Made by a program: the position numbers and the translations under genes. This document shows, one piece after another, positions 1 to 64,000 of a stretch of DNA of 64,000 nt. Numbering within the stretch: the stretch's first letter is position 1; every line of letters starts with the position of its first letter. Origin of the DNA: Arthrobacter sp. Y-9. Its GTDB lineage: Bacteria; Actinomycetota; Actinomycetes; Actinomycetales; Micrococcaceae. The notes beneath the pieces are model-generated. The model saw nothing but the letters and a program-made list of their open reading frames with translations, was not told the origin of the DNA and made no database searches. Location: contig NZ_CP121463.1 in NCBI RefSeq assembly GCF_029690065.1, forward strand, positions 2,356,001-2,420,000, given 5' to 3'.

Positions 1-215
1 GCGGGCTCGGTGGTGAGCGGGTGCTCCACCTGGCTCTGGCTGGCGACAGCAGAAACGGCACGGGTGATGGCGCGGGCGTAGGGCTGGGATGCAGCCACAC
101 GAGCACGTGCCTTACCGATGCGAGAGGTCGCGATCAGTTCCATCGCCTTGAAGATCTTGCGCATCGACGTGGTCGAGGCGATCTTCTGGCGGTAGACCCG
201 GATCTGGGCTCCCAT
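1..215 (-). CDS. atpG: ATP synthase F1 gamma subunit, N-terminal part
   Basis: This is the first 71 codons of the gamma subunit, the central rotor stalk of F1 that couples c-ring rotation to catalysis in alpha/beta. The protein begins [12 protein letters not shown] and continues through the family motif around [15 protein letters not shown], which forms the N-terminal coiled-coil helix. The ATG at 215 has a good Shine-Dalgarno (GAAAGGAC) a few bases upstream. The gene follows atpA in the usual atpBEFHAGDC order and runs off the left edge, so only the N terminus is visible. Identification is secure. Confidence 0.95.
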
Positions 216-303
216 ACTTGTCCTTTCTTAGGATCCAGCGGATCCAAGGCTCCGGTGCGGTACCCCGGGGCCACCCGCGAAGGTGGCCCCGGGGTGACTG
301 CCT

Positions 304-1941
304 CTAGCGCTTCTGCTTGACGATCTTTTCCTGGTCCACGGAGTCGCCCGAGATGGCCTCGTGCTCTTCGTGGCCGGCGCCGACCAGCTGGCTGTGACCC
401 TCGCCGAAGAAGCCGCGCTTGAAGTCGGTGATCGCCGTCTTCAGAGCCTCGACCGTGTCGTTCTCCAGCAGGTTGGTCTGGCCGATGGTGGTCAGGATGG
501 ACGTGCTGTGCTTCAGGTGCTCGAGGAACTCGGACTCGAAGCGGGACACGTCCTCGACCGGGACATCGTCCAGGTAGCCGTTGGTGCCGGCCCAGATGGA
601 GACGACCTGGTTCTCGACCGGGTACGGCTGGTACTGGCCCTGCTTGAGCAGCTCCATGAGGCGGGCGCCACGGGTCAGCTGCTGGCGGGAAGCCGCATCC
701 AGGTCCGAGGCGAACATGGCGAAGGCCTGCATGTCGCGGTACTGAGCGAGGTCCAGCTTCAAGGTGCCGGAGACCTTCTTCATGGCCTTGACCTGAGCGG
801 AACCGCCCACGCGGGACACCGAGATGCCCACGTCGACAGCGGGACGCTGGTTGGCGTTGAAGAGGTCCGACTGCAGGAAGATCTGGCCGTCGGTGATGGA
901 GATGACGTTGGTCGGGATGTAGGCGGACACGTCGTTCGCCTTCGTCTCGATGATCGGCAGACCGGTCATCGAGCCCGCGCCCAGCTCGTCGGAGAGCTTG
1001 GCACAACGCTCGAGCAGACGGGAGTGCAGGTAGAACACGTCACCCGGGTAGGCTTCACGTCCCGGCGGGCGGCGCAGCAGCAGCGACACGGCGCGGTAGG
1101 CTTCGGCCTGCTTGGAGAGGTCATCGAAGATGATGAGGACGTGCTTGCCGCCGTACATCCAGTGCTGGCCGATGGCCGAACCGGCGTACGGAGCCAGGTA
1201 CTTGAAGCCCGCGGGGTCGGAAGCCGGGGAGGCCACGATCGTGGTGTACTCCAGGGCGCCCTTCTCTTCCAGGGTCTGGCGCACAGCGGCGATGGTGGAC
1301 GCCTTCTGGCCGATCGCGACGTAGATGCAGCGAACCTGCTTGTTGACGTCGCCGGACTCCCAGTTGGCCTTCTGGTTGATGATGGTGTCCACCGCGATGG
1401 CCGTCTTACCGGTCTGGCGGTCACCGATGATCAGCTGACGCTGGCCACGGCCGATCGGGATCATGGCGTCGATGGCCTTGAGACCCGTCTGCATCGGCTC
1501 GTGGACCGACTTACGCTGGGTCACGCCCGGGGCCTGGAGCTCCAGTGCGCGGGTGCCCTCAGCCTTGATGTCGCCCAGGTCGTCGATGGGCTGGCCCAGC
1601 GGGTCAACCACGCGGCCGAGGAACGCGTCGCCGACGGGGACAGAAAGGATCTGACCCGTGCGGTGCACTTCCTGGCCTTCTTCGATACCGGTGAAGTCAC
1701 CGAGTACGATCACGCCGATCTCACGGACGTCAAGGTTCTGGGCCAGACCCAGAGTTCCATCCTCGAAGCGAAGGAGTTCGTTGGCCATGACCGAGGGAAG
1801 ACCCTCGACACGGGCGATACCGTCGCTGGCGGTGGTCACACGGCCGACCTCGACGCGCTCGGCGTTGCCGGGCTCGTAAGACGCCGCGAACTCGTTCAAG
1901 GCATTGCGGACGTCGTCGGCATTGATGGTCAATTCGGCCAT
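304..1941 (-). CDS. atpA: ATP synthase F1 alpha subunit
   Basis: Non-catalytic nucleotide-binding subunit of the F1 head, 545 residues, normal for actinobacteria. The Walker A motif GDRQTGKT lies at about residues 173-180, followed by the conserved [11 protein letters not shown] segment and the SIITIPQ-like region. I chose the ATG at 1941 ([10 protein letters not shown]) because it matches the family N terminus and is preceded by AGGAGAG; the reading frame stays open for 14 more codons to a start at 1983, which looks like leader sequence. It lies between atpH and atpG and is surely co-transcribed with them. Confidence 0.97.
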
Positions 1942-2023
1942 CTGCAGTCCCTGCTCTCCTGTTTCGTGATCATCGCTGCTCACGATGACCTGGTGTTCTG
2001 TCGGTAAGTTGTGCTTGCCTGGC

Positions 2024-2850
2024 TCAGCCGGCCAGCTTGCGGCGCAGTTCGCCGAGTTTGGTCAGCACGGAAGCGTCAACCACTTCGTCACCGACCTTGA
2101 CGCGGATACCGCCGATGAGCTCCGGATCCACGACGGTGTTGACCTTGAGCTCCCGGCCGTAGAGCGCGTTCAGACCGGCCTGGAGGCGGGCCTGCTGCTC
2201 TTCGGTGAGGGGGCGGGTCACTTCCACCGTGGCGATCCAGCGCTCCTGGCGCTTGGCGGCCAACTCTGCAAAGCGCTCCACCAGCTTGGCCGGCTTGACG
2301 CCACGCGGGGCGACGACGGCCTGACGGATGAGGAGCTGTGCCTCTTCGCTGGCGCTCGGAACGAGCTTGCGTGCCAGTTCCGCCTTCTGCTGCGGTGCAG
2401 CAGCCGGCTCCACGAGGGCGCGCTGCAGCTCGTGGCTGGCGCCGACGACCGTGTTGAAGGCGAAGAGATCGTTCTCCAGTGCTTCCAGCCCGGAGGCGCC
2501 GTGACCTGCTGCGGCGCCCTTGGACTCAGCGACGGCGATCGCCACGGTTGCGGCGATAGTTTCGAGCGCATCGCCGATGTCACGGGAGTCAGCCCAGCGG
2601 GAGGCCGCCAGCGAACTGACGATCTGCTCTGCATCGGCCGAGACCTTGCCGGCCAGAAGTCCACGGATCAGGCCCGACTTCTCCTCCGCGGTGCGCGAAG
2701 GGTCCGTCAGAGCGCGACGCAGACCGGCCGAGCCGTCAAGCGCCTCGAGGATTCCGAAAAGCTCGTTCGCCAGGGACAGCGGAGCCGTGGAGAGCTTGGG
2801 CTCCACCTCGGCCAGAGCCGCCTTCAGCGATTCGCTCGATACACCTGCCA

Positions 2851-2851
<1 letters not shown>
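2024..2851 (-). CDS. atpH: ATP synthase F1 delta subunit
   Basis: Delta (OSCP-like) subunit of the peripheral stalk, which ties the b subunit to the F1 head. It is 275 residues, longer than the roughly 180 of proteobacterial delta but typical of Micrococcaceae. The C-terminal block with [19 protein letters not shown] is the OSCP signature. The start ATG shares one base with the atpF stop codon (TAATG), so translation is probably coupled. It lies in the atp operon between atpF and atpA. Confidence 0.95.
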
Positions 2852-3417
<566 letters not shown>

Positions 3418-3460
3418 TTATCTGCTAGTAGTTGGTTTCGCGTGTGAGGAGAAGCCTCTA

Positions 3461-3664
3461 CTAGAGAACGAAAGCGAAGACCAGGCCGAGGATGGCAAGA
3501 GCTTCAGTCAGTGCCAGGCCGAGGAACGCGATCGGCTGCAGCACGCGCTGAGCCTCCGGCTGGCGGGCAACGCCGTTGATGTAGGCGGCGAAGACGAGAC
3601 CCACGCCGATGCCACCACCGATGGCGGAGAGACCGTAACCAACAAGGTTGAGATTGCCCTGCAT
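3461..3664 (-). CDS. atpE: ATP synthase Fo c subunit (proteolipid)
   Basis: Sixty-seven-residue hairpin of two transmembrane helices that forms the rotating c-ring. The glycine-rich first helix ([15 protein letters not shown]), the polar loop ARQPE and the second helix with the proton-carrying carboxylate Glu54 ([13 protein letters not shown]) are all intact. The Glu next to ordinary hydrophobic residues points to a proton rather than sodium enzyme. It lies between atpB and atpF. Confidence 0.96.
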
Positions 3665-3740
3665 TGTTTTCCTTTCAGTCGCCGCTGAGCGGCTGTTTTA
3701 GGGGTTTGAGCTATCCCGTCGCCGGGAATTCTTGGATGCC

Positions 3741-4541
3741 TCAGTGGCTGTCGGCGTGGAGCGCGCCTTCGATGTAGATGGCGGTCAACAGCGTGAACAC
3801 GTACGCCTGCAGCACCATGATCAGCGCTTCGAGCATGTACATGGCCACCGCGCCGGCCAGAACCAGAATCGAGGTGCCCTTCAGGAGGACACTTTCCTGG
3901 GAGATGAGGAACTCGATGCCGGAACCGGCGATCATCACGATCAGGTGGCCTGCCAGCATGGTCGCGAACAGACGGAGGCTGTGCGTGATGGGGCGGACCA
4001 CGAAGTTCGAGATGATCTCGATCGGGATCACGAGCGGCAGGATGTAGAAGGGAACGCCCGAAGGAACGGTTGCCAGCTTGAAGTAGCGGATGCCGTTCTT
4101 CTTGACGCCGATGACGATCCAGGTCAGGTACACCAGGCCGGCCAGCACATAGGCGCCGCCCACGTGAGAGAAGGACGGCAGCTGGATCACGGGGATCGCA
4201 CCGTAGATGTTGTTGACGAGGATGAAGAAGAAGAGGCTGAACAGCAGCGGGACGTACTTGAGGAAGTCCTTGCCGCCGATGATGTCCTTGGCGATGCTGT
4301 TGCGGACGAAACCGTAGGCGGTCTCACCGGCGAACTGGAGCTTTCCGGGGACGAGCTTGCCCTTGCGGGCGGCGGCCAGGAAGAAGGCCGCGATGATGAC
4401 CACGGAGAGGATCACCAGAAGCATCTGCTTGGAGAAACCGTCCGCCGCCCCCCAAGGCAGAATCGCCGGGAGGTGCATTTCATCAATACCAGGCGGGTTG
4501 AAAGAACCCGAATCCTGAGCGGGGAGCGTAAGCGCGAACAA
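3741..4541 (-). CDS. atpB: ATP synthase Fo a subunit
   Basis: Membrane stator that provides the two proton half-channels, 266 residues with five or six hydrophobic helices. The essential arginine is in the conserved helix THSLRLFATMLAGHL. The open frame begins with TTG (MFALTLPAQD) preceded by GAGAGGAAACG, a reasonable ribosome-binding site; a later ATG at MHLPAILPWG is possible. It is the first of the classical atp genes and follows the two small membrane proteins. Confidence 0.94.
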   Translation of the reverse strand: MFALTLPAQDSGSFNPPGIDEMHLPAILPWGAADGFSKQMLLVILSVVIIAAFFLAAARKGKLVPGKLQFAGETAYGFVRNSIAKDIIGGKDFLKYVPLLFSLFFFILVNNIYGAIPVIQLPSFSHVGGAYVLAGLVYLTWIVIGVKKNGIRYFKLATVPSGVPFYILPLVIPIEIISNFVVRPITHSLRLFATMLAGHLIVMIAGSGIEFLISQESVLLKGTSILVLAGAVAMYMLEALIMVLQAYVFTLLTAIYIEGALHADSH

Positions 4542-4619
4542 CGCGTTTCCTCTCTGCAGTGTCCATCGTTGGGCATGTGGCGGGGCGTGCTCGCTCTGAG
4601 AGCGGATCCCCCTGTGAAA

Positions 4620-4907
4620 TTATTTGGAAGGCTTGTGGGGCTTCCCAGGCTCGGGCCCGGGGTTCTCGGCACGATGTTTGAAGAAGCCGTGCATCTGAAC
4701 GAGATAGAAACCTCCGGCGGCACCGAGAATGGCTCCAGCGAGCACCAACCAGCGCGTTCCCCACAGTGAATCCAGTCCCCAGCCTATCAAACTCCAGACC
4801 ACGATTCCGCCGACGATGTAGCTGAAGACTGCCATCCCGGCGTTGTATCCACCGTCGCCAGCATCGGTCGGCTCGGCAGCTTTCGTGTTCTTCGAATCTT
4901 TGACCAT
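4620..4907 (-). CDS. AtpZ/AtpI-like small membrane protein of the atp operon
   Basis: A 95-residue protein with two hydrophobic helices (MAVFSYIVGGIVVWSLIGWGL and WLVLAGAILGAAGGFYLVQ) and a Pro/Lys-rich C-terminal tail. Proteins of this type precede atpB in many operons and resemble the AtpQ/AtpZ group linked to c-ring assembly or Mg/Ca transport; that role is inferred from family and position. I use the ATG at 4907, one base after the upstream stop, because the upstream coding end supplies GAAGGCGG as ribosome-binding site. An ATG eight codons earlier overlaps the previous gene. Confidence 0.75.
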   Translation of the reverse strand: MVKDSKNTKAAEPTDAGDGGYNAGMAVFSYIVGGIVVWSLIGWGLDSLWGTRWLVLAGAILGAAGGFYLVQMHGFFKHRAENPGPEPGKPHKPSK

Positions 4908-4908
4908 G

Positions 4909-5421
4909 TCAGCGACCGCCTTCTGGTGCATCGGCGGGACCTTTGCCCTGATCAGCGGCCTGTGAACGTTCGTTGAAGATGAGGAGTCGTGCGCGCGAGA
5001 AACCGTAGAGTTCCGCGATCTGCCACAGAATGACCGTCACGACCGCCGCTGTAACAAACCACCGGCCATGCAGCCACGCCGGAGCGCGGAACACCAGGAA
5101 CACGACGCCGAACACGACGACCTTCACGAAGTACAGCGCCGCCATGAGCCCGACGGCCCCGGACGGGTTGTTTCTTCCGACGAAGTGGCCAGCGAGCAGG
5201 GAGATCCCGAAGAAGACGATCACCAGTGCGCCGCCGCAGAGCACGGACAGGGCGCCCAGTCCCCCGTTCAGCACCGCGGCGATGACCGCGGTGACGAGGA
5301 GACCAGCGGCGGCCGCTGCTGAACTGAGCGCCAGAAGGCGGAGCCAGAGCGATCCGGGGTCGCCCGCCGTCGTCGTCCGACGCCGAGAAGCCCTGGAAGG
5401 GCGGGGCGAGGATGCAGACAT
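4909..5421 (-). CDS. atpI: AtpI-family ATP synthase accessory protein
   Basis: About 170 residues with a basic Ser/Arg-rich N terminus and four hydrophobic helices (for example LRLLALSSAAAAAGLLVTAVI, the helix containing GLMAALYFVKVVVFGVVFL, and WFVTAAVVTVILWQIAELY). It sits where Rv1303-type genes sit in mycobacteria, directly ahead of atpB and after wecA. AtpI is thought to help assemble the c-ring; this is inferred here. I prefer the ATG at 5421 over one 20 codons upstream: a promoter-like TAGAAT box at 5481-5486 would put transcription start downstream of that earlier codon. Confidence 0.7.
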   Translation of the reverse strand: MSASSPRPSRASRRRTTTAGDPGSLWLRLLALSSAAAAAGLLVTAVIAAVLNGGLGALSVLCGGALVIVFFGISLLAGHFVGRNNPSGAVGLMAALYFVKVVVFGVVFLVFRAPAWLHGRWFVTAAVVTVILWQIAELYGFSRARLLIFNERSQAADQGKGPADAPEGGR

Positions 5422-5480
5422 GGCGGCCTTAGCGGTCGATAGGAATGGAACGGAATCGGCAGGGTGCCTCCGTCCTATCA

Positions 5481-5507
5481 ATTCTACACGAGATAGAAAC
5501 GAGCCAA
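5481..5507 (-). promoter_or_regulatory. possible promoter of the atp operon
   Basis: On the minus strand TTGGCT (5507-5502) and TAGAAT (5486-5481) are 15 bases apart, about 60 bases upstream of the atpI-like start. The spacing is short, so this is a weak call, but no better candidate is visible in the gap. Confidence 0.3.
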
Positions 5508-5543
5508 CGGCTGAGGGCCTCGCCCATCAGCTCGCCCCTGAAA

Positions 5544-5582
5544 GGAGAAGGGCTGAACGCCTCTGGCGCCCAGCCCTTCTCC
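5544..5582 (-). terminator. rho-independent terminator after the small secreted protein gene
   Basis: Perfect 12-bp arms GGAGAAGGGCTG and CAGCCCTTCTCC flank a 15-base loop and are followed on the minus strand by TTT. It lies 15 bases after the stop of the gene ending at 5597 and isolates that gene from the atp promoter. Confidence 0.8.
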
Positions 5583-5596
5583 CAGACATCATGTGG

Positions 5597-5902
5597 TCAG
5601 CAGCTGCCCGGTACGTAATAGACGTTGGTGATCTTGTTCCAAGCCGCTCCGTAGAACCTGTTGCCGCCCGGCCATGCCTTCTCGACCCCGGAGCCGACCC
5701 AGTAGTCGATGTGAACGCAGACCGACGCGGATCCACAATGCCGGTAGTCGGCGAAATTGCCCGCCACCACGTCATAGACGCCTTGCAGGCCGCAAGGACC
5801 GCTGTTCGGGCCGGTGGGAACCGCCTGCGCCGGCTCCGCCACCGCCACTCCTGCCAGACAGAGCATCGCTGTGGCTGCCAGTGCGGAAATCATCCGTTTC
5901 AT
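5597..5902 (-). CDS. small secreted cysteine-containing protein, unknown function
   Basis: A 101-residue protein with a clear Sec signal peptide (MKRMISALAATAMLCLAGVAVA, cleavage likely after AVA or AQA) and a mature part of about 75 residues with four cysteines (GPC, RHC, SVC, GSC), which could form two disulfides. The mature region is rich in Tyr, Trp, Gly and Val. I do not recognise the family; small secreted DUF6355-type proteins look loosely similar, but this is a guess. The ATG at 5902 follows AGAGG with proper spacing, and a GTG five codons earlier is less likely. It is a single-gene unit with its own terminator. Confidence 0.65.
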   Translation of the reverse strand: MKRMISALAATAMLCLAGVAVAEPAQAVPTGPNSGPCGLQGVYDVVAGNFADYRHCGSASVCVHIDYWVGSGVEKAWPGGNRFYGAAWNKITNVYYVPGSC

Positions 5903-6191
5903 CACATTGCCTCTCACTAAGTGTTACGCCTCACTTACGACTGACAAGGTGAGTCAATTGGATATCGAGCGTTTTGTCAAGAGACTTCCGAAAGGAGTCT
6001 TTCGCGGAGTGCCTGCAGTTACGACAGCACGATCTGACGATGGACGGAGTGCCCGGAATCCTTCTGTGGCGAACACGCACGGGTGATCTTGAGCCCATCA
6101 CTGGCCAGTTGATGCTCTGGAAAGGCGGGGCGCGAAGAGTGCTCGTCAGCCGTTCAGCGCCGAAGATAGCCGTCAGGCTATGACCGGTGCC

Positions 6192-7298
6192 TCAGGAGTC
6201 GTCGGCGGAGCGCGCGAGGCGGGGCTTGAGCGTCATCGCGGTGAGGATCGCGCACAGGATGAGCACCACGGTCACCACGGTCCCCCACGGGAAGAACGCC
6301 ATCGCGGCGCAGCCGTAGGCGAGGACGGCGGTCCACGCGTACATGAGGAGCACGGCCGAGCGGTCGGAATGCCCGAGGTCCAGGAGCTTGTGGTGCAGAT
6401 GTCCACGGTCGGCGGCCCACGGCGACCGGCCGCGTGCAGTGCGCCGCACCACCGCCGAGATGAGATCCAGCAGCGGGACGGCCATCACCATGAAGGGCAG
6501 CAGCAGCGGCAGCACGGTGGGCAGGCCGTTGACCCGCTCGTACAGCCCGGATCCCACCTGACCCGTGGCCACGATACCGGCGGAGGCCATGAGCAGTCCG
6601 ATCAGCATGGCGCCGGAATCCCCCATGAAGATCCGCGCCGGATACCAGTTGTGCGGAAGGAAGCCCAGGCAGCTCCCCACGATCACAGCCGTGAGCAGGG
6701 TGGCCAGGTCCGAGTAGTCGAGGAGCACGGCATTGCGGTGCACCCAATACGCCATGAGGAAGAAGGCCGAGCCGCCGATGATCGAGACACCCGCCGCGAG
6801 GCCGTCCAGCCCGTCGATGAAGTTCAGGGCGTTCATGGTGACGGCGATCAGGAAGGCCGTCACCGCGACGCTGAGGGGGTAGGACGTGAGATGGATCGGC
6901 TCCCCGAAAAACGGGATGACCGTCATCCGCACACCCCAGACGGCCACGACGAGCCCGGCGCCGAACTGCCCCAGCAGCTTGATCCACCACTTGAGGTCGA
7001 TGAGGTCGTCCAGAAGTCCGACCAGCACGATCACGGCGGCTCCCGCGAGCACCCCCCACGGCGAGGCGTTGCCTTTGAAGATGTCCTTGACGAAGAAGGA
7101 CTGGCTGGCCACCAGGAGCGCCACCAGGACACCGGCGAAGATCCCCAGGCCGCCGAGCCGCGGCACCGGCTTCGTGTGCTGGTCACGGAGGCGGATCGGT
7201 GTGAAGAGCTCGTACCGGTTGCCCAGCGATCTGGCCAGCCACGTGGCGAAGTAGGAGACGACCATGGCGGTGAGCGCCATGAGGGAGTACATGATCAT
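6192..7298 (-). CDS. wecA: WecA/MraY-type polyprenyl-phosphate sugar-1-phosphate transferase
   Basis: Integral membrane enzyme (about 368 residues, ten or eleven hydrophobic helices) that transfers a UDP-HexNAc sugar-1-phosphate to undecaprenyl or decaprenyl phosphate, the first step of a cell-wall glycan. Family motifs are present: LVGLLDDLIDLKW, NALNFIDGLDGLAAG, the Asp-rich FMGDSGAMLIG and the basic DRGHLHHKLLDLGHS loop. The position between sua5 and the atp genes matches Rv1302 in mycobacteria. The frame is open to a GTG at 7415, but those 39 Arg-rich codons have third-position GC of only about 60 percent, so I start at the ATG at 7298. Confidence 0.85.
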   Translation of the reverse strand: MIMYSLMALTAMVVSYFATWLARSLGNRYELFTPIRLRDQHTKPVPRLGGLGIFAGVLVALLVASQSFFVKDIFKGNASPWGVLAGAAVIVLVGLLDDLIDLKWWIKLLGQFGAGLVVAVWGVRMTVIPFFGEPIHLTSYPLSVAVTAFLIAVTMNALNFIDGLDGLAAGVSIIGGSAFFLMAYWVHRNAVLLDYSDLATLLTAVIVGSCLGFLPHNWYPARIFMGDSGAMLIGLLMASAGIVATGQVGSGLYERVNGLPTVLPLLLPFMVMAVPLLDLISAVVRRTARGRSPWAADRGHLHHKLLDLGHSDRSAVLLMYAWTAVLAYGCAAMAFFPWGTVVTVVLILCAILTAMTLKPRLARSADDS

Positions 7299-7546
7299 GC
7301 GGAACGGCCCCGCGATGCGTGAGTGGGAACGAGGTCCCCGCTTCCGCGTCGGTTGTTCTTCTGCACTGATCCTGCTCTCATGGGATCGTCGGATCCGCGG
7401 TGTCCTGCGTTGCACCGTCCCGACGGCGACCGGACCACGTAATAAGGTTGACGGTAGTCAGGATACTCAGTCCGTGACGTGGTTGCGGGTTTCACCATAC
7501 CAAGTGGTGACACGGCGACGTGGCAGAACACCCTGAGAGGAACACA

Positions 7547-8443
7547 ATGAATCCGACCGTTGCCGTGGCGGCGGTGACCTTCGACCGTCCCGACGACCTC
7601 GAGGTCCTCCTCGGTTCACTGACGGCTCAGAGCGCACCGATCACCAGCATCTGCCTGGTGGACAGCGGCACCCGGCCGGCCTCCGACATCGCCGCACGGC
7701 ATCCCCGGGTGGACTACATCCGGTCCGAGGCGAATCTCGGAGGCGGTGGCGGTTTCGCCCTGGCCGCGCTGAAGGCCGTCGCCAGCGGCGCCGAATGGGT
7801 CTGGATGATGGATGACGACGCCGTCCCGCTCGGCGAGGACTGCCTGGCCACCCTGGTGCGGGAGGCCAAAGCGCGAGGACTCGACGCCGTCGTGCCCCTG
7901 GTCGTGTCACCGCAGGACTCCAGCAGACTCTCGTTTTTCTTCCGCCTGGACGGCAAGGTCACCCATGAGCGTTCGGAGGTGGAACGACTGGGCTTCATCC
8001 CCGACGACGGGCACTTCTTCAACGGGGCGCTCATCCGCTCGGACGTGTTCTTCCGCGTAGGCTTCCCGGACATCCGGCTGTTCATCCGGGGCGACGAGGT
8101 CGACTTCACCATCCGGCTCCGCAAGGCCGGGATCCGGTTCGGCACGGTGACCACGGCCGCCATCAGCCACCCGGCGGCGGAGGACGAGACGCAGCACGTC
8201 TTCGGAGCGCGCTGGCACGTGATCGTGCCCGGGACCGCGTTCAAGCGCTTCTATTACTACCGCAACCGGGGGTACCTCATCCGCCGCTACAAGCGGGTGA
8301 AGTCATTCGTGGCCGACGTCGGCGGCTACACCGTGTATTTCCTGCGCCGCGGCGACCTCAAGGGGTATCTGGGCTGGCTGCGGGCGTTCTCGCTCGGGCT
8401 GCGGGAGAAGGGCTTCGCACCGCTGGACCAGCAGAAGTTCTGA
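7547..8443 (+). CDS. GT2-family glycosyltransferase, galactofuranosyltransferase-like
   Basis: A 298-residue GT-A fold transferase. It opens with the nucleotide-binding strand VAVAAVTFDRPDDLE, then the NLGGGGGF segment (63-70) and a DDD metal-binding triad at 89-91 in WMMDDDAVP. The later RGDEVDFTIRLRKAG and the C-terminal FYYYRNRGYLIRRY are typical of GlfT/rhamnosyl GT2 enzymes that extend lipid-linked glycans. No membrane segment is visible. The ATG at 7547 follows GAGAGG six bases upstream. It lies divergent from wecA and convergent with a WecG/TagA-type enzyme, so a shared surface polysaccharide is likely; the sugar is unknown. Confidence 0.85.
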   Translation: MNPTVAVAAVTFDRPDDLEVLLGSLTAQSAPITSICLVDSGTRPASDIAARHPRVDYIRSEANLGGGGGFALAALKAVASGAEWVWMMDDDAVPLGEDCLATLVREAKARGLDAVVPLVVSPQDSSRLSFFFRLDGKVTHERSEVERLGFIPDDGHFFNGALIRSDVFFRVGFPDIRLFIRGDEVDFTIRLRKAGIRFGTVTTAAISHPAAEDETQHVFGARWHVIVPGTAFKRFYYYRNRGYLIRRYKRVKSFVADVGGYTVYFLRRGDLKGYLGWLRAFSLGLREKGFAPLDQQKF

Positions 8444-8452
8444 TCCGGGCGC

Positions 8453-8482
8453 GATCCGTGCCGCGCCGAGAGGGCACGGATC
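8453..8482. terminator. bidirectional hairpin between convergent glycosyltransferase genes
   Basis: GATCCGTGCC and GGCACGGATC pair over 10 bp with a 10-base loop in the short gap between the convergent genes, overlapping the stop codon of the minus-strand gene. There is no T-tract. Confidence 0.5.
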
Positions 8483-9227
8483 AGCCCCGGAACTTGCGCC
8501 GGGCCAGGAGCCACGCGAGCTTCCACGGTTCGACGAACACGCGGTAGGCGACCCTGCGCGGATGGAACAGCAAGCGGTAGGCCCACTCGAATCCGAGGCG
8601 TCCGATCCACCGGGGAGCCAGGCGCTGGAGACCGGCGGTCTGTTCGATCGCGCCACCCACGGCGCAGTACACCGCGGGAAGGCCCTGAGCGGCCAGACGG
8701 CCGATGACCTGTTCCTGCAGGGGCATGCCGAGGCCGACGAGCACGAGCTGGGGGCGGAATCCCCCGAGCCACGCCGCGGCCCGGGCTTCGGCCTCCGGCC
8801 CCCAGTTCTCACCGGACATGCCCTCCACCCGGGCGTCAGGAAGCCTTCGGGCCAGTTCCTGCACGGCGGCGTCATTGGCCTCCGCACCCGCGCCCAGGAC
8901 GGCGACACGGTCCAGACCGGGCACCTCACCGATCCGGTGCAGCCAGTCGGTGGTGCCGAGACGGTACTCCCCCGCGCCTGAGGCCGGCCCATGGGCCCGT
9001 GCCCAGAGCTTCGCGACCGGCGCGCCGTCCATCAGGACCACGGAGCTCTCGTCATAGAACGCCGCGAAATCCGGATCGGACAGGCAGAGGGTGACGCTGT
9101 GCAGATTGTGCCCCGCCACGGTGTGGGTGCCGCCGTCGGACACGAGCCGTCCGAGCTCTTCCAGGAGCTCCGTGGCGGTGCAGGGGGTCACCTCCACGCC
9201 GAGCAGAGGGACCCTCTCGCGCTTCAC
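8481..9227 (-). CDS. WecG/TagA/CpsF family glycosyltransferase
   Basis: A 248-residue enzyme of GT family 26, which adds ManNAc or a uronic-acid HexNAc derivative to the lipid-linked sugar made by a WecA/TagO enzyme. Conserved segments include the early VAGHNLHSVTLCLSDPDF region, MDGAPVAKLWARAHG, the glycine-rich VAVLGAGAEAN, and GLGMPLQEQVIGRLAA followed by AVGGAIEQTAG. The GTG start abuts the TGA of the sua5 gene, so the two are translationally coupled. With wecA and the GT2 enzyme it suggests a linkage-unit or teichoic/teichuronic-type glycan; this is inference from neighbours. Confidence 0.87.
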   Translation of the reverse strand: MKRERVPLLGVEVTPCTATELLEELGRLVSDGGTHTVAGHNLHSVTLCLSDPDFAAFYDESSVVLMDGAPVAKLWARAHGPASGAGEYRLGTTDWLHRIGEVPGLDRVAVLGAGAEANDAAVQELARRLPDARVEGMSGENWGPEAEARAAAWLGGFRPQLVLVGLGMPLQEQVIGRLAAQGLPAVYCAVGGAIEQTAGLQRLAPRWIGRLGFEWAYRLLFHPRRVAYRVFVEPWKLAWLLARRKFRG

Positions 9228-10253
9228 TCAGGCGTCCTTACCCGGTTCCTGCTGTCCGGGGATCCGGTCGGTCCCGGTGGAGTGTGCCGTGTCGTCCGTG
9301 GGGAGGCCGGCTGGGGCGTCGGACGTTGAGGCTTCCTCTTCAGTGGCCACGGCCGGGGCGGCAGCCACATCAGCGGGCGTTTCAGCGGTAGCGGAGTCAG
9401 ACCCCTCCGTGACGTCGGTCGCCTCGGTCGCGGCGACGGCCTCGTCCGTCCCGTCGGCGGCGGGAGTCTCCGGGGCGTCGGTCTGTTCGGCCGTCTCGGC
9501 CTCGTCCGTCACGGCGTCCGCGTCAGTCGCGGCGTCCGCGCCGTTCAGCGCGCTGTCGGCGCCGGGCTGCCAGACGGGGACCTCCTGGCCGAAGGCCAGG
9601 ATCGACGGGACGACGTCGCGGAGATCTTCCAGAGCGATCGCACCCTGGCGCACCACGCGGGCGCGGCTGCCGGTGCAGTCCACGATCGTGGACGGCAGGG
9701 CGACGTCGTCGCTGTCGGACTCGGCAGGACGGGGCCCGCCGTCGAGGTAGACCTCCACCGATTCGGCGAGCTGCTCCTGGGCGTTGGCAGCCGTCTGCGC
9801 CGCCGGCTGGCCGCTCCGGTTGGCCGAGGACACGGCCAGAGGGCCGGTCCGGGCCAGGATCTCGAGGGCCAGTTCGTCATCCGGGACGCGCAGTGCGACG
9901 GTCCCCTTGGTCTCGCCCAGATCCCATTCCAGGGACGGCTGGGCATGCAGGATCAAGGTGAGGGCGCCGGGCCAGAACTTCTCGGCGAGCTTCCGGGCGT
10001 CGTCGCCGATGTCCACTGCGAGCCCGTCCATGGTCTGAACGCGCGGGATGAGCACGGGCGGAGGCATGGTCCGGGAGCGGCCTTTGGCGGCCAGCAGGAG
10101 ACGGACGGCCAGCGGGGAGAAGGCGTCCGCGGCGATCCCGTACACCGTGTCCGTCGGGAAGACGATGCACTGCTGTTCGGCGATGGCTCGCTGGGCGTGC
10201 GCCAGTCCCTCGAAGCGGGTTTCTTCCGTTGAGCAGTCGTAGCTAGAAGTCAC
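9228..10253 (-). CDS. sua5: L-threonylcarbamoyladenylate synthase with acidic C-terminal tail
   Basis: Makes threonylcarbamoyl-AMP from Thr, bicarbonate and ATP for the t6A37 modification of tRNA. The YrdC-type domain covers about residues 13-215, with FPTDTVYGI, KGRSR at 57-61 and VSSANRSGQPA at 141-151. It is followed by roughly 110 residues of Ala/Asp/Glu/Thr-rich low-complexity sequence, not a Sua5 inter-linker domain, which looks disordered. I chose GTG at 10253 (MTSSYDC) because GGGAGA lies seven bases upstream; the nearby ATG is out of frame. It matches Rv1301 in position. Confidence 0.9.
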   Translation of the reverse strand: MTSSYDCSTEETRFEGLAHAQRAIAEQQCIVFPTDTVYGIAADAFSPLAVRLLLAAKGRSRTMPPPVLIPRVQTMDGLAVDIGDDARKLAEKFWPGALTLILHAQPSLEWDLGETKGTVALRVPDDELALEILARTGPLAVSSANRSGQPAAQTAANAQEQLAESVEVYLDGGPRPAESDSDDVALPSTIVDCTGSRARVVRQGAIALEDLRDVVPSILAFGQEVPVWQPGADSALNGADAATDADAVTDEAETAEQTDAPETPAADGTDEAVAATEATDVTEGSDSATAETPADVAAAPAVATEEEASTSDAPAGLPTDDTAHSTGTDRIPGQQEPGKDA

Positions 10254-10336
10254 GCTGACATTCTCCCATCTCTTTTCAGATCCAGAGTCCGTGCCGTGTC
10301 CCACCTCCGGCAGAGGGGTCCGGCCCGGTGTCCGCC

Positions 10337-11221
10337 TCAATTGCGACGGGCGGACGTGGCGCGGTCCAGGCCGTTGAGGTCCTGGTGGGTCGTCACGTCG
10401 GACCAGGCGGGGTCCTGGCCCAGACGCGTGGCGAGCCACGGCGCCTGCACCTCGGCGTGCTCCATGATGAACCAACCGCCGGTCCTGAGCAGACGCGCAG
10501 CGCTGGCGGCAGCGGCGAGAGGCAGCTCCATGCCGTCCACTCCCCCGCCGTACAACGCCATCTCGGGGTCGTGCTCGGCGACCTCGGGTTCGCGGGGCAC
10601 CGCTTCACTCGGGATGTAGGGCGGATTCGACACCACCATGTCCACCAGGCCGTTCAGTTCCGGCAGCGCGTCCCGCAGATCGCCTTGATGAAGCTCGACG
10701 CCGTGCGGCCGCGTGTTGCGCTCGGCCCAGGCGATCGCCAGAGGGCTCAGCTCGACGGCATGCACGCGCGAACCCGGCACCTCATGTGCCAGCGAAGCCG
10801 CGATGGCTCCCGAACCCGTGCCGAGGTCCACCAGAAGAGGTGCCACGACCCCGTCGGCCCGCAGCTCGGCACACCGGTCCACGGCCCACTGAACCACGGT
10901 CTCGGTCTCAGGCCTGGGGATGAACACGCCCGGGCCCACAGAGAGTTCCAGGTGCCGGAAGGAGGCGACCCCGGTCAGGTGCTGGAGTGGAATGCGCTCC
11001 GCGCGCTGCTCCACGAGTCGCTCGAACTCCTCCGGGACGACACGCGATCCCATGAGGACCGCGTGCTGCAGTTCCTTGAGGTCGAGGCCCAGGGTGTGCG
11101 CCAGGAGCAGCTCGGCGTCCCGGCGCGGACTCGGCACGCCCGCCGCGGTGAGCACGGCCGCGGCGGCCCGGACCGCAGGGGCCAGGGGCGCGCCGGGGCG
11201 CAGCGCGTCGTCGTCGTACAC
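10337..11221 (-). CDS. prmC: peptide chain release factor N5-glutamine methyltransferase
   Basis: SAM-dependent enzyme that methylates the glutamine of the GGQ motif in RF1/RF2; its substrate gene prfA lies immediately upstream. 294 residues. The SAM loop DLGTGSG is at 132-138 and the catalytic NPPY at 199-202. The N-terminal helical substrate-binding domain (RRDAELLLAHTLGLD) and FIPRPETE are also intact. It starts with GTG nine bases after the prfA stop. Confidence 0.94.
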   Translation of the reverse strand: MYDDDALRPGAPLAPAVRAAAAVLTAAGVPSPRRDAELLLAHTLGLDLKELQHAVLMGSRVVPEEFERLVEQRAERIPLQHLTGVASFRHLELSVGPGVFIPRPETETVVQWAVDRCAELRADGVVAPLLVDLGTGSGAIAASLAHEVPGSRVHAVELSPLAIAWAERNTRPHGVELHQGDLRDALPELNGLVDMVVSNPPYIPSEAVPREPEVAEHDPEMALYGGGVDGMELPLAAAASAARLLRTGGWFIMEHAEVQAPWLATRLGQDPAWSDVTTHQDLNGLDRATSARRN

Positions 11222-11230
11222 GGTGTTCCG

Positions 11231-12304
11231 CTACTCGCCGATGGCGTCCAGGCGTGCCTGCTCGTCCATCTCGATGGCGGACTGGATGACCGGCTCCAGG
11301 TCGCCGTTCATGACGGCGTCCAGGTTGTACGCCTTGTACCCGGTGCGGTGATCCGCGATGCGGTTCTCCGGGAAGTTGTACGTGCGGATGCGCTCGGAGC
11401 GGTCCATGGTCCGGATCTGCGACTTGCGGTGTTCGGCGCTCTCCGCGTCGAGCTGCTCCTGCTGGTGCGCCAGAAGGCGGGCCCGGAGCACGCGCATGGC
11501 GGCCTCACGGTTCTGCAGCTGGGACTTCTCGTTCTGCATCGCCACCACGATGCCCGTGGGCAGGTGGGTGATGCGGACGGCGGAGTCCGTGGTGTTCACG
11601 GACTGTCCACCGGGGCCGGAGGACCGATAGACATCGATCTTGAGATCGTTCTGGAGGATCTCGATCTCTTCGGGCTCGTCCACTTCCGGGAACACCAGCA
11701 CACCGGCGGCCGAGGTGTGGATGCGCCCCTGGGATTCGGTCGCGGGGACGCGCTGCACGCGGTGCACGCCGCCCTCGAACTTCAGACGGGCCCAGACACC
11801 CTCCGCGGGGTCATTGGAGGAACCCTTGATGGCCATCTGAGCGTCCTTGTACCCACCGAGATCGGACTCGTTGGCGGAGATCAGTTCGGTCTTCCAGCCA
11901 CGGGACTCGGCATAGCGGGTGTACATCCGGAGCAGGTCGGCCGCGAACAGCGCGGCCTCCTCACCGCCTTCGCCGCCCTTGACCTCGATGATGATGTTGC
12001 GGGCGTCGTCGGGATCGCGCGGAATGAGCAGACGGCGCAGCTTCTCCTGCGCAGCCGGCAGCTTCTCCTCGATCTGGGCGACCTCCTCGGCGAAGTCGGG
12101 ATCCTCGGCGGCCATCTCACGGGCGGCTTCCAGGTCATCGGTGAGTCCGCGCCAGATGTTGTACGCCTCCACGATGCCGTTGAGCTGCGCGGAACGACGC
12201 CCCAGTTTGCGGGCCAGCGACTGGTCCGCGTAGACGGCGGGATCGCTCAGCTGCGCCTGGATCGCGGCATGCTCGTCGAGCAGACCCTGGACGGACTCAA
12301 ACAT
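11231..12304 (-). CDS. prfA: peptide chain release factor 1
   Basis: RF1, recognising UAA and UAG stop codons. 357 residues, the usual length. The tripeptide anticodon PAT is at 187-189 ([10 protein letters not shown]), identifying RF1 rather than RF2, and the hydrolysis motif GGQ is at 232-234 in [10 protein letters not shown]. It is the first gene of prfA-prmC-sua5 on the minus strand. The rpmE gene found between rho and prfA in mycobacteria is absent; a hairpin terminator fills that gap. Confidence 0.97.
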
Positions 12305-12352
12305 GTTCTAAACCTCTTTCGACCTGGTCACCAGTTTATCGGGAGACGGCAA

Positions 12353-12391
12353 ACGGGGATGGGACCGGCGTGTGGCCGGTCCCATCCCCGT
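12353..12391 (-). terminator. rho-independent terminator of the rho gene
   Basis: A 17-bp GC-rich stem (ACGGGGATGGGACCGGC paired with its complement) with a 5-base loop, followed on the minus strand by TTT. It starts seven bases after the rho stop codon and separates rho from prfA. Confidence 0.85.
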
Positions 12392-12397
12392 CAGGAG

Positions 12398-14524
<2,127 letters not shown>

Positions 14525-14710
14525 GAAGGATCCTTCCCCCTCGATGGCGTCCGGGCTGGAGCCGGACGGTTGGGTTGACAGCACAGGCCTTCAGATCATC
14601 CTGGGCTGCTCATGACCGCGCAATGGGGCGATGCACGAGTTTTTGCAAGGAATTTGCCGCGCGAAACACACGGTCCAAGAAGAGGATCCGCGGGTGGATT
14701 CCCCGCGCGC
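14525..14710 (-). promoter_or_regulatory. leader region of rho
   Basis: About 190 bases separate the thrB terminator from the rho start. The region has lower GC patches (for example AAATTCCTTGCAAAAAC) likely to hold the rho promoter, and leaves room for an untranslated leader. Rho is commonly autoregulated through its leader in other bacteria; nothing here proves that. I could not fix -35/-10 boxes. Confidence 0.35.
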
Positions 14711-14746
14711 AAAAAGTGGCATCCACTGCGGATTTACCGCGGATGC
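14711..14746 (-). terminator. rho-independent terminator overlapping the thrB stop
   Basis: On the minus strand GCATCC-GCGG, loop TAAAT, CCGC, a three-base bulge and GGATGC form a stem followed by CAC and TTTTT. The stem includes the last thrB codons, so it would end the argS-lysA-hom-thrC-thrB transcript. Confidence 0.6.
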
Positions 14747-15702
14747 ACTTCCACTTTAGCACCTTCACGGTCTACGGCCGGTCGCAGAACACGCCACGAC
14801 ACCGCTGCCGATTCCCGCTGCCGGATGAATTCCTCCACCTCGGCGGCCTCTGCCGTCGAACGGGCGAGGGTCATGACCGTGGGACCGGCTCCGGAGACGA
14901 CGGCGGCATGGCCGCGTTCGCGCAGCTCGGCGATGAGATCCGCGCTGGGCTGCATCGCCGTGGCGCGGTAATCCTGGTGGAGATAGTCCCGCGTCGCCGG
15001 CACGAGCAGATCCGGCTGTGACGTCAGCGCCGCCACGAGCAACGCCGCCCTGCCGGAGTTCATGGCCGCGGCGTGGTGGTCGATCCGGGCCGGCAGGAGC
15101 GTCCGGGCGAGTTCCGTGGAGAGCTCGAAATCCGGAATCGCGACGACGGGGACCACATCCGCGTGCACCTCCGCGCGGGCGCTGCGGAACTCCGACCCTT
15201 CCTGCCAGGAGAGGGCGAGGGCGCCGAAGATCGCCGGGGCGACGTTGTCCGGATGCCCTTCCAGCTCGCTCGTGAACTGCAGGACCCAGTCCAGCCCGCG
15301 GCGGGACTCCTCCGGCACCAGGCCGTTGGCTGCGAGAGCGGCGGCCACGACGGCGGCCGCCGAGCTTCCCAGTCCGCGTCCGTGGGGAATGACGTTCTCC
15401 GCGCTCAGGTGCAGACCCTGGTGCCGGTACCCGAGCTGGGCCAGGGCGGACTCGAGAGAACGGACCACCAGGTGGCTGCCGTCCCGGGGCACGGATTCCG
15501 TGCCTTCACCCGTGAGGGTGAATTCGAGGGCGCCGGAGTCGAGGGTCTCGACCGTCACGGTGTCGAAGAGCTGGACGGCCAGGCCGAGGCTGTCATAGCC
15601 GGGGCCGAGGTTCGCGCTCGTCGCCGGGACGCGGACGGTGACGGAAAGACCGGACGGCAGTGCGGCGAGAGACGCCGCACCGCCGTCGTGATGGTGAGCC
15701 AA
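14734..15702 (-). CDS. thrB: homoserine kinase
   Basis: GHMP-family kinase that phosphorylates L-homoserine with ATP in threonine synthesis. 322 residues. The N-terminal VRVPATSANLGPGYDSLGLA and the ATP-binding PHGRGLGSSAAA (106-117) are diagnostic, and the third GHMP motif VVSGAGPTVM lies near the C terminus. It begins with a rare TTG codon three bases after the thrC stop, with GAGGG as Shine-Dalgarno. It is last in the block hom-thrC-thrB. Confidence 0.95.
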   Translation of the reverse strand: MAHHHDGGAASLAALPSGLSVTVRVPATSANLGPGYDSLGLAVQLFDTVTVETLDSGALEFTLTGEGTESVPRDGSHLVVRSLESALAQLGYRHQGLHLSAENVIPHGRGLGSSAAAVVAAALAANGLVPEESRRGLDWVLQFTSELEGHPDNVAPAIFGALALSWQEGSEFRSARAEVHADVVPVVAIPDFELSTELARTLLPARIDHHAAAMNSGRAALLVAALTSQPDLLVPATRDYLHQDYRATAMQPSADLIAELRERGHAAVVSGAGPTVMTLARSTAEAAEVEEFIRQRESAAVSWRVLRPAVDREGAKVEVHPR

Positions 15703-15705
15703 GAC

Positions 15706-16809
15706 CTAGCCCTCGAAGCCGAGGGCCGCGGCCACGGAGACCACGTCGTTCTGCACCTTGACCGGGGAGACGTCGCTGCCGTCCTCGGTGCGGAGGGCCC
15801 ACTGGGGGTCCTTGAGGCCGTGACCGGTCACGGTGATGACGATGGTCTTGCCGGTGGGGACTTCGCCCGCGGCATGCTTCTTGATCAGACCGGCGACACC
15901 TGCGGCGGAGCCGGGCTCCACGAAGACGCCTTCCTTGCTGGACAGCCAGCGGTGGGCGGCGAGGATCTCCTCATCGGTGACGGCCTCGATCAGGCCGCCC
16001 GACTCGTCACGGGCGGCGACGGCGGTGTCCCAGGAAGCGGGATTGCCGATCCGGATGGCGGTGGCGATCGTCTCGGGGTGGGTGATCGGGTGTCCGGCCA
16101 CGAACGGCGCCGCGCCGGCCGCCTGGAAGCCCCACATGGCGGGGGTGCGCGTCGCGACGGCGGCCAGTTCGCCGGCGGTCGCAGACTGGTACGGCGCCGC
16201 GTACTCCTTGTAGCCCTTCCAGTACGCGCTGATATTGCCGGCGTTGCCGACGGGCAGCACGTGGATGTCGGGGGCGTCACCCAGAGCGTCGACGACCTCG
16301 AAGGCGCCGGTCTTCTGGCCTTCGATGCGGGCCGGGTTGACGGAGTTCACCAGGAACACCGGGTACGCCTCGTTCAGCTTGCGGGCGATCTCGAGGCAGT
16401 CATCGAAGTTGCCGTCCACCTGCAGCAGTGTGGCGCCGTGGGCGATGGCCTGGGACAGCTTGCCCATGGCGATCTTGCCCTCGGGGACCAGGACGGCGCA
16501 GCGAAGACCGGCCGAGGTGGCGTAGGCCGCGGCGGACGCCGAGGTGTTGCCGGTGGAGGCGCAGACCACGGCCTGCGCTCCGGCCTGCACGGCGGCCGTC
16601 ATGGCCATGGTCATGCCGCGGTCCTTGAACGAGCCGGTCGGGTTCATGCCCTCGACCTTGAGGTAGACGGTGTTGCCGGTGAGCTCGGAGAGCTTCTGGG
16701 CGTGCACCAGAGGAGTGCCGCCTTCGCCCAGGGTGATGACCCTGGTGCTCTCGTCGACAGGCAGACGTTCGGCGTATTCGCGGATCACGCCGCGCCACTG
16801 ATGAGCCAC
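15706..16809 (-). CDS. thrC: threonine synthase
   Basis: PLP enzyme that converts O-phosphohomoserine to threonine. 367 residues, typical of the short actinobacterial class. The PLP lysine is K62 in [10 protein letters not shown]; the phosphate-binding STGNTSAS and the C-terminal GLKDP are present. GTG start immediately follows the hom stop (TAAGTG), so expression is coupled within the operon. Confidence 0.96.
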
Positions 16810-18141
16810 TTAGACACCTTCCACACGGAGGACGGACGTCACGTCCTGCACGACGTCCAGTTGAGAAATGGATGCGACGGTCGCCGCGAGGTCCGCCTCG
16901 CTGGCCCGGTGGGTCACGATCCGCAGTTCGGCGGACTGATCAGCGCTGCTGATGCTCTGCCGGAACAGTTCGATGGACACACCGTTGTCACTGAAAACCT
17001 GAGCGATCCGGGCGAGGACGCCCGGCTGGTCCGCCACGCGAAGGCCCACGTGGTAGCTGGTCCGGCTCGCCGAGATGGGCAGCGCCGGAACATGGCCCGT
17101 GGTGGTCTCGGTGCGGCCGGGGCCGCCGAGCACGATCCGACGTGCCGCGGAGACGAGGTCGCCCAGGACGGCGGACGCGGTCGGGGTGCCACCTGCGCCC
17201 TGGCCGTAGAACATCAGCTCGCCGGCGTTCTCCGCCTCGACGAAGACCGCGTTGAACGCTCCCCGGACCGCGGCCAGCGGGTGTTCCCGCGGCAGGAGCG
17301 TCGGGTGGACGCGGACGCTGACGCCCTCGGCTCCGGCGTCGTCCGTCAGCTCCTCCGCGATGGCGAGCAGCTTGATGACGAATCCGGCGTCCTTGGCGGC
17401 GGCGATGTCCGCAGCGCTCACCTTGGTGATGCCCTCGCAGTACACGTCGTCGAGGGAGAACCGGGTGTGGAAGGACAGCGAGGCGAGGATCGCGGCCTTG
17501 GCCGCGGCGTCGTGGCCTTCCACGTCCGCGGTCGGATCCGCTTCGGCGTATCCGAGGCGCTGCGCCTCCGCCAGGGCATCCTCGAATTGGGCGCCCGTGG
17601 AATCCATCTGGTCCAGGATGAAGTTCGTGGTGCCGTTGACGATGCCGAGCACCCGGGTGATGCGGTCACCCGAGAGGCTGTCACGGATGGGACGCAGGAT
17701 CGGGATGGCCCCCGCGACGGCGGCCTCATACGAGAGCTGCACGCCCGCCTGGTCCGCCTCTTCGTAGAGGGTGGGGCCGTCCTGGGCGAGCAGAGCCTTG
17801 TTGCCCGTGACCACGCACGCGCCGTGGCGGACCGCGGACAGGATCAGGCTGCGGGCGGGCTCGATGCCGCCCATCAGCTCGATGACGAGGTCGGCGTCGG
17901 CCACGAGGGACTCGGAGTCGGTGGTGAAGAGCTCCCGGGGAAGCTCGACGTCACGGGGCGCGTCGATGGTGCGGACGCCGATGCCGACGAGCTCCAGACG
18001 GGCGCCGGTGCGGGCGGCCAGGGTCTCGGCGTCCTCGAGGAGGATGCGGGCCACCTGAGATCCCACGTTGCCGCAGCCCAGAAGCGCGACCTTGAGGGTC
18101 CTGGTGTCTTTCACGTCGGTGTTCACAACGTCGGTGTTCAC
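16810..18141 (-). CDS. hom: homoserine dehydrogenase with C-terminal ACT domain
   Basis: NAD(P)H-dependent reduction of aspartate semialdehyde to homoserine, the branch to Thr/Met/Ile. About 443 residues: Rossmann motif VALLGCGNVGSQ near the N terminus, catalytic-domain signature with AEADPTADVEGHDAAAK, and an ACT domain over the last 90 residues (SYHVGLRVADQPGVLARIAQVF), the site of threonine feedback in the family. The start overlaps the lysA stop as GTGA; directly after it a 15-base unit coding NTDVV is tandemly repeated, giving a second in-frame GTG at 18126. Confidence 0.95.
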   Translation of the reverse strand: MNTDVVNTDVKDTRTLKVALLGCGNVGSQVARILLEDAETLAARTGARLELVGIGVRTIDAPRDVELPRELFTTDSESLVADADLVIELMGGIEPARSLILSAVRHGACVVTGNKALLAQDGPTLYEEADQAGVQLSYEAAVAGAIPILRPIRDSLSGDRITRVLGIVNGTTNFILDQMDSTGAQFEDALAEAQRLGYAEADPTADVEGHDAAAKAAILASLSFHTRFSLDDVYCEGITKVSAADIAAAKDAGFVIKLLAIAEELTDDAGAEGVSVRVHPTLLPREHPLAAVRGAFNAVFVEAENAGELMFYGQGAGGTPTASAVLGDLVSAARRIVLGGPGRTETTTGHVPALPISASRTSYHVGLRVADQPGVLARIAQVFSDNGVSIELFRQSISSADQSAELRIVTHRASEADLAATVASISQLDVVQDVTSVLRVEGV

Positions 18142-19652
18142 AGCTGTCCGGCTCCCATGTCTCGGTTCAAGAGGTCTTCCTCGGTTTCCCCACGAATGAT
18201 CCACCGGGCGGTCCCGTCAGAGACCGCGACCACTCCCGGACGTGCCAGGTAGTTGTAGTTGCTCGCGAGTGCCAAGCAGTAGGCGCCGGTGCCCGGCACC
18301 GCCAGGAGATCACCGGCCCTGACATCCGAGGGCAGGTAAACATCTTTAACAACAATGTCCCCGCTCTCGCAATGTTTGCCCACCACTCGGGACAACTGGG
18401 CGGGAGCATCCGAGGAACGGCTCGCCAGGGCGGCCGAATAATCGGCGTCGTAAAGCACCGGGCGGGCGTTGTCGCTCATGCCGCCGTCGACCGAGACGTA
18501 GCGCCGCGGGTACGTCCGCTCCGCGTCGTCCGGCGCCTCGACCTGGACGGTCTTGCGAGTGCCGACCTCGTACAACGTGAAGGTGGTGCTGCCCACGATC
18601 GCCCGTCCGGGCTCGATCGAGATGCGCGGGCACGCGATGCCCAGCTCGCGGCAGGTGTCCCCCACGACGCCGGCCAGGGCCTGCGCGATCTCGGCCACCG
18701 GGCGCGGGGTGTCCACGGGGGTGTAGGCGATGCCGTGGCCTCCCCCGAGATCCATCTCCGGCAGGACGATCCCGTGTTTGCGCTGCATCGCGTCGTGGAA
18801 CGCGAGCAGTTTCCTGGCCGCGACCGCGAAGCCGTCCGCCTCGAAGATCTGCGATCCGATGTGGCAGTGCAGGCCCAGGAGTTCGATGCCCTCCAGCGCC
18901 ACGGCCGCGTCCACGGCCTGCTCCGCCGCGGACAGAGCCGGGTCGATGCCGCGCAGTTCCGCGTCCTCCGCGGTGCCCGGCGCCATGGAGAGACCGAACT
19001 TCTGGTCCTCATGGGCCGTGGCGATGAACTCGTGGGTGTGGGCGTGCACGCCGGGCGTCAGGCGCAGCATGACCTTGGCGGTCGCCTGCCGACCGGGCTC
19101 CTGGGCGCCTTCGGCCCGGCGGCGCTGAACGATGTCCGCCACGCGCTCCAGCTCGTCGATGCTGTCCACGACGATCCGGCCGAGGTTCATGTCCAGGGCA
19201 CGGTTGATCTCGGCGGCCGACTTGTTGTTGCCGTGCAGTCCGAGCAGCTCACCCGGGAAGCCGGCTCGCTGGGCGACCGCCAGTTCGCCGCCGGAACAGG
19301 TGTCGAGCCGGAGCCCTTCCTGACGGACCCACCGTGCGACCTCCACACTCAGGAAAGCCTTGCCCGCGTAGTAGACGTCCACTCCCCCGCAGAGGTCGGC
19401 GAAAGCTTCGTTGAACGCATCACGGAACGCCCGGGCACGAGCACGGAAGTCGCCTTCGCTCAGCACGAAGAGCGGAGTGCCGAACTGCTCCTTCAGAGAG
19501 CCGACCGTCACCCCGTCCACGGCGAGCTCGCCGGCATCCGTTCGTGCGACGTCGTGCGCCCAGCTCGGGGCGTGCAAGGCGTTCAGATCGGAAGGAAGCC
19601 GCAGCCATTCCGGGGCCAGCGGACTGGGCCCGGTCACGTCCACGCCGCTCAC
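18138..19652 (-). CDS. lysA: diaminopimelate decarboxylase
   Basis: PLP-dependent decarboxylation of meso-diaminopimelate to lysine, needed for protein and, in A3-type peptidoglycan, for the wall. About 504 residues, longer than the usual 420-470 owing to an N-terminal extension. PLP lysine K98 (VYYAGKAFL), HCHIGSQIF, the EPGRAIVG segment, and CESGD plus YNYLARP near the C terminus are intact. The GTG at 19652 shares one base with the argS stop (TAGTG) and has GGAGCG upstream. Confidence 0.94.
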   Translation of the reverse strand: MSGVDVTGPSPLAPEWLRLPSDLNALHAPSWAHDVARTDAGELAVDGVTVGSLKEQFGTPLFVLSEGDFRARARAFRDAFNEAFADLCGGVDVYYAGKAFLSVEVARWVRQEGLRLDTCSGGELAVAQRAGFPGELLGLHGNNKSAAEINRALDMNLGRIVVDSIDELERVADIVQRRRAEGAQEPGRQATAKVMLRLTPGVHAHTHEFIATAHEDQKFGLSMAPGTAEDAELRGIDPALSAAEQAVDAAVALEGIELLGLHCHIGSQIFEADGFAVAARKLLAFHDAMQRKHGIVLPEMDLGGGHGIAYTPVDTPRPVAEIAQALAGVVGDTCRELGIACPRISIEPGRAIVGSTTFTLYEVGTRKTVQVEAPDDAERTYPRRYVSVDGGMSDNARPVLYDADYSAALASRSSDAPAQLSRVVGKHCESGDIVVKDVYLPSDVRAGDLLAVPGTGAYCLALASNYNYLARPGVVAVSDGTARWIIRGETEEDLLNRDMGAGQL

Positions 19653-21301
19653 TACATGCGCTCCGGGGCGGAGACACCGAGGAGCGCGAGGCCGTTGGCC
19701 AGAACCTGGCTGGTGGCATCGTTGAGCCACAGCCGGGTGCGGTTGACCGTGGTGACCTCTTCGTCGCCCTGTGGGGTGACACGGCAGGCGTCGTACCAGC
19801 GGTGGTACGCCCCGGCGATGACCTCAAGGTGACGGGCGATGCGGTGCGGCTCCCGGAGCTCGGCCGCCTTCGCCACGATGGACGGGAAGCTGCCCAGCTG
19901 GGACAGCAGCTCGTTCTCGGTGGGATCGATCAGCAGCGACGCGTCGAACTCGCTGCGGTCCACGCCCGCGGCCACGGCGTTGCGCGCCGTGCCGCGCGAG
20001 CGGGCGTGCGCGTACTGCACGTAGAAGACGGGGTTCTCGTTGCTGTTCTTCTTGAGGACCTCAGGCTCCAGCGTGATGGGCGAGTCCGCGGGGAAACGAG
20101 CCAGAGAGTAGCGCACCGCGTCCTTGCCGAGCCAGCTGATGAGGTCCTTGAGCTCAATGATGTTGCCCGCACGCTTGGACAGCTTGGCACCGTTCACGGA
20201 CACGAGCTGCCCGATCAGCACCTCGATGTTCTTCTCCGGGTCGTCGCCGGCGCAGGCGGCGATGGCCTTGAGGCGGTTGACGTAGCCGTGGTGGTCGGCG
20301 CCGAGAAGGTAGATCTTCTCCTCGAAGCCGCGATCCCTCTTGGTGAGGTAGTACGCGGCGTCCGCGGCGAAGTACGTGGGCTCGCCATTGGCACGGATGA
20401 GGACGCGGTCCTTGTCATCCGTGAAGTCCGTGGTGCGCAGCCAGACGGCGCCGTCCTGGTCGAAGACGTGTCCCTGCTCGCGCAGGCGGTCCACCGAGGC
20501 TTCAAGCGCGCCGGACTCATGCAGGGTCCGCTCCGAGAAGTACACGTCGAAATGCACGTCGAAATCGGCCAGCGTCTGCTTGATGTCCTCGAGCTGCGCC
20601 TGGTAGGCGGCCTCGCGGACGATGGGCAGCGCGGCCTCATCGGTCAGTTCGCGGATGGCGGGGTGTTCGCGAAGGACCTCGTGGCCCAGGTCCACGATGT
20701 ACTGACCGGGGTAGCCGCCCTCCGGCACGTCCCGGCCGCGCAGGCGGGACAGCACCGAGTTGGCGAACACGTTCATCTGGCTGCCGGCGTCGTTGATGTA
20801 GTACTCGGCCGTGACATCGGCGCCGGCGGCACGCAGCACACGGGCGATGGAATCGCCCAGCGCCGCCCAGCGGGTGTGGCCGATGTGCAGCGGACCCGTC
20901 GGGTTGGCGGAGACGAACTCCATGTTGACCGTGTGGCCTGCGAGCGCGTCATTGTTGCCATAGGTGGCGCCCGCCTCGACGATGGTGCGCGCGAGCTCGC
21001 CGGCGGCGCCGGCGTCCAGAGTGATGTTGATGAAGCCGGGACCTGCGATGTCCACCGACGCCACGCCCTCAACGCCTTCGAGCTTCGCGGCCAGAACGGC
21101 GGCGAACTCGCGGGGCGAGAGGCCGGCGCGCTTCCCGAACTGCATGGCGGCATTGGTGGCCCAGTCTCCGTGCTCCCGGTTCTTCGGTCGCTCCACACGG
21201 ACCTCGGCCTCCAGCGCCTCGGCGGGGAGGTTGATCGAGCCGTCAGCGACGGCGTCCTTCAGGCATGCGGTGATTGCTGCGGAAAGCTGTTCGGGAGTCA
21301 C
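19652..21301 (-). CDS. argS: arginyl-tRNA synthetase
   Basis: Class I aminoacyl-tRNA synthetase charging tRNA-Arg. 549 residues. The N-terminal ArgRS additional domain, HIGH motif at 139-142 (NPTGPLHIGHTRW), a KMSKS-equivalent KLSKRAGN, and the C-terminal all-helical DALR anticodon-binding domain are all visible. GTG start. It heads the argS-lysA-hom-thrC-thrB run, the same order as Rv1292-Rv1296, and the gap to the divergent flavin operon is 186 bases. Confidence 0.96.
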   Translation of the reverse strand: MTPEQLSAAITACLKDAVADGSINLPAEALEAEVRVERPKNREHGDWATNAAMQFGKRAGLSPREFAAVLAAKLEGVEGVASVDIAGPGFINITLDAGAAGELARTIVEAGATYGNNDALAGHTVNMEFVSANPTGPLHIGHTRWAALGDSIARVLRAAGADVTAEYYINDAGSQMNVFANSVLSRLRGRDVPEGGYPGQYIVDLGHEVLREHPAIRELTDEAALPIVREAAYQAQLEDIKQTLADFDVHFDVYFSERTLHESGALEASVDRLREQGHVFDQDGAVWLRTTDFTDDKDRVLIRANGEPTYFAADAAYYLTKRDRGFEEKIYLLGADHHGYVNRLKAIAACAGDDPEKNIEVLIGQLVSVNGAKLSKRAGNIIELKDLISWLGKDAVRYSLARFPADSPITLEPEVLKKNSNENPVFYVQYAHARSRGTARNAVAAGVDRSEFDASLLIDPTENELLSQLGSFPSIVAKAAELREPHRIARHLEVIAGAYHRWYDACRVTPQGDEEVTTVNRTRLWLNDATSQVLANGLALLGVSAPERM

Positions 21302-21352
21302 CCCCCAATCCTACGGGGAGGGGCCTGCCCGGCGGAAAAGCATGAACCCGCC

Positions 21353-21383
21353 ATGTGGACAGCTTCGGACGGGTTGTCCACAT
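21353..21383. promoter_or_regulatory. inverted pair of DnaA-box-like sites
   Basis: Perfect 9-base inverted repeat ATGTGGACA (21353-21361) and TGTCCACAT (21375-21383). Read outward it gives TTGTCCACA on the plus strand and CTGTCCACA on the minus strand; TTGTCCACA is the DnaA-box form of high-GC actinobacteria. It lies between divergent argS and the flavin operon and could equally be an operator for another dimeric regulator. Confidence 0.4.
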
Positions 21384-21487
21384 AAACCATCCATTCTCAG
21401 GAAACTCTGGACATACGCCCAGCAAGGCGATTTACGGTGGAGCCAGCCCTCCGGGTCTCCATGCCTTCTTCCCCACCAGGAGCATCG

Positions 21488-21958
21488 ATGACCACCTCCA
21501 CCCCTTCTCTGAAGTTCCTGGCCGGCACCGCCGCTGGACTGGCCGTGCTGGCCGGCGCCACGGCCTGCGCCCCGGCGAAGCAGGGGACCTCGACCGCCGA
21601 TGTCTCCCCCACAGGCGGCGCCTCCAGTGCCGCGGGCGGCACCGGAACCCCTGCCACCCCTGGTCACTACAAGGACGGCACCTACAGCGCGGACGGGCAT
21701 TACACCTCCCCCAACGGTGAAGAGACTGTGGGGGTCACTCTCACGCTGGCATCGGGCAAGATCAGCGATGTCAAGATCGCCACCCATCCCACCAGCGCGA
21801 ACACCCAGCTGTTCCAGAACCGCTTCGCCGGCGGCATCAAGGACCTGGTGGTGGGCAAGAGCATCGATGAGCTCGACGTGAGCCGGGTGGCCGGATCGAG
21901 CCTGACCAGTGGCGGGTTCAAGGACGCGGTGGAGGCCATCAAGAAGCAGGCGGGCTGA
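21488..21958 (+). CDS. FMN-binding domain lipoprotein
   Basis: A 156-residue exported protein. The N terminus is a signal peptide ending in a lipobox-like ATAC (Cys at about residue 27), then a Ser/Thr/Gly-rich linker, then an FMN_bind domain from about residue 60 (HYTSPNGEETVGVTLTLASGKISDVKI). In this family FMN is attached covalently to Thr/Ser of an SGA[T/S] motif; here the corresponding stretch is VAGSSLTSGGF, so a serine is the probable acceptor. ATG with AGGAG five bases upstream. The next genes encode the flavin transferase and a membrane reductase, so it is likely an extracytoplasmic one-electron carrier. Confidence 0.85.
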   Translation: MTTSTPSLKFLAGTAAGLAVLAGATACAPAKQGTSTADVSPTGGASSAAGGTGTPATPGHYKDGTYSADGHYTSPNGEETVGVTLTLASGKISDVKIATHPTSANTQLFQNRFAGGIKDLVVGKSIDELDVSRVAGSSLTSGGFKDAVEAIKKQAG

Positions 21959-21965
21959 TGCCGGC

Positions 21966-22841
21966 ATGAACGGTCCCCTGGAATTCGAGGCGATCGGCAC
22001 CCGCTGGTGGATCCGGGCCGAGGGACTCACCGAACGGATCGAAGCGGACATCCGGCGAAGGATCGACGAGTTCGACAGCGTGTGGTCGCGTTTCCGCTCC
22101 GACTCCACGGTCGCGCGCTGGGCGGCCGAGCCTGCCCCACGGAACGGCGCCGAGCGGACTCTGGTGCTCCCCGCCGAGGCGGCACCCCTCGGACGCCTGT
22201 ACCGGGAGCTCCACGAACTGAGCGGAGGCTCGGTGACCCCCTTCATCGGGGAGTCCCTCGTACGGCTGGGTTACGACGCGGCCTACTCCCTGACTCCCCA
22301 CGGGCCCGCCGTCCCCGCACCCGTCTGGGGCCGGGACGCGCGCTGGGAAGACCAGACCGTGTCGGCGCGCGGTCCGGTTCTGCTGGACATCGGCGCGGCG
22401 GGCAAAGGACTTCTGGTGGATCTGGTCTGCGGAGTCCTCGAGGACTCCGGGGTCTCCGACTACCTGGTCGACGCCGGCGGCGACCTCCGGCACTCGGGCG
22501 CCATGGCTGAGCGGATCGGGCTGGAGAGCCCGTTCGACAGCAGCCGGGCGATCGGCGTCGTCGCGGTCCAGCAGCAGGCGCTCGCGGCTTCCGGCACCGC
22601 GCGTCGCGCATGGGGCCGCGGGCTGCACCACGTCCTGGACGGCCTGACGGGCGAACCCGTGCGGCGAGTGGTGGCAAGCTGGGTTCTGGCACCCGAGGCC
22701 ATACAGGCCGACGGGCTCGCCACGGCGCTGTTCTTCGTCCCCGGCCAGGAGCTGGCGGCGCGCTACGGCGTGGAGTGGCTGACCGTGCACAGCGATGGGC
22801 ACGCCGAAGGTTCCGAGTACTTCCTGGAAGGCCTGTTCTGA
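21966..22841 (+). CDS. apbE: FAD:protein FMN transferase
   Basis: Mg-dependent enzyme that transfers FMN from FAD to the Thr/Ser of FMN_bind domains. 291 residues. Conserved parts: FDSVWSRFRSDS near the N terminus, the nucleotide-binding LLDIGAAGKGLLVDLV, DYLVDAGGDLRHSG, and the C-terminal ADGLATALF. No signal peptide or lipobox is evident, so it may act before export. It starts eight bases after the lipoprotein stop; its stop overlaps the next start (TGATG). Confidence 0.88.
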   Translation: MNGPLEFEAIGTRWWIRAEGLTERIEADIRRRIDEFDSVWSRFRSDSTVARWAAEPAPRNGAERTLVLPAEAAPLGRLYRELHELSGGSVTPFIGESLVRLGYDAAYSLTPHGPAVPAPVWGRDARWEDQTVSARGPVLLDIGAAGKGLLVDLVCGVLEDSGVSDYLVDAGGDLRHSGAMAERIGLESPFDSSRAIGVVAVQQQALAASGTARRAWGRGLHHVLDGLTGEPVRRVVASWVLAPEAIQADGLATALFFVPGQELAARYGVEWLTVHSDGHAEGSEYFLEGLF

Positions 22842-24370
22842 TGTCCGCACTTCTGAGCGTCACGCAGCGTGTGACCCGGCCACTGGGCCGCCTGTCGATG
22901 ACCCGCGTGGTGGCGCTGTCCCTCGGCGTCCTGATCGTCTACAGCCTCGTTCTGGACGCTCTCGGTTGGACCGAGTTCGGTGTTCCCGAACTGTGCCTCC
23001 ACCTGGTCCTCTGCCTTGCGGCGACCGCGCTGTCCAACGGAGCCTGCGCCCTGTTGTTCCGGATGCGGCCCTACTGGGATTCGTCGCTGGTCACCGCGGG
23101 ACTGCTGTACTTCCTCTTCTGGCCGGCGACGGGTTTCCGTGAGGGGCTGGGCGTGGCGCTGGCCGCCGTGCTGGCCTCCGCGTCGAAATACGCCCTCGCC
23201 TGGCACGGCCGGCACCTGTTCAACCCCGCCGCACTCGGGGCCTTCATCATCTCGCTGACCGGTCTGAATGCGGCGACCTGGTGGGTGGGCTCTCCCCTGC
23301 TGCTCTGGGCGGTAGTTCCGCTGGGTCTGCTGGTGCTCTACCGTGCCGGGCAGTTCCCGGTGGCCCTCACGTTCCTGGCGGCCTCGCTGGTGACGGCCGT
23401 CGCCGTGGCTCTGGGCCGCGGAATGTCGGCGGCGGAGGTGCCCGCGCTGTGGTTCACGAGTCAGGCCACGGTGTTCTTCGCCTGCTTCATGCTGAGTGAA
23501 CCGCTCACCCTTCCGCCACGACGGTGGCAGCGGATCCTGGTCGGTGTCCTGGTCGGCGTGCTCTTCAGCCTGCCGTTCTCGCTCCAACTCGGCACCGTGA
23601 TCCTCTCGAACGCTCCGGAGGCCGTGCTGCTCGTGGGCAACATCCTCGCGTTCATCCTCCGGCCCAAGAGTTCCAGCCTGGTGACATTTCTCGATCATCG
23701 ACCGGTGGGCAAGGACATCACCGAGTTCACCTTCCGCGCCGCTGACGACCCTCGCCTCGCCGCAGGACAGTACGTGGAACTCACCATTCCGGTGCCCGGC
23801 ATCGGTTCCTCGCGGCGGGTGTTCAGCCCGGTCGCGGCCGGCGACGGTGTCCTCCGGATCGCCACCCGCATGCCGAGCCAGCCATCGCCCGCCAAGAAGG
23901 CGCTCTACGAAATGGAGACAGGCACGGCGCTCCGTCTGAGCCGCACCGGGGGCGAATTCCTGCTCGGCCCATCGGACCGTCCAGCGCTCCTGGTCGCCGG
24001 CGGCATCGGGATCACCCCGTTCGTGGGCATGCTGGATGGCGCGTCCGCCGGGTCTCTCCCGGACACCGTGGTCCTCTACTCGGTGCGGGACTACGACGAC
24101 GCCGCTTACCTCGGCGCGCTGGCCCGCTCCGGCGCGAAAGTCCTCCTGCGCACCTCCACGCCGCTTCCAGAAGGCACCCGGCTGCCCGACGGCGTCGAGC
24201 ACGTGGGCAGCGAGCGGTTCAGCGCCGCACGGATCGCCGAGCTGGTGCCCGACGCCGCGGGGCGGCACGCACTCGTGTCCGGCGCCCCCGACTTCGTCGC
24301 CGCCCTCCGGGGCGCCTTGCGTGCAGCAGGAGTCCGCCGGGTGAAGAGCGATTCCTTCCTGGGGTACTGA
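22841..24370 (+). CDS. NqrB/RnfD-like membrane protein fused to ferredoxin-reductase (FAD/NAD) module
   Basis: A 509-residue fusion. The first half (about 20-275) has around nine hydrophobic helices and resembles the NQR2/RnfD family, including LFNPAALGAFII. The second half (about 280-509) is an FNR-type reductase: GQYVELTIPVP, the FAD-binding RVFSPVAA and the NAD(P)-binding VAGGIGITPFVGM. It probably takes electrons from cytosolic NAD(P)H through FAD and passes them across the membrane to the flavinylated lipoprotein. The one-base start/stop overlap with apbE supports a single operon. Role is inferred from domains and neighbours; substrate or acceptor is unknown. Confidence 0.85.
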   Translation: MSALLSVTQRVTRPLGRLSMTRVVALSLGVLIVYSLVLDALGWTEFGVPELCLHLVLCLAATALSNGACALLFRMRPYWDSSLVTAGLLYFLFWPATGFREGLGVALAAVLASASKYALAWHGRHLFNPAALGAFIISLTGLNAATWWVGSPLLLWAVVPLGLLVLYRAGQFPVALTFLAASLVTAVAVALGRGMSAAEVPALWFTSQATVFFACFMLSEPLTLPPRRWQRILVGVLVGVLFSLPFSLQLGTVILSNAPEAVLLVGNILAFILRPKSSSLVTFLDHRPVGKDITEFTFRAADDPRLAAGQYVELTIPVPGIGSSRRVFSPVAAGDGVLRIATRMPSQPSPAKKALYEMETGTALRLSRTGGEFLLGPSDRPALLVAGGIGITPFVGMLDGASAGSLPDTVVLYSVRDYDDAAYLGALARSGAKVLLRTSTPLPEGTRLPDGVEHVGSERFSAARIAELVPDAAGRHALVSGAPDFVAALRGALRAAGVRRVKSDSFLGY

Positions 24371-24553
24371 TTCCCTCACGCCCCCTACGACGGGCCACGT
24401 GTCGAGGGGCGACGGTCCGGGTACAGGGTTCGACCCGACCCGGCCCGGAGGCGACGCGCCCACCGCGTTCCCCGGGCGGGCCGATTTCGCATCCGGAGGG
24501 GGATTCCTGCTAAGCTCGAGGACGTTCCGGGGCCATCCCGGGATCCCTGGCCC

Positions 24554-24629
24554 GCCCTCGTAGCTCAGGGGATAGAGCGTCTGCCTCCGGAGCAGAAGGC
24601 CGTAGGTTCGAATCCTATCGAGGGCACCA
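24554..24629 (+). tRNA. tRNA-Arg(CCG)
   Basis: Complete cloverleaf: acceptor GCCCTCG/CGAGGGC, D arm GCTC/GAGC, anticodon stem TCTGC/GCAGA with loop CTCCGGA giving anticodon CCG (reads CGG), T arm GTAGG/CCTAT (with one G-U) around TTCGAAT, and encoded ACCA end. It is a single-gene unit followed by a strong terminator. Confidence 0.97.
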
Positions 24630-24637
24630 GATACAGC

Positions 24638-24669
24638 GAGAGCCCCGGTTCCACGGAACCGGGGCTCTC
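24638..24669 (+). terminator. terminator after tRNA-Arg
   Basis: Perfect 15-bp inverted repeat GAGAGCCCCGGTTCC / GGAACCGGGGCTCTC with a 2-base spacer, eight bases after the tRNA. It is followed by GTCATCTCC rather than a clean T-tract. Confidence 0.8.
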
Positions 24670-24757
24670 GTCATCTCCCCCTCCCCCGGACCGGCACGAC
24701 TGGGCAGTCCGCGACGGCCGAGTGCGATGCCGACGATGTCACTCAACGGCGGCCAGA

Positions 24758-24858
24758 GTGGCAGAGGTGCGGCGGCTTGCGTCAAGGGGCCCCGCGCCCA
24801 GACCCCCTCGTCACTCAGCCACAAGGCGCGGGGAAAGCAAGCAGAGCACCTCTGCCAC
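24758..24858. other. three-stem imperfect hairpin, possible structured RNA
   Basis: Nested perfect inverted repeats: GTGGCAGAGGTGC (24758-24770) pairs with 24846-24858, GCTTGC (24775-24780) with 24837-24842, and CCCCGCGCC (24790-24798) with 24825-24833, leaving a 26-base apical loop. No reading frame fits. It lies between the tRNA terminator and hrpA, so it could be a small RNA, a 5' leader structure or a decayed mobile palindrome. Confidence 0.5.
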
Positions 24859-24915
24859 CCCGGCGCCCGGCCCTTCGGCGACGCACCTCACACGCCCAAC
24901 TAGACTGATCAGGTC

Positions 24916-29007
<4,092 letters not shown>

Positions 29008-29110
29008 CCCTCCTCACCCTGACCCTCCGCGCCGGACGTCATGGAAGCCAGGATGCGGCCCGGTCAAATAAACTTGGATGGTCCGCCCATCCGCAACCTA
29101 AGGACTCCAT

Positions 29111-30094
29111 ATGAAGCTCAGCTTCCCCGCGCCGAACGCCGGCACTGAAATCCTCGGCCTTGGCCACGCCCAGCCGGAACGGGTCATGGACAACCATGAG
29201 CTCGAGGGGATGATGGAGACCTCCGACGAATGGATCCGTCAGCGGACGGGCATCGTCACGCGACACATCGCCGGTGAGGAGGAGACGGTCAAGGACCTGG
29301 CCATCCCCGCGGCCCGCATGGCCCTGGAGGATTCCGGGATCGCCCCCGAGCAGATCGACCTGGTCATCGTGGCCACCACCACCGCGGCGGAACGCTCCCC
29401 CAACACCGCCGGGCGCGTGGCGCAGGCCCTGGGTCTCGGCAACGCTGAGCGCGGGCCCGGCATCATCGACATCAACACCGCCTGTTCGGGCTTCGAATAC
29501 GCCCTCGGCCTGGCAGACCAGTCGATCCGCTCCGGCACCGCGAGCCACGCCCTGGTGCTGGGCGCCGAGACGCTCTCCAAGGTCACGGACTGGACCGACC
29601 GCAGCACCGCCGTGCTCACCGCCGACGGCGCGGGCGCCATGGTGATCGGCGCGACCGACGAACCCCGCATCGGCCCCGTGGTGTGGGGCTCGAAGGGCGA
29701 TCTGGCCGACGCCGTGCTGATCGCGCCGCCCACCAACAAGTTCTGGCAGAACGGCCGCGAGGTGCTCCGCTGGGCGCTGAAGGACGCGGAGAAGCACGCC
29801 CGCGCCGCCGTCGAGCGCTCCGGGCTGCAGATGGAGGACATCGAAGTCCTCGTGACGCACCAGGCTAACCTCCGCATCATCGAGCCCATGGCGCAGGTCC
29901 TCGGCCTGACGGACAAGGTGGTGGTGACAGACGTGACCGAGTCCGGCAACACGTCCGCCGCGAGCGTCCCCCTCGGCTACAGCAAGTGGTGGCACGCGGG
30001 CAAGATCCCGGCCGACGTCCCGGCGCTGCTCTTCGGCTTCGGCGGCGGCTTCACGTTCGCGGGCATGGTCGCCATGACCCCGCGCACGAAGTAA
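29111..30094 (+). CDS. fabH: beta-ketoacyl-ACP synthase III-like protein
   Basis: Thiolase-fold condensing enzyme of 327 residues. The full FabH triad is present: Cys125 in NTACSGFEYA, His250 in VTHQANLRII and Asn280 in ESGNTSAASVP. It would condense acyl-CoA with malonyl-ACP to start fatty acid chains. It stands alone, not in a fabD-fabH-acpP-fabF cluster, so it could be a second FabH copy or a paralog for a specialised primer. It starts at the ATG at 29111, a few bases after CTAAGGA. Confidence 0.88.
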   Translation: MKLSFPAPNAGTEILGLGHAQPERVMDNHELEGMMETSDEWIRQRTGIVTRHIAGEEETVKDLAIPAARMALEDSGIAPEQIDLVIVATTTAAERSPNTAGRVAQALGLGNAERGPGIIDINTACSGFEYALGLADQSIRSGTASHALVLGAETLSKVTDWTDRSTAVLTADGAGAMVIGATDEPRIGPVVWGSKGDLADAVLIAPPTNKFWQNGREVLRWALKDAEKHARAAVERSGLQMEDIEVLVTHQANLRIIEPMAQVLGLTDKVVVTDVTESGNTSAASVPLGYSKWWHAGKIPADVPALLFGFGGGFTFAGMVAMTPRTK

Positions 30095-30106
30095 CAGCCC
30101 TCCCCC

Positions 30107-30178
30107 CATCGACTGCTCCACAGGATGCTGGAATCCCCGGAAAACCGGCGAAATGCGCATCCTGTGGAGCAGTCGATG
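30107..30178. repeat. 22-bp perfect inverted repeat between fabH and the HIT gene
   Basis: CATCGACTGCTCCACAGGAT-GC (30107-30128) is repeated inverted at 30157-30178 around a 28-base loop that itself contains CCGG-AAAA-CCGG. It lies between convergent genes and may end transcription both ways, but its length and lack of T-tracts are unlike the GC-rich terminators elsewhere in the window. Confidence 0.7.
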
Positions 30179-30205
30179 TGTTTAAGGGGTTGGAGGGTTA
30201 AGGCC

Positions 30206-30634
30206 TCACTCCTCCGGGACGAACTCGGCGTAACCCGCCGCGCGCAGGCCCTCGCGGATCTTCTCCGCGTTCGCATCCAGCTCCGCGGGATCCGGGTTGG
30301 TGTCCACCGCGGCGAAGTCGTAGTCCTTCATCGAGTTCGACGGCCACACGTGCACGTGCAGATGGTCGATCTCGTAGCCGGCCACCAGGAGGCCCGCCCG
30401 CTCCGAGCCGAAAGCCTCGACCTGGACCTTACCGATCCGCTGGGCCACGATCATGGCCTTCGAGAGGGTCTCCGGCGAAGCATCGGTCCAGCGGTCGACC
30501 TCCTCCACCGGGACGACGAGGGTGTGGCCCGGCGCCAGCGGGCCGATCGAGAGGAAGGCGACCACCTCAGGATCGCGCCAGACGAACCGTCCGGGGATGT
30601 CGCCGTTGATGATCTTGGTGAAGAGAGTGCTCAC
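30206..30634 (-). CDS. HIT-family nucleotide hydrolase
   Basis: A 142-residue histidine-triad protein. The catalytic triad appears as HLHVHVWP, and FTKIINGDIPGRFVW and GHTLVVPVEEVDRW are the standard N-terminal segments. Such proteins split AMP from adenosine phosphoramidate, dinucleoside polyphosphates or aminoacyl-AMP; the substrate is not predictable. The GTG start overlaps the stop of the alcohol dehydrogenase gene (GTGA), so the two are co-expressed. Confidence 0.92.
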   Translation of the reverse strand: MSTLFTKIINGDIPGRFVWRDPEVVAFLSIGPLAPGHTLVVPVEEVDRWTDASPETLSKAMIVAQRIGKVQVEAFGSERAGLLVAGYEIDHLHVHVWPSNSMKDYDFAAVDTNPDPAELDANAEKIREGLRAAGYAEFVPEE

Positions 30635-31794
30635 GCGTCTGCTTCCTTCCCTGCGGGCTGCAATGTGCTGTTGTCCAGGACAAAACGGTACTTCACGTCA
30701 CCGGCCACCATCCGCTCGAAGGCCTCGTTGACCTGCTCCGCGCCGACCAGTTCGATGTCGCTCGTGAGCGAATGCTCCGCGCAGAAATCGAGCATCTCCT
30801 GGGTCTCCGCGATCCCGCCGATCAGGGACCCCGCATAGGCCGCCCGCTTGCGGATGAGCAGCCCGGGGTCCACGGGCGGCATCTCGCCGGACGGGAGGCC
30901 GAGCTGATAGATCACGCCGTCCCGCCGGAGGGCCCGCAGCAGGGCGTTGAGGTCATGCGGGGCCGCGACGGTGTCGATGATGACGTCCACGGAGTCCGAG
31001 GCGTCACGCATCTGTTCCTCGTCGCGGGAGTTGACCACGCGGTCCGCGCCGAGCTCGGCCGCGGCCTCCCGCTTCGACTCCGAGGTGGTGAAGACCGTGA
31101 CCGTGGCGCCCATGGCCTTGGCCAGCTTCACGGCCATGTGGCCGAGCCCGCCCAGCCCGACGACGCCGACGTCGTCGCCCTCCTCGACGCCGGCGTGGCG
31201 CAGGGGCGAGTAGGTCGTGATCCCCGCGCAGAGCAGCGGCGCGGCCGCGGCGGGGTCGAGGGATTCGGGGACGCGCAGCACGTAGTTCCGGTCCACGACG
31301 ATGGTCCGCGCGTAGCCGCCCTGGGTCCGCTCGTTCCCGTGGCGGACGTCGGAGGCCCCGTACGTGCCCACCATGCCGCGGGAGCAGTACTGTTCCAGAC
31401 CGTCCTCGCAGGCGTCGCACTCACGGCACGAGTCCACCATGCACCCCACGCCGACGCGGTCCCCGACGGCGACGTCCGTCACCGCGGACCCCGTGCGCAG
31501 GACCCGGCCCACGATCTCGTGACCGGGGACGATCGGATACTTCGCACTCCCCCACTCGCCACGGGTCGAGTGGACATCCGAATGGCACAGTCCGCAGAAC
31601 TCGATCAGGATCTCCACGTCGTCCGGGGCGGGAGCCCGCCGTGCGAGCGTGAGCGGCTCCAGGCCGCCGTCCGCCGAGCGGGCGCCGAGGGCCGCGACCA
31701 GGCGCCCTTCGTCGTCGCGCGGATCACCGAGCGGAGAGTCGAGATCGGGAAGGGGTCTGCCCAGCGGAGGGGGCACGGGACGTCCGGGAGTCAT
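30631..31794 (-). CDS. zinc-dependent alcohol dehydrogenase (YahK/cinnamyl-alcohol type)
   Basis: A 387-residue medium-chain dehydrogenase/reductase. Catalytic zinc site: FCGLCHSDVHSTRGEWG and GHEIVG. Structural zinc cysteines: CRECDACEDGLEQYC. NAD(P) fold: VVGLGGLGHMAVKLAKAMG. This subfamily usually reduces aldehydes with NADPH. About 30 residues before the catalytic domain are Pro/Asp-rich. The ATG at 31794 was chosen because it precedes the conserved region and leaves an 89-base divergent promoter gap to the LysR gene; the frame continues upstream to 31890 but would overlap that gene. Confidence 0.88.
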   Translation of the reverse strand: MTPGRPVPPPLGRPLPDLDSPLGDPRDDEGRLVAALGARSADGGLEPLTLARRAPAPDDVEILIEFCGLCHSDVHSTRGEWGSAKYPIVPGHEIVGRVLRTGSAVTDVAVGDRVGVGCMVDSCRECDACEDGLEQYCSRGMVGTYGASDVRHGNERTQGGYARTIVVDRNYVLRVPESLDPAAAAPLLCAGITTYSPLRHAGVEEGDDVGVVGLGGLGHMAVKLAKAMGATVTVFTTSESKREAAAELGADRVVNSRDEEQMRDASDSVDVIIDTVAAPHDLNALLRALRRDGVIYQLGLPSGEMPPVDPGLLIRKRAAYAGSLIGGIAETQEMLDFCAEHSLTSDIELVGAEQVNEAFERMVAGDVKYRFVLDNSTLQPAGKEADA

Positions 31795-31883
31795 ACCCGA
31801 AACGCTACCGCCCGGGCCGCGCGGCTGACCAGGCGGGCGGGTCCGGACGCCCCGCCCGACGGCCGGGATGCCACCATGGAGGC

Positions 31884-32810
31884 ATGTCACGCCCCTTCAC
31901 GCTGACCCAGCTGCGCTACTTCGCGGTGGTCGCCGAGCTTCAGAACATGACGGCCGCCGCGAACGCCCTGAACATCTCGCAGCCTGCCCTCTCCACGGCG
32001 ATGGCGCAGCTTCAGTCCGCGCTGCAGACGCAATTGCTGGTCCGCCAGCGGCCCCGCGGGGTGCGGCTCACGGCGAGCGGCCGTCAGCTGGCCCAGGACC
32101 TCAAACCGATCCTGGAGCAGGCCGACTCGCTCTACGAGTCCGTCAACGGCATGTCCGCGTCCCTGAGCGGCGAGCTGAAGCTCGGGGTCTTCGCACCGCT
32201 CGCCCCGTTCCGCTTGCCCACCATCCTGCAGGCGTTCGAAGCGGAGCACCCGGAGGTGTCGGTCTCGATCGTGGAGGCCGACCTCGCCCGGCTCCACGAG
32301 GTGCTGCTCCGTGGCGAGTGCGACGTCGCCTTGATGTACGGCCTCGGACTCGGCGCCGGCTTCACGTCCGAAGTCCTGGAACGGATCCCGCCGCACGTCC
32401 TCGTGCACGCGGACCACCCGCTCGCCGTCGCCGGACGGAGCCGGATCGCGCTGCGGGAGCTGGAGAACGATCCGGCCATCGTGCTGGACCTCCCGCACAG
32501 CCGCGAATACTACGAACGGCTGTACCGGAGCGCCGGCATCAGCCCCCGGGTGCGTCACCGTTTCTCGGGCTACGAGACCGTGCGCTCCTTCGTCGCCAAG
32601 GGACACGGTTACGCCGTCCTCAATCAGCGCCTCCACAATGACCGCACCTACTCTAGCGGCCGGGTCGTCGCGCTGGAACTGAGCGATGACTTCCCGCCCA
32701 TCGAGGTGATGCTGGTGCGCCCCGCAGGAGTGCAAGCCACGCGCCGCGCCCTCGCGTTCGAGGACACCTGCCGGCTCATCTACGGACGGGCCGGCTCCCC
32801 GGACTCATAA
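31884..32810 (+). CDS. LysR-family transcriptional regulator
   Basis: A 308-residue LysR regulator. The N-terminal helix-turn-helix is clear (LRYFAVVAELQNMTAAANALNISQPALSTAMAQL), followed by a periplasmic-binding-like effector domain (from about residue 90: LSGELKLGVFAPLAPFRLPTIL). It lies between the divergent dehydrogenase and the downstream transporter/amidohydrolase/amidase genes, so it may control either; the 91-base AT-richer gap before the transporter is a likely target. The effector is unknown. Confidence 0.9.
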   Translation: MSRPFTLTQLRYFAVVAELQNMTAAANALNISQPALSTAMAQLQSALQTQLLVRQRPRGVRLTASGRQLAQDLKPILEQADSLYESVNGMSASLSGELKLGVFAPLAPFRLPTILQAFEAEHPEVSVSIVEADLARLHEVLLRGECDVALMYGLGLGAGFTSEVLERIPPHVLVHADHPLAVAGRSRIALRELENDPAIVLDLPHSREYYERLYRSAGISPRVRHRFSGYETVRSFVAKGHGYAVLNQRLHNDRTYSSGRVVALELSDDFPPIEVMLVRPAGVQATRRALAFEDTCRLIYGRAGSPDS

Positions 32811-32901
32811 AGGAAATCTATGGGAGGGCTAAAAACAATCAATTAGACAGATGTGATCCGCGCCACTGATCGTTGATGGCAAGTCCTTCAAAGGAGATCC
32901 C

Positions 32902-34269
32902 ATGGTCCTGAAGCACGCCGTCGACCTCACCGGAACCCGCACCGGGAGCACCACGGAACCCCCAGCCCCCACCGTCACCACCACCGCCGCAGCAGGCAAG
33001 AGCACCGTCATGCAGCGACGGGTCCTCCTCGGAGGAAGCGTCGGCCAGTTCATCGAGTTCTACGATTTCACCCTCTACGGCCTCACGGCCGTCATCTTCT
33101 CCCAGTTGTTCTTCCCCAGCGGAAACCCGGTCGTGGGCCTGCTCGCCACCTTCGCGACCTTCGGCGTCGCCTTCGTGGTGCGTCCACTGGGCGGCCTGTT
33201 CTTCGGCGCGCTCGGCGACCGCATCGGACGACGCCGGGTCCTCACCATCACGCTCATGGCGATCGGCGGGGCCACGGCCCTGATGGGCGTGCTGCCGGGC
33301 TATGCGCAGATCGGCCCGTGGGCGCCCGCGCTGCTCGTGCTGTGCCGGCTCATCCAGGGGTTCTCCGCCGGCGGCGAATCCGTGGGGGCGCCGTCCTTCG
33401 TGTTCGAACACGCCCCCGTGCACAAGCGGGCCTTCTGGCTCAACATCACCATCGCCGCGACGGCCCTGCCCTCCGTGGTGGCGGGAGGCATGATCCTGCT
33501 CCTCAGCCGCTCCCTGCCGGACGAGGCATTCACCTCCTGGGGCTGGCGCCTGCCGTTCCTGCTGGCGCTGCCGCTGGCCCTGGTCGGGGTGTGGATCCGC
33601 AGCCGGACCGAGGAGAGTGAAGCGTTCCACCAGGCACGCGCCGATCGGGACCCCGAATTCAGCCCAGTCCGCGCCGCATTCCGCGAGAACGGCCTCCGCA
33701 TGGTCCAGGTCATCGTCGTGATGGGCCTGACCGCCATGGGGTTCTACTTCCTCTCCGCCTACTTCGTCTCCTACGTGCAGACCGCGGGGCACCTCACCCG
33801 CGAGCAGTCGCTTCTGGTGAACGCCTCGGCCCTGGCCCTGTACGCGATCCTGCTCCCGTTCGGCGGACGGCTCAGCGACAGATTCGGCCGGAAACCCCTG
33901 CTCATCGCGGGGGCCGCCGCGCTCGCCGTCCTGTCGGTGCCCAGCTTCGCGCTGGTCACGAGCGGGAACACGATGCTCGCACTCCTGGGCCAGGCCCTCT
34001 TCGTGGTGGCTCTCTGCGTCTACGGCGGCGGCTGTTACACCTTCTTCGTCGAGATCTTCACGACCAGGACACGCTTCACCTCGGCCGCCGTCAGCTACAA
34101 CGTCGCCTATGCCCTCTTCGGCGGCACGGCGCCGTTCATCGGCACGGCCCTGGTCGGAGCGAGCGGAGTGCCCTTCATGCCGGGCGTGTACATGGCGGCG
34201 GCCGCCGCCGTCGTCCTCCTGCTGCTCCTGTTCACCAAGGTTCCCGAAACCCGCGGCCGCCTCGGCTGA
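32902..34269 (+). CDS. MFS transporter, metabolite:H+ symporter (MHS) type
   Basis: A 455-residue, twelve-helix permease with an unusual 35-residue Thr/Pro/Ala-rich cytoplasmic N terminus. The MHS signatures are strong: GQFIEFYDFTLYGLTA in helix 1, GALGDRIGRRRVL in the 2-3 loop, GFSAGGESVGAPSFVFEHAP in helix 4 and FGGRLSDRFGRKP in the 8-9 loop. MHS members import organic acids, betaines or dipeptides. The ATG follows AAAGGAGAT. It heads an operon with an M20 amidohydrolase and an amidase, so it probably imports their substrate. Confidence 0.9.
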   Translation: MVLKHAVDLTGTRTGSTTEPPAPTVTTTAAAGKSTVMQRRVLLGGSVGQFIEFYDFTLYGLTAVIFSQLFFPSGNPVVGLLATFATFGVAFVVRPLGGLFFGALGDRIGRRRVLTITLMAIGGATALMGVLPGYAQIGPWAPALLVLCRLIQGFSAGGESVGAPSFVFEHAPVHKRAFWLNITIAATALPSVVAGGMILLLSRSLPDEAFTSWGWRLPFLLALPLALVGVWIRSRTEESEAFHQARADRDPEFSPVRAAFRENGLRMVQVIVVMGLTAMGFYFLSAYFVSYVQTAGHLTREQSLLVNASALALYAILLPFGGRLSDRFGRKPLLIAGAAALAVLSVPSFALVTSGNTMLALLGQALFVVALCVYGGGCYTFFVEIFTTRTRFTSAAVSYNVAYALFGGTAPFIGTALVGASGVPFMPGVYMAAAAAVVLLLLLFTKVPETRGRLG

Positions 34270-34308
34270 CCCACCTTCCTTCACGCCTTCACGACAAAGG
34301 AGAAGCTC

Positions 34309-35541
34309 ATGAGCGCTTCCGAATTCCTCAGCGACTTCCACCACGTGGCGACCATCGGCGCGACGCCGCGCCACGGCGTCGAACGCCAGGCCGCGACCGA
34401 CACCGACCGCCAGACCCGTGACTGGTTCGCCGGCAAGATCCGCGACGCCGGATGGCAGCTCCGCGTGGACGGCATCGGGAACATGTTCGGCCTGCTCGAA
34501 TGGACTCCCGGCGCCCCGTACATCCTGCTCGGCTCGCATCTGGACAGCCAGCCGCTCGCAGGCCGCTTCGACGGCGCGTACGGCGTCCTCGCGGCCCTGC
34601 ACACCGCCAAGGCACTCGACGCCGAGGTGGTCGCCTCCGGCGAGCGCCCGAAGTTCAACCTCGCGGTGGTCAACTGGTTCAACGAGGAGGGCAGCCGCTT
34701 CGCCCCGAGCATCATGGGCAGCTCCGTGTTCGCGGGCCTCTTCGACCGCGATGAGATGCTCCGGGTCCGCGATCTGGAGGGGACGGCGGTCCGCCAGGCG
34801 CTGGACATGATCGGATACCTCGGCACGGACGAGGGTCCGGACGTGGTCGGGTACGCCGAGATCCACATCGAACAGGGACGCATCCTGGAGCGCGAGGGGC
34901 ACACGATCGGTCTGGTCGACTCCAGCTGGTACACCCAGAAGCTGGACATCGAGGTGCTGGGCGAACAGTCCCACACCGGGGCCACCGCCATGGCCGACCG
35001 GCACGACGCCCTGGTGGCGGCGTCCAAGATCATCCTCCAGGTGCACGATGTGACGGGCGACTTCCCGGATGAGGCGCTGGTCTCCTCCGTGGGTCAGATG
35101 ACCCTGGAGCCCAACTCCCCCATCGTCGTGGCGCGGCGTGTCCATCTGGTCGCCGATCTGCGCTCCGGCGACCCCGCGATCGTGGCTGCGGCGCGGGAGA
35201 GTCTCCTGCGGGACATCGACCGGCTGGCCCGGGAGCACGACCTCACCATCACCGTGAAGGACTTCGACGTCCGCCCGATCCGCCGCTTCCCGGAGAACGG
35301 CCTGGAGCTCTCCGAGAAGGTCGCGGCGAACCTCGGCCTGTCCGCCCGCCGCATCCAGACGATGGCCGGCCATGATTCGGTCGCGCTCAACACCGTGGCC
35401 CCCACGGTGATGCTGTTCATCCCGAGCGTGGACGGCGTCTCCCATTGCGAGCGCGAGTTCTCCACGGACGCCGACATGACCGCGGGCCTCGCCATGCTCA
35501 CCGGGGTGGCCCGTGAACTCGTCACGGGGGCACTCTCGTGA
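34309..35541 (+). CDS. M20-family amidohydrolase (N-carbamoyl-amino-acid hydrolase/allantoate type)
   Basis: A 410-residue dinuclear zinc hydrolase of the hydantoinase/carbamoylase branch. Metal-binding segments: LLGSHLDSQPLAGRFDGAYG, WFNEEGSRFAPSIMGSS, and HIEQGRILE; the dimerisation-domain histidine is in GEQSHTGATAM, and MAGHDSVALNT completes the site. These enzymes remove N-carbamoyl groups from amino acids or cut ureido compounds such as allantoate. No hydantoinase or urease gene is nearby, so the true substrate is open. It starts after AAAGGAGAAG and overlaps the amidase start by four bases (GTGA). Confidence 0.88.
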   Translation: MSASEFLSDFHHVATIGATPRHGVERQAATDTDRQTRDWFAGKIRDAGWQLRVDGIGNMFGLLEWTPGAPYILLGSHLDSQPLAGRFDGAYGVLAALHTAKALDAEVVASGERPKFNLAVVNWFNEEGSRFAPSIMGSSVFAGLFDRDEMLRVRDLEGTAVRQALDMIGYLGTDEGPDVVGYAEIHIEQGRILEREGHTIGLVDSSWYTQKLDIEVLGEQSHTGATAMADRHDALVAASKIILQVHDVTGDFPDEALVSSVGQMTLEPNSPIVVARRVHLVADLRSGDPAIVAAARESLLRDIDRLAREHDLTITVKDFDVRPIRRFPENGLELSEKVAANLGLSARRIQTMAGHDSVALNTVAPTVMLFIPSVDGVSHCEREFSTDADMTAGLAMLTGVARELVTGALS

Positions 35542-36989
35542 CGGGCGGCTCCACCGAACTGCACCGGCTGGACGCCACCACGGCCCTCCGCCTCTTCCGC
35601 AGCAGGGAGCTCTCCCCGGTCGAGCTGATGGAAGCGCTGATCGCGCGGATCGAAGACGTCGACGACGCCGTCAACGCACTCAGCGAAACGCTCTTCGACA
35701 CGGCGCTCGTCTCCGCCCAGGAGGCCGCCGACCGCTATGCCCGCGGGCACGGCATCACCCCCTTGCTCGGCCTGCCGGTCGCGGCGAAGGAGAAGCACGG
35801 ATTGGCCGGCCACACCCTGTCCCAGGGGCTGGTGGCTCACCGAGACGTGATCGCCGAGCAGGACCACCCCGTCATCGAACGGATCCGTGCGGCCGGCGGG
35901 ATCATCCACGCCCGGACGACCACCCCTGAATACAGCTGCGCCACCGTCACGCACAGCCCGCTCTGGGGAGTCACCCGGAATCCGTGGAACCCGCGGTACT
36001 CACCCGGAGGGTCGTCCGGCGGGGCCGGGGCCGCGCTGGCCGCCGGGATGTCGCCCCTCGCCACGGCGTCGGACATCGCGGGCTCCACCCGCCTCCCGGC
36101 CTCCTTCACGGGCACGGTCGGATTCAAGGCGCCCTACGGGAGGATCCCGGGGCTGGCGCCCCTGGCCGCGGACCACTACCGCGGTGACGGACCCATGGCG
36201 CGGACGGTGGCCGACACGGCACTGCTCGCCTCCGTCCTGGCGGGCCGGCACCCCGGCGATCACGCCACGCTCACGGACCCTCCGCCCGTGCTGGCACTCC
36301 CGGACACAGCCGTGGACGCGGTCCGGGGCCGCCGCATCGCCCTGTGCGTGCGGCTCGGCGACTACCCCGTGGAACCCGACGTCGAGGCCAACACCCGCGA
36401 GGTCGCCGCGGCGCTGCGGGCCGCCGGCGCCGTGGTGGAGGAGATCTCCCTGCCGTGGACCACGGAAGAGATCAGCCGGACCATGTTCACGCACTTCGGC
36501 CATCTCCTGGGACCGGCCATGGAGGACGACACGGCCGGCTCGGAGCACCTCCTGGCGCCGTACACCCGGCGGTTCATGGCGGACGCTCGTGCCGCCACGG
36601 CCCAGGACCGTCTGCTTGACGGCATCCGGGCCGAGGCGCGGATCCAGGCTCAGCTCGCCGAGGCCATGACCGGCTTCGACGCGCTGCTCTGCCCCGCGTC
36701 CGCCGTCGCCGCGCTGGAAGCCGACGGCCTGTATCTCGACGGCATCGACGTGAACGGGGTCCACCTGGAGCACTACTGGCAGGCGCACATGACCGGGCCG
36801 TTCAACATCGCCAACCGCTGTCCTGTGCTCGCGGTGCCGAGCGGCATGGCCGCGTGCGGCATCCCCACGGGGGTGCAGATCGTGGGTCACCCCTTCGACG
36901 ACGCGACCGTGTTCTCCCTGGGCGCCGCGGTCGAAGAACTGCGCCCCTGGAATCACCGGATGCCGTCGCTCGGGCTCAGCCGGGTCTGA
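35538..36989 (+). CDS. amidase-signature family amidase
   Basis: A 483-residue serine amidase. The AS signature runs SPGGSSGGAGAALAAGM then SDIAGSTRLPASFTG; the catalytic triad lysine is in AAKEKHGLAGH, the cis-serine in GGSSGG, and the nucleophile in DIAGST. It hydrolyses an amide to acid plus ammonia. It is the last gene of the transporter-amidohydrolase-amidase operon, coupled to the M20 gene by GTGA overlap, suggesting stepwise breakdown of one nitrogenous compound. Confidence 0.9.
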   Translation: MTGGSTELHRLDATTALRLFRSRELSPVELMEALIARIEDVDDAVNALSETLFDTALVSAQEAADRYARGHGITPLLGLPVAAKEKHGLAGHTLSQGLVAHRDVIAEQDHPVIERIRAAGGIIHARTTTPEYSCATVTHSPLWGVTRNPWNPRYSPGGSSGGAGAALAAGMSPLATASDIAGSTRLPASFTGTVGFKAPYGRIPGLAPLAADHYRGDGPMARTVADTALLASVLAGRHPGDHATLTDPPPVLALPDTAVDAVRGRRIALCVRLGDYPVEPDVEANTREVAAALRAAGAVVEEISLPWTTEEISRTMFTHFGHLLGPAMEDDTAGSEHLLAPYTRRFMADARAATAQDRLLDGIRAEARIQAQLAEAMTGFDALLCPASAVAALEADGLYLDGIDVNGVHLEHYWQAHMTGPFNIANRCPVLAVPSGMAACGIPTGVQIVGHPFDDATVFSLGAAVEELRPWNHRMPSLGLSRV

Positions 36990-37008
36990 CGGCGTTGCCC
37001 TGCCCTTT

Positions 37009-37848
37009 TCACTCCCCCGTGGCGACCTCGCGGGAGGCGTCGTGGGACCACTGGGAGAACGAACCGGGGTACAGGGTGGCGTCGATGCCCGCGAGCGCCA
37101 GGGCCGCCACTTCGTGCGCCGCCGTCACGCCGGAACCGCAGTAGACGGCCACGCGGCCGCCGGGCTCGACGCCGAGTCCGGCGAACCGCGCCCGGAGCGC
37201 CTCCGGCTCGAGGAACAGCCCGTCCTCGTCGACGTTCTCGGTGGTGGGCGCGCTGACCGCGCCCGGGATGTGGCCCGCGCGGGGGTCGATCGGTTCGGTC
37301 TCGCCGCGGAACCGCTCCCCGGCGCGCGCGTCGAGCAGGATGCCGTCGGCCGGCCACTCGGCGGCCTGGTCGATGGAGATCGCGGTGCCCTGGGCCATCG
37401 GCCGGAGCGTCACGTTCCCCGCGGGGAGGACCACCTCGTCCTTCTCGATCGGGAAGTCCTCCTGGACCCAGGCCATGAGCCCGCCGTCGAGGATCCGCGT
37501 GTCCGCGTGGCCGTACGCGCGCAGCAGCCACCAGGCGCGGGCGGCCGCCATGGATCCGGAGTTGTCGTAGACCACGACCGTGTCGCCGTCGTTGATGCCC
37601 CAGCGCCGCGCCGCGGCCTGGAAGCTCTCCAGGTCGGGCAGCGGATGACGGCCGTCCTCCGGACTGGCGGGGCCCGCCAGGTCGGTCTCCATGTCCACGT
37701 ACACGGCGGCCGGCAGGTGTCCCATGAGGTACTTGTCCCGGCCCAGCGGATCGCCCAGCTTCCATCGGACATCCAAGAGGACGAGCTTGTCCGGGTCCAG
37801 ATCGTGGACTTCGGCAGGGGCGATGGTCACGGGGAATTCTTGGTCCAT
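37009..37848 (-). CDS. tandem-rhodanese sulfurtransferase (3-mercaptopyruvate type)
   Basis: A 279-residue protein with two rhodanese domains (about 1-135 and 150-279). The active cysteine sits in CGSGVTA, the loop characteristic of 3-mercaptopyruvate sulfurtransferases rather than thiosulfate rhodaneses. It moves sulfane sulfur from mercaptopyruvate to thiols or cyanide. It is divergent from a Cds1-like cysteine desulfhydrase 130 bases away, a coherent cysteine-sulfur setting. ATG at 37848; the frame continues upstream but without conserved sequence. Confidence 0.88.
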
Positions 37849-37978
37849 GAGGCACACTCTATGCCCGTCGACGCGCTCCCGGGCAACACCCCACCACAGG
37901 CTGAACAGGGCTGGGACCGGTTCCGGGGGCACGTCCGCCACGCCGATGAGGAGGCGCCCGCCCAGTAGGCTAGTGCCC

Positions 37979-39088
37979 GTGAGCGCAGCAGATTTCCCCC
38001 AGGTGGTCCGTTCCGAGGAGCGGGCCTGGGCCGACGAAGCCATCAGGATCATCACGGCGGAGGCCAACCGCTCCGCCGACACCCACCTGTACAGCGTGCC
38101 GCTGCCGGAGCAGTGGGGCATCGAGTTGTTCATCAAGGACGAATCGACCCACCGTTCCGGCAGCCTGAAGCACCGGCTGGCGCGCTCGCTCTTCCTCTTC
38201 GGCCTGGTGAACGGCTGGATCGGGCCGGGGACCACCATCGTGGAGGCCAGCAGCGGCAGCACAGCCGTCTCAGAGGCCTATTTCGCGCGGCTGCTCGGCC
38301 TGCCCTTCATCGCGGTCATGGCCCGCAGCACGAGCGAGGAGAAGATCCGCCTCATCGAGGACTTCGGCGGCTCCTGCCTGCTCGTGGACCACCCCGGCGA
38401 GGTCTACTCGACCGCGGAAGAGGTCGCCCGGACCACCGGCGGCCACTACATGGATCAGTTCACCTATGCCGAACGGGCCACGGACTGGCGGGGCAACAAC
38501 AACATCGCCGAATCGATCTTCCAGCAGATGTCGCGGGAGAAGCATCCGGTCCCGGAGTGGATCGTCGTGGGCGCCGGGACCGGCGGCACGAGCGCCACGA
38601 TCGGCCGCTACCTGCGGTACCACCGGCACCCGTCGAAGCTCGCCGTGGTGGACCCTGAGAACTCCGCCTTCTACCCTTCCTGGCGGGACGGGGACCCGGA
38701 GCTCACCACCGGGATGCCGTCGAGGATCGAAGGGATCGGCCGTCCGCGCGTGGAACCGAGCTTCGTCCCCGCCGTCATCGACGCCATGATCCCCATCCCG
38801 GACGCGGCGTCCATCGCGGCGATGCGTCACCTCAAGCGCTACGCGAACCTCGACGCCGGCCCCTCCACCGGCACGAACCTCTGGGGCGTGTGGCAGATCA
38901 TCGCCGGCATGGTCGCGCGCGGCGAACAGGGCAGCGTGGTGACGCTCATGTGCGATCCGGGCAACCGCTACGCCTGCAGCCACCAGAACGACGCGTGGCT
39001 CGCCGACAAGGGACTGGATCCCTCCTCGCATGAGCGCACGATCGAACGCTTCCTCGACACCGGCGTGTGGGAGCAGTTCGCGGAGTGA
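37979..39088 (+). CDS. cds1: PLP-dependent cysteine synthase-family protein, Cds1-like cysteine desulfhydrase
   Basis: A 369-residue fold-type II PLP enzyme. The PLP lysine is in [11 protein letters not shown], the substrate loop is [19 protein letters not shown], and the phosphate-binding glycine loop is [15 protein letters not shown]. The length and the extended C terminus ([17 protein letters not shown]) match mycobacterial Rv3684/Cds1, which releases H2S, pyruvate and ammonia from cysteine. GTG start (MSAADFPQ). The divergent mercaptopyruvate sulfurtransferase supports a role in cysteine catabolism or H2S production; O-acetylserine sulfhydrylase activity cannot be excluded. Confidence 0.8.
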
Positions 39089-39114
39089 TCCGCCGGGGGC
39101 GCCCCTTCCCTCCC

Positions 39115-39165
39115 GTTGTGTGCTCAGTGGTTGTTGCGTGCTCAGTGGTTGTTGCGTGCTCAGTA
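39115..39165 (+). repeat. tandem 18-base repeats next to a palindrome
   Basis: Units GTTGTTGCGTGCTCAGTG at 39130-39147 and 39148-39165 (last base A), preceded by a 15-base version at 39115-39129. The last unit is also the left arm of the long palindrome that follows. Confidence 0.85.
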
Positions 39166-39211
39166 GTTGCGGGTTCCACGCCGGATCACCCGCAACTACT
39201 GAGCACGCAAC
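39151..39211. repeat. 24-bp palindrome, GTGCTCAGTWGTTGCGGGT family, copy 1
   Basis: Perfect 24-base arms (39151-39174 and 39188-39211) with a 13-base loop lie between convergent genes. The core GTGCTCAGTAGTTGCGGGT recurs, with one change, in the palindrome at 52879-52935. It may serve as a bidirectional terminator or be a mobile palindromic repeat. Confidence 0.85.
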
Positions 39212-39223
39212 GACGACATGCGC

Positions 39224-39910
39224 TCACCCGAGGTCGCGGGTCTCCCCTGAGTCGAGGTGCTCGTAGCTCGTGCCGTACAGGCCGCCCAGCCGGGTGACGT
39301 GTCCTTCCAGCATCGACAGCCCGGCGGGGTTGAGCAGCGCCTCGTGGATGTTGAACGCGCGGCGTGCGCGGACGCTGATGACGAAGTCGATCACTTCCTG
39401 GATCTTGGACCACGGCGCGTGCACCGGCACGAGCAGCGTGTCCACCTCCACCCCGGACGGCACCGTGAAGCTGTCACCCGGGTGGAACAGCGTCCCGTCC
39501 ACGAGGTACCCGGTGTTGGCCACGAGCGGCACGAGCGGGTGGATGATCGCGTGCTGGCTGCCGAAGCCGCGCACCGAGTACCCGGCGACGACGACGTCGA
39601 GCCCGCTCCCGGCGTCGTGCACCCGGCCGTCCGGGGCGGCGGCGCCCGCTGCCGCGGCCTCCTGCCGCAAAGTGCCCGCGATGCCGGCGGGGGCATAGAC
39701 GACCAGGTCCGGCGAGCTCACGAGCGCCGCCACGACCGCCGGCACGTCCACGTGGTCCGCGTGCTCGTGGGTGATGAGGATGGCGTGGGCACCGTCCAGA
39801 GCGGGCCCGGTCTCCGAGAACGATCCCGGGTCGATGACCAGGGTACGGTGCCCCTCAGGGGTCTCCTTGTCGAGGCGGACACAGGAATGGGTGTACTTGG
39901 TCAGCTGCAT
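39224..39910 (-). CDS. MBL-fold metallo-hydrolase (UlaG-like)
   Basis: A 228-residue metallo-beta-lactamase-fold protein. The metal motif THEHADHVD is at about 47-55, with further ligands in FGSQHAIIH, FHPGDSF and the C-terminal FNIHEALL. This short UlaG/YtnP-like group is broad (lactonases, phosphodiesterases), so the substrate is unknown. The start MQLTKYTHSCVRL is typical. It may be co-transcribed with the aldo-keto reductase gene 51 bases upstream. Confidence 0.85.
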   Translation of the reverse strand: MQLTKYTHSCVRLDKETPEGHRTLVIDPGSFSETGPALDGAHAILITHEHADHVDVPAVVAALVSSPDLVVYAPAGIAGTLRQEAAAAGAAAPDGRVHDAGSGLDVVVAGYSVRGFGSQHAIIHPLVPLVANTGYLVDGTLFHPGDSFTVPSGVEVDTLLVPVHAPWSKIQEVIDFVISVRARRAFNIHEALLNPAGLSMLEGHVTRLGGLYGTSYEHLDSGETRDLG

Positions 39911-39961
39911 GACCTCAGGGTACGCCTGCGGACTGTCATGACATCAGCTGATCCAGCACCC

Positions 39962-40795
39962 TCACAGCATCTCCAGCGGAACCTTCCGGGTGGGCGCCGG
40001 GAATGCGGCGTCGATACGATCCAGGTCCGCAGCGCTGAGTTCCAGTGCGGCGGCGGCAGCGTTGTCGCGGACGTGCTCGACACGTGACGCTTTGGGAATG
40101 GCGATGACGTCCCCGGACCGGATCGCCCAGGCGAGGAGCACCTGAGCCACACTCACGCCGTGTTCCTCCGCGATGTCCCCGAGCGCGGGGTCGTCCAGCA
40201 GACGGCCTTGCTCGATCGGCGAGTACGCCATTGTCCTCACCGGGCTGGAGAGCCGCGCCTGCGCCGGGAACAGGTCGAACTCGGGGCCGCGCCGCGAGGG
40301 GTTGTAGAGCACCTGGTTCACCGCGGGCGCGCTCGGGAAGCGGTCCAGCGCGTCGGCGTCGAAGTTGCTGATCCCCCAGGCCCCGATCAGCCCGCGCCGG
40401 ATGAGTTCGTCGAAGCCTTCGACGGTCTCCTCTACTGGGTGGGGGCCGGGCCAGTGGAGCAGATACAGGTCGATCCAATCGGTTCCCAGCACCTCGAGGG
40501 ACCGCTCGCAGGCCTGCACGGTGCCGCGCCGGGACGCGTTGTACGGCAGGACCTTGTCCACCAGGTACACCCGGTCCCGGACCGGCGCGATGGCCTCCCC
40601 GACCAGGGCCTCCGAGCGCCCGTCGCCATACATCTCCGCGGTGTCCACCAGGGTCAGGCCGAGGTCGATCCCCTCCCGCAGCGTGGCGATCTCGGCATCA
40701 CGGCGCCAGGGGTCGTCCCCCACGAACCAGGTGCCCTGCCCCAGCGCAGGCAGAACGGCGCCATCGGACAGCGTGACGGTTTTCAACGAGGCCAT
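39962..40795 (-). CDS. aldo/keto reductase
   Basis: A 277-residue NADPH-dependent oxidoreductase of the AKR superfamily. The signature Asp and Tyr appear in VDTAEMYGDGRSE, the Lys in VYLVDKVLP and the His in LYLLHWPGP; the cofactor-binding end has AIPKASRVEHVRDN. It reduces carbonyl compounds; the physiological substrate is not evident. ATG at 40795 begins the first beta strand (MASLKTVTLSDG). Confidence 0.9.
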   Translation of the reverse strand: MASLKTVTLSDGAVLPALGQGTWFVGDDPWRRDAEIATLREGIDLGLTLVDTAEMYGDGRSEALVGEAIAPVRDRVYLVDKVLPYNASRRGTVQACERSLEVLGTDWIDLYLLHWPGPHPVEETVEGFDELIRRGLIGAWGISNFDADALDRFPSAPAVNQVLYNPSRRGPEFDLFPAQARLSSPVRTMAYSPIEQGRLLDDPALGDIAEEHGVSVAQVLLAWAIRSGDVIAIPKASRVEHVRDNAAAAALELSAADLDRIDAAFPAPTRKVPLEML

Positions 40796-40859
40796 GGCAG
40801 TGAAGCCTACTGCGTGAACTACCGTGGCGTGCTGGGAACCCGATTGTTGCCATTCCCAC

Positions 40860-40915
40860 GAGCCGATCACACTGAGCCGATCACACTGAGCCGGACACCC
40901 TGAGCCGAACCTCTC
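40860..40915 (+). repeat. four tandem 14-base units
   Basis: GAGCCGATCACACT occurs twice exactly (40860-40873, 40874-40887), then as GAGCCGGACACCCT and GAGCCGAACCTCTC. It lies between the aldo-keto reductase and zur genes; no function is evident. Confidence 0.8.
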
Positions 40916-41000
40916 ACCGCCCCCGGCCCCTGCTGGGACTAATCCCCGTCCGCTCCTTGTTAAACTGGACGTTCAGAACAGGACAACCAGGAGAGTAGTC

Positions 41001-41438
41001 GTGGAGCAGAGCTCAGAGGCCCGGGTGCAGACGAGGGTGACCAAGCAGCGCCTTGCAGTGGACGCCGCCCTGGATCAGCTGGAGGACTTCGTGAGCACGC
41101 AGGAACTGCACCGCTCCCTGCAGGACTCCGGCGTCTCCGTCTCCCTGGCCACCACCTACCGCATCCTGCAGTCCATGGCGGATGAAGGCGTCGTGGACGT
41201 CCTCCGCAGCACCGATGGCGAGGCCGTCTACCGCCGCTGCGAAGCGGACAGCCACCACCATCACCTGCTCTGCCGTCGCTGCGGCAAGGCCGTGGAGATC
41301 GAAGCGCCCGCCGTCGAGGCCTGGGCCGCGAAGATGGCCGCCGAGCACGGCTTCACCGCCGTCACCCACACCGTGGAGATTATGGGGCTGTGCGCCGAAT
41401 GCTCCCAGTCCGCTGGGACCACAGCACCACAGGAATGA
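41001..41438 (+). CDS. zur: Fur-family zinc uptake regulator Zur
   Basis: A 145-residue Fur-type repressor: winged helix (TKQRLAVDAALDQLEDFVSTQELH ... SLATTYRILQSMADEGVVDVL), then the metal-sensing dimer domain with DSHHHHLLCRRCGKAVEIE and a second CAEC pair for structural zinc. The sequence and the adjacent zinc-uptake operon, which carries a Zur-type box at 45497-45511, favour Zur over Fur or PerR. GTG start after AGGAGAG. Its last 59 bases overlap the 3' end of the convergent MFS gene. Confidence 0.9.
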   Translation: MEQSSEARVQTRVTKQRLAVDAALDQLEDFVSTQELHRSLQDSGVSVSLATTYRILQSMADEGVVDVLRSTDGEAVYRRCEADSHHHHLLCRRCGKAVEIEAPAVEAWAAKMAAEHGFTAVTHTVEIMGLCAECSQSAGTTAPQE

Positions 41439-42705
41439 GCAGGAGAGCGAGCACCCCTCCTCCGAGAGTGACCGCGGAGTAATCCCCCGCCGCCATCACC
41501 ACCCCCGCCATGGCGCTTCCACCGGCGCCCGACAGCGCCACGAGGACGTCGACGCCGCCCTGCACCCGGGCGCGGCTCTCCGGTTCGGTGGCGTCCACCA
41601 GGAGCGCGGTCGCCGTGATGAGGCCGAAGTTCCAGCCGAGGCCCAGCAGGGCCAGCGCCAGCAGAAGCAGTCCCAGGGAATCGCTCGGGGCCAGTGTCGC
41701 CAGAACGGCTGAGGCCACCAGCACCAGCCCGCCGGCGCAGGCCATCCAGACCCGGCCGATCCGGTCGACGAGCCAGCCCGTGACCAGGGACGGCAGGTAC
41801 ATGGCACCGATGTGGACGCCGATCACCAGACCCACCTCCCCGAGGCCGTGATGATGTGCCCGCATGTGCACCGGGGTCATGGTCATGATCGCGGTCATGG
41901 TCACCTGGGTGAGCACCATGATGAGCGCGGCCAGCGCGACGCCGTGCCGCGCGGGCTTCCTCACCGGCTCCACCGCGGCGGACGCGGGAGCGGGTGTCTC
42001 CGGGACGGCGGGCGCCTCGGCCGCGGCTTCCGCCGACTGCCGCAGCTCGCGGGCCAGGCGGTACGGATCGGGCCGCAGCAGGACCCAGAGCACCAGACCG
42101 GCCGCCGCGTACGCCACCGCGGCCAGCAGGAACGGCCCGGAGAGGACCGGCAGCCCCCAGGAGCGGGCCAGCGCGCCGAGCGGTTCCACGAGATTGGGGC
42201 CGGCCACCGCGCCCAGAGTGGTCGACACCAGGGCGATGCTCACGGCTCGGCCGCGCTGATCAGCCGTCGCAAGATCGGTCCCGGCATAACGGGCCTGAAG
42301 GTTCGTGGCGGAGCCTCCGCCGTACAGGAACAGCGAGACGAAGAGCAGCACCGGGTTCCACAGGATCGCGGACAGCACCACGCCGGCCGCTCCCAGAGCG
42401 CCCGCGCCGAAGCCGAACGCCAGCCCGGGCCGCCGGCCGAAGCGCTGCGTGGTCCGGCCCACGAGATAGGCCGCCAGGGCGGAGCCCAGGGTGAAGAGCG
42501 CGGTCGGCAGACCGGAGACGCCGTCGTTGCCGAGCATCTCCTGCGCCAGCAGCGCCCCCACCGTGATGCCGGCGGCGAGCCCGGCGCCGCCCAGGACCTG
42601 GCTGATCACGACGACGGCGAGCGTCCGCCGCTGCGCGCGCGCCCGGCCGCCGTCGTCGGTCAGCCCACCGGCCACCGCCGGGGATGCCTCAGGCACCTGC
42701 CACAT
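41380..42705 (-). CDS. MFS transporter
   Basis: A 441-residue twelve-helix permease of the drug/metabolite exporter type (YfmO/YdhP-like); the 2-3 loop is GRTTQRFGRRPG and there is a charged, Ala/Pro-rich central cytoplasmic loop (about 220-255). A HHH cluster (MRAHHHGLGEVG) near the second half could bind metal. The start overlaps the end of znuB by 17 bases, so it is probably transcribed with the zinc operon; a role in metal handling is inference only. Confidence 0.82.
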   Translation of the reverse strand: MWQVPEASPAVAGGLTDDGGRARAQRRTLAVVVISQVLGGAGLAAGITVGALLAQEMLGNDGVSGLPTALFTLGSALAAYLVGRTTQRFGRRPGLAFGFGAGALGAAGVVLSAILWNPVLLFVSLFLYGGGSATNLQARYAGTDLATADQRGRAVSIALVSTTLGAVAGPNLVEPLGALARSWGLPVLSGPFLLAAVAYAAAGLVLWVLLRPDPYRLARELRQSAEAAAEAPAVPETPAPASAAVEPVRKPARHGVALAALIMVLTQVTMTAIMTMTPVHMRAHHHGLGEVGLVIGVHIGAMYLPSLVTGWLVDRIGRVWMACAGGLVLVASAVLATLAPSDSLGLLLLALALLGLGWNFGLITATALLVDATEPESRARVQGGVDVLVALSGAGGSAMAGVVMAAGDYSAVTLGGGVLALLLIPVVLWSQRTGSIRRTAP

Positions 42706-43573
42706 CCTCGACGCGGCGCCCGTTGCGGCCCTTCCGCTTCCGCCAGGACCCGATCCCCCAGCACACGAGATAGATGAGGAAGGAGATGGTCGTGACGTAG
42801 GGGCTGATCGGGATGCGCCCGCCCAGCGCCAGGAGGATGCCGCCCACGGTGGACGTGGTGGCGAAAACGACGCTCAGCAGCACGACGAGCGCCGGCGAAC
42901 CCGTCACCTTGAAGGCGGCGGCCGCGGGAGTGATGAGCAGGGCCAGCACCAGGAGCGCGCCCACCACCTGGATGGACAGTGCCACGGAGACGCCCAGGAT
43001 CAGCATGAAGGCCATGGACAGGCCTTTGACCGGGACGCCACGGGCTTCGGCCACGTCGGGGTCGTCACTGGCGAAGTTCAGGGGCCGCCACAGGACCACG
43101 AGCGCCACCATGACGAGGGCGGCGGTGACCGCGAGCATCTGCAGCTGCACGGCGTCCACGGACACGATCTGCCCGGTGAGCAGGGAGAACTTGTTGGCAG
43201 CGCGGCCCTCGTACAGCGAGAGGAACAGGATGCCGAGGCCCAGACCGAAGGGCATGAGCACGCCGATGAGGGAGTTCTTCTCCCGGGCCCGCAGACCCAT
43301 CACGCCCAGGAGCAGGGCGGCCGCCACAGAGCCGAGCAGCGAGCCGAACACCACGTCGGCCCCGATCAGCAAGGCGAAGGAGGCGCCGGCGAAGGACAGC
43401 TCGGAGATGCCGTGCACCGCGAAGGAGAGGTCCCGCTTGACCACGAACACGCCGACCAGGCCCCCGAGCACGCCCAGGACCGCTCCGGCCCAGAGAGAGT
43501 TCTGCAGCAGGGCCAGCAGTTCGCCGTAGTTCTCGAAGTTGAAGATGGCACTCAGAACGGAGTTGAAATCCAC
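42689..43573 (-). CDS. znuB: metal ABC transporter permease, ZnuB-type
   Basis: A 294-residue ABC-3 family membrane subunit with eight or nine helices (AGAVLGVLGGLVGVFVVKRDLSF, GISELSFAGASFALLIG). It forms the channel for Zn (possibly Mn) import with ZnuA and ZnuC. A basic C-terminal tail (WRKRKGRNGRR) faces the cytoplasm. GTG start immediately follows the znuC stop (TAAGTG). Confidence 0.9.
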   Translation of the reverse strand: MDFNSVLSAIFNFENYGELLALLQNSLWAGAVLGVLGGLVGVFVVKRDLSFAVHGISELSFAGASFALLIGADVVFGSLLGSVAAALLLGVMGLRAREKNSLIGVLMPFGLGLGILFLSLYEGRAANKFSLLTGQIVSVDAVQLQMLAVTAALVMVALVVLWRPLNFASDDPDVAEARGVPVKGLSMAFMLILGVSVALSIQVVGALLVLALLITPAAAAFKVTGSPALVVLLSVVFATTSTVGGILLALGGRIPISPYVTTISFLIYLVCWGIGSWRKRKGRNGRRVEDVAGA

Positions 43574-44377
43574 TTACTCGCTCTCCTGTTCGTGGTGCAC
43601 CTGTTCGGGGATGCCCGAGACCATCAGCCGGTCGCCGGACCGGATCACTTCCACGTGGCCCTGGTACAGCTCGGACAGGGTCTCGGTGTTCATGACTTCG
43701 TCGGGGGTGCCGATGCAGAAGCGTCCCCCGGCCAGATAGAGGACCTTGTCCACATAGGGCAGCACCGGGTTGAGTTCGTGGGTCACGAACACCACGGCGG
43801 AGCCCTCGTCGCGGCACTGACGGTTGACCAGTTCACTCACGATGTTCTGGTGCCGCGGGTCCAGGGAGAGCAGCGGCTCATCGCAGAGCAGGATGGCGGG
43901 GTCGGCCGCGAGCGCCTGCGCGATCCGCAAGCGCTGCTGTTCGCCGCCGGAGAGCTGGCCCACGGGGACCTTGGCGTAGTCCGTGGCCCCGACGTGCGCC
44001 AGCAGCTCGTCGACTTTCCGGTTGACGCCGCGCCGTTCCAGGCGGACGCCCCACCGGTGCCCGTCGACACCGAGCGCCACGAGATCGCGTGCCCGGAGGG
44101 CGGTGTCCGGGGCGAACGACTTCTGCTGGGGCACGTAGCCCACGCGCTCCTTGGGCACCCTGCTCTCCAATGTGCCGGAGGTCAGCGGCAGGAGCCCCAG
44201 CAGGACGCGGAGCAGCGAGCTCTTGCCGCTGCCGTTGGCGCCGAGCACGGCTAGGAACTCGCCGGCCTTCAGATCCAGGTTCAGGTCCTCCCAGAGGACG
44301 CGCCGGCCGAAGCCGAGCCCGGCCTCCCTGAGTGACATCAGGGAGGCCGGGCCCGGGTGAATCGTATTCTCGTTCAT
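43574..44377 (-). CDS. znuC: metal ABC transporter ATP-binding protein, ZnuC-type
   Basis: A 267-residue ATPase: Walker A LGANGSGKSS, signature LSGGEQQRLRIAQAL, Walker B ILLCDEPLLSLD and switch FVTHELNPVLP are all intact. It powers metal import. The ATG at 44377 (MNENTIHPG) follows AGGGAGAAC; an in-frame start 12 codons upstream is less likely. It is separated from znuA by 54 bases containing a 7-bp hairpin. Confidence 0.92.
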   Translation of the reverse strand: MNENTIHPGPASLMSLREAGLGFGRRVLWEDLNLDLKAGEFLAVLGANGSGKSSLLRVLLGLLPLTSGTLESRVPKERVGYVPQQKSFAPDTALRARDLVALGVDGHRWGVRLERRGVNRKVDELLAHVGATDYAKVPVGQLSGGEQQRLRIAQALAADPAILLCDEPLLSLDPRHQNIVSELVNRQCRDEGSAVVFVTHELNPVLPYVDKVLYLAGGRFCIGTPDEVMNTETLSELYQGHVEVIRSGDRLMVSGIPEQVHHEQESE

Positions 44378-44404
44378 GTTCTCCCTGAGCACGGGACGAT
44401 GGAG

Positions 44405-44422
44405 GATGCGCAACGGCGCATC
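44405..44422 (-). promoter_or_regulatory. intercistronic hairpin between znuA and znuC
   Basis: GATGCGC-AACG-GCGCATC, a 7-bp stem with a 4-base loop, lies 10 bases after the znuA stop on the minus strand. Such a hairpin could protect or attenuate the transcript so that the binding protein is made in excess. Confidence 0.4.
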
Positions 44423-44431
44423 GCTATCACT

Positions 44432-45442
44432 TTAGCCCCGGACCTTCTCCACGGCCTTCTGGACGGCGTCCACGTTGTCCGACATCCAGCTCAGGTAGTC
44501 CTTGCCGTCCGGCAGGGTCTCGGTGAAGGACACGACGGGCGCGCCGGCGTCGGTGGCGGCCTTCTTCACCGCTTCGGTCTGCGGGCCGGAGGTCTGCTCG
44601 TTGTAGGCGAGGAAGGCCGCCTTCTTCGAGGAGAACAGCTTGAGGGTCTCGTCGAGGACGGAGGCCGGGACGTCATGCCCCTCCTCCACCGCGCTCGTGA
44701 ACTCCTCGGGGGTGACGTTGTGCAGGCCTGCGGCCTCCAGGAGGTAGAGCGGCACCGGCTCGGTGACCGCCACATCCACATGGCTGCCCTTCGTCAGCTT
44801 CTCCAGAGTCTGCTGGTAGCCGCTCAGTCGGGAGGTGAAAGCCTCCGCATTGTGCTTGAACTCCGCCGCCGACGCCGGGGCCAGCGCGCTCAGCCGCTGC
44901 TCCACCTGAGCCGCGACCTTCTGCATGGCCGGGAAGTTGTACCAGACGTGCTCGTTGAAGGAGCCGTGGTCGTGATCGTGCCCGTGGTCGTCCGCCGCGG
45001 AGGTGCTCGGGGCGGGGCTCTCGGTGCTCTCCTGCTGGAGGCCGGAGATGTTCACCGCATTGATGACATTGGCGGGATCGAGCTTGGCGTCGGCCACCAT
45101 GCCGTCCATGAAGCTGTCATAGCCTCCGCCGTTCACCACGACGAGCCCGGCCTTGGAGACCTTGAGCCGGTCCTGGGCCGTGGCCTCGTAGGAATGCGGG
45201 TCCTGGCTGATCTTGGAGACGATCGACTCGACCGTCACCTTGTCGCCGCCGATGGCCTTCACGAGGCTGCCGTAGGCGCTCGTGGATGCGACGACGGTGA
45301 TCTCGCCGGTCTTGGCGCTCTCCGTGCCCGCGGCGCTGCTGCCGGGGGTGGAGCAGGCGGCGACGCTCAGGAGGACGACGCCGGACAGCGCGGTCAGGGA
45401 CAGGATGTTCTTGCGGAACGGCACGTTCTTTCGGGACTGCAC
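44432..45442 (-). CDS. znuA: zinc ABC transporter substrate-binding lipoprotein
   Basis: A 336-residue cluster A-I binding protein. It has a signal peptide with lipobox LSVAAC (Cys near 30). A His/Asp-rich flexible loop (DDHGHDHDHG, near 150-160), typical of zinc rather than manganese binders, precedes the ligand segments NEHVWYNFPAM and AYNEQTSGPQTE; the family histidine is in SQDPHSYEATAQD. It leads the znuA-znuC-znuB operon and has a Zur-type box in its promoter region. Confidence 0.92.
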   Translation of the reverse strand: MQSRKNVPFRKNILSLTALSGVVLLSVAACSTPGSSAAGTESAKTGEITVVASTSAYGSLVKAIGGDKVTVESIVSKISQDPHSYEATAQDRLKVSKAGLVVVNGGGYDSFMDGMVADAKLDPANVINAVNISGLQQESTESPAPSTSAADDHGHDHDHGSFNEHVWYNFPAMQKVAAQVEQRLSALAPASAAEFKHNAEAFTSRLSGYQQTLEKLTKGSHVDVAVTEPVPLYLLEAAGLHNVTPEEFTSAVEEGHDVPASVLDETLKLFSSKKAAFLAYNEQTSGPQTEAVKKAATDAGAPVVSFTETLPDGKDYLSWMSDNVDAVQKAVEKVRG

Positions 45443-45496
45443 GGGGACCTCTGGTTCAGGCTGGGGGAAAGTTGCTTCCCCCAGCCTAGACCTAAA

Positions 45497-45511
45497 TGAG
45501 AATCATTTCCA
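45497..45511. promoter_or_regulatory. Zur box upstream of znuA
   Basis: TGAGAATCATTTCCA differs at two positions from the actinobacterial Zur palindrome TGAAAATCATTTTCA and sits in the AT-rich promoter region 55-70 bases ahead of the znuA start. Together with the zur gene 4 kb away it predicts repression of znuACB by Zn-Zur. Confidence 0.75.
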
Positions 45512-45525
45512 TTTAAGGGTGGACG

Positions 45526-46608
45526 TCACTGTTCTTCGGACGTCCGCTGACTCTCCCAGTACCGCACGGCGTCCTTCGCCTGCGTCTCGTCCTGGATCTC
45601 GCCCACCAGCTCCTCGATCACGTCCTCGAGGAAGAGGACGCCCAGGGTGTGCCCCTGCCCGTCCACCACGCGGGCCACGTGGGACCCGCTCTTCTGCATC
45701 CGGGCCAGCACGTCCTCGATCTCCATCTCCGGGTCGATGTTCACCAGCGAACGCTGACGGACCACGGCGATGGGCTGGTCGTACTGGGACTCCGGGATGG
45801 AGATGACGTCCTTGATGTGGAGATACCCGGACAGCTCGCCCTCGTCGTCCTTCAGCAGGATGCGGGAGTAGCCGGTCTTGGAGACCATCCGCTCGAACTG
45901 CTGCGGCGTGGCGTCCTCACTCAGCGTCGCCAGCCGGTCCAGCGGGACCATGACCTGGGAGGCGCGGCGCTCGGAGAACTCCAGAGCGCCCGTGAGCAGG
46001 CCGGCGTCGTCCTCCACGAGGCCGTGCCGGGTGGATTCGTGGACGATCGACTGCACCTCCTCCAGGGTGAAGGTGGAGGTCACCTCATCCTTCGGCTCCA
46101 CGCGCATGAGCTTGAGCACGTGGTTGGCGCACCAGTTCAGCGTGGCCACGACCGGCCGCAGCATGGTGGCCAGCGCCGCCAGCACAGGGGCCAGCAGCAG
46201 GGCCGCCTTGTCCGCGGCGGACACCGAGATGTTCTTCGGCACCATCTCACCGAAGGTCACGTGCAGGAACGTCACCACGATCAGCGCGGCGGCGAATGCC
46301 AGCGCACCGGCGAGCGTCTCGGGGATGCCCAGGTGCTCGAGCGGCTCCGCGATCAGGTGGTGGATGGCCGGTTCGGCCACCTGCAGGATGAGCAGCGAGC
46401 ACACCGTGATGCCGAGCTGGGCGCAGGCGAGCATGAGCGAGACCTGCTCCATGGCCTTCAAGGTGGTGGCCGCACGTCGCGACCCCGCCTCGGCCAGAGG
46501 CTCGATCTGGCTGCGGCGCGCGGACATGATGGCGAACTCCGCCGCCACGAAGAAGGCGTTGCCGAGCAGCAGCACCACCAGCCAGAGGATTCCCATCCAG
46601 TCACTCAT
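45526..46608 (-). CDS. CNNM/CBS-domain hemolysin-family protein (CorC-type)
   Basis: A 360-residue membrane protein: an N-terminal DUF21/CNNM domain with four hydrophobic helices (MGILWLVVLLLGNAFFVAAEFAIMSA) and the conserved FGEMVPKNIS, then two CBS domains (VMVPLDRLATLSED ... VNIDPEMEIEDVLARM). The usual CorC_HlyC domain at the C terminus is absent or very short. Related proteins transport or regulate Mg or Co. It overlaps the upstream paralog by eight bases, suggesting a heteromeric pair. Confidence 0.9.
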   Translation of the reverse strand: MSDWMGILWLVVLLLGNAFFVAAEFAIMSARRSQIEPLAEAGSRRAATTLKAMEQVSLMLACAQLGITVCSLLILQVAEPAIHHLIAEPLEHLGIPETLAGALAFAAALIVVTFLHVTFGEMVPKNISVSAADKAALLLAPVLAALATMLRPVVATLNWCANHVLKLMRVEPKDEVTSTFTLEEVQSIVHESTRHGLVEDDAGLLTGALEFSERRASQVMVPLDRLATLSEDATPQQFERMVSKTGYSRILLKDDEGELSGYLHIKDVISIPESQYDQPIAVVRQRSLVNIDPEMEIEDVLARMQKSGSHVARVVDGQGHTLGVLFLEDVIEELVGEIQDETQAKDAVRYWESQRTSEEQ

Positions 46609-47920
46609 GGCGCGCCCCCTCGGTGGATTCCTCGGCGCGCGGCAGGAAGGCGAGCCGGTCCACCCGGCGCCCGTCCATGCGGACCACGCGCAGTTCGCCG
46701 CCCTGGACCGCGACGTGATCGCCGGCCACCGGGATGCGTCCCAGGCTGCTCATCACGAAGCCACCCACCGTCTCGTAGGAACCGTCTTCGGGGATGACGA
46801 GGCCCTTGATCTGGGCCCCGACCTCGTCCGGACGCAGCAGACCGGGGAAGAACCACCGGCCGTCCGCACCCTGGAGCACGCCCGGCCTCCGCCGGTCATG
46901 CTCGTCGGCGACCTCACCCACGATCTCTTCGACCAGGTCCTCCAGCGTCACGACGCCGGCGGTGCCACCGTATTCGTCCAGCACCACGGCCAGCTGCATG
47001 TTGGAGGCACGCAGCTCGGCGATGAGGTCATCCAGCGGGATGGTCTCCGGAACCCGGAACACCTCGGTCATGAGGGAGCCGACCTCTAGTTCGGCGCGTT
47101 TGGCGGACGGAACCGACACGGCCTTCTTGATGTGCACCACTCCCCTGATGTCGTCCACGGACTCTCCGGTGACGGGGAAGCGGGAGTATCCGGTGGCACG
47201 GGCCGCGTCGACGACGGCGGTCACCGGCTCCACGGCGTCCAGCGTCTCCATGCGGAAACGCGGGGTCATGACGTCCGCCGCGGTCTTGTCGGAGAAGCGC
47301 AGGGTGCGTGCCAGGAACTCGGCCGTGCCGGGGTCCAGCGTGCCCATCTCCGCGGAACGGCGCACCAGGGAGGCGAGCTCGTCCGGGGTGCGCGCGCCGG
47401 AGATCTCCTCTTTGGCCTCCAAACCGAAGATGCCGAGCACCTTGTTGGAGAAGCCGTTGAGGACGATGATCGCGGGCTTGAAGATCATGGTGAACACGAG
47501 CTGCGGACGGGCAACGGCCTTGCCGACCGCCATCGCCTGGGCGATCGCGAGGTTCTTGGGCACCAGCTCGCCCAGGATCATGGAGAAGACGGTCGCCGCG
47601 ATCATCGCGATCACGAGGGACACCGGCGTCGGGTCGGCGAGGCCGAGGCCTCGGAGAGGTTCCTTGAGCAGGCTGCCGACCGACGGTTCCAGCACATAGC
47701 CGGTGAGCAATGTGGTCAGGGTGATGCCCAACTGGCAGCTGGACAGCTGGGTGGAGAGGGACTTCAGGCAGGCCAGCAGAGGCTTGGCGGCCTCATCGCC
47801 GTCGTCGACGGCGGCCTGCACCTGCGCCTGGTCGAGGGCCACGAGGGAGAATTCCACGGCCACGAAGAAGCCGGTGCCGAAGATCAGCAGGATGCCGAAG
47901 ACGAGGAAGAGCCATTCCAT
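46601..47920 (-). CDS. CNNM/CBS/CorC_HlyC hemolysin-family protein
   Basis: A 439-residue paralog of the following gene, with DUF21 helices (MEWLFLVFGILLIFGTGFFVAVEFSLVALD), LGELVPKNLAIA, two CBS domains (VMTPRFRMETLDAV ... EVFRVPETIPLDDL) and a full C-terminal CorC_HlyC domain after GGTAGVVTLEDLVEEIVGE. Probably a Mg/Co efflux or regulatory protein. First of a two-gene operon, stop/start overlap with the next. Confidence 0.92.
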   Translation of the reverse strand: MEWLFLVFGILLIFGTGFFVAVEFSLVALDQAQVQAAVDDGDEAAKPLLACLKSLSTQLSSCQLGITLTTLLTGYVLEPSVGSLLKEPLRGLGLADPTPVSLVIAMIAATVFSMILGELVPKNLAIAQAMAVGKAVARPQLVFTMIFKPAIIVLNGFSNKVLGIFGLEAKEEISGARTPDELASLVRRSAEMGTLDPGTAEFLARTLRFSDKTAADVMTPRFRMETLDAVEPVTAVVDAARATGYSRFPVTGESVDDIRGVVHIKKAVSVPSAKRAELEVGSLMTEVFRVPETIPLDDLIAELRASNMQLAVVLDEYGGTAGVVTLEDLVEEIVGEVADEHDRRRPGVLQGADGRWFFPGLLRPDEVGAQIKGLVIPEDGSYETVGGFVMSSLGRIPVAGDHVAVQGGELRVVRMDGRRVDRLAFLPRAEESTEGARHE

Positions 47921-48265
47921 GGAGCGTGGTCACCCCCTCGGCTGGCAGCGGTCAGTCCGCGGGTGGGTGGATGGGCATGGGATCGGGGTCTGCCGGCTGG
48001 ATCGGACGCCGCGGGGGCAGCATGGCTGCGGCGGCGTCGGGAGCGTCCAGGCCGGCACCTGGAATGACTGTCCATAAGAACACCAGTCTATCCAGAGGCG
48101 GGCCCGAAAGGCACGCAAACTTTTACGCTCTGTAGATTAGCCCTCAGCAAGCGTCGTCACTAGACTGGCAAAGGTCTGGGTTCACGCAACCCGGCACTGG
48201 ACCAGGCCGGCACCGAGGCCGGCTCTCATTCCAGCGGGCAAACAAAAATGGAAGAGGCGTATCAC
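47921..48265. other. 345-base divergent intergenic region
   Basis: Contains the promoters of the CorC pair (minus) and kgd (plus). A TAGACT box lies at about 48163 on the plus strand, but no matching -35 box was found. Short frames here have no ribosome-binding sites or recognisable products. No repeat or riboswitch-like structure was seen. Confidence 0.4.
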
Positions 48266-51200
48266 GTGCCAGAGCAGCCAAACCACCGTCTACCCGAAGA
48301 GTTCGGCGGAAATGAGTGGCTTGTAGATGAGCTGTACGAGCAGTTTCTGAAAGACAAGAACTCTGTGGACTCCAAGTGGTGGTCTGTCTTCGAGAACTAC
48401 GGTTCAGGCAACCCGGCCCCGTCGACGCAGACTCAGGTGCTGCCGACCGTGGCCCAGGCGACCAAGACCGCCACTGCGACCGAGGCCCCCGCCTCACCTG
48501 CTCCCGCGACGGCGCCGCCCGCCGCCGCTGCACCGGCGCCTGCCGCTCCGGCACCCGCCGCCCCGGCCCAGGAAAGCCCCGCCGCGCCCGCTCCCAAGGC
48601 CCCGCCGCGCGTCGTCGCCAAGGACGGCAACCGCACCACGGCCACCGCGCCGATCCCCGCCCAGCTGCCCAAGAGCGCCCCCGCGGACTCCGGCCCGCAC
48701 GAGGAGAACGTGGTCCAGGTCCTCCGCGGACCGGCCAAGGCGATCGCCGCCAACATGGTGACCAGCCTCGAGGTCCCCACGGCCACCAGCGTGCGCGCCG
48801 TCCCGGCCAAGCTCCTGATCGACAACCGCGTGGTCATCAACAACCACCTGGCCCGTGCCCGTGGCGGCAAGGTCTCCTTCACGCACCTGATCGGCTTCGC
48901 CGTGGTCAAGGCGCTCAAGCAGTTCCCCTCCATGAACGTCACGTACGACGTGCAGGACGGCAAGCCGGTCGCGGTCGAGAACGCCCACGTGAACTTCGGC
49001 ATCGCGATCGACATGCCCCGGCCCGACGGCAGCCGCCTGCTCGTGGTGCCGAACATCAAGAAGGCCGAGACCCTGCGGTTCGCCGAGTTCTGGCGCACCT
49101 ATGAGGACCTCATCAAGCGCGCCCGCAACGGCAAGCTGACCGCCGATGACCACTCCGGCACCACGGTCTCCCTGACCAACCCGGGCGGCATCGGAACGGT
49201 GCACTCGGTCCCGCGCCTGTCCAAGGGCCAGGCCGCGATCATCGGCGTCGGCGCTCTCGAGTACCCAGCCGAGTTCCAGGGTTCCAGCGAGAAGAAGCTC
49301 GCCGAGATGGCCGTGGGCAAGATCATCACCCTGACCTCCACCTATGACCACCGCGTCATCCAGGGCGCCGGTTCGGGCGAGTTCCTGCGGATCGTCCACC
49401 AGCTCCTGCTGGGCGAGCAGAACTTCTACGACGAGATCTTCGAAGAGCTCCGCATCCCGTACGAGCCCGTGCGCTGGAGCCCGGACGTCCAGGTCGATCC
49501 GGCCGACGAGATCAACAAGGTCGCCCGCATCCAGCAGCTCATCCACTCCTACCGCGTGCGCGGCCACCTCATGGCGGACACCGATCCGCTCGAGTACGTC
49601 CAGCGCAAGCACCCGGACCTCGATGTGCTCAACCACGGTCTGACCCTCTGGGACCTGGACCGCGAATGGCCCACCGGCGGCTTCGGCGGCAAGCAGTTCC
49701 TGAAGTTCCGCACCATCCTCGGCGTGCTGCGCGACGCATACTGCCGCACCACGGGCATCGAGTACATGCACATCCAGGATCCCGAGGAGCGTCAGTGGTT
49801 CCAGGACGAGCTGGAGCACCCGTACTCCAAGCCGAGCCGCGATGAGCAGCTGCGCATCGTCTCGCGTCTGAACGCCGCCGAGGCCTTCGAGACCTTCCTG
49901 CAGACCAAGTTCGTCGGGCAGAAGCGCTTCTCCCTCGAAGGCGGCGAGTCGCTCATCCCGCTGCTGGACGCCATCATCTCGGACGCCGCGGACAAGGGCC
50001 TCGACGAGGTCGCGATCGGCATGGCCCACCGTGGCCGCCTCAACGTGCTGACCAACATCGCCGGCAAGACCTACGCCCAGGTGTTCCGCGAATTCGAAGG
50101 CACGCAGGATCCGCGCAGCGTCCAGGGCTCCGGTGACGTGAAGTACCACCTCGGCACCGAGGGCACCTTCACCTCCGAGTCGGGCAACACCACCAAGGTG
50201 TACCTGGCCGCCAACCCGTCCCACCTCGAGGCCGTGGACTCGGTGCTGGAAGGCATCGTCCGCGCCAAGCAGGATCTGCTGGACCAGGGCACCGCCTTCC
50301 CGGTCCTGCCCATCCTCGTCCACGGCGACGCGGCCTTCGCGGGCCAGGGCGTGGTCGCGGAGACGCTGAACCTGTCCCAGCTGCGCGGCTACCGCACCGG
50401 TGGCACCATCCACGTGATCGTGAACAACCAGGTCGGCTTCACCACGTCGCCGTCGTCCTCGCGGTCGTCCACGTACTCCACCGACGTCGCCAAGATGATC
50501 CAGGCGCCCGTCTTCCACGTGAACGGCGATGACCCGGAAGCCGTGGTCCGTGTGGCCCAGCTCGCCTTCGAGTTCCGCGAGCGGTTCCACAAGGACGTCG
50601 TCATCGACATGGTCTGCTACCGCCGCCGCGGTCACAACGAGGGTGACGACCCTTCGATGACCCAGCCGCTCATGTACAACCTGATCGAAGCCAAGCGCAG
50701 CGTCCGCAAGCTGTACACCGAGGCCCTGATCGGCCGTGGCGACATCACCGAGGAAGAAGCGGAGCAGCTGCTGCGCGACTACCAGGAGCGCCTGGAGCGC
50801 GTCTTCGCGGAGACTCACGCCGCTCAGACCTCCCCCATCCCGGTCATCACCTCAGATTCCGCGGCCGTGTCCGGCATCGAACGGCCGATGGCGCAGCGCA
50901 ACGACGGCATGGTCAACACGCCGAGCACCACCGCGATCAGCGCTCAGACCCTTGCCCACATCGGCAAGGCCTTCCTCAACGTCCCGGAGGGCTTCACAGT
51001 CCATCCGAAGCTCAAGCAGCTCCTCGAGAAGCGTGCGCAGATGTCCGTCGACGGCGGCATCGACTGGGGCTTCGGCGAGATCGCGGCCTTCGGCTCGCTC
51101 GTCATGGAGGGCGTCCCCGTCCGTCTCACCGGTCAGGACTCCCGCCGCGGCACCTTCGTGCAGCGTCACGCGGTGTTCCACGACCGCAAGACCGGCCAGG

Positions 51201-52084
51201 AATGGGCTCCGCTGGAACACCTCTCCGAGGACCAGGCCAAGCTCTGGATCTATGACTCGCTGCTCTCCGAGTACGCGGCCATGGGCTTCGAGTACGGCTA
51301 CTCGGTGGAGCGTCCGGACGCCCTGGTCATGTGGGAGGCGCAGTTCGGCGACTTCGTCAACGGCGCCCAGACCGTGATCGACGAGTTCATCTCCTCGGCC
51401 GAGCAGAAGTGGGGCCAGCGTTCCTCGCTCGTCCTCATGCTGCCGCACGGCTATGAGGGCCAGGGCCCGGACCACTCCTCGGCCCGCATCGAGCGCTTCC
51501 TGCAGATGTGCGCGGAGAACAACATGGTGGTGGCGGAGCCGACGACCGCGGCGAACCACTTCCACCTGCTGCGCCGCCACGCCTACAGCCGCCCGCACAA
51601 GCCGCTGATCGTCTTCACCCCGAAGCAGCTCCTCCGTCTGAAGGGCGCCGCCAGTTCGGTCGCCGACTTCACCACAGGCGGGTTCCAGCCGGTGATCGGC
51701 GACCACGCCGAGCTCGATCCGGCCGCCGTGAAGCGCGTCATCCTGGTCGCGGGACGTCTGTACTACGACCTCCTGGCCAACCGCGACAAGGCTCAGGACT
51801 CCAGCACGGCGATCATCCGCGTCGAGCAGCTGTACCCGCTGCCCGAAGAGGAGATCCGCGCGGAGCTCGCCAAGTACCCGAACGCCGACGTCGTCTGGGC
51901 CCAGGACGAGCCCGCCAACCAGGGTCCGTGGAGCTTCATGGCTCTGAACCTGGTGCCGTCCCTGGACCGCCCGGTCCGCCTGGTCAGCCGTCGCGCGTCC
52001 GCTTCGACGGCAGCCGGCACCGGCAAGCGTCACGCGGCCGAGAACGCACTGCTCCTCCAGCAGGCCTTCGACCACCGGGCCTGA
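48266..52084 (+). CDS. kgd: multifunctional 2-oxoglutarate decarboxylase/dehydrogenase E1 with fused E2-like succinyltransferase domain
   Basis: A 1272-residue TCA-cycle enzyme of the KGD/OdhA type found in Actinobacteria. Order: OdhA N-terminal helix (PNHRLPEEFGGNEWLVDELYE), an Ala/Pro linker (about 50-115), an E2-like acyltransferase domain with catalytic TYDHRVIQGA but no lipoyl domain, then the ThDP-dependent E1 (AHRGRLNVL, HGDAAFAGQGVV, GFTTSP). It decarboxylates 2-oxoglutarate and works with a separate lipoylated E2 and E3. In the family an FHA protein (GarA/OdhI) inhibits it. I prefer GTG at 48266, eight bases after GAAGAGG, over the ATG six codons upstream, which lacks such a site. 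Confidence 0.95.
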   Translation: MPEQPNHRLPEEFGGNEWLVDELYEQFLKDKNSVDSKWWSVFENYGSGNPAPSTQTQVLPTVAQATKTATATEAPASPAPATAPPAAAAPAPAAPAPAAPAQESPAAPAPKAPPRVVAKDGNRTTATAPIPAQLPKSAPADSGPHEENVVQVLRGPAKAIAANMVTSLEVPTATSVRAVPAKLLIDNRVVINNHLARARGGKVSFTHLIGFAVVKALKQFPSMNVTYDVQDGKPVAVENAHVNFGIAIDMPRPDGSRLLVVPNIKKAETLRFAEFWRTYEDLIKRARNGKLTADDHSGTTVSLTNPGGIGTVHSVPRLSKGQAAIIGVGALEYPAEFQGSSEKKLAEMAVGKIITLTSTYDHRVIQGAGSGEFLRIVHQLLLGEQNFYDEIFEELRIPYEPVRWSPDVQVDPADEINKVARIQQLIHSYRVRGHLMADTDPLEYVQRKHPDLDVLNHGLTLWDLDREWPTGGFGGKQFLKFRTILGVLRDAYCRTTGIEYMHIQDPEERQWFQDELEHPYSKPSRDEQLRIVSRLNAAEAFETFLQTKFVGQKRFSLEGGESLIPLLDAIISDAADKGLDEVAIGMAHRGRLNVLTNIAGKTYAQVFREFEGTQDPRSVQGSGDVKYHLGTEGTFTSESGNTTKVYLAANPSHLEAVDSVLEGIVRAKQDLLDQGTAFPVLPILVHGDAAFAGQGVVAETLNLSQLRGYRTGGTIHVIVNNQVGFTTSPSSSRSSTYSTDVAKMIQAPVFHVNGDDPEAVVRVAQLAFEFRERFHKDVVIDMVCYRRRGHNEGDDPSMTQPLMYNLIEAKRSVRKLYTEALIGRGDITEEEAEQLLRDYQERLERVFAETHAAQTSPIPVITSDSAAVSGIERPMAQRNDGMVNTPSTTAISAQTLAHIGKAFLNVPEGFTVHPKLKQLLEKRAQMSVDGGIDWGFGEIAAFGSLVMEGVPVRLTGQDSRRGTFVQRHAVFHDRKTGQEWAPLEHLSEDQAKLWIYDSLLSEYAAMGFEYGYSVERPDALVMWEAQFGDFVNGAQTVIDEFISSAEQKWGQRSSLVLMLPHGYEGQGPDHSSARIERFLQMCAENNMVVAEPTTAANHFHLLRRHAYSRPHKPLIVFTPKQLLRLKGAASSVADFTTGGFQPVIGDHAELDPAAVKRVILVAGRLYYDLLANRDKAQDSSTAIIRVEQLYPLPEEEIRAELAKYPNADVVWAQDEPANQGPWSFMALNLVPSLDRPVRLVSRRASASTAAGTGKRHAAENALLLQQAFDHRA

Positions 52085-52093
52085 CCCGGCCGG

Positions 52094-52138
52094 CGCGCCG
52101 TCGTCGCCCACCGCACAGCGGTGACGCACGACGGCGCG
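52094..52138 (+). terminator. hairpin after kgd
   Basis: CGCGCCGTCGT (52094-52104) pairs with ACGACGGCGCG (52128-52138) and encloses an inner CACCGC/GCGGTG stem. It starts ten bases after the kgd stop. Confidence 0.6.
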
Positions 52139-52148
52139 TCGCGGCTTT

Positions 52149-52200
52149 CAGACGCCCGTCACCTGCGCTTCGTGGCACAGGCGGCGGGCGTCTGTCGTTT
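52149..52200 (+). terminator. second hairpin after kgd with T-rich tail
   Basis: CAGACGCCCG (52149-52158) pairs with CGGGCGTCTG (52185-52194), inner CCTG/CAGG, followed by TCGTTT. It makes a tandem terminator with the previous hairpin. Confidence 0.6.
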
Positions 52201-52255
52201 AATGGAGTGGGGACGCTGCGCCGGACACGGCGCATCAGCTGCGCGAAAGGACATT

Positions 52256-52858
52256 GTGGAGGACAGGAAACTTCGAATCGCCGCGATCGGCGATGAACTG
52301 CTGGCAGGTCTCGGCGACCCCCGCGCACTGGGCTGGTACGGCCGGGTGCTGGCCCGCACGCCGCGGGATCAGTTCGCCCTGGAGAGCTACTCGCTGCCGT
52401 GCCCCGAGGAGGGCACCGAGGGCCTTTCGGCGCGCTGGGCGGACGAGACGGGCCGCCGTTTCGGTCAGGGCTATGAGAACCGCCTGGTCATCGGCCTGTC
52501 CGGACGGGACATCGACTTCGGGCTCTCCACCGCCCGCAGCCGCCTGAACCTGGCGAACATCCTGGATCACGCGTCACAGGCGAGCGTCTCCGTCTTCGTG
52601 GTGGGCCCGCCCCCGAGCCTCGACCCGGCCAAGAACCGGCGTCTGGCCGAACTCAACACCGCCTTCGCCGATGTCACCACCCGCCGTCACCACCTGTATG
52701 TGGACACCTTCGCTCCCCTGCTCAACCATGAGCAATGGCGCAACGACCTGGCGGCCAATGCCGGCGCTCCCGGCCAGGCCGGTTACGGGCTCATGGCCTG
52801 GCTCGTCCTGCACCGTGGCTGGTTCCAGTGGCTCAAGATCGCGGAGCCCACGGACTGA
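52256..52858 (+). CDS. GDSL/SGNH-like protein lacking the canonical serine
   Basis: A 200-residue protein with the fold pattern of SGNH hydrolases: block I reads IAAIGDELLAGLGDPRALGW, block III region GLSGRDIDFGLS, and a C-terminal TFAPLLNHEQWRND. In block I the catalytic serine of GDS is replaced by glutamate (GDE), and no DxxH catalytic pair is seen at the C terminus, so normal esterase activity is doubtful. It has no signal peptide. GTG at 52256 was chosen because AAAGGA precedes it; the frame continues 45 codons upstream into terminator sequence. Confidence 0.75.
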   Translation: MEDRKLRIAAIGDELLAGLGDPRALGWYGRVLARTPRDQFALESYSLPCPEEGTEGLSARWADETGRRFGQGYENRLVIGLSGRDIDFGLSTARSRLNLANILDHASQASVSVFVVGPPPSLDPAKNRRLAELNTAFADVTTRRHHLYVDTFAPLLNHEQWRNDLAANAGAPGQAGYGLMAWLVLHRGWFQWLKIAEPTD

Positions 52859-52878
52859 CCCTCTCCCGCTTCCCACAC

Positions 52879-52935
52879 TGAGTGCTCAGTTGTTGCGGGT
52901 GTCGAATGCCGACACCCGCAACAACTGAGCACTCA
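52879..52935. repeat. 25-bp palindrome, GTGCTCAGTWGTTGCGGGT family, copy 2
   Basis: Perfect arms at 52879-52903 and 52911-52935 with a 7-base loop. The core GTGCTCAGTTGTTGCGGGT differs by one base from the copy at 39151-39211. Here it follows a plus-strand gene and precedes the PadR-controlled promoter, so it may also act as terminator. Confidence 0.85.
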
Positions 52936-52953
52936 CTGCGTTTAAGGAGCCTC

Positions 52954-53006
52954 TTGACTCGAGATATATCGCGATATATCGTGAAATCACAAACGCGATA
53001 TATCGC
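52954..53006 (+). promoter_or_regulatory. promoter with three palindromic operators
   Basis: TTGACT (52954-52959), 17 bases, then TATCGT (52977-52982) form a good promoter. The palindrome GCGATATATCGC occurs exactly at 52995-53006 and with one change at 52961-52972 and 52971-52982, covering the spacer, -10 and start region. The PadR repressor encoded two genes downstream is the obvious candidate to bind. Confidence 0.75.
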
Positions 53007-53025
53007 AAGATTCGAGGAGGAGAAC

Positions 53026-53844
53026 ATGGCAGAGGAACGCTGGTCCGTCACCGGTCCACAGACGATCGACATCGAAGGTGTGACGTCCCTGAAGCTCGGC
53101 ATCGTGCACGGGCGCTTCGACGTGGTCACCCACGAGGACAGCATCACCCGGATCGAGGTCTCAGAGATCTCCGGGGATCCCCTCGACGTCAGCTTCAATG
53201 CCGGACGGCTCGAGGTCCGGCACCAGGAACCGGGGCCCCAGGGCTGGTTCAAGAACGTCATGAACACCGTGACCCAGTCCCAGGAGAACTCGGTCATCAT
53301 CAGCATCGCCGTGCCCGCCGGCATCCAGGTGGACGCCTCCACCGTCGCCGGCGGCGGCCTGGTCTCCGGGACCACCGCCAAGACCTCGCTCAACACGGTG
53401 TCCGGCGATGTGGTGGCCGACCGGACCTCCTCCCACCTGGACGTGAACTCGGTCAGCGGTGAGGCGATCGTCCGCAATCACCACGGCAGCCTGTCCGTGA
53501 ATACCGTGTCCGGAGCGGTCACGGCCACCGGCGCGCTCAACCACGTCCGGCTCAACAACGTCAGCGGGGAGATCCTCCTGGACGTCTCCGAGGACACACA
53601 GGACATCGGAGCGAACACCGTCTCGGGCGACATGACCATCCGGCTCCCCCACACCGTGGGCGTCGATCTGAAGGCCAAGACCGGCTCCGGCCAGGTCATC
53701 ATCGACACGCAGCGCTACATGCCCGTGAAGAACACGGTCGCCACGATCGTCGGCCCGGAGGAGCACCTCCTGGTGCTCCGCACCAACTCCGTGTCCGGCG
53801 ACGTCTCGGTGGTGCATGCCCCGGCAGAGGAAGGAACCCGGTAA
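53026..53844 (+). CDS. DUF4097-family beta-repeat protein
   Basis: A 272-residue protein with no signal peptide or membrane helix. From about residue 95 on, a repeated pattern of short beta strands with the motif N-x-V-S-G (LNTVSGDVV, VNSVSGEAI, VNTVSGAVT, LNNVSGEIL, ANTVSGDMT, TNSVSGDVS) indicates a right-handed beta-solenoid as in DUF4097 proteins. Function is unknown; these often pair with PadR regulators or anti-sigma-like genes. ATG after GAGGAGGAG. Its stop overlaps the padR start (TAATG). Confidence 0.85.
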   Translation: MAEERWSVTGPQTIDIEGVTSLKLGIVHGRFDVVTHEDSITRIEVSEISGDPLDVSFNAGRLEVRHQEPGPQGWFKNVMNTVTQSQENSVIISIAVPAGIQVDASTVAGGGLVSGTTAKTSLNTVSGDVVADRTSSHLDVNSVSGEAIVRNHHGSLSVNTVSGAVTATGALNHVRLNNVSGEILLDVSEDTQDIGANTVSGDMTIRLPHTVGVDLKAKTGSGQVIIDTQRYMPVKNTVATIVGPEEHLLVLRTNSVSGDVSVVHAPAEEGTR

Positions 53845-54461
53845 TGCCCCCCGTCTTCGCCCACGGCGCCTTGCGCCTCTATCTTCTGGCCCTGCTGGAG
53901 GACGGCGCCAAACACGGCTACGACCTCATCAAGGCCCTCAGCGACCGCTTCAACGGGACCTACTCCCCCAGCGCCGGGACCATCTATCCCCGGCTCGCCA
54001 AGCTGGAGGAGGAAGGACTGGTCAGCACCCACGTGGACGGACGTCGCACGAGCTACAGCCTGACCGACGCCGGCCGCCGCGAACTCGAGAGCCGCCGGGA
54101 GGAGCTGTCCGGTGTGGAGAACGACATCTCGGCGTCCGTCCGGCGCCTGGCGGACACCCTGCGGGAGGACATCGGGAGCAACATGCGCTCACTCCGCGAG
54201 GAACTGGCCTCCACGACCCGTCAGGCCCGCGCGGAGGCCGCTCATCACGGGTATGTGAAGCCGGGAACGTCCGCATCCCAGGCTCGGGCGACCGCCCTCA
54301 GCCAGGCGGCGGAACAGCTCATCACGGGCTTCCGCTCGGAACTGCTGATGCTCGTGAGGCTCCGCAAAGCCCACGGTGAGCTGAACGAGACCGAGCTGGA
54401 CGCCCTGCGCACCATTCTGGACAGGGCCCGCGCGGAGGCGAAGGAGCTCTTCAGGAGCTGA
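53844..54461 (+). CDS. PadR-family transcriptional regulator
   Basis: A 205-residue regulator. The N-terminal winged helix shows PadR motifs (LRLYLLALLEDGAKHGYDLIKAL, YSPSAGTIYPRLAKLEEEGLVS, YSLTDAGRREL). A long charged helical C-terminal region (about 85-205) probably gives dimerisation. It is coupled to the DUF4097 gene, and the promoter ahead of both holds three palindromes, which suggests autorepression relieved by an unknown signal. Confidence 0.9.
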   Translation: MPPVFAHGALRLYLLALLEDGAKHGYDLIKALSDRFNGTYSPSAGTIYPRLAKLEEEGLVSTHVDGRRTSYSLTDAGRRELESRREELSGVENDISASVRRLADTLREDIGSNMRSLREELASTTRQARAEAAHHGYVKPGTSASQARATALSQAAEQLITGFRSELLMLVRLRKAHGELNETELDALRTILDRARAEAKELFRS

Positions 54462-54495
54462 CCCCGCCACGCGCCGTCGTGATCCACAGACGCCT

Positions 54496-54528
54496 CGGGC
54501 CCTGGAACCGCAATGGTTCCAGGGCCCG
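54496..54528. terminator. bidirectional terminator between padR and the bL37 gene
   Basis: CGGGCCCTGGAACC and GGTTCCAGGGCCCG, perfect 14-bp arms, 5-base loop GCAAT, between convergent genes. A second 7-bp hairpin (CCGCCGC/GCGGCGG, 54555-54573) directly follows the bL37 stop on the minus strand. Confidence 0.75.
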
Positions 54529-54579
54529 ACTGTTCAGCGTCACGCTGAGATGATCCGCCGCACGGAGCGGCGGTCAGTC

Positions 54580-54654
54580 TCAGGTGTTGGGGCGCTTGCC
54601 GTGGTTGGCACCGCCACGCTTACGATCACGACGCTTGCGTGCACGCTTGCTCAT
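54580..54654 (-). CDS. small ribosomal protein bL37 (AURKAIP1/COX24-domain type)
   Basis: A 24-residue, extremely basic peptide, MSKRARKRRDRK then RGGANHGKRPNT. It closely resembles the 24-residue mycobacterial large-subunit protein bL37 (same length, same K/R-rich start and ANHGKRPN end). It is too short for standard ORF calling. The ATG at 54654 has AAGGAGT seven bases upstream, and terminator hairpins follow the stop, which supports real expression. Confidence 0.9.
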   Translation of the reverse strand: MSKRARKRRDRKRGGANHGKRPNT

Positions 54655-54804
54655 AGCTGGACTCCTTCTGTTCTCGACTCTCAAAGAGCTGCCCTCAAGT
54701 CTCCCATATGGAGGCGACCGGAGCGAAACCGCGCCGTCGGCGCAGAGTGAGGGCCGACGTCGGGCGTTCAGGGCGTGAGCAGGCGTTCGGCACGCTCACG
54801 CCGC

Positions 54805-55971
54805 TCAGTGCTTGGCCGGGACCTTGTCCGGGTGGAGCTGCCGGGCCAGTTCATAGGCGAGCTCATTCGTCTCGGCCACGAGCGGGACCGGTGCGCTGCG
54901 CGCGGTCCGGCCGCTGTACGCCTTGCCCTTGGTGCCGACGGCGAGACTCAGGTTCTGCAGATCGTTCGGACCGTTCAGGGTCGCCACCGCGTTGTCCTTG
55001 TTGATGTCCTGCCTCACGGTGCCCGCGTTGATGGCGCCGTTCCAGTTCCAGTCGATCGCCGCGTCGGCCCTGGCCTGGTGGCGCGTGCCACCGGTCCACC
55101 AGTACAGCTGGTAGCCCGCCGCCGCGGGGCCGAGTCCGGCCGCCTCGTTGAGGGCCGCCTCATTGAGGCTGATCTGCGAACGGGTGGAGTACCCGAAGTA
55201 GGCTCCTCCCGCCGTCTGCGGAACGCCCGTGAGCTGGTACGAATAGTTCATGATGCTCAGGTAGTTCGGCTTGTTGTTGACGTTGTCGGCGCCGCCGTGC
55301 GTCAGGCCGAGGTTGTGCCCGAGCTCGTGGATGAAGGTGCCCACGCGCGTGTCACTGCTGGCGTTGCCCCAGTAGCGGGGTCCCACCGTCACCAGCAGTT
55401 CGAGTCCGTTGATCCAGGCCTGTCCCGAGGACGAGCTGTTGCCGTAGCTGTCCCCGAAGACCGCGTAATGGAAGACGTTGGCACGGTTCGGGTCGGAGTA
55501 CTGCTGCCGGAGCGTGCGGACCTCATCCACGCCGCTCAGATTCTGCTTGTACGGGATCTCATTGCCGCCGCCCAGGTCGTAGGCCGCTCCGCGCGCTGAT
55601 CCCGCGTCGAGGTGGATCGTGACACCCGTCGTGCCATCAGGGTTGTTGACGGGGAGGCCGGCGAAACCCTGCCGGATCCTGTCGAGTTCCGCCGTGGACG
55701 GCAGGAGGCCCGGCATGTAGTCCAGCTCGACGAAGAGGTCCGCCCGGTGCGGGTCGGCCCCCAGTGCGGGAAGGTCGAGGTCGATGACGCCGTCTCCGTT
55801 CGTGTCGACGCCGTTGGTCTCCCAGGCGTCCGGGAGGCCGTCGCCGTCGGAGTCCGTAGAGGTCGGTGTGATGGCCGCCTGGGCGGGGCTGGCGGGAAGC
55901 AGCACGCCGAACAGGCCCAGACCCAGGGTCAGAACCCCGGCGGAGGCTGCGTTCACGATCTTCTGTCTCAT
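54805..55971 (-). CDS. secreted zinc metalloprotease with calcium-binding repeats
   Basis: A 388-residue exported enzyme. Signal peptide to about residue 32 (ending ASPAQA), then thrombospondin type 3-like acidic loops (DSDGDGLPDAWE, DTNGDGVIDLD) likely to bind calcium, then a metzincin-like catalytic domain with HELGHNLGLTHGG (zinc ligands HExxHxxGxxH) followed by a Met-turn candidate SIMNYS. The C-terminal part has a further DWNWNGAINAG acidic motif. ATG at 55971 after AAAGG. Single gene with an AT-rich promoter region; the target protein is unknown. Confidence 0.87.
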   Translation of the reverse strand: MRQKIVNAASAGVLTLGLGLFGVLLPASPAQAAITPTSTDSDGDGLPDAWETNGVDTNGDGVIDLDLPALGADPHRADLFVELDYMPGLLPSTAELDRIRQGFAGLPVNNPDGTTGVTIHLDAGSARGAAYDLGGGNEIPYKQNLSGVDEVRTLRQQYSDPNRANVFHYAVFGDSYGNSSSSGQAWINGLELLVTVGPRYWGNASSDTRVGTFIHELGHNLGLTHGGADNVNNKPNYLSIMNYSYQLTGVPQTAGGAYFGYSTRSQISLNEAALNEAAGLGPAAAGYQLYWWTGGTRHQARADAAIDWNWNGAINAGTVRQDINKDNAVATLNGPNDLQNLSLAVGTKGKAYSGRTARSAPVPLVAETNELAYELARQLHPDKVPAKH

Positions 55972-56161
55972 GATGATCACCTTTCAGGGTGGAGGTGCGA
56001 GGACCACAGGACGCCCGGCCGGGTGGGCCGGGCTGTGATCACTTCCACAAGACCAGATCGTCACAGTCCTCTTCAACGACTGTTACAGAAAAAGTTAAAC
56101 AATTAACAACAGGCGACTCCACGGAAGACCGCCTCCCGAGAAGCTGCGTTCCTGGACACGA

Positions 56162-56206
56162 GAAAGCCCCCGTGCCGGTCCACTCGGGACGGGCACGGGG
56201 GCTTTC
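56162..56206 (-). terminator. terminator of the sigR-rsrA operon
   Basis: GAAAGCCCCCGTGCC and GGCACGGGGGCTTTC, perfect 15-bp arms with a 15-base loop, about 50 bases after the rsrA stop on the minus strand. Confidence 0.8.
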
Positions 56207-56254
56207 ACCGGATGCAGAGGGCGCCGGCACTCGGCGCGCCGCGCAGGCCGAAGG

Positions 56255-56506
56255 TCAGGCGCGGGCGGCGTGGATCTTGTCCAGGATGCTCTGCTTCAGC
56301 TGGTCCGGGGCGGCTTCCGTGCAGGAACGCTTCACCATGGACCGGATCATGCATTCGAGGTCGTGCTGCTCCAGGCAATTGGGGCAGTTCGCCAGGTGAT
56401 CCTTGATCTCCTCGACATCGGCGCGGGGCAGCGCGCCGTCGAGGTATTCGTAGATGCGTTCAATACGGGCGTCTTCGCAATCGCCCAGGCCTTGGCAGTC
56501 TTTCAT
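56255..56506 (-). CDS. rsrA: mycothiol-system anti-sigma factor RsrA
   Basis: An 83-residue zinc-containing anti-sigma (ZAS) protein. The motif H-x3-C-x2-C appears as HLANCPNC (about 37-44), with further cysteines near the N terminus (CQGLGDC) and at 52 and 62. Oxidation of these thiols releases SigR in the Streptomyces and mycobacterial systems. The ATG overlaps the sigR stop region by four bases, the standard coupled arrangement. Confidence 0.93.
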
Positions 56507-57315
56507 TTCGCTTTCTCCACTGGTGCCGTGTCGACCGCGGTGCGCCGCACGCCGATCCCCCGTTCCGCCGCGTACTCCGCCAGCATCTCGCGGAGCATCC
56601 GGCGTCCACGGTGCAGGCGGGACATGACCGTCCCGATCGGGGTGTTCATGATTTCTGAGATCTCTTTGTAGGCGAAGCCTTCGACGTCCGCGAAGTACAC
56701 CGCCAGCCGGAATTCCTCCGGAATGGATTGCAGGGCCCGCTTGACGTCCGAGTCCGGCAGGTGGTCCAGGGCTTCCGTCTCAGCGGAACGGAGGCCGGTG
56801 GACGTATGGGACTCCGCTCGCGCCAGCTGCCAGTCCTCGATGGTCTCCCCATGGGACTGCAGGGGCTCCCGCTGCCGCTTGCGGTAGAGATTGATGTACG
56901 TGTTGGTCAGGATGCGGTACAGCCAGGCCTTCAGATTCGTCCCGGGCTTGTACTGATGGAAGGCCGAGAACGCCTTGGTGTAGGCCTCCTGCACCAGATC
57001 CTCGGCGTCGGCGGGGTTCCGTGCCATGCGCATGGCCGCCGAATACAGCTGGTCCACGTACTGCATGGCGTCCCGTTCGAAACGGGCCCTCCGCTGGTCG
57101 TCGCTCTCGGACGCGACGTCCACCGCACTGCTGTCCGAGGCGGACCGCCCCGTTGCTTCTTCGTCCGTCTTCCGGGCCGCTGCGGCTCCGGACCCGGGGA
57201 TCTCCGATTCCGTGGTGTTCATCGCGTCCCAGTCTAGCCCCGCGGCAAGGGCGGGAACCCGGGAGCCACCGGTCCAGCCCACGGGTGCTGCCGGGCGATC
57301 CAAGACCACGGGCAT
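56503..57315 (-). CDS. sigR: ECF sigma factor SigR/SigH (redox stress)
   Basis: Extracytoplasmic-function sigma factor of about 270 residues: region 2 ([34 protein letters not shown] then [12 protein letters not shown]) and region 4 ([44 protein letters not shown]) are intact. It drives thiol-stress genes and is held by RsrA. Two starts are plausible: ATG at 57315 with AGGAG five bases upstream, and ATG at 57222 (MNTTESEI) that lacks 31 N-terminal residues. The GGAAT-N18-GTT promoter lies upstream of both, so a long isoform like Streptomyces SigR-prime could be made. Confidence 0.93.
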
Positions 57316-57374
57316 GGGCACTCCTGAAACATCGTCGGCACGAGGCTTCTCCTCGTGTCATCACTGCTTCGGAC

Positions 57375-57400
57375 AACCGCTTCCGCGGCGCAATTATTCC
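57375..57400 (-). promoter_or_regulatory. SigR-type promoter of sigR (autoregulation)
   Basis: On the minus strand GGAAT (57400-57396), exactly 18 bases, then GTT (57377-57375) matches the SigR consensus GGAAT-N18-GTT. Expected transcription start is near 57367, about 50 bases ahead of the long sigR start. Confidence 0.85.
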
Positions 57401-57479
57401 GCAAAGATGCAAGACTAGAGGTAGTCCGGGCGCTCCTGTCCCGTGACCCACCAGGTGAACCATCTCTCCAGGAGGTCTC

Positions 57480-57941
57480 GTGTCCGTGGTTCGATTCCTT
57501 GCCCGTCCGCTCCTCGCCAGCAGCTTCATCGCCGACGGCATCCACAAGATCAAGAAGGCGCAGGATCCCACCGTCCGGCCCGCCGTGCTGGCCCGCCGCG
57601 TGGCGGACACCCTGCCGGTCGAACTCGGGGACGCCTTCCTGAATCGCGCGGCCGGCGGCGCACAGCTCGGTGCGGGTGCCCTCTTCGCCTTCGGCAAGCT
57701 GCCCCGTCTCGCCGCCCTGGTGCTCGCCGCCTCCGCCGCGTGCACCACGGCGCTGGAGTACCGCGCCGCTGACGCGACCACCAAGGAAGGCCGCGCGGCT
57801 CGCCGCAATCAGCTCCTGAAGAACCTCTCGCTCAACGGCGCCGCCCTGCTGGCCATGGTGGACACCGCGGGGAAGCCGAGCCTCGTGTGGCGCGTGCAGC
57901 ACCGGCCCGAGGGTGGCGCCGGCGCCTCCAAGGGAGACTGA
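57480..57941 (+). CDS. DoxX-family membrane protein
   Basis: A 153-residue protein with three or four hydrophobic helices (LLASSFIADGIHKI, GGAQLGAGALFAFG, LAALVLAASAACTTALEY, LSLNGAALLAMVDTAG). DoxX proteins are linked to thiol and oxidative stress and to membrane redox complexes in mycobacteria, and here it is divergent from sigR. GTG start preceded by AGGAGG. Followed closely by aroA, so probably one transcript. Confidence 0.87.
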   Translation: MSVVRFLARPLLASSFIADGIHKIKKAQDPTVRPAVLARRVADTLPVELGDAFLNRAAGGAQLGAGALFAFGKLPRLAALVLAASAACTTALEYRAADATTKEGRAARRNQLLKNLSLNGAALLAMVDTAGKPSLVWRVQHRPEGGAGASKGD

Positions 57942-57944
57942 TTC

Positions 57945-59312
57945 GTGCCGCAGCAAGCCCCTGTCGTCCAGCCCTGGGCGGCTCCCCTGGCCACCGGTCC
58001 GGTCGACGCGACCGTCTCGGTGCCGGGTTCCAAATCCCTGACCAATCGCTACCTCGTCCTCGCGGCACTCGCTGACGGCCCGTCCCGGCTCCGCGCACCC
58101 CTGCATTCACGGGACTCGGCGCTGATGATCCAGGCGCTGCGGAGCCTGGGCGCCACCGTGGACGAGGTCCCCGGGGACGGGTCCTTCGGTCCCGATCTGG
58201 TCATCACCCCCATCCCCCAGGACGCCCCGGCGTCCCCCGTGAGCGTGGACTGCGGGCTCGCCGGGACGGTCATGCGGTTCGTCCCACCGCTCGCCGCCCT
58301 GCGCCGCGGTGACACCCACTTCGACGGCGACCCCCACGCACGCCAGCGCCCCATGGGCGCGATCATCCAGGCACTCGCGGCGCTCGGCATCACCCTGGCG
58401 TCCGACGACGGCGGCGCCCCGGCGTCGCTCCCCTTCACCGTGCGCGGGGAAGGCTCCGTCCCCGGCGGCCACGTGATCATCGACGCGAGCGGGAGCAGCC
58501 AGTTCGTCTCGGCCCTCCTGCTGGTCGGCGCCCGCTTCGAGGACGGCCTCCACATCGAGCACGCAGGCAAGCCCGTGCCCAGCCTGGATCACATCCGGAT
58601 GACCGTCGAGGTCCTCCGGTCCCTGGGCGTCACGGTGGACGACTCCGTGCCGGATCACTGGTTCGTCTCCCCCGGCCCCATCAGCGCCTTCGACGTCCGG
58701 ATCGAGCAGGACCTCAGCAACGCCGGTCCCTTCCTCGCCGCGGCACTCGTCACTGGCGGCACCGTCCGCGTGCCGCATTGGCCCAGTCCCACCACGCAGG
58801 TGGGAGATCTCTGGCGGGACATCCTCACCCGGATGGGCGCCACGGTCACCCTGGACGGCTCCACTCTCGTGGTGCAGGGCGGACCCCGGATCCTGGGCGG
58901 CGACTTCGCCGACACGAGCGAACTGGCGCCCACGGTCGCCGCGCTGTGCGCCCTGGCCGAGTCGCCGTCGCGCCTGAGCGGCATCGCTCATCTGCGCGGG
59001 CACGAGACCAACCGCCTCGAGGCGCTCGTCACCGAGATCCGTCGCATGGGCGGCGATGCGGAGGAGACCGCCGACGGCCTGATCATCCGGCCCGTCCCTC
59101 TGCACGGCGCCGTCCTGGACAGCTATGCGGATCACCGCATGGCCACCGCGGGCGCCATCTGGGGCCTGGCCGTGCCGGGGACCTTCGTGGAGGACATCGC
59201 CACCACCGCCAAGACCATGCCGGATTTCCCCGCGCTCTGGACGGCCATGCTGGACGGACGCGCCGGGGACACGGGGCAGACCTCGCCCGCCGGCACTCAG
59301 GCGGGCTCCTGA
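57945..59312 (+). CDS. aroA: 3-phosphoshikimate 1-carboxyvinyltransferase (EPSP synthase)
   Basis: Sixth step of the shikimate pathway: adds enolpyruvate from PEP to shikimate-3-phosphate. 455 residues with both signatures, PGSKSLTNRYLVLAALADG near the start, the LAGTVMRFVPP segment and the C-terminal ADHRMATAGAIWGLA. The active-site stretch is LAGTVMRF where the common bacterial form reads NAGTAMR, typical for actinobacterial AroA. GTG start three bases after the DoxX stop. Confidence 0.95.
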   Translation: MPQQAPVVQPWAAPLATGPVDATVSVPGSKSLTNRYLVLAALADGPSRLRAPLHSRDSALMIQALRSLGATVDEVPGDGSFGPDLVITPIPQDAPASPVSVDCGLAGTVMRFVPPLAALRRGDTHFDGDPHARQRPMGAIIQALAALGITLASDDGGAPASLPFTVRGEGSVPGGHVIIDASGSSQFVSALLLVGARFEDGLHIEHAGKPVPSLDHIRMTVEVLRSLGVTVDDSVPDHWFVSPGPISAFDVRIEQDLSNAGPFLAAALVTGGTVRVPHWPSPTTQVGDLWRDILTRMGATVTLDGSTLVVQGGPRILGGDFADTSELAPTVAALCALAESPSRLSGIAHLRGHETNRLEALVTEIRRMGGDAEETADGLIIRPVPLHGAVLDSYADHRMATAGAIWGLAVPGTFVEDIATTAKTMPDFPALWTAMLDGRAGDTGQTSPAGTQAGS

Positions 59313-59313
59313 C

Positions 59314-60438
59314 GTGGGGCGTGGGCAATCCGGTCGTTCCCTGTCTTCCTGGGATGAATCCGATGTCCGGCTCCGGCCGAGCAAACGAGGGTCCCGGCCG
59401 CGCACGAAAGACCGTCCGAGCCATTCGGACGCGGTGATCGGACGCATCATCACCGTGGACCGCGGCCGCTACACCGCCGTCCTGGACGAGGGAACGTCGC
59501 AAGAACGAACGGTGATCGCGGCGCGGGCCAAGGAGCTCCGGCGCAACCCGGTCGTGGTGGGCGATTTCGTGGCCCTCGTGGGCGACGTCTCCGGTGATCC
59601 GGACACCCTGGCCCGGCTGGTGCGCATCGAGCCGCGCAAGACCCTGCTGCGGCGCAGCGCGGACGACACCGACCCGGTGGAGCGCGTCGTCGTCGCCAAT
59701 GCGGACAAGCTCGTGGTCGTGGTCGCGGCCGCGAACCCCGAGCCCCGCACCGGCTTCATCGACCGCGCCCTCGTGGCCGCGTACGACGCCGGGATCGAAC
59801 CGATCCTGCTCATCACCAAGGCCGATGTGAAGGACCCCGCCGAGCTGTTGGCGAACTACCAGGCCCTGGATCTCAAGGTCATCATCAGCCGCACCACGGA
59901 GGCGGGGGCCAGCGGGATCGACGCCCGCAGCGCCGACGGCGGCTCCGCCTCCCTGCTGGGCACCGCGGTCGAGGAACTCCGCGAGGAACTCGACGGCTCG
60001 GTCAGCGTCCTCCTGGGGCACTCCGGCGTCGGCAAGTCGACCATGGTCAACGCCCTGACCGGTTCCGAACGGGCCACCGGACAGGTCAACGCCGTCACGG
60101 GCCGTGGCCGCCACACCTCCAGCTCCGCCCTGGCACTCCAGATGCCGGGGGCACGGCCCGGGACGTGGATCGTGGACACGCCCGGCGTCCGGTCCTTCGG
60201 TCTCGCCCTGGTCGATCCCGAACGCATCCTGCAGGCGTTCCCGGATCTGGCGCCCGGCACCGAGGCCTGCGAGCGCGGCTGCAAGCACGGCGCACAGGCG
60301 ATCGGCTGTGGCCTGGACGCCTGGGTCGCCGAGGGACACGCCGGGCCCGCCGGCGCTTCCCGGCTGGAGTCACTCCGCCGGGTCCTGGACGCCGGAACGC
60401 AGGAGGAACGCGAGGCCAAGGAGCTCGGCGCTCCCTGA
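59314..60438 (+). CDS. rsgA: small ribosomal subunit biogenesis GTPase RsgA
   Basis: Circularly permuted GTPase that helps mature the 30S subunit. 374 residues: an actinobacterial N-terminal basic extension (DESDVRLRPSKRGSRPRTK), an OB fold, then G4 (ITKAD), G1 GHSGVGKST, G3 DTPGVRSFG in permuted order, and a zinc knuckle CERGCKHGAQAIGC. GTG one base after the aroA stop. Confidence 0.94.
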   Translation: MGRGQSGRSLSSWDESDVRLRPSKRGSRPRTKDRPSHSDAVIGRIITVDRGRYTAVLDEGTSQERTVIAARAKELRRNPVVVGDFVALVGDVSGDPDTLARLVRIEPRKTLLRRSADDTDPVERVVVANADKLVVVVAAANPEPRTGFIDRALVAAYDAGIEPILLITKADVKDPAELLANYQALDLKVIISRTTEAGASGIDARSADGGSASLLGTAVEELREELDGSVSVLLGHSGVGKSTMVNALTGSERATGQVNAVTGRGRHTSSSALALQMPGARPGTWIVDTPGVRSFGLALVDPERILQAFPDLAPGTEACERGCKHGAQAIGCGLDAWVAEGHAGPAGASRLESLRRVLDAGTQEEREAKELGAP

Positions 60439-60502
60439 CGGCGCGATCGCGTCCGCGCCCCGGATGAACTGGGACGCGCGCTTTGTGGGTACGGTTTAAC
60501 CC

Positions 60503-61324
60503 ATGATGGACTCCTCCCAGAACTACACCGATGACCTCCGGCTTGCCCATGTCATGGCGGACCAGGTGGATGCCCAGACCATGGCGCGCTTCAAGGCCCA
60601 GGATCTGAAGGTCGAGACCAAGCCGGATCTGACGCCGGTGAGCGACGCCGACCGGAGCGCCGAGGAGTACATCCGTGCCCAGCTGTCCCGGGCCCGGCCG
60701 CGGGACTCCGTCATCGGCGAGGAGTTCGGCACCACGGGCCACTCCTCCCGCCGCTGGGTCATCGATCCGATCGACGGCACCAAGAACTTCGTGCGCGGTG
60801 TGCCGGTCTGGGCCACCCTGATCGCCCTCATCGAGGACGACCAGGTGGTGGTCGGAGTCGTCAGTGCGCCCGCCCTGGGCCGCCGCTGGTGGGCCTCCAA
60901 GGGCCACGGCGCCTACACGGGGCGCTCCCTCGCCTCCGCCACCCGGCTGAAGGTGTCCGATGTGCACCGCCTCGAGGACGCCTCCCTCTCCTACTCGAGC
61001 CTGGGCGGCTGGAAGGAACTCGGCCTGCGGGACGAGTTCCTCGACCTCCACGACACGGTCTGGCGCACCCGCGCCTACGGCGACTTCTGGTCCTACTGCC
61101 TCCTGGCCGAGGGCGCCGTGGACCTCGCGTGCGAGCCGGAGCTGAACCTCTATGACATGGCGGCACTCGTGCCGATCGTGACCGAGGCCGGCGGCCGCTT
61201 CACCTCGCTGGACGGGCAGGACGGCCCGTTCGGCGGCAACGCGGTGGCCAGCAACGGCATCCTGCATTCGGAGTTCCTCCGCAGGCTCAATCCCGGGCTG
61301 GACGATCTGCTGCAGGCCCCCTGA
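60503..61324 (+). CDS. hisN: histidinol-phosphatase, inositol-monophosphatase family
   Basis: A 273-residue Mg-dependent phosphatase. Metal motifs [34 protein letters not shown] and the C-terminal [10 protein letters not shown] are intact. Actinobacteria use this family member (HisN) for the histidinol-phosphate step; the family also includes inositol monophosphatases, but the neighbouring aroA-rsgA arrangement is where hisN sits in Micrococcaceae. The ATG may be at 60503 or 60506. Confidence 0.85.
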
Positions 61325-61349
61325 GCAGGTCATATTCCACGTAATATTC

Positions 61350-61385
61350 GCGGCGCGTTCCTTCGGGGACGCGCCGCTGTTTTAC
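61350..61385 (+). terminator. terminator of the DoxX-aroA-rsgA-hisN transcript
   Basis: A 12-bp stem (GCGGCGCGTTCC / GGGACGCGCCGC, one G-U) closed by a TTCG tetraloop, then TGTTTTAC. A textbook intrinsic terminator. Confidence 0.9.
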
Positions 61386-61395
61386 TCTCGTAATC

Positions 61396-61511
61396 AGGTC
61401 ACGAGTGCCAGCGCTAAACCCCGGTTTGCTGGCCGGCAACCCTCCAGACGCGGTGGGGTGCCCCGGGTGACGACCAGGCCGGCCACAGAAAGTGGTGCGG
61501 CAAGCGCGGCG
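61396..61511 (+). promoter_or_regulatory. SAM-IV-type riboswitch
   Basis: The segment contains the conserved SAM-aptamer order: GGTCACGAGTG, the P2 stem GCCAGC/GCTGGC with inner AAAC-CCCG-GTTT, GGCCGGCAACCCTCC, the GGTGGGGTGCCCCGGGTGA core and closing GACC. A CCAC-AGAAA-GTGG hairpin follows, as expected for the extra 3' helix of SAM-IV. Downstream a GCCCGC-CTGT-GCGGGC hairpin and CCCCTCC could mask the AGAGG of the next gene. Confidence 0.85.
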
Positions 61512-61551
61512 CCCGCCTGTGCGGGCCCCTCCACGATGCAGAGGTCTCAGC

Positions 61552-62961
61552 ATGTCCGTCAACACCCTTGCCCCCCGCTCCGCCGTCGCCGGAACCGGAC
61601 GCACCCACGCGCCGTCGCTGGCCGCCAATCCGTTCGCCGCGGTCACCGGCGCGGAGATCCAGGCCCCGCTCATCCAGGGCGGCACGGTCCGTTACGCCAA
61701 TCTCGACTACGGCGCCTCCGCCCCCGCGCTCAGCGTGGTCTCGGCCTACCTGAACGAGATCCTGCCGTACTACGCGAGCGTGCACCGCGGCGCCGGGTAC
61801 GCGTCGCAGATCAGCACCTCGGTGTACGAGAACGCCCGGGAGATCGTGCGCGACTTCGTGGGCGGACGCCCCGATGACCTGGTGATCTTCACGCGCAACA
61901 CCACCGATTCCCTGAACGTGCTGGCGGGCTGCCTGCCCCAGCGCCAGGGCGAACAGGCCGGTGACGTCCTCTATCTGGACATCGAGCACCACGCCAATCT
62001 TCTTCCCTGGCAGCGGGTCGGTCACCGGAGCCTCGTGGCGCGGGAGACCATCGCGGCCACCGTGGAGGCCCTTCGGGAGGAACTCGAAGCCGGCGGCGTC
62101 GCGCTCCTGGCCGTGACGGGCGCTTCCAATGTCACTGGTGAGATCCTGCCGATCGCCGAGCTCGCCGCCCTGGCGCACGAGTACGGCGCCCGGATCGTCG
62201 TGGACGCCGCCCAGCTGGCGCCGCACCGCCGGATCGACATCACCGCGCTCGACGTCGACTTCCTCGCCTTCTCCGGCCACAAGCTGTACGCGCCGTTCGG
62301 CGCCGGAGTCCTGGTGGGCCGCGCCGATTGGCTCGACGCCGGCACTCCCCACCTGCTCGGCGGCGGCGCCGTGCGGGAGGCCCGCCTCGACTCGGTCGTG
62401 TGGACCACCGGACCGGCCCGCCATGAGGGCGGCTCCCCCAACGTCCTCGGCGCGGCCACCCTCGCCCGGGCGACCCAGGTCCTGGTGTCCCTGGACCACG
62501 ACTCCTGGCAGCAGCACGAGGCGGACATCCGCCGCCACCTGGAGGACGGCCTCGCCGCCCTGGACGGCGTCACCGTGCACCGGATCTTCAGCGATTCCAC
62601 CGACTCGATCGGCGTGGTGAACTTCTCCGTCGAAGGTTACGACGCGGGCCTCGTCGCCGCGTACCTCTCCGCCGAGCACGGGGTGGGGCTCCGGGACGGC
62701 AAGTTCTGCGCCCACCCGCTGCTCAAGCGGCTGGGTCTGCCCGCCGGATCGCTCCGGGCCAGCTTCGGTCTGGGATCCCGGCTCGAGGACGCCGAGCGTC
62801 TCATCGAGGGGATCCGGCAGCTGCGCGAGCGCGGTCTCGGCTGGGACTACGTGGTCGACGCCGGACGCTGGGTCCCCGCGAACGATCAGCGCAGCTACCC
62901 GCACTGGGCGCCGAACACCCCCGGCACGGCGGGCGCCGCGCCCTGCACCACCACGGACTGA
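61552..62961 (+). CDS. class V aminotransferase, cysteine desulfurase (SufS/CsdA)-like
   Basis: A 469-residue PLP enzyme of the NifS/SufS group. PLP lysine in FSGHKLYAPFG, aspartate in VVDAAQLAPH, histidine segment LDIEHHANLLPW, and a cysteine loop DGKFCAHPLLKRL in the position of the SufS active cysteine. N-terminal 45 residues are variable. It is not next to suf genes; instead a SAM-IV riboswitch lies directly upstream, so it is turned off when SAM is high and should act in sulfur or methionine supply. ATG follows AGAGG. Confidence 0.85.
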   Translation: MSVNTLAPRSAVAGTGRTHAPSLAANPFAAVTGAEIQAPLIQGGTVRYANLDYGASAPALSVVSAYLNEILPYYASVHRGAGYASQISTSVYENAREIVRDFVGGRPDDLVIFTRNTTDSLNVLAGCLPQRQGEQAGDVLYLDIEHHANLLPWQRVGHRSLVARETIAATVEALREELEAGGVALLAVTGASNVTGEILPIAELAALAHEYGARIVVDAAQLAPHRRIDITALDVDFLAFSGHKLYAPFGAGVLVGRADWLDAGTPHLLGGGAVREARLDSVVWTTGPARHEGGSPNVLGAATLARATQVLVSLDHDSWQQHEADIRRHLEDGLAALDGVTVHRIFSDSTDSIGVVNFSVEGYDAGLVAAYLSAEHGVGLRDGKFCAHPLLKRLGLPAGSLRASFGLGSRLEDAERLIEGIRQLRERGLGWDYVVDAGRWVPANDQRSYPHWAPNTPGTAGAAPCTTTD

Positions 62962-62981
62962 TCCTCTGACGCGGCCCCTCC

Positions 62982-63020
62982 GGTCGCACAGGGGTCGGCG
63001 CGGCCGCCCCCTGTGCGACC
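62982..63020 (+). terminator. terminator after the class V aminotransferase gene
   Basis: GGTCGCACAGGGG (62982-62994) pairs with CCCCTGTGCGACC (63008-63020), 13-base loop, followed by CTTAAAC. Confidence 0.75.
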
Positions 63021-63081
63021 CTTAAACGGCAAGCCGTCCCCACGCACCGCGGGCGGATCCCGTCATGGTCCAGGAGTCAGC

Positions 63082-63858
63082 ATGTCAGCCCGTCACGTGT
63101 CGCCGCCCGGTGGTCCCCGCATGGACACCACCACTCGCCGGGAGATGGGCCGCGCCTTCGAACAGGGCGGGGAGCACTACGCTCAGGTCCGGCCCTCCTA
63201 TCCGGCGGAGTCCGCTGCCTGGTGTGTGCCTGATGGCGCGCGATCGGCCGTGGACCTGGGAGCCGGCACCGGGAAGTACACCGCGCTGCTCGTGGATCTC
63301 GGCCTGGACGTGACGGCGGTGGAGCCCTCCGCCGACATGCTGGCCCAGCTGCATGCGGAGCTCCCCGGCGTCGCGACCGTTCAGGGAACGGCGGAGGCCA
63401 CCGGCCTTCCTGCGGAGAGCGCCGATCTGATCGCGGTGGCCCAGGCCTGGCACTGGTTCGATCCTCTCGCCGCGAGTGCGGAGGCCCTCCGGGTCCTGCG
63501 GCCGGGCGGGACGCTCGCGCTGATCTGGAACCAGCTGGACACGTCCGTCCCCTGGGTGCACCGGCTGTCCCGCATCATGCATGCCGGCGACGTCATCAAG
63601 CCGCACTTCGTCCCCGCCGTCGGGCCGGGCTTCGGCGACCTCCAGGCCGCGGTGATCCCGTGGCAGGACCGGGTGACGCCGGAGGATCTCCTGGAGCTGA
63701 CCAAATCCCGGAGCTACTACCTGCGCGCGTCCGTGCCCACACGGGAGAAGGTCCTCGCCAACCTCGAGTGGTACCTCTACGAACATCTCGGCCATCATCC
63801 CGGGGAGGTCCTCACCCTCCCCTACCGCTGCTACGCCTGGAAGACCACGCGGCACTGA
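63082..63858 (+). CDS. class I SAM-dependent methyltransferase
   Basis: A 258-residue methyltransferase of the Methyltransf_11/ubiE-like type. SAM-binding motif I is VDLGAGTGKYTALLVDLG, the acidic strand end VTAVEPSADM binds the ribose, and VAQAWHWFDPLAASAEALRVLRPGG is the post-motif region typical of this group. The substrate is unknown. ATG after AGGAG; it lies just after the SAM-regulated aminotransferase but a terminator separates them. Confidence 0.87.
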   Translation: MSARHVSPPGGPRMDTTTRREMGRAFEQGGEHYAQVRPSYPAESAAWCVPDGARSAVDLGAGTGKYTALLVDLGLDVTAVEPSADMLAQLHAELPGVATVQGTAEATGLPAESADLIAVAQAWHWFDPLAASAEALRVLRPGGTLALIWNQLDTSVPWVHRLSRIMHAGDVIKPHFVPAVGPGFGDLQAAVIPWQDRVTPEDLLELTKSRSYYLRASVPTREKVLANLEWYLYEHLGHHPGEVLTLPYRCYAWKTTRH

Positions 63859-63867
63859 CGGTCACAC

Positions 63868-63896
63868 TTGCGCTGAAAGGCCTCCGACCCTAGAGT
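63868..63896 (+). promoter_or_regulatory. promoter of the right-edge gene
   Basis: TTGCGC (63868-63873), 17 bases, TAGAGT (63891-63896). Confidence 0.5.
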
Positions 63897-63897
63897 T

Positions 63898-63934
63898 TTA
63901 GGCAAGCCGAAATCATTTGGTTCGGCACACCTAA
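63898..63934. promoter_or_regulatory. DtxR/MntR-like operator pair
   Basis: TTAGGCAAGCCGAA (63898-63911) faces TTCGGCACACCTAA (63921-63934); read on the minus strand the second continues as TTAGGTGTGCCGAACC, close to the DtxR/IdeR consensus TTAGGTTAGCCTAACC. It overlaps the start region just after the -10 box, so metal-dependent repression of the following gene is likely. Confidence 0.6.
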
Positions 63935-63945
63935 GGGAGGATGAG

Positions 63946-64000
63946 ATGAAGACCGAGCTGTCCCCAGGAGTCGTCGCACCGCGTCGTGGCGCGGGAATCC
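63946..64000 (+). CDS. start of an unidentified, probably metal-regulated gene
   Basis: Only 18 codons (MKTELSPGVV then APRRGAGI) are inside the window. The ATG at 63946 follows AAGGGAGG; an earlier ATG at 63941 hits a stop at once. The DtxR/MntR-like operator suggests an iron or manganese function, for example a metal transporter, but the visible residues do not identify the family. Confidence 0.6.
   Translation, partial: MKTELSPGVVAPRRGAGI

Follow-up and report, generated by a model that had tools for sequence, protein, structure and literature searches.

We propose that in Arthrobacter sp. Y-9 a SAM-IV riboswitch shuts off translation of an additional cysteine desulfurase of SufS fold, encoded by a stand-alone gene, and that this enzyme would free sulfur from cysteine when SAM is low. 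Taken as a whole, this reading is probable. The pairing of this riboswitch with this enzyme gene recurs over much of the Actinomycetes, and it is this breadth that is new, as the pairing itself is already in print for two Streptomyces. In the available text of the respective papers, SAM-IV precedes SLIV_26975, annotated as ‘cysteine desulfurase’, in S. lividans TK24 (PMC8079986), and in S. clavuligerus a premature transcript was recorded at the SAM-IV that precedes CRV15_21540, which encodes a PLP enzyme of the aminotransferase class V-fold type (PMC8269248). Both cases share with ours the position of the riboswitch before a cysteine desulfurase or class V-fold PLP gene; they differ in that, as far as that text extends, the enzyme itself was not studied there. 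We infer that the two genes are orthologous to that of the window (the whole stretch of 64,000 nucleotides that was analysed) from related genomes, the f21 group, rather than from those two loci. The features on which the argument rests are the following:

61350-61377, forward strand: terminator-like hairpin (12 pairs, 10 of them GC, with a T-rich tail; consensus match only)
61397-61512, forward strand: SAM-IV riboswitch aptamer (Rfam RF00634, 108.3 bits, E 5.1e-19)
61508-61529, forward strand: putative antisequestor helix (61508-61509 with 61528-61529, 61511-61516 with 61521-61526; RNAfold of the leader)
61528-61544, forward strand: putative ribosome-binding-site sequestor (CCTC at 61528-61531 with GAGG at 61541-61544; complementarity)
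61552-62961, forward strand: SufS-like class V PLP enzyme of 469 aa (K244, C386, C-terminal tail GTAGAAPCTTTD)
63082-63858, forward strand: class I SAM-dependent methyltransferase-like gene (Pfam PF08241), the next gene downstream

The original prediction had described a well-formed SAM-IV aptamer ahead of a gene that is not a classical methionine or SAM gene, and both statements are borne out. When the whole window was compared with Rfam 15 by cmscan, the RF00634 match covered model positions 1-116 of 116 and lay far above the gathering score of 38, a significant result by the covariance model; judged by this match, the aptamer is complete and the riboswitch itself is ordinary. Its class is also found before metX and metY in the same genome; its own target is not a classical methionine gene but a class V PLP enzyme gene (PF00266), whose ATG at 61552 lies 39 nt beyond the end of the aptamer. 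The terminator-like hairpin, of a kind expected 0.6 times in shuffles, sits between the riboswitch and an upstream gene that, from its sequence, we take to be inositol-monophosphatase-like. Because this hairpin precedes the riboswitch, the latter probably heads its own transcript.

How general is the pairing? Among 99 relatives, 28 matches at E 1e-60 resolved into 27 family members and one SufS-like protein (L036, 213 bits), and 26 of the 27, our own included, have SAM-IV ahead of the gene, L033 being the one without it. A phylum sample of 396 genomes contained 26 matches above 500 bits, the next match listed scoring 279.8, and 22 of these 26 have SAM-IV before the gene. The best 80 of 585 named loci, with Arthrobacter, Pseudarthrobacter, Sinomonas, Rhodococcus, Nocardia, Frankia and Kineosporia among them, were scored with a model (R1) for which 28 SAM-IV sequences from relatives and our own genome had been combined; the riboswitch was found in 76 of the 80, at most about 220 nt ahead of the match. 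Finally, 36 of the 118 genomes of a class sample carry the gene, a count that includes the low-scoring G493 and G511 (348 bits) and a partial match in G570 (395 bits), and SAM-IV lies directly before it in 31, by comparison of coordinates by eye. The relatives, phylum, named-locus and class samples overlap. Loci at which no SAM-IV was found before the gene are L090, L097, L102 and L109, where no Rfam family reached its cut-off; L141 and L143; the f19 genomes G080 (= L033/L129) and G360 (= L128); and the class-sample genomes G493, G500 and G511. By title or taxonomy, the first four are presumably Microbacteriaceae.

None of eight paralogue controls (L007, L008, L009, L036 and L145-L148, that is, six SufS-like loci and two other class V homologues of our own genome) has SAM-IV before it. 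Any SAM-IV at all occurs in 31 of 36 class-sample genomes with the gene vs 29 of 82 without it (p 3e-7, kinship ignored). Approached from the side of the riboswitch, the best SAM-IV loci (30 returned, with our own L001 left out) have the enzyme gene downstream in 17 of 29 cases, metY in nine and neither in three.

Several observations arose alongside this survey. Two records, L073 (titled Sporosarcina beigongshangi) and L085 (an Acidobacteria MAG), hold a gene 73-74% identical to that of the window, with the riboswitch; they are probably mislabelled or misbinned assemblies. In one Nocardia-like genome a SAM-I riboswitch (L123:1068-1157, reverse strand) and the SAM-IV of the enzyme gene face in opposite directions, with about 165 nt between them. 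In the f97-family loci L195, L205 and L206, the ORFs that follow SAM-IV look alike and have about 170 codons each; that of L195 was compared with Pfam and had no match. Additionally, in 11 of 11 distinct f21 genomes (L131-L140 and L142), which are probably Streptomycetaceae, a conserved six-codon ORF follows SAM-IV, GTG-A[GA]C-[AC]AG-CGA-ATG-CGN-TAG (M[SN][KQ]RMR), 41-63 nt past the GCAAGCGCGG of the aptamer. Its final arginine codon varies at the wobble position, and it has a purine-rich ribosome-binding site, mostly GAGGGAG, within a strand able to pair upstream. The f21 riboswitch may gate a leader peptide; this ORF is absent from the table of leader peptides given for S. lividans (PMC8079986) in the part of that source available.

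What would the riboswitch do to the gene? The expression platform had been predicted to be translational, by pairing of a C-rich strand with the ribosome-binding region, and CCTC is indeed complementary to the GAGG that precedes the start codon. In the window this sequestor amounts to only 4 bp, and RNAfold of the leader returns the competing hairpin at 61508-61529 rather than the CCTC/GAGG pairing. This competing hairpin, the antisequestor, overlaps the 3' end of the aptamer and shares positions 61528-61529 with the sequestor. In relatives it is formed by the GG at the 3' end of the aptamer and the next bases with a downstream strand that mostly ends in UCC. Once leaders above 83 nt and identical ones had been set aside, 66 remained; 52 of these reached an antisequestor score of at least 11, vs 10% of dinucleotide shuffles. 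In an alignment of 45 Micrococcaceae leaders, 94.5% of its cells are standard pairs and 17 cells have changed on both sides, a value reached in none of 500 shuffles; when the antisequestor strand is shifted along the alignment, no more than 76% of cells are paired. The sequestor helix is paired in 86.5% of cells of the Micrococcaceae leader alignment, and between the CCTC strand and the ribosome-binding site of these leaders no covariation beyond shuffles was seen, as is expected where a ribosome-binding site is conserved, yet this is no proof of pairing. Complementarity to the ribosome-binding site taken alone is a weak test, as a score of at least 7 occurs in 36 of 66 leaders vs 37% of shuffles. 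The translational platform thus holds on sequence through its covarying antisequestor, and the CCTC/ribosome-binding-site pairing goes without covariation support.

On this basis we interpret the leader as a pair of mutually exclusive helices. At low SAM, the last two G's of the aptamer and the bases that follow would form the antisequestor and hold the CCUC strand, which would leave the GAGG ribosome-binding site free. With SAM bound, the two G's would remain part of the aptamer, pairing of the CCUC strand with GAGG would follow, and translation would stop. In this proposed switching step covariation supports one of the two helices. Alternatively, the riboswitch might act mainly by ending transcription rather than by hiding the ribosome-binding site, a scheme that we regard as unlikely: the premature transcription unit at the SAM-IV before the S. 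clavuligerus class V gene fits a shortened transcript better than purely translational control (PMC8269248, in the text available), but no run of five or more T's occurs in 76 leaders of the named loci, nor was a terminator-like site found between aptamer and gene in the window. Neither absence bears on a Rho-dependent variant of this scheme. Given the covarying antisequestor, the alternative pairing of the CCTC strand and the lack of five-T runs, a translational OFF switch fits the leaders best. A covarying antisequestor that overlaps the 3' end of the aptamer and competes with pairing of the ribosome-binding site is new here; no description of it was found in the available text of the SAM-IV literature searched, a set that does not include the discovery paper (Weinberg 2008).

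The enzyme itself had been predicted to be cysteine desulfurase-like, and in so far as sequence can tell the identification stands. Its PF00266 (Aminotran_5) score is 278.8 bits against a gathering score of 21.5, the nearest PDB sequences are cysteine desulfurases, mostly SufS, and the best NCBIfam model is SufS (TIGR01979). An AlphaFold2 model of the window protein, built with 36 relatives, has a mean pLDDT of 86.9, and the 50 PDB fold matches listed are cysteine desulfurases, mostly SufS, with TM values of 0.71-0.77 by query length; the top match is a SufS and a few of the 50 are titled selenocysteine lyase. The PLP lysine K244, the catalytic-type cysteine C386 and the arginines R381 and R402 are invariant across 23 aligned sequences that include our own SufS, E. 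coli SufS and CsdA. The natural reading of fold and residues is therefore probably cysteine desulfuration, in which the enzyme would move the sulfur of L-cysteine onto C386 as a persulfide and yield alanine.

The protein is related to, but distinct from, the type II enzymes SufS and CsdA (TIGR01979, TIGR03392), with which it shares the fold, the PLP lysine and the catalytic-type cysteine. A branch with support of 100/100 separates 40 family rows from 8 SufS/CsdA rows (only eight outgroup rows, root by midpoint), so that the family does not group with SufS and forms a clade of its own on a long branch. The family motif is RDG[KR]FCAH, where SufS has R-x-G-H-H-C-A, a difference at the two residues before the cysteine, and GHHCA has thus become G[KR]FCAH in most family rows. 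The residue before the cysteine is F in 125 of 126 rows, some of them duplicates, followed by CAH; the residue two before it is R in 84, K in 31, L in 9 and C in 1, a tally in which the pattern favoured K/R for part of the rows and twelve class loci gave no matching ORF. Because the enzyme scores 280.7 bits against the SufS cut-off of 475.1, its substrate is not assured. An alternative is a C-S lyase or related PLP enzyme, likewise repressed by SAM, whose substrate would be a different amino acid containing sulfur or selenium (selenocysteine, cystine, cysteine sulfinate or an S-substituted cysteine). It would accommodate both the altered motif and the scores, which for every NCBIfam model matched, SclA and EgtE among them, stay under the curated cut-off. 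We consider such an enzyme a real, if minority, possibility, against which speak the persulfide-type cysteine, PLP lysine and two arginines held in common with SufS and CsdA, and the desulfurase folds listed, a few of which are titled selenocysteine lyase. Cysteine desulfuration remains the preferred reading.

A different account of the same fold is that the enzyme is a second desulfurase for Fe-S clusters or thiocofactors, and that SAM control merely mirrors the demand of SAM-linked or Fe-S enzymes. The SufS fold would suit it, as would the tag ‘thiamine metabolism’ that the annotators of S. lividans gave to their gene, as seen in the available text (PMC8079986). We nevertheless rate it as quite improbable. 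In our own genome a SufS-like paralogue (38% identity) and two weaker homologues occur besides the enzyme, and each of the 26 phylum-sample genomes with a family member contains a further match of lower score at E 1e-60 or better, which we presume to be SufS. Moreover, 98 of 126 family rows have G where our own SufS has a histidine (VHAHDV; Y in E. coli SufS), a residue that would meet SufU. The literature search found no paper showing contact of a VHAHDV-type histidine with SufU; the G at this position is only a hint of an unusual sulfur acceptor.

The neighbourhood also argues against a dedicated Fe-S or thiocofactor role, and it upholds the prediction that the gene stands alone. We clustered ORFs of at least 90 aa from 113 loci of about 11-21 kb (L115 was left out of A4). 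The enzyme cluster comprised 109 loci under 19 of 21 clade labels. No neighbour cluster was found under more than 6 of the 21 labels; this bears on a suf operon or an adjacent SufU or SufE as far as partly annotated clusters of ORFs of at least 90 aa can show one. The methyltransferase-like cluster has 52 loci, in 49 of them at position +1 on the same strand; it is steady in Micrococcaceae only and among the 113 loci was not seen as a cluster outside this family. A role based on an operon was rejected: no neighbour recurs outside Micrococcaceae, and the next widest cluster takes in 6 of 21 labels at shifting positions. The riboswitch is the only companion found conserved between clades and, as no neighbour is so conserved, it is the main clue to the role of the enzyme.

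To which pathway does this clue point? The genome of Arthrobacter sp. Y-9 has four further SAM-IV sites:

before metY (NF005872, 771.3 bits), own genome
before metX (NF001209, 461.5 bits), own genome
before a DUF1737-domain ORF and then metZ (TIGR01325, 617.1 bits), L004:1501-3105
before a 100-aa ORF with function unassigned, L005:1187-1489, reverse strand (72.2 bits)

The last site was considered as control of an XRE/cupin regulator and dropped, because the regulator lies on the other strand and the 100-aa ORF follows the aptamer. Since the other sites include metX, metY and metZ, cysteine/methionine sulfur metabolism is the likeliest setting of the enzyme, as read from the sequences that share its control. 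The original prediction had named sulfur assimilation or methionine salvage; the first agrees with this setting, and methionine salvage is without specific support. In C. glutamicum, SAM-IV is located before cg1478, according to the available part of PMC3890552.

Within such a setting, the freed sulfur might feed homocysteine and methionine synthesis, so that the enzyme would be needed when SAM is low; this step is among the least certain of the model. Feeding MetY as a general role gains no support from co-occurrence in the class sample, where MetY accompanies the gene in 18 of 36 genomes and is present in 44 of the 82 that lack it (p 0.84). MetX occurs in the same 18 of 36 as MetY vs 45 of 82 without the gene, called at E 1e-40, as the model's own cut-off is reached in 0 of 118 genomes, our own metX included. 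Of the class-sample genomes that carry the gene, half thus show neither MetX nor MetY, and MetA (PF04204) was found in none of the 36. MetZ is present in 5 of 36 vs 12 of 82. Neither MetY nor MetZ is therefore a general partner, the former being no commoner with the gene than without it and the latter so rare. The cystathionine gamma-synthase model NF005871 has matches in 32 of 36 genomes with the gene vs 54 of 82 without it (p 0.012, uncorrected for relatedness or several tests), and because this model may cover gamma-lyases too we draw nothing firm from the enrichment.

The fate of the sulfur may be tied to the C-terminus. A cysteine lies within the last 12 residues of 107 of 129 members, with any residue allowed at the K/R position of the motif. 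L091, which has a frameshift, and 18 duplicate loci were dropped before counting. Micrococcaceae weigh heavily in the total (57 rows), which also takes in 6 of 9 f21 rows and one f22g68 row whose cysteine probably belongs to a different tail. By group, such a cysteine is present in 56 of 57 Micrococcaceae, 13 of 13 of the Rhodococcus group and 6 of 6 Nocardia, and in none of f105, f13, f15, f17, f19, f22g69 and f31. The eight SufS/CsdA controls lack it, and its presence in most members and absence from these controls is new here. Residues 459-469 fall under pLDDT 50, that is, the tail is disordered in the AlphaFold2 model. Sulfur might be released from C386 as sulfide or handed on, possibly via this tail and not SufU/SufE, a step that is again among the least certain. 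Extending the model, one may imagine a new desulfurase subfamily, actinobacteria-wide and SAM-IV-controlled, in which the flexible tail cysteine takes the C386 persulfide in place of SufE or SufU and supplies the methionine side; we put this forward tentatively and think it doubtful in full.

The family is set apart from SufS and CsdA by its long-branch clade, its scores below cut-off, the absence of any neighbour found conserved between clades, and its SAM-IV control. No study or reaction test of the enzyme was found in the literature searched, nor any mention of it in the available parts of PMC3766115, PMC12452182, PMC9232105 and PMC2864571; as far as that literature goes, it thus appears to be conserved in the SAM regulon of actinobacteria and uncharacterised. 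Specific and cheap predictions follow from the two helices that exclude each other and from the tail cysteine. Of the 89 SAM-IV matches listed in the 118 class genomes, 31 directly precede this one enzyme gene, and the pairing suggests a step that links cysteine with methionine in actinobacteria, including those genomes in which MetX, MetA and MetY were not detected.
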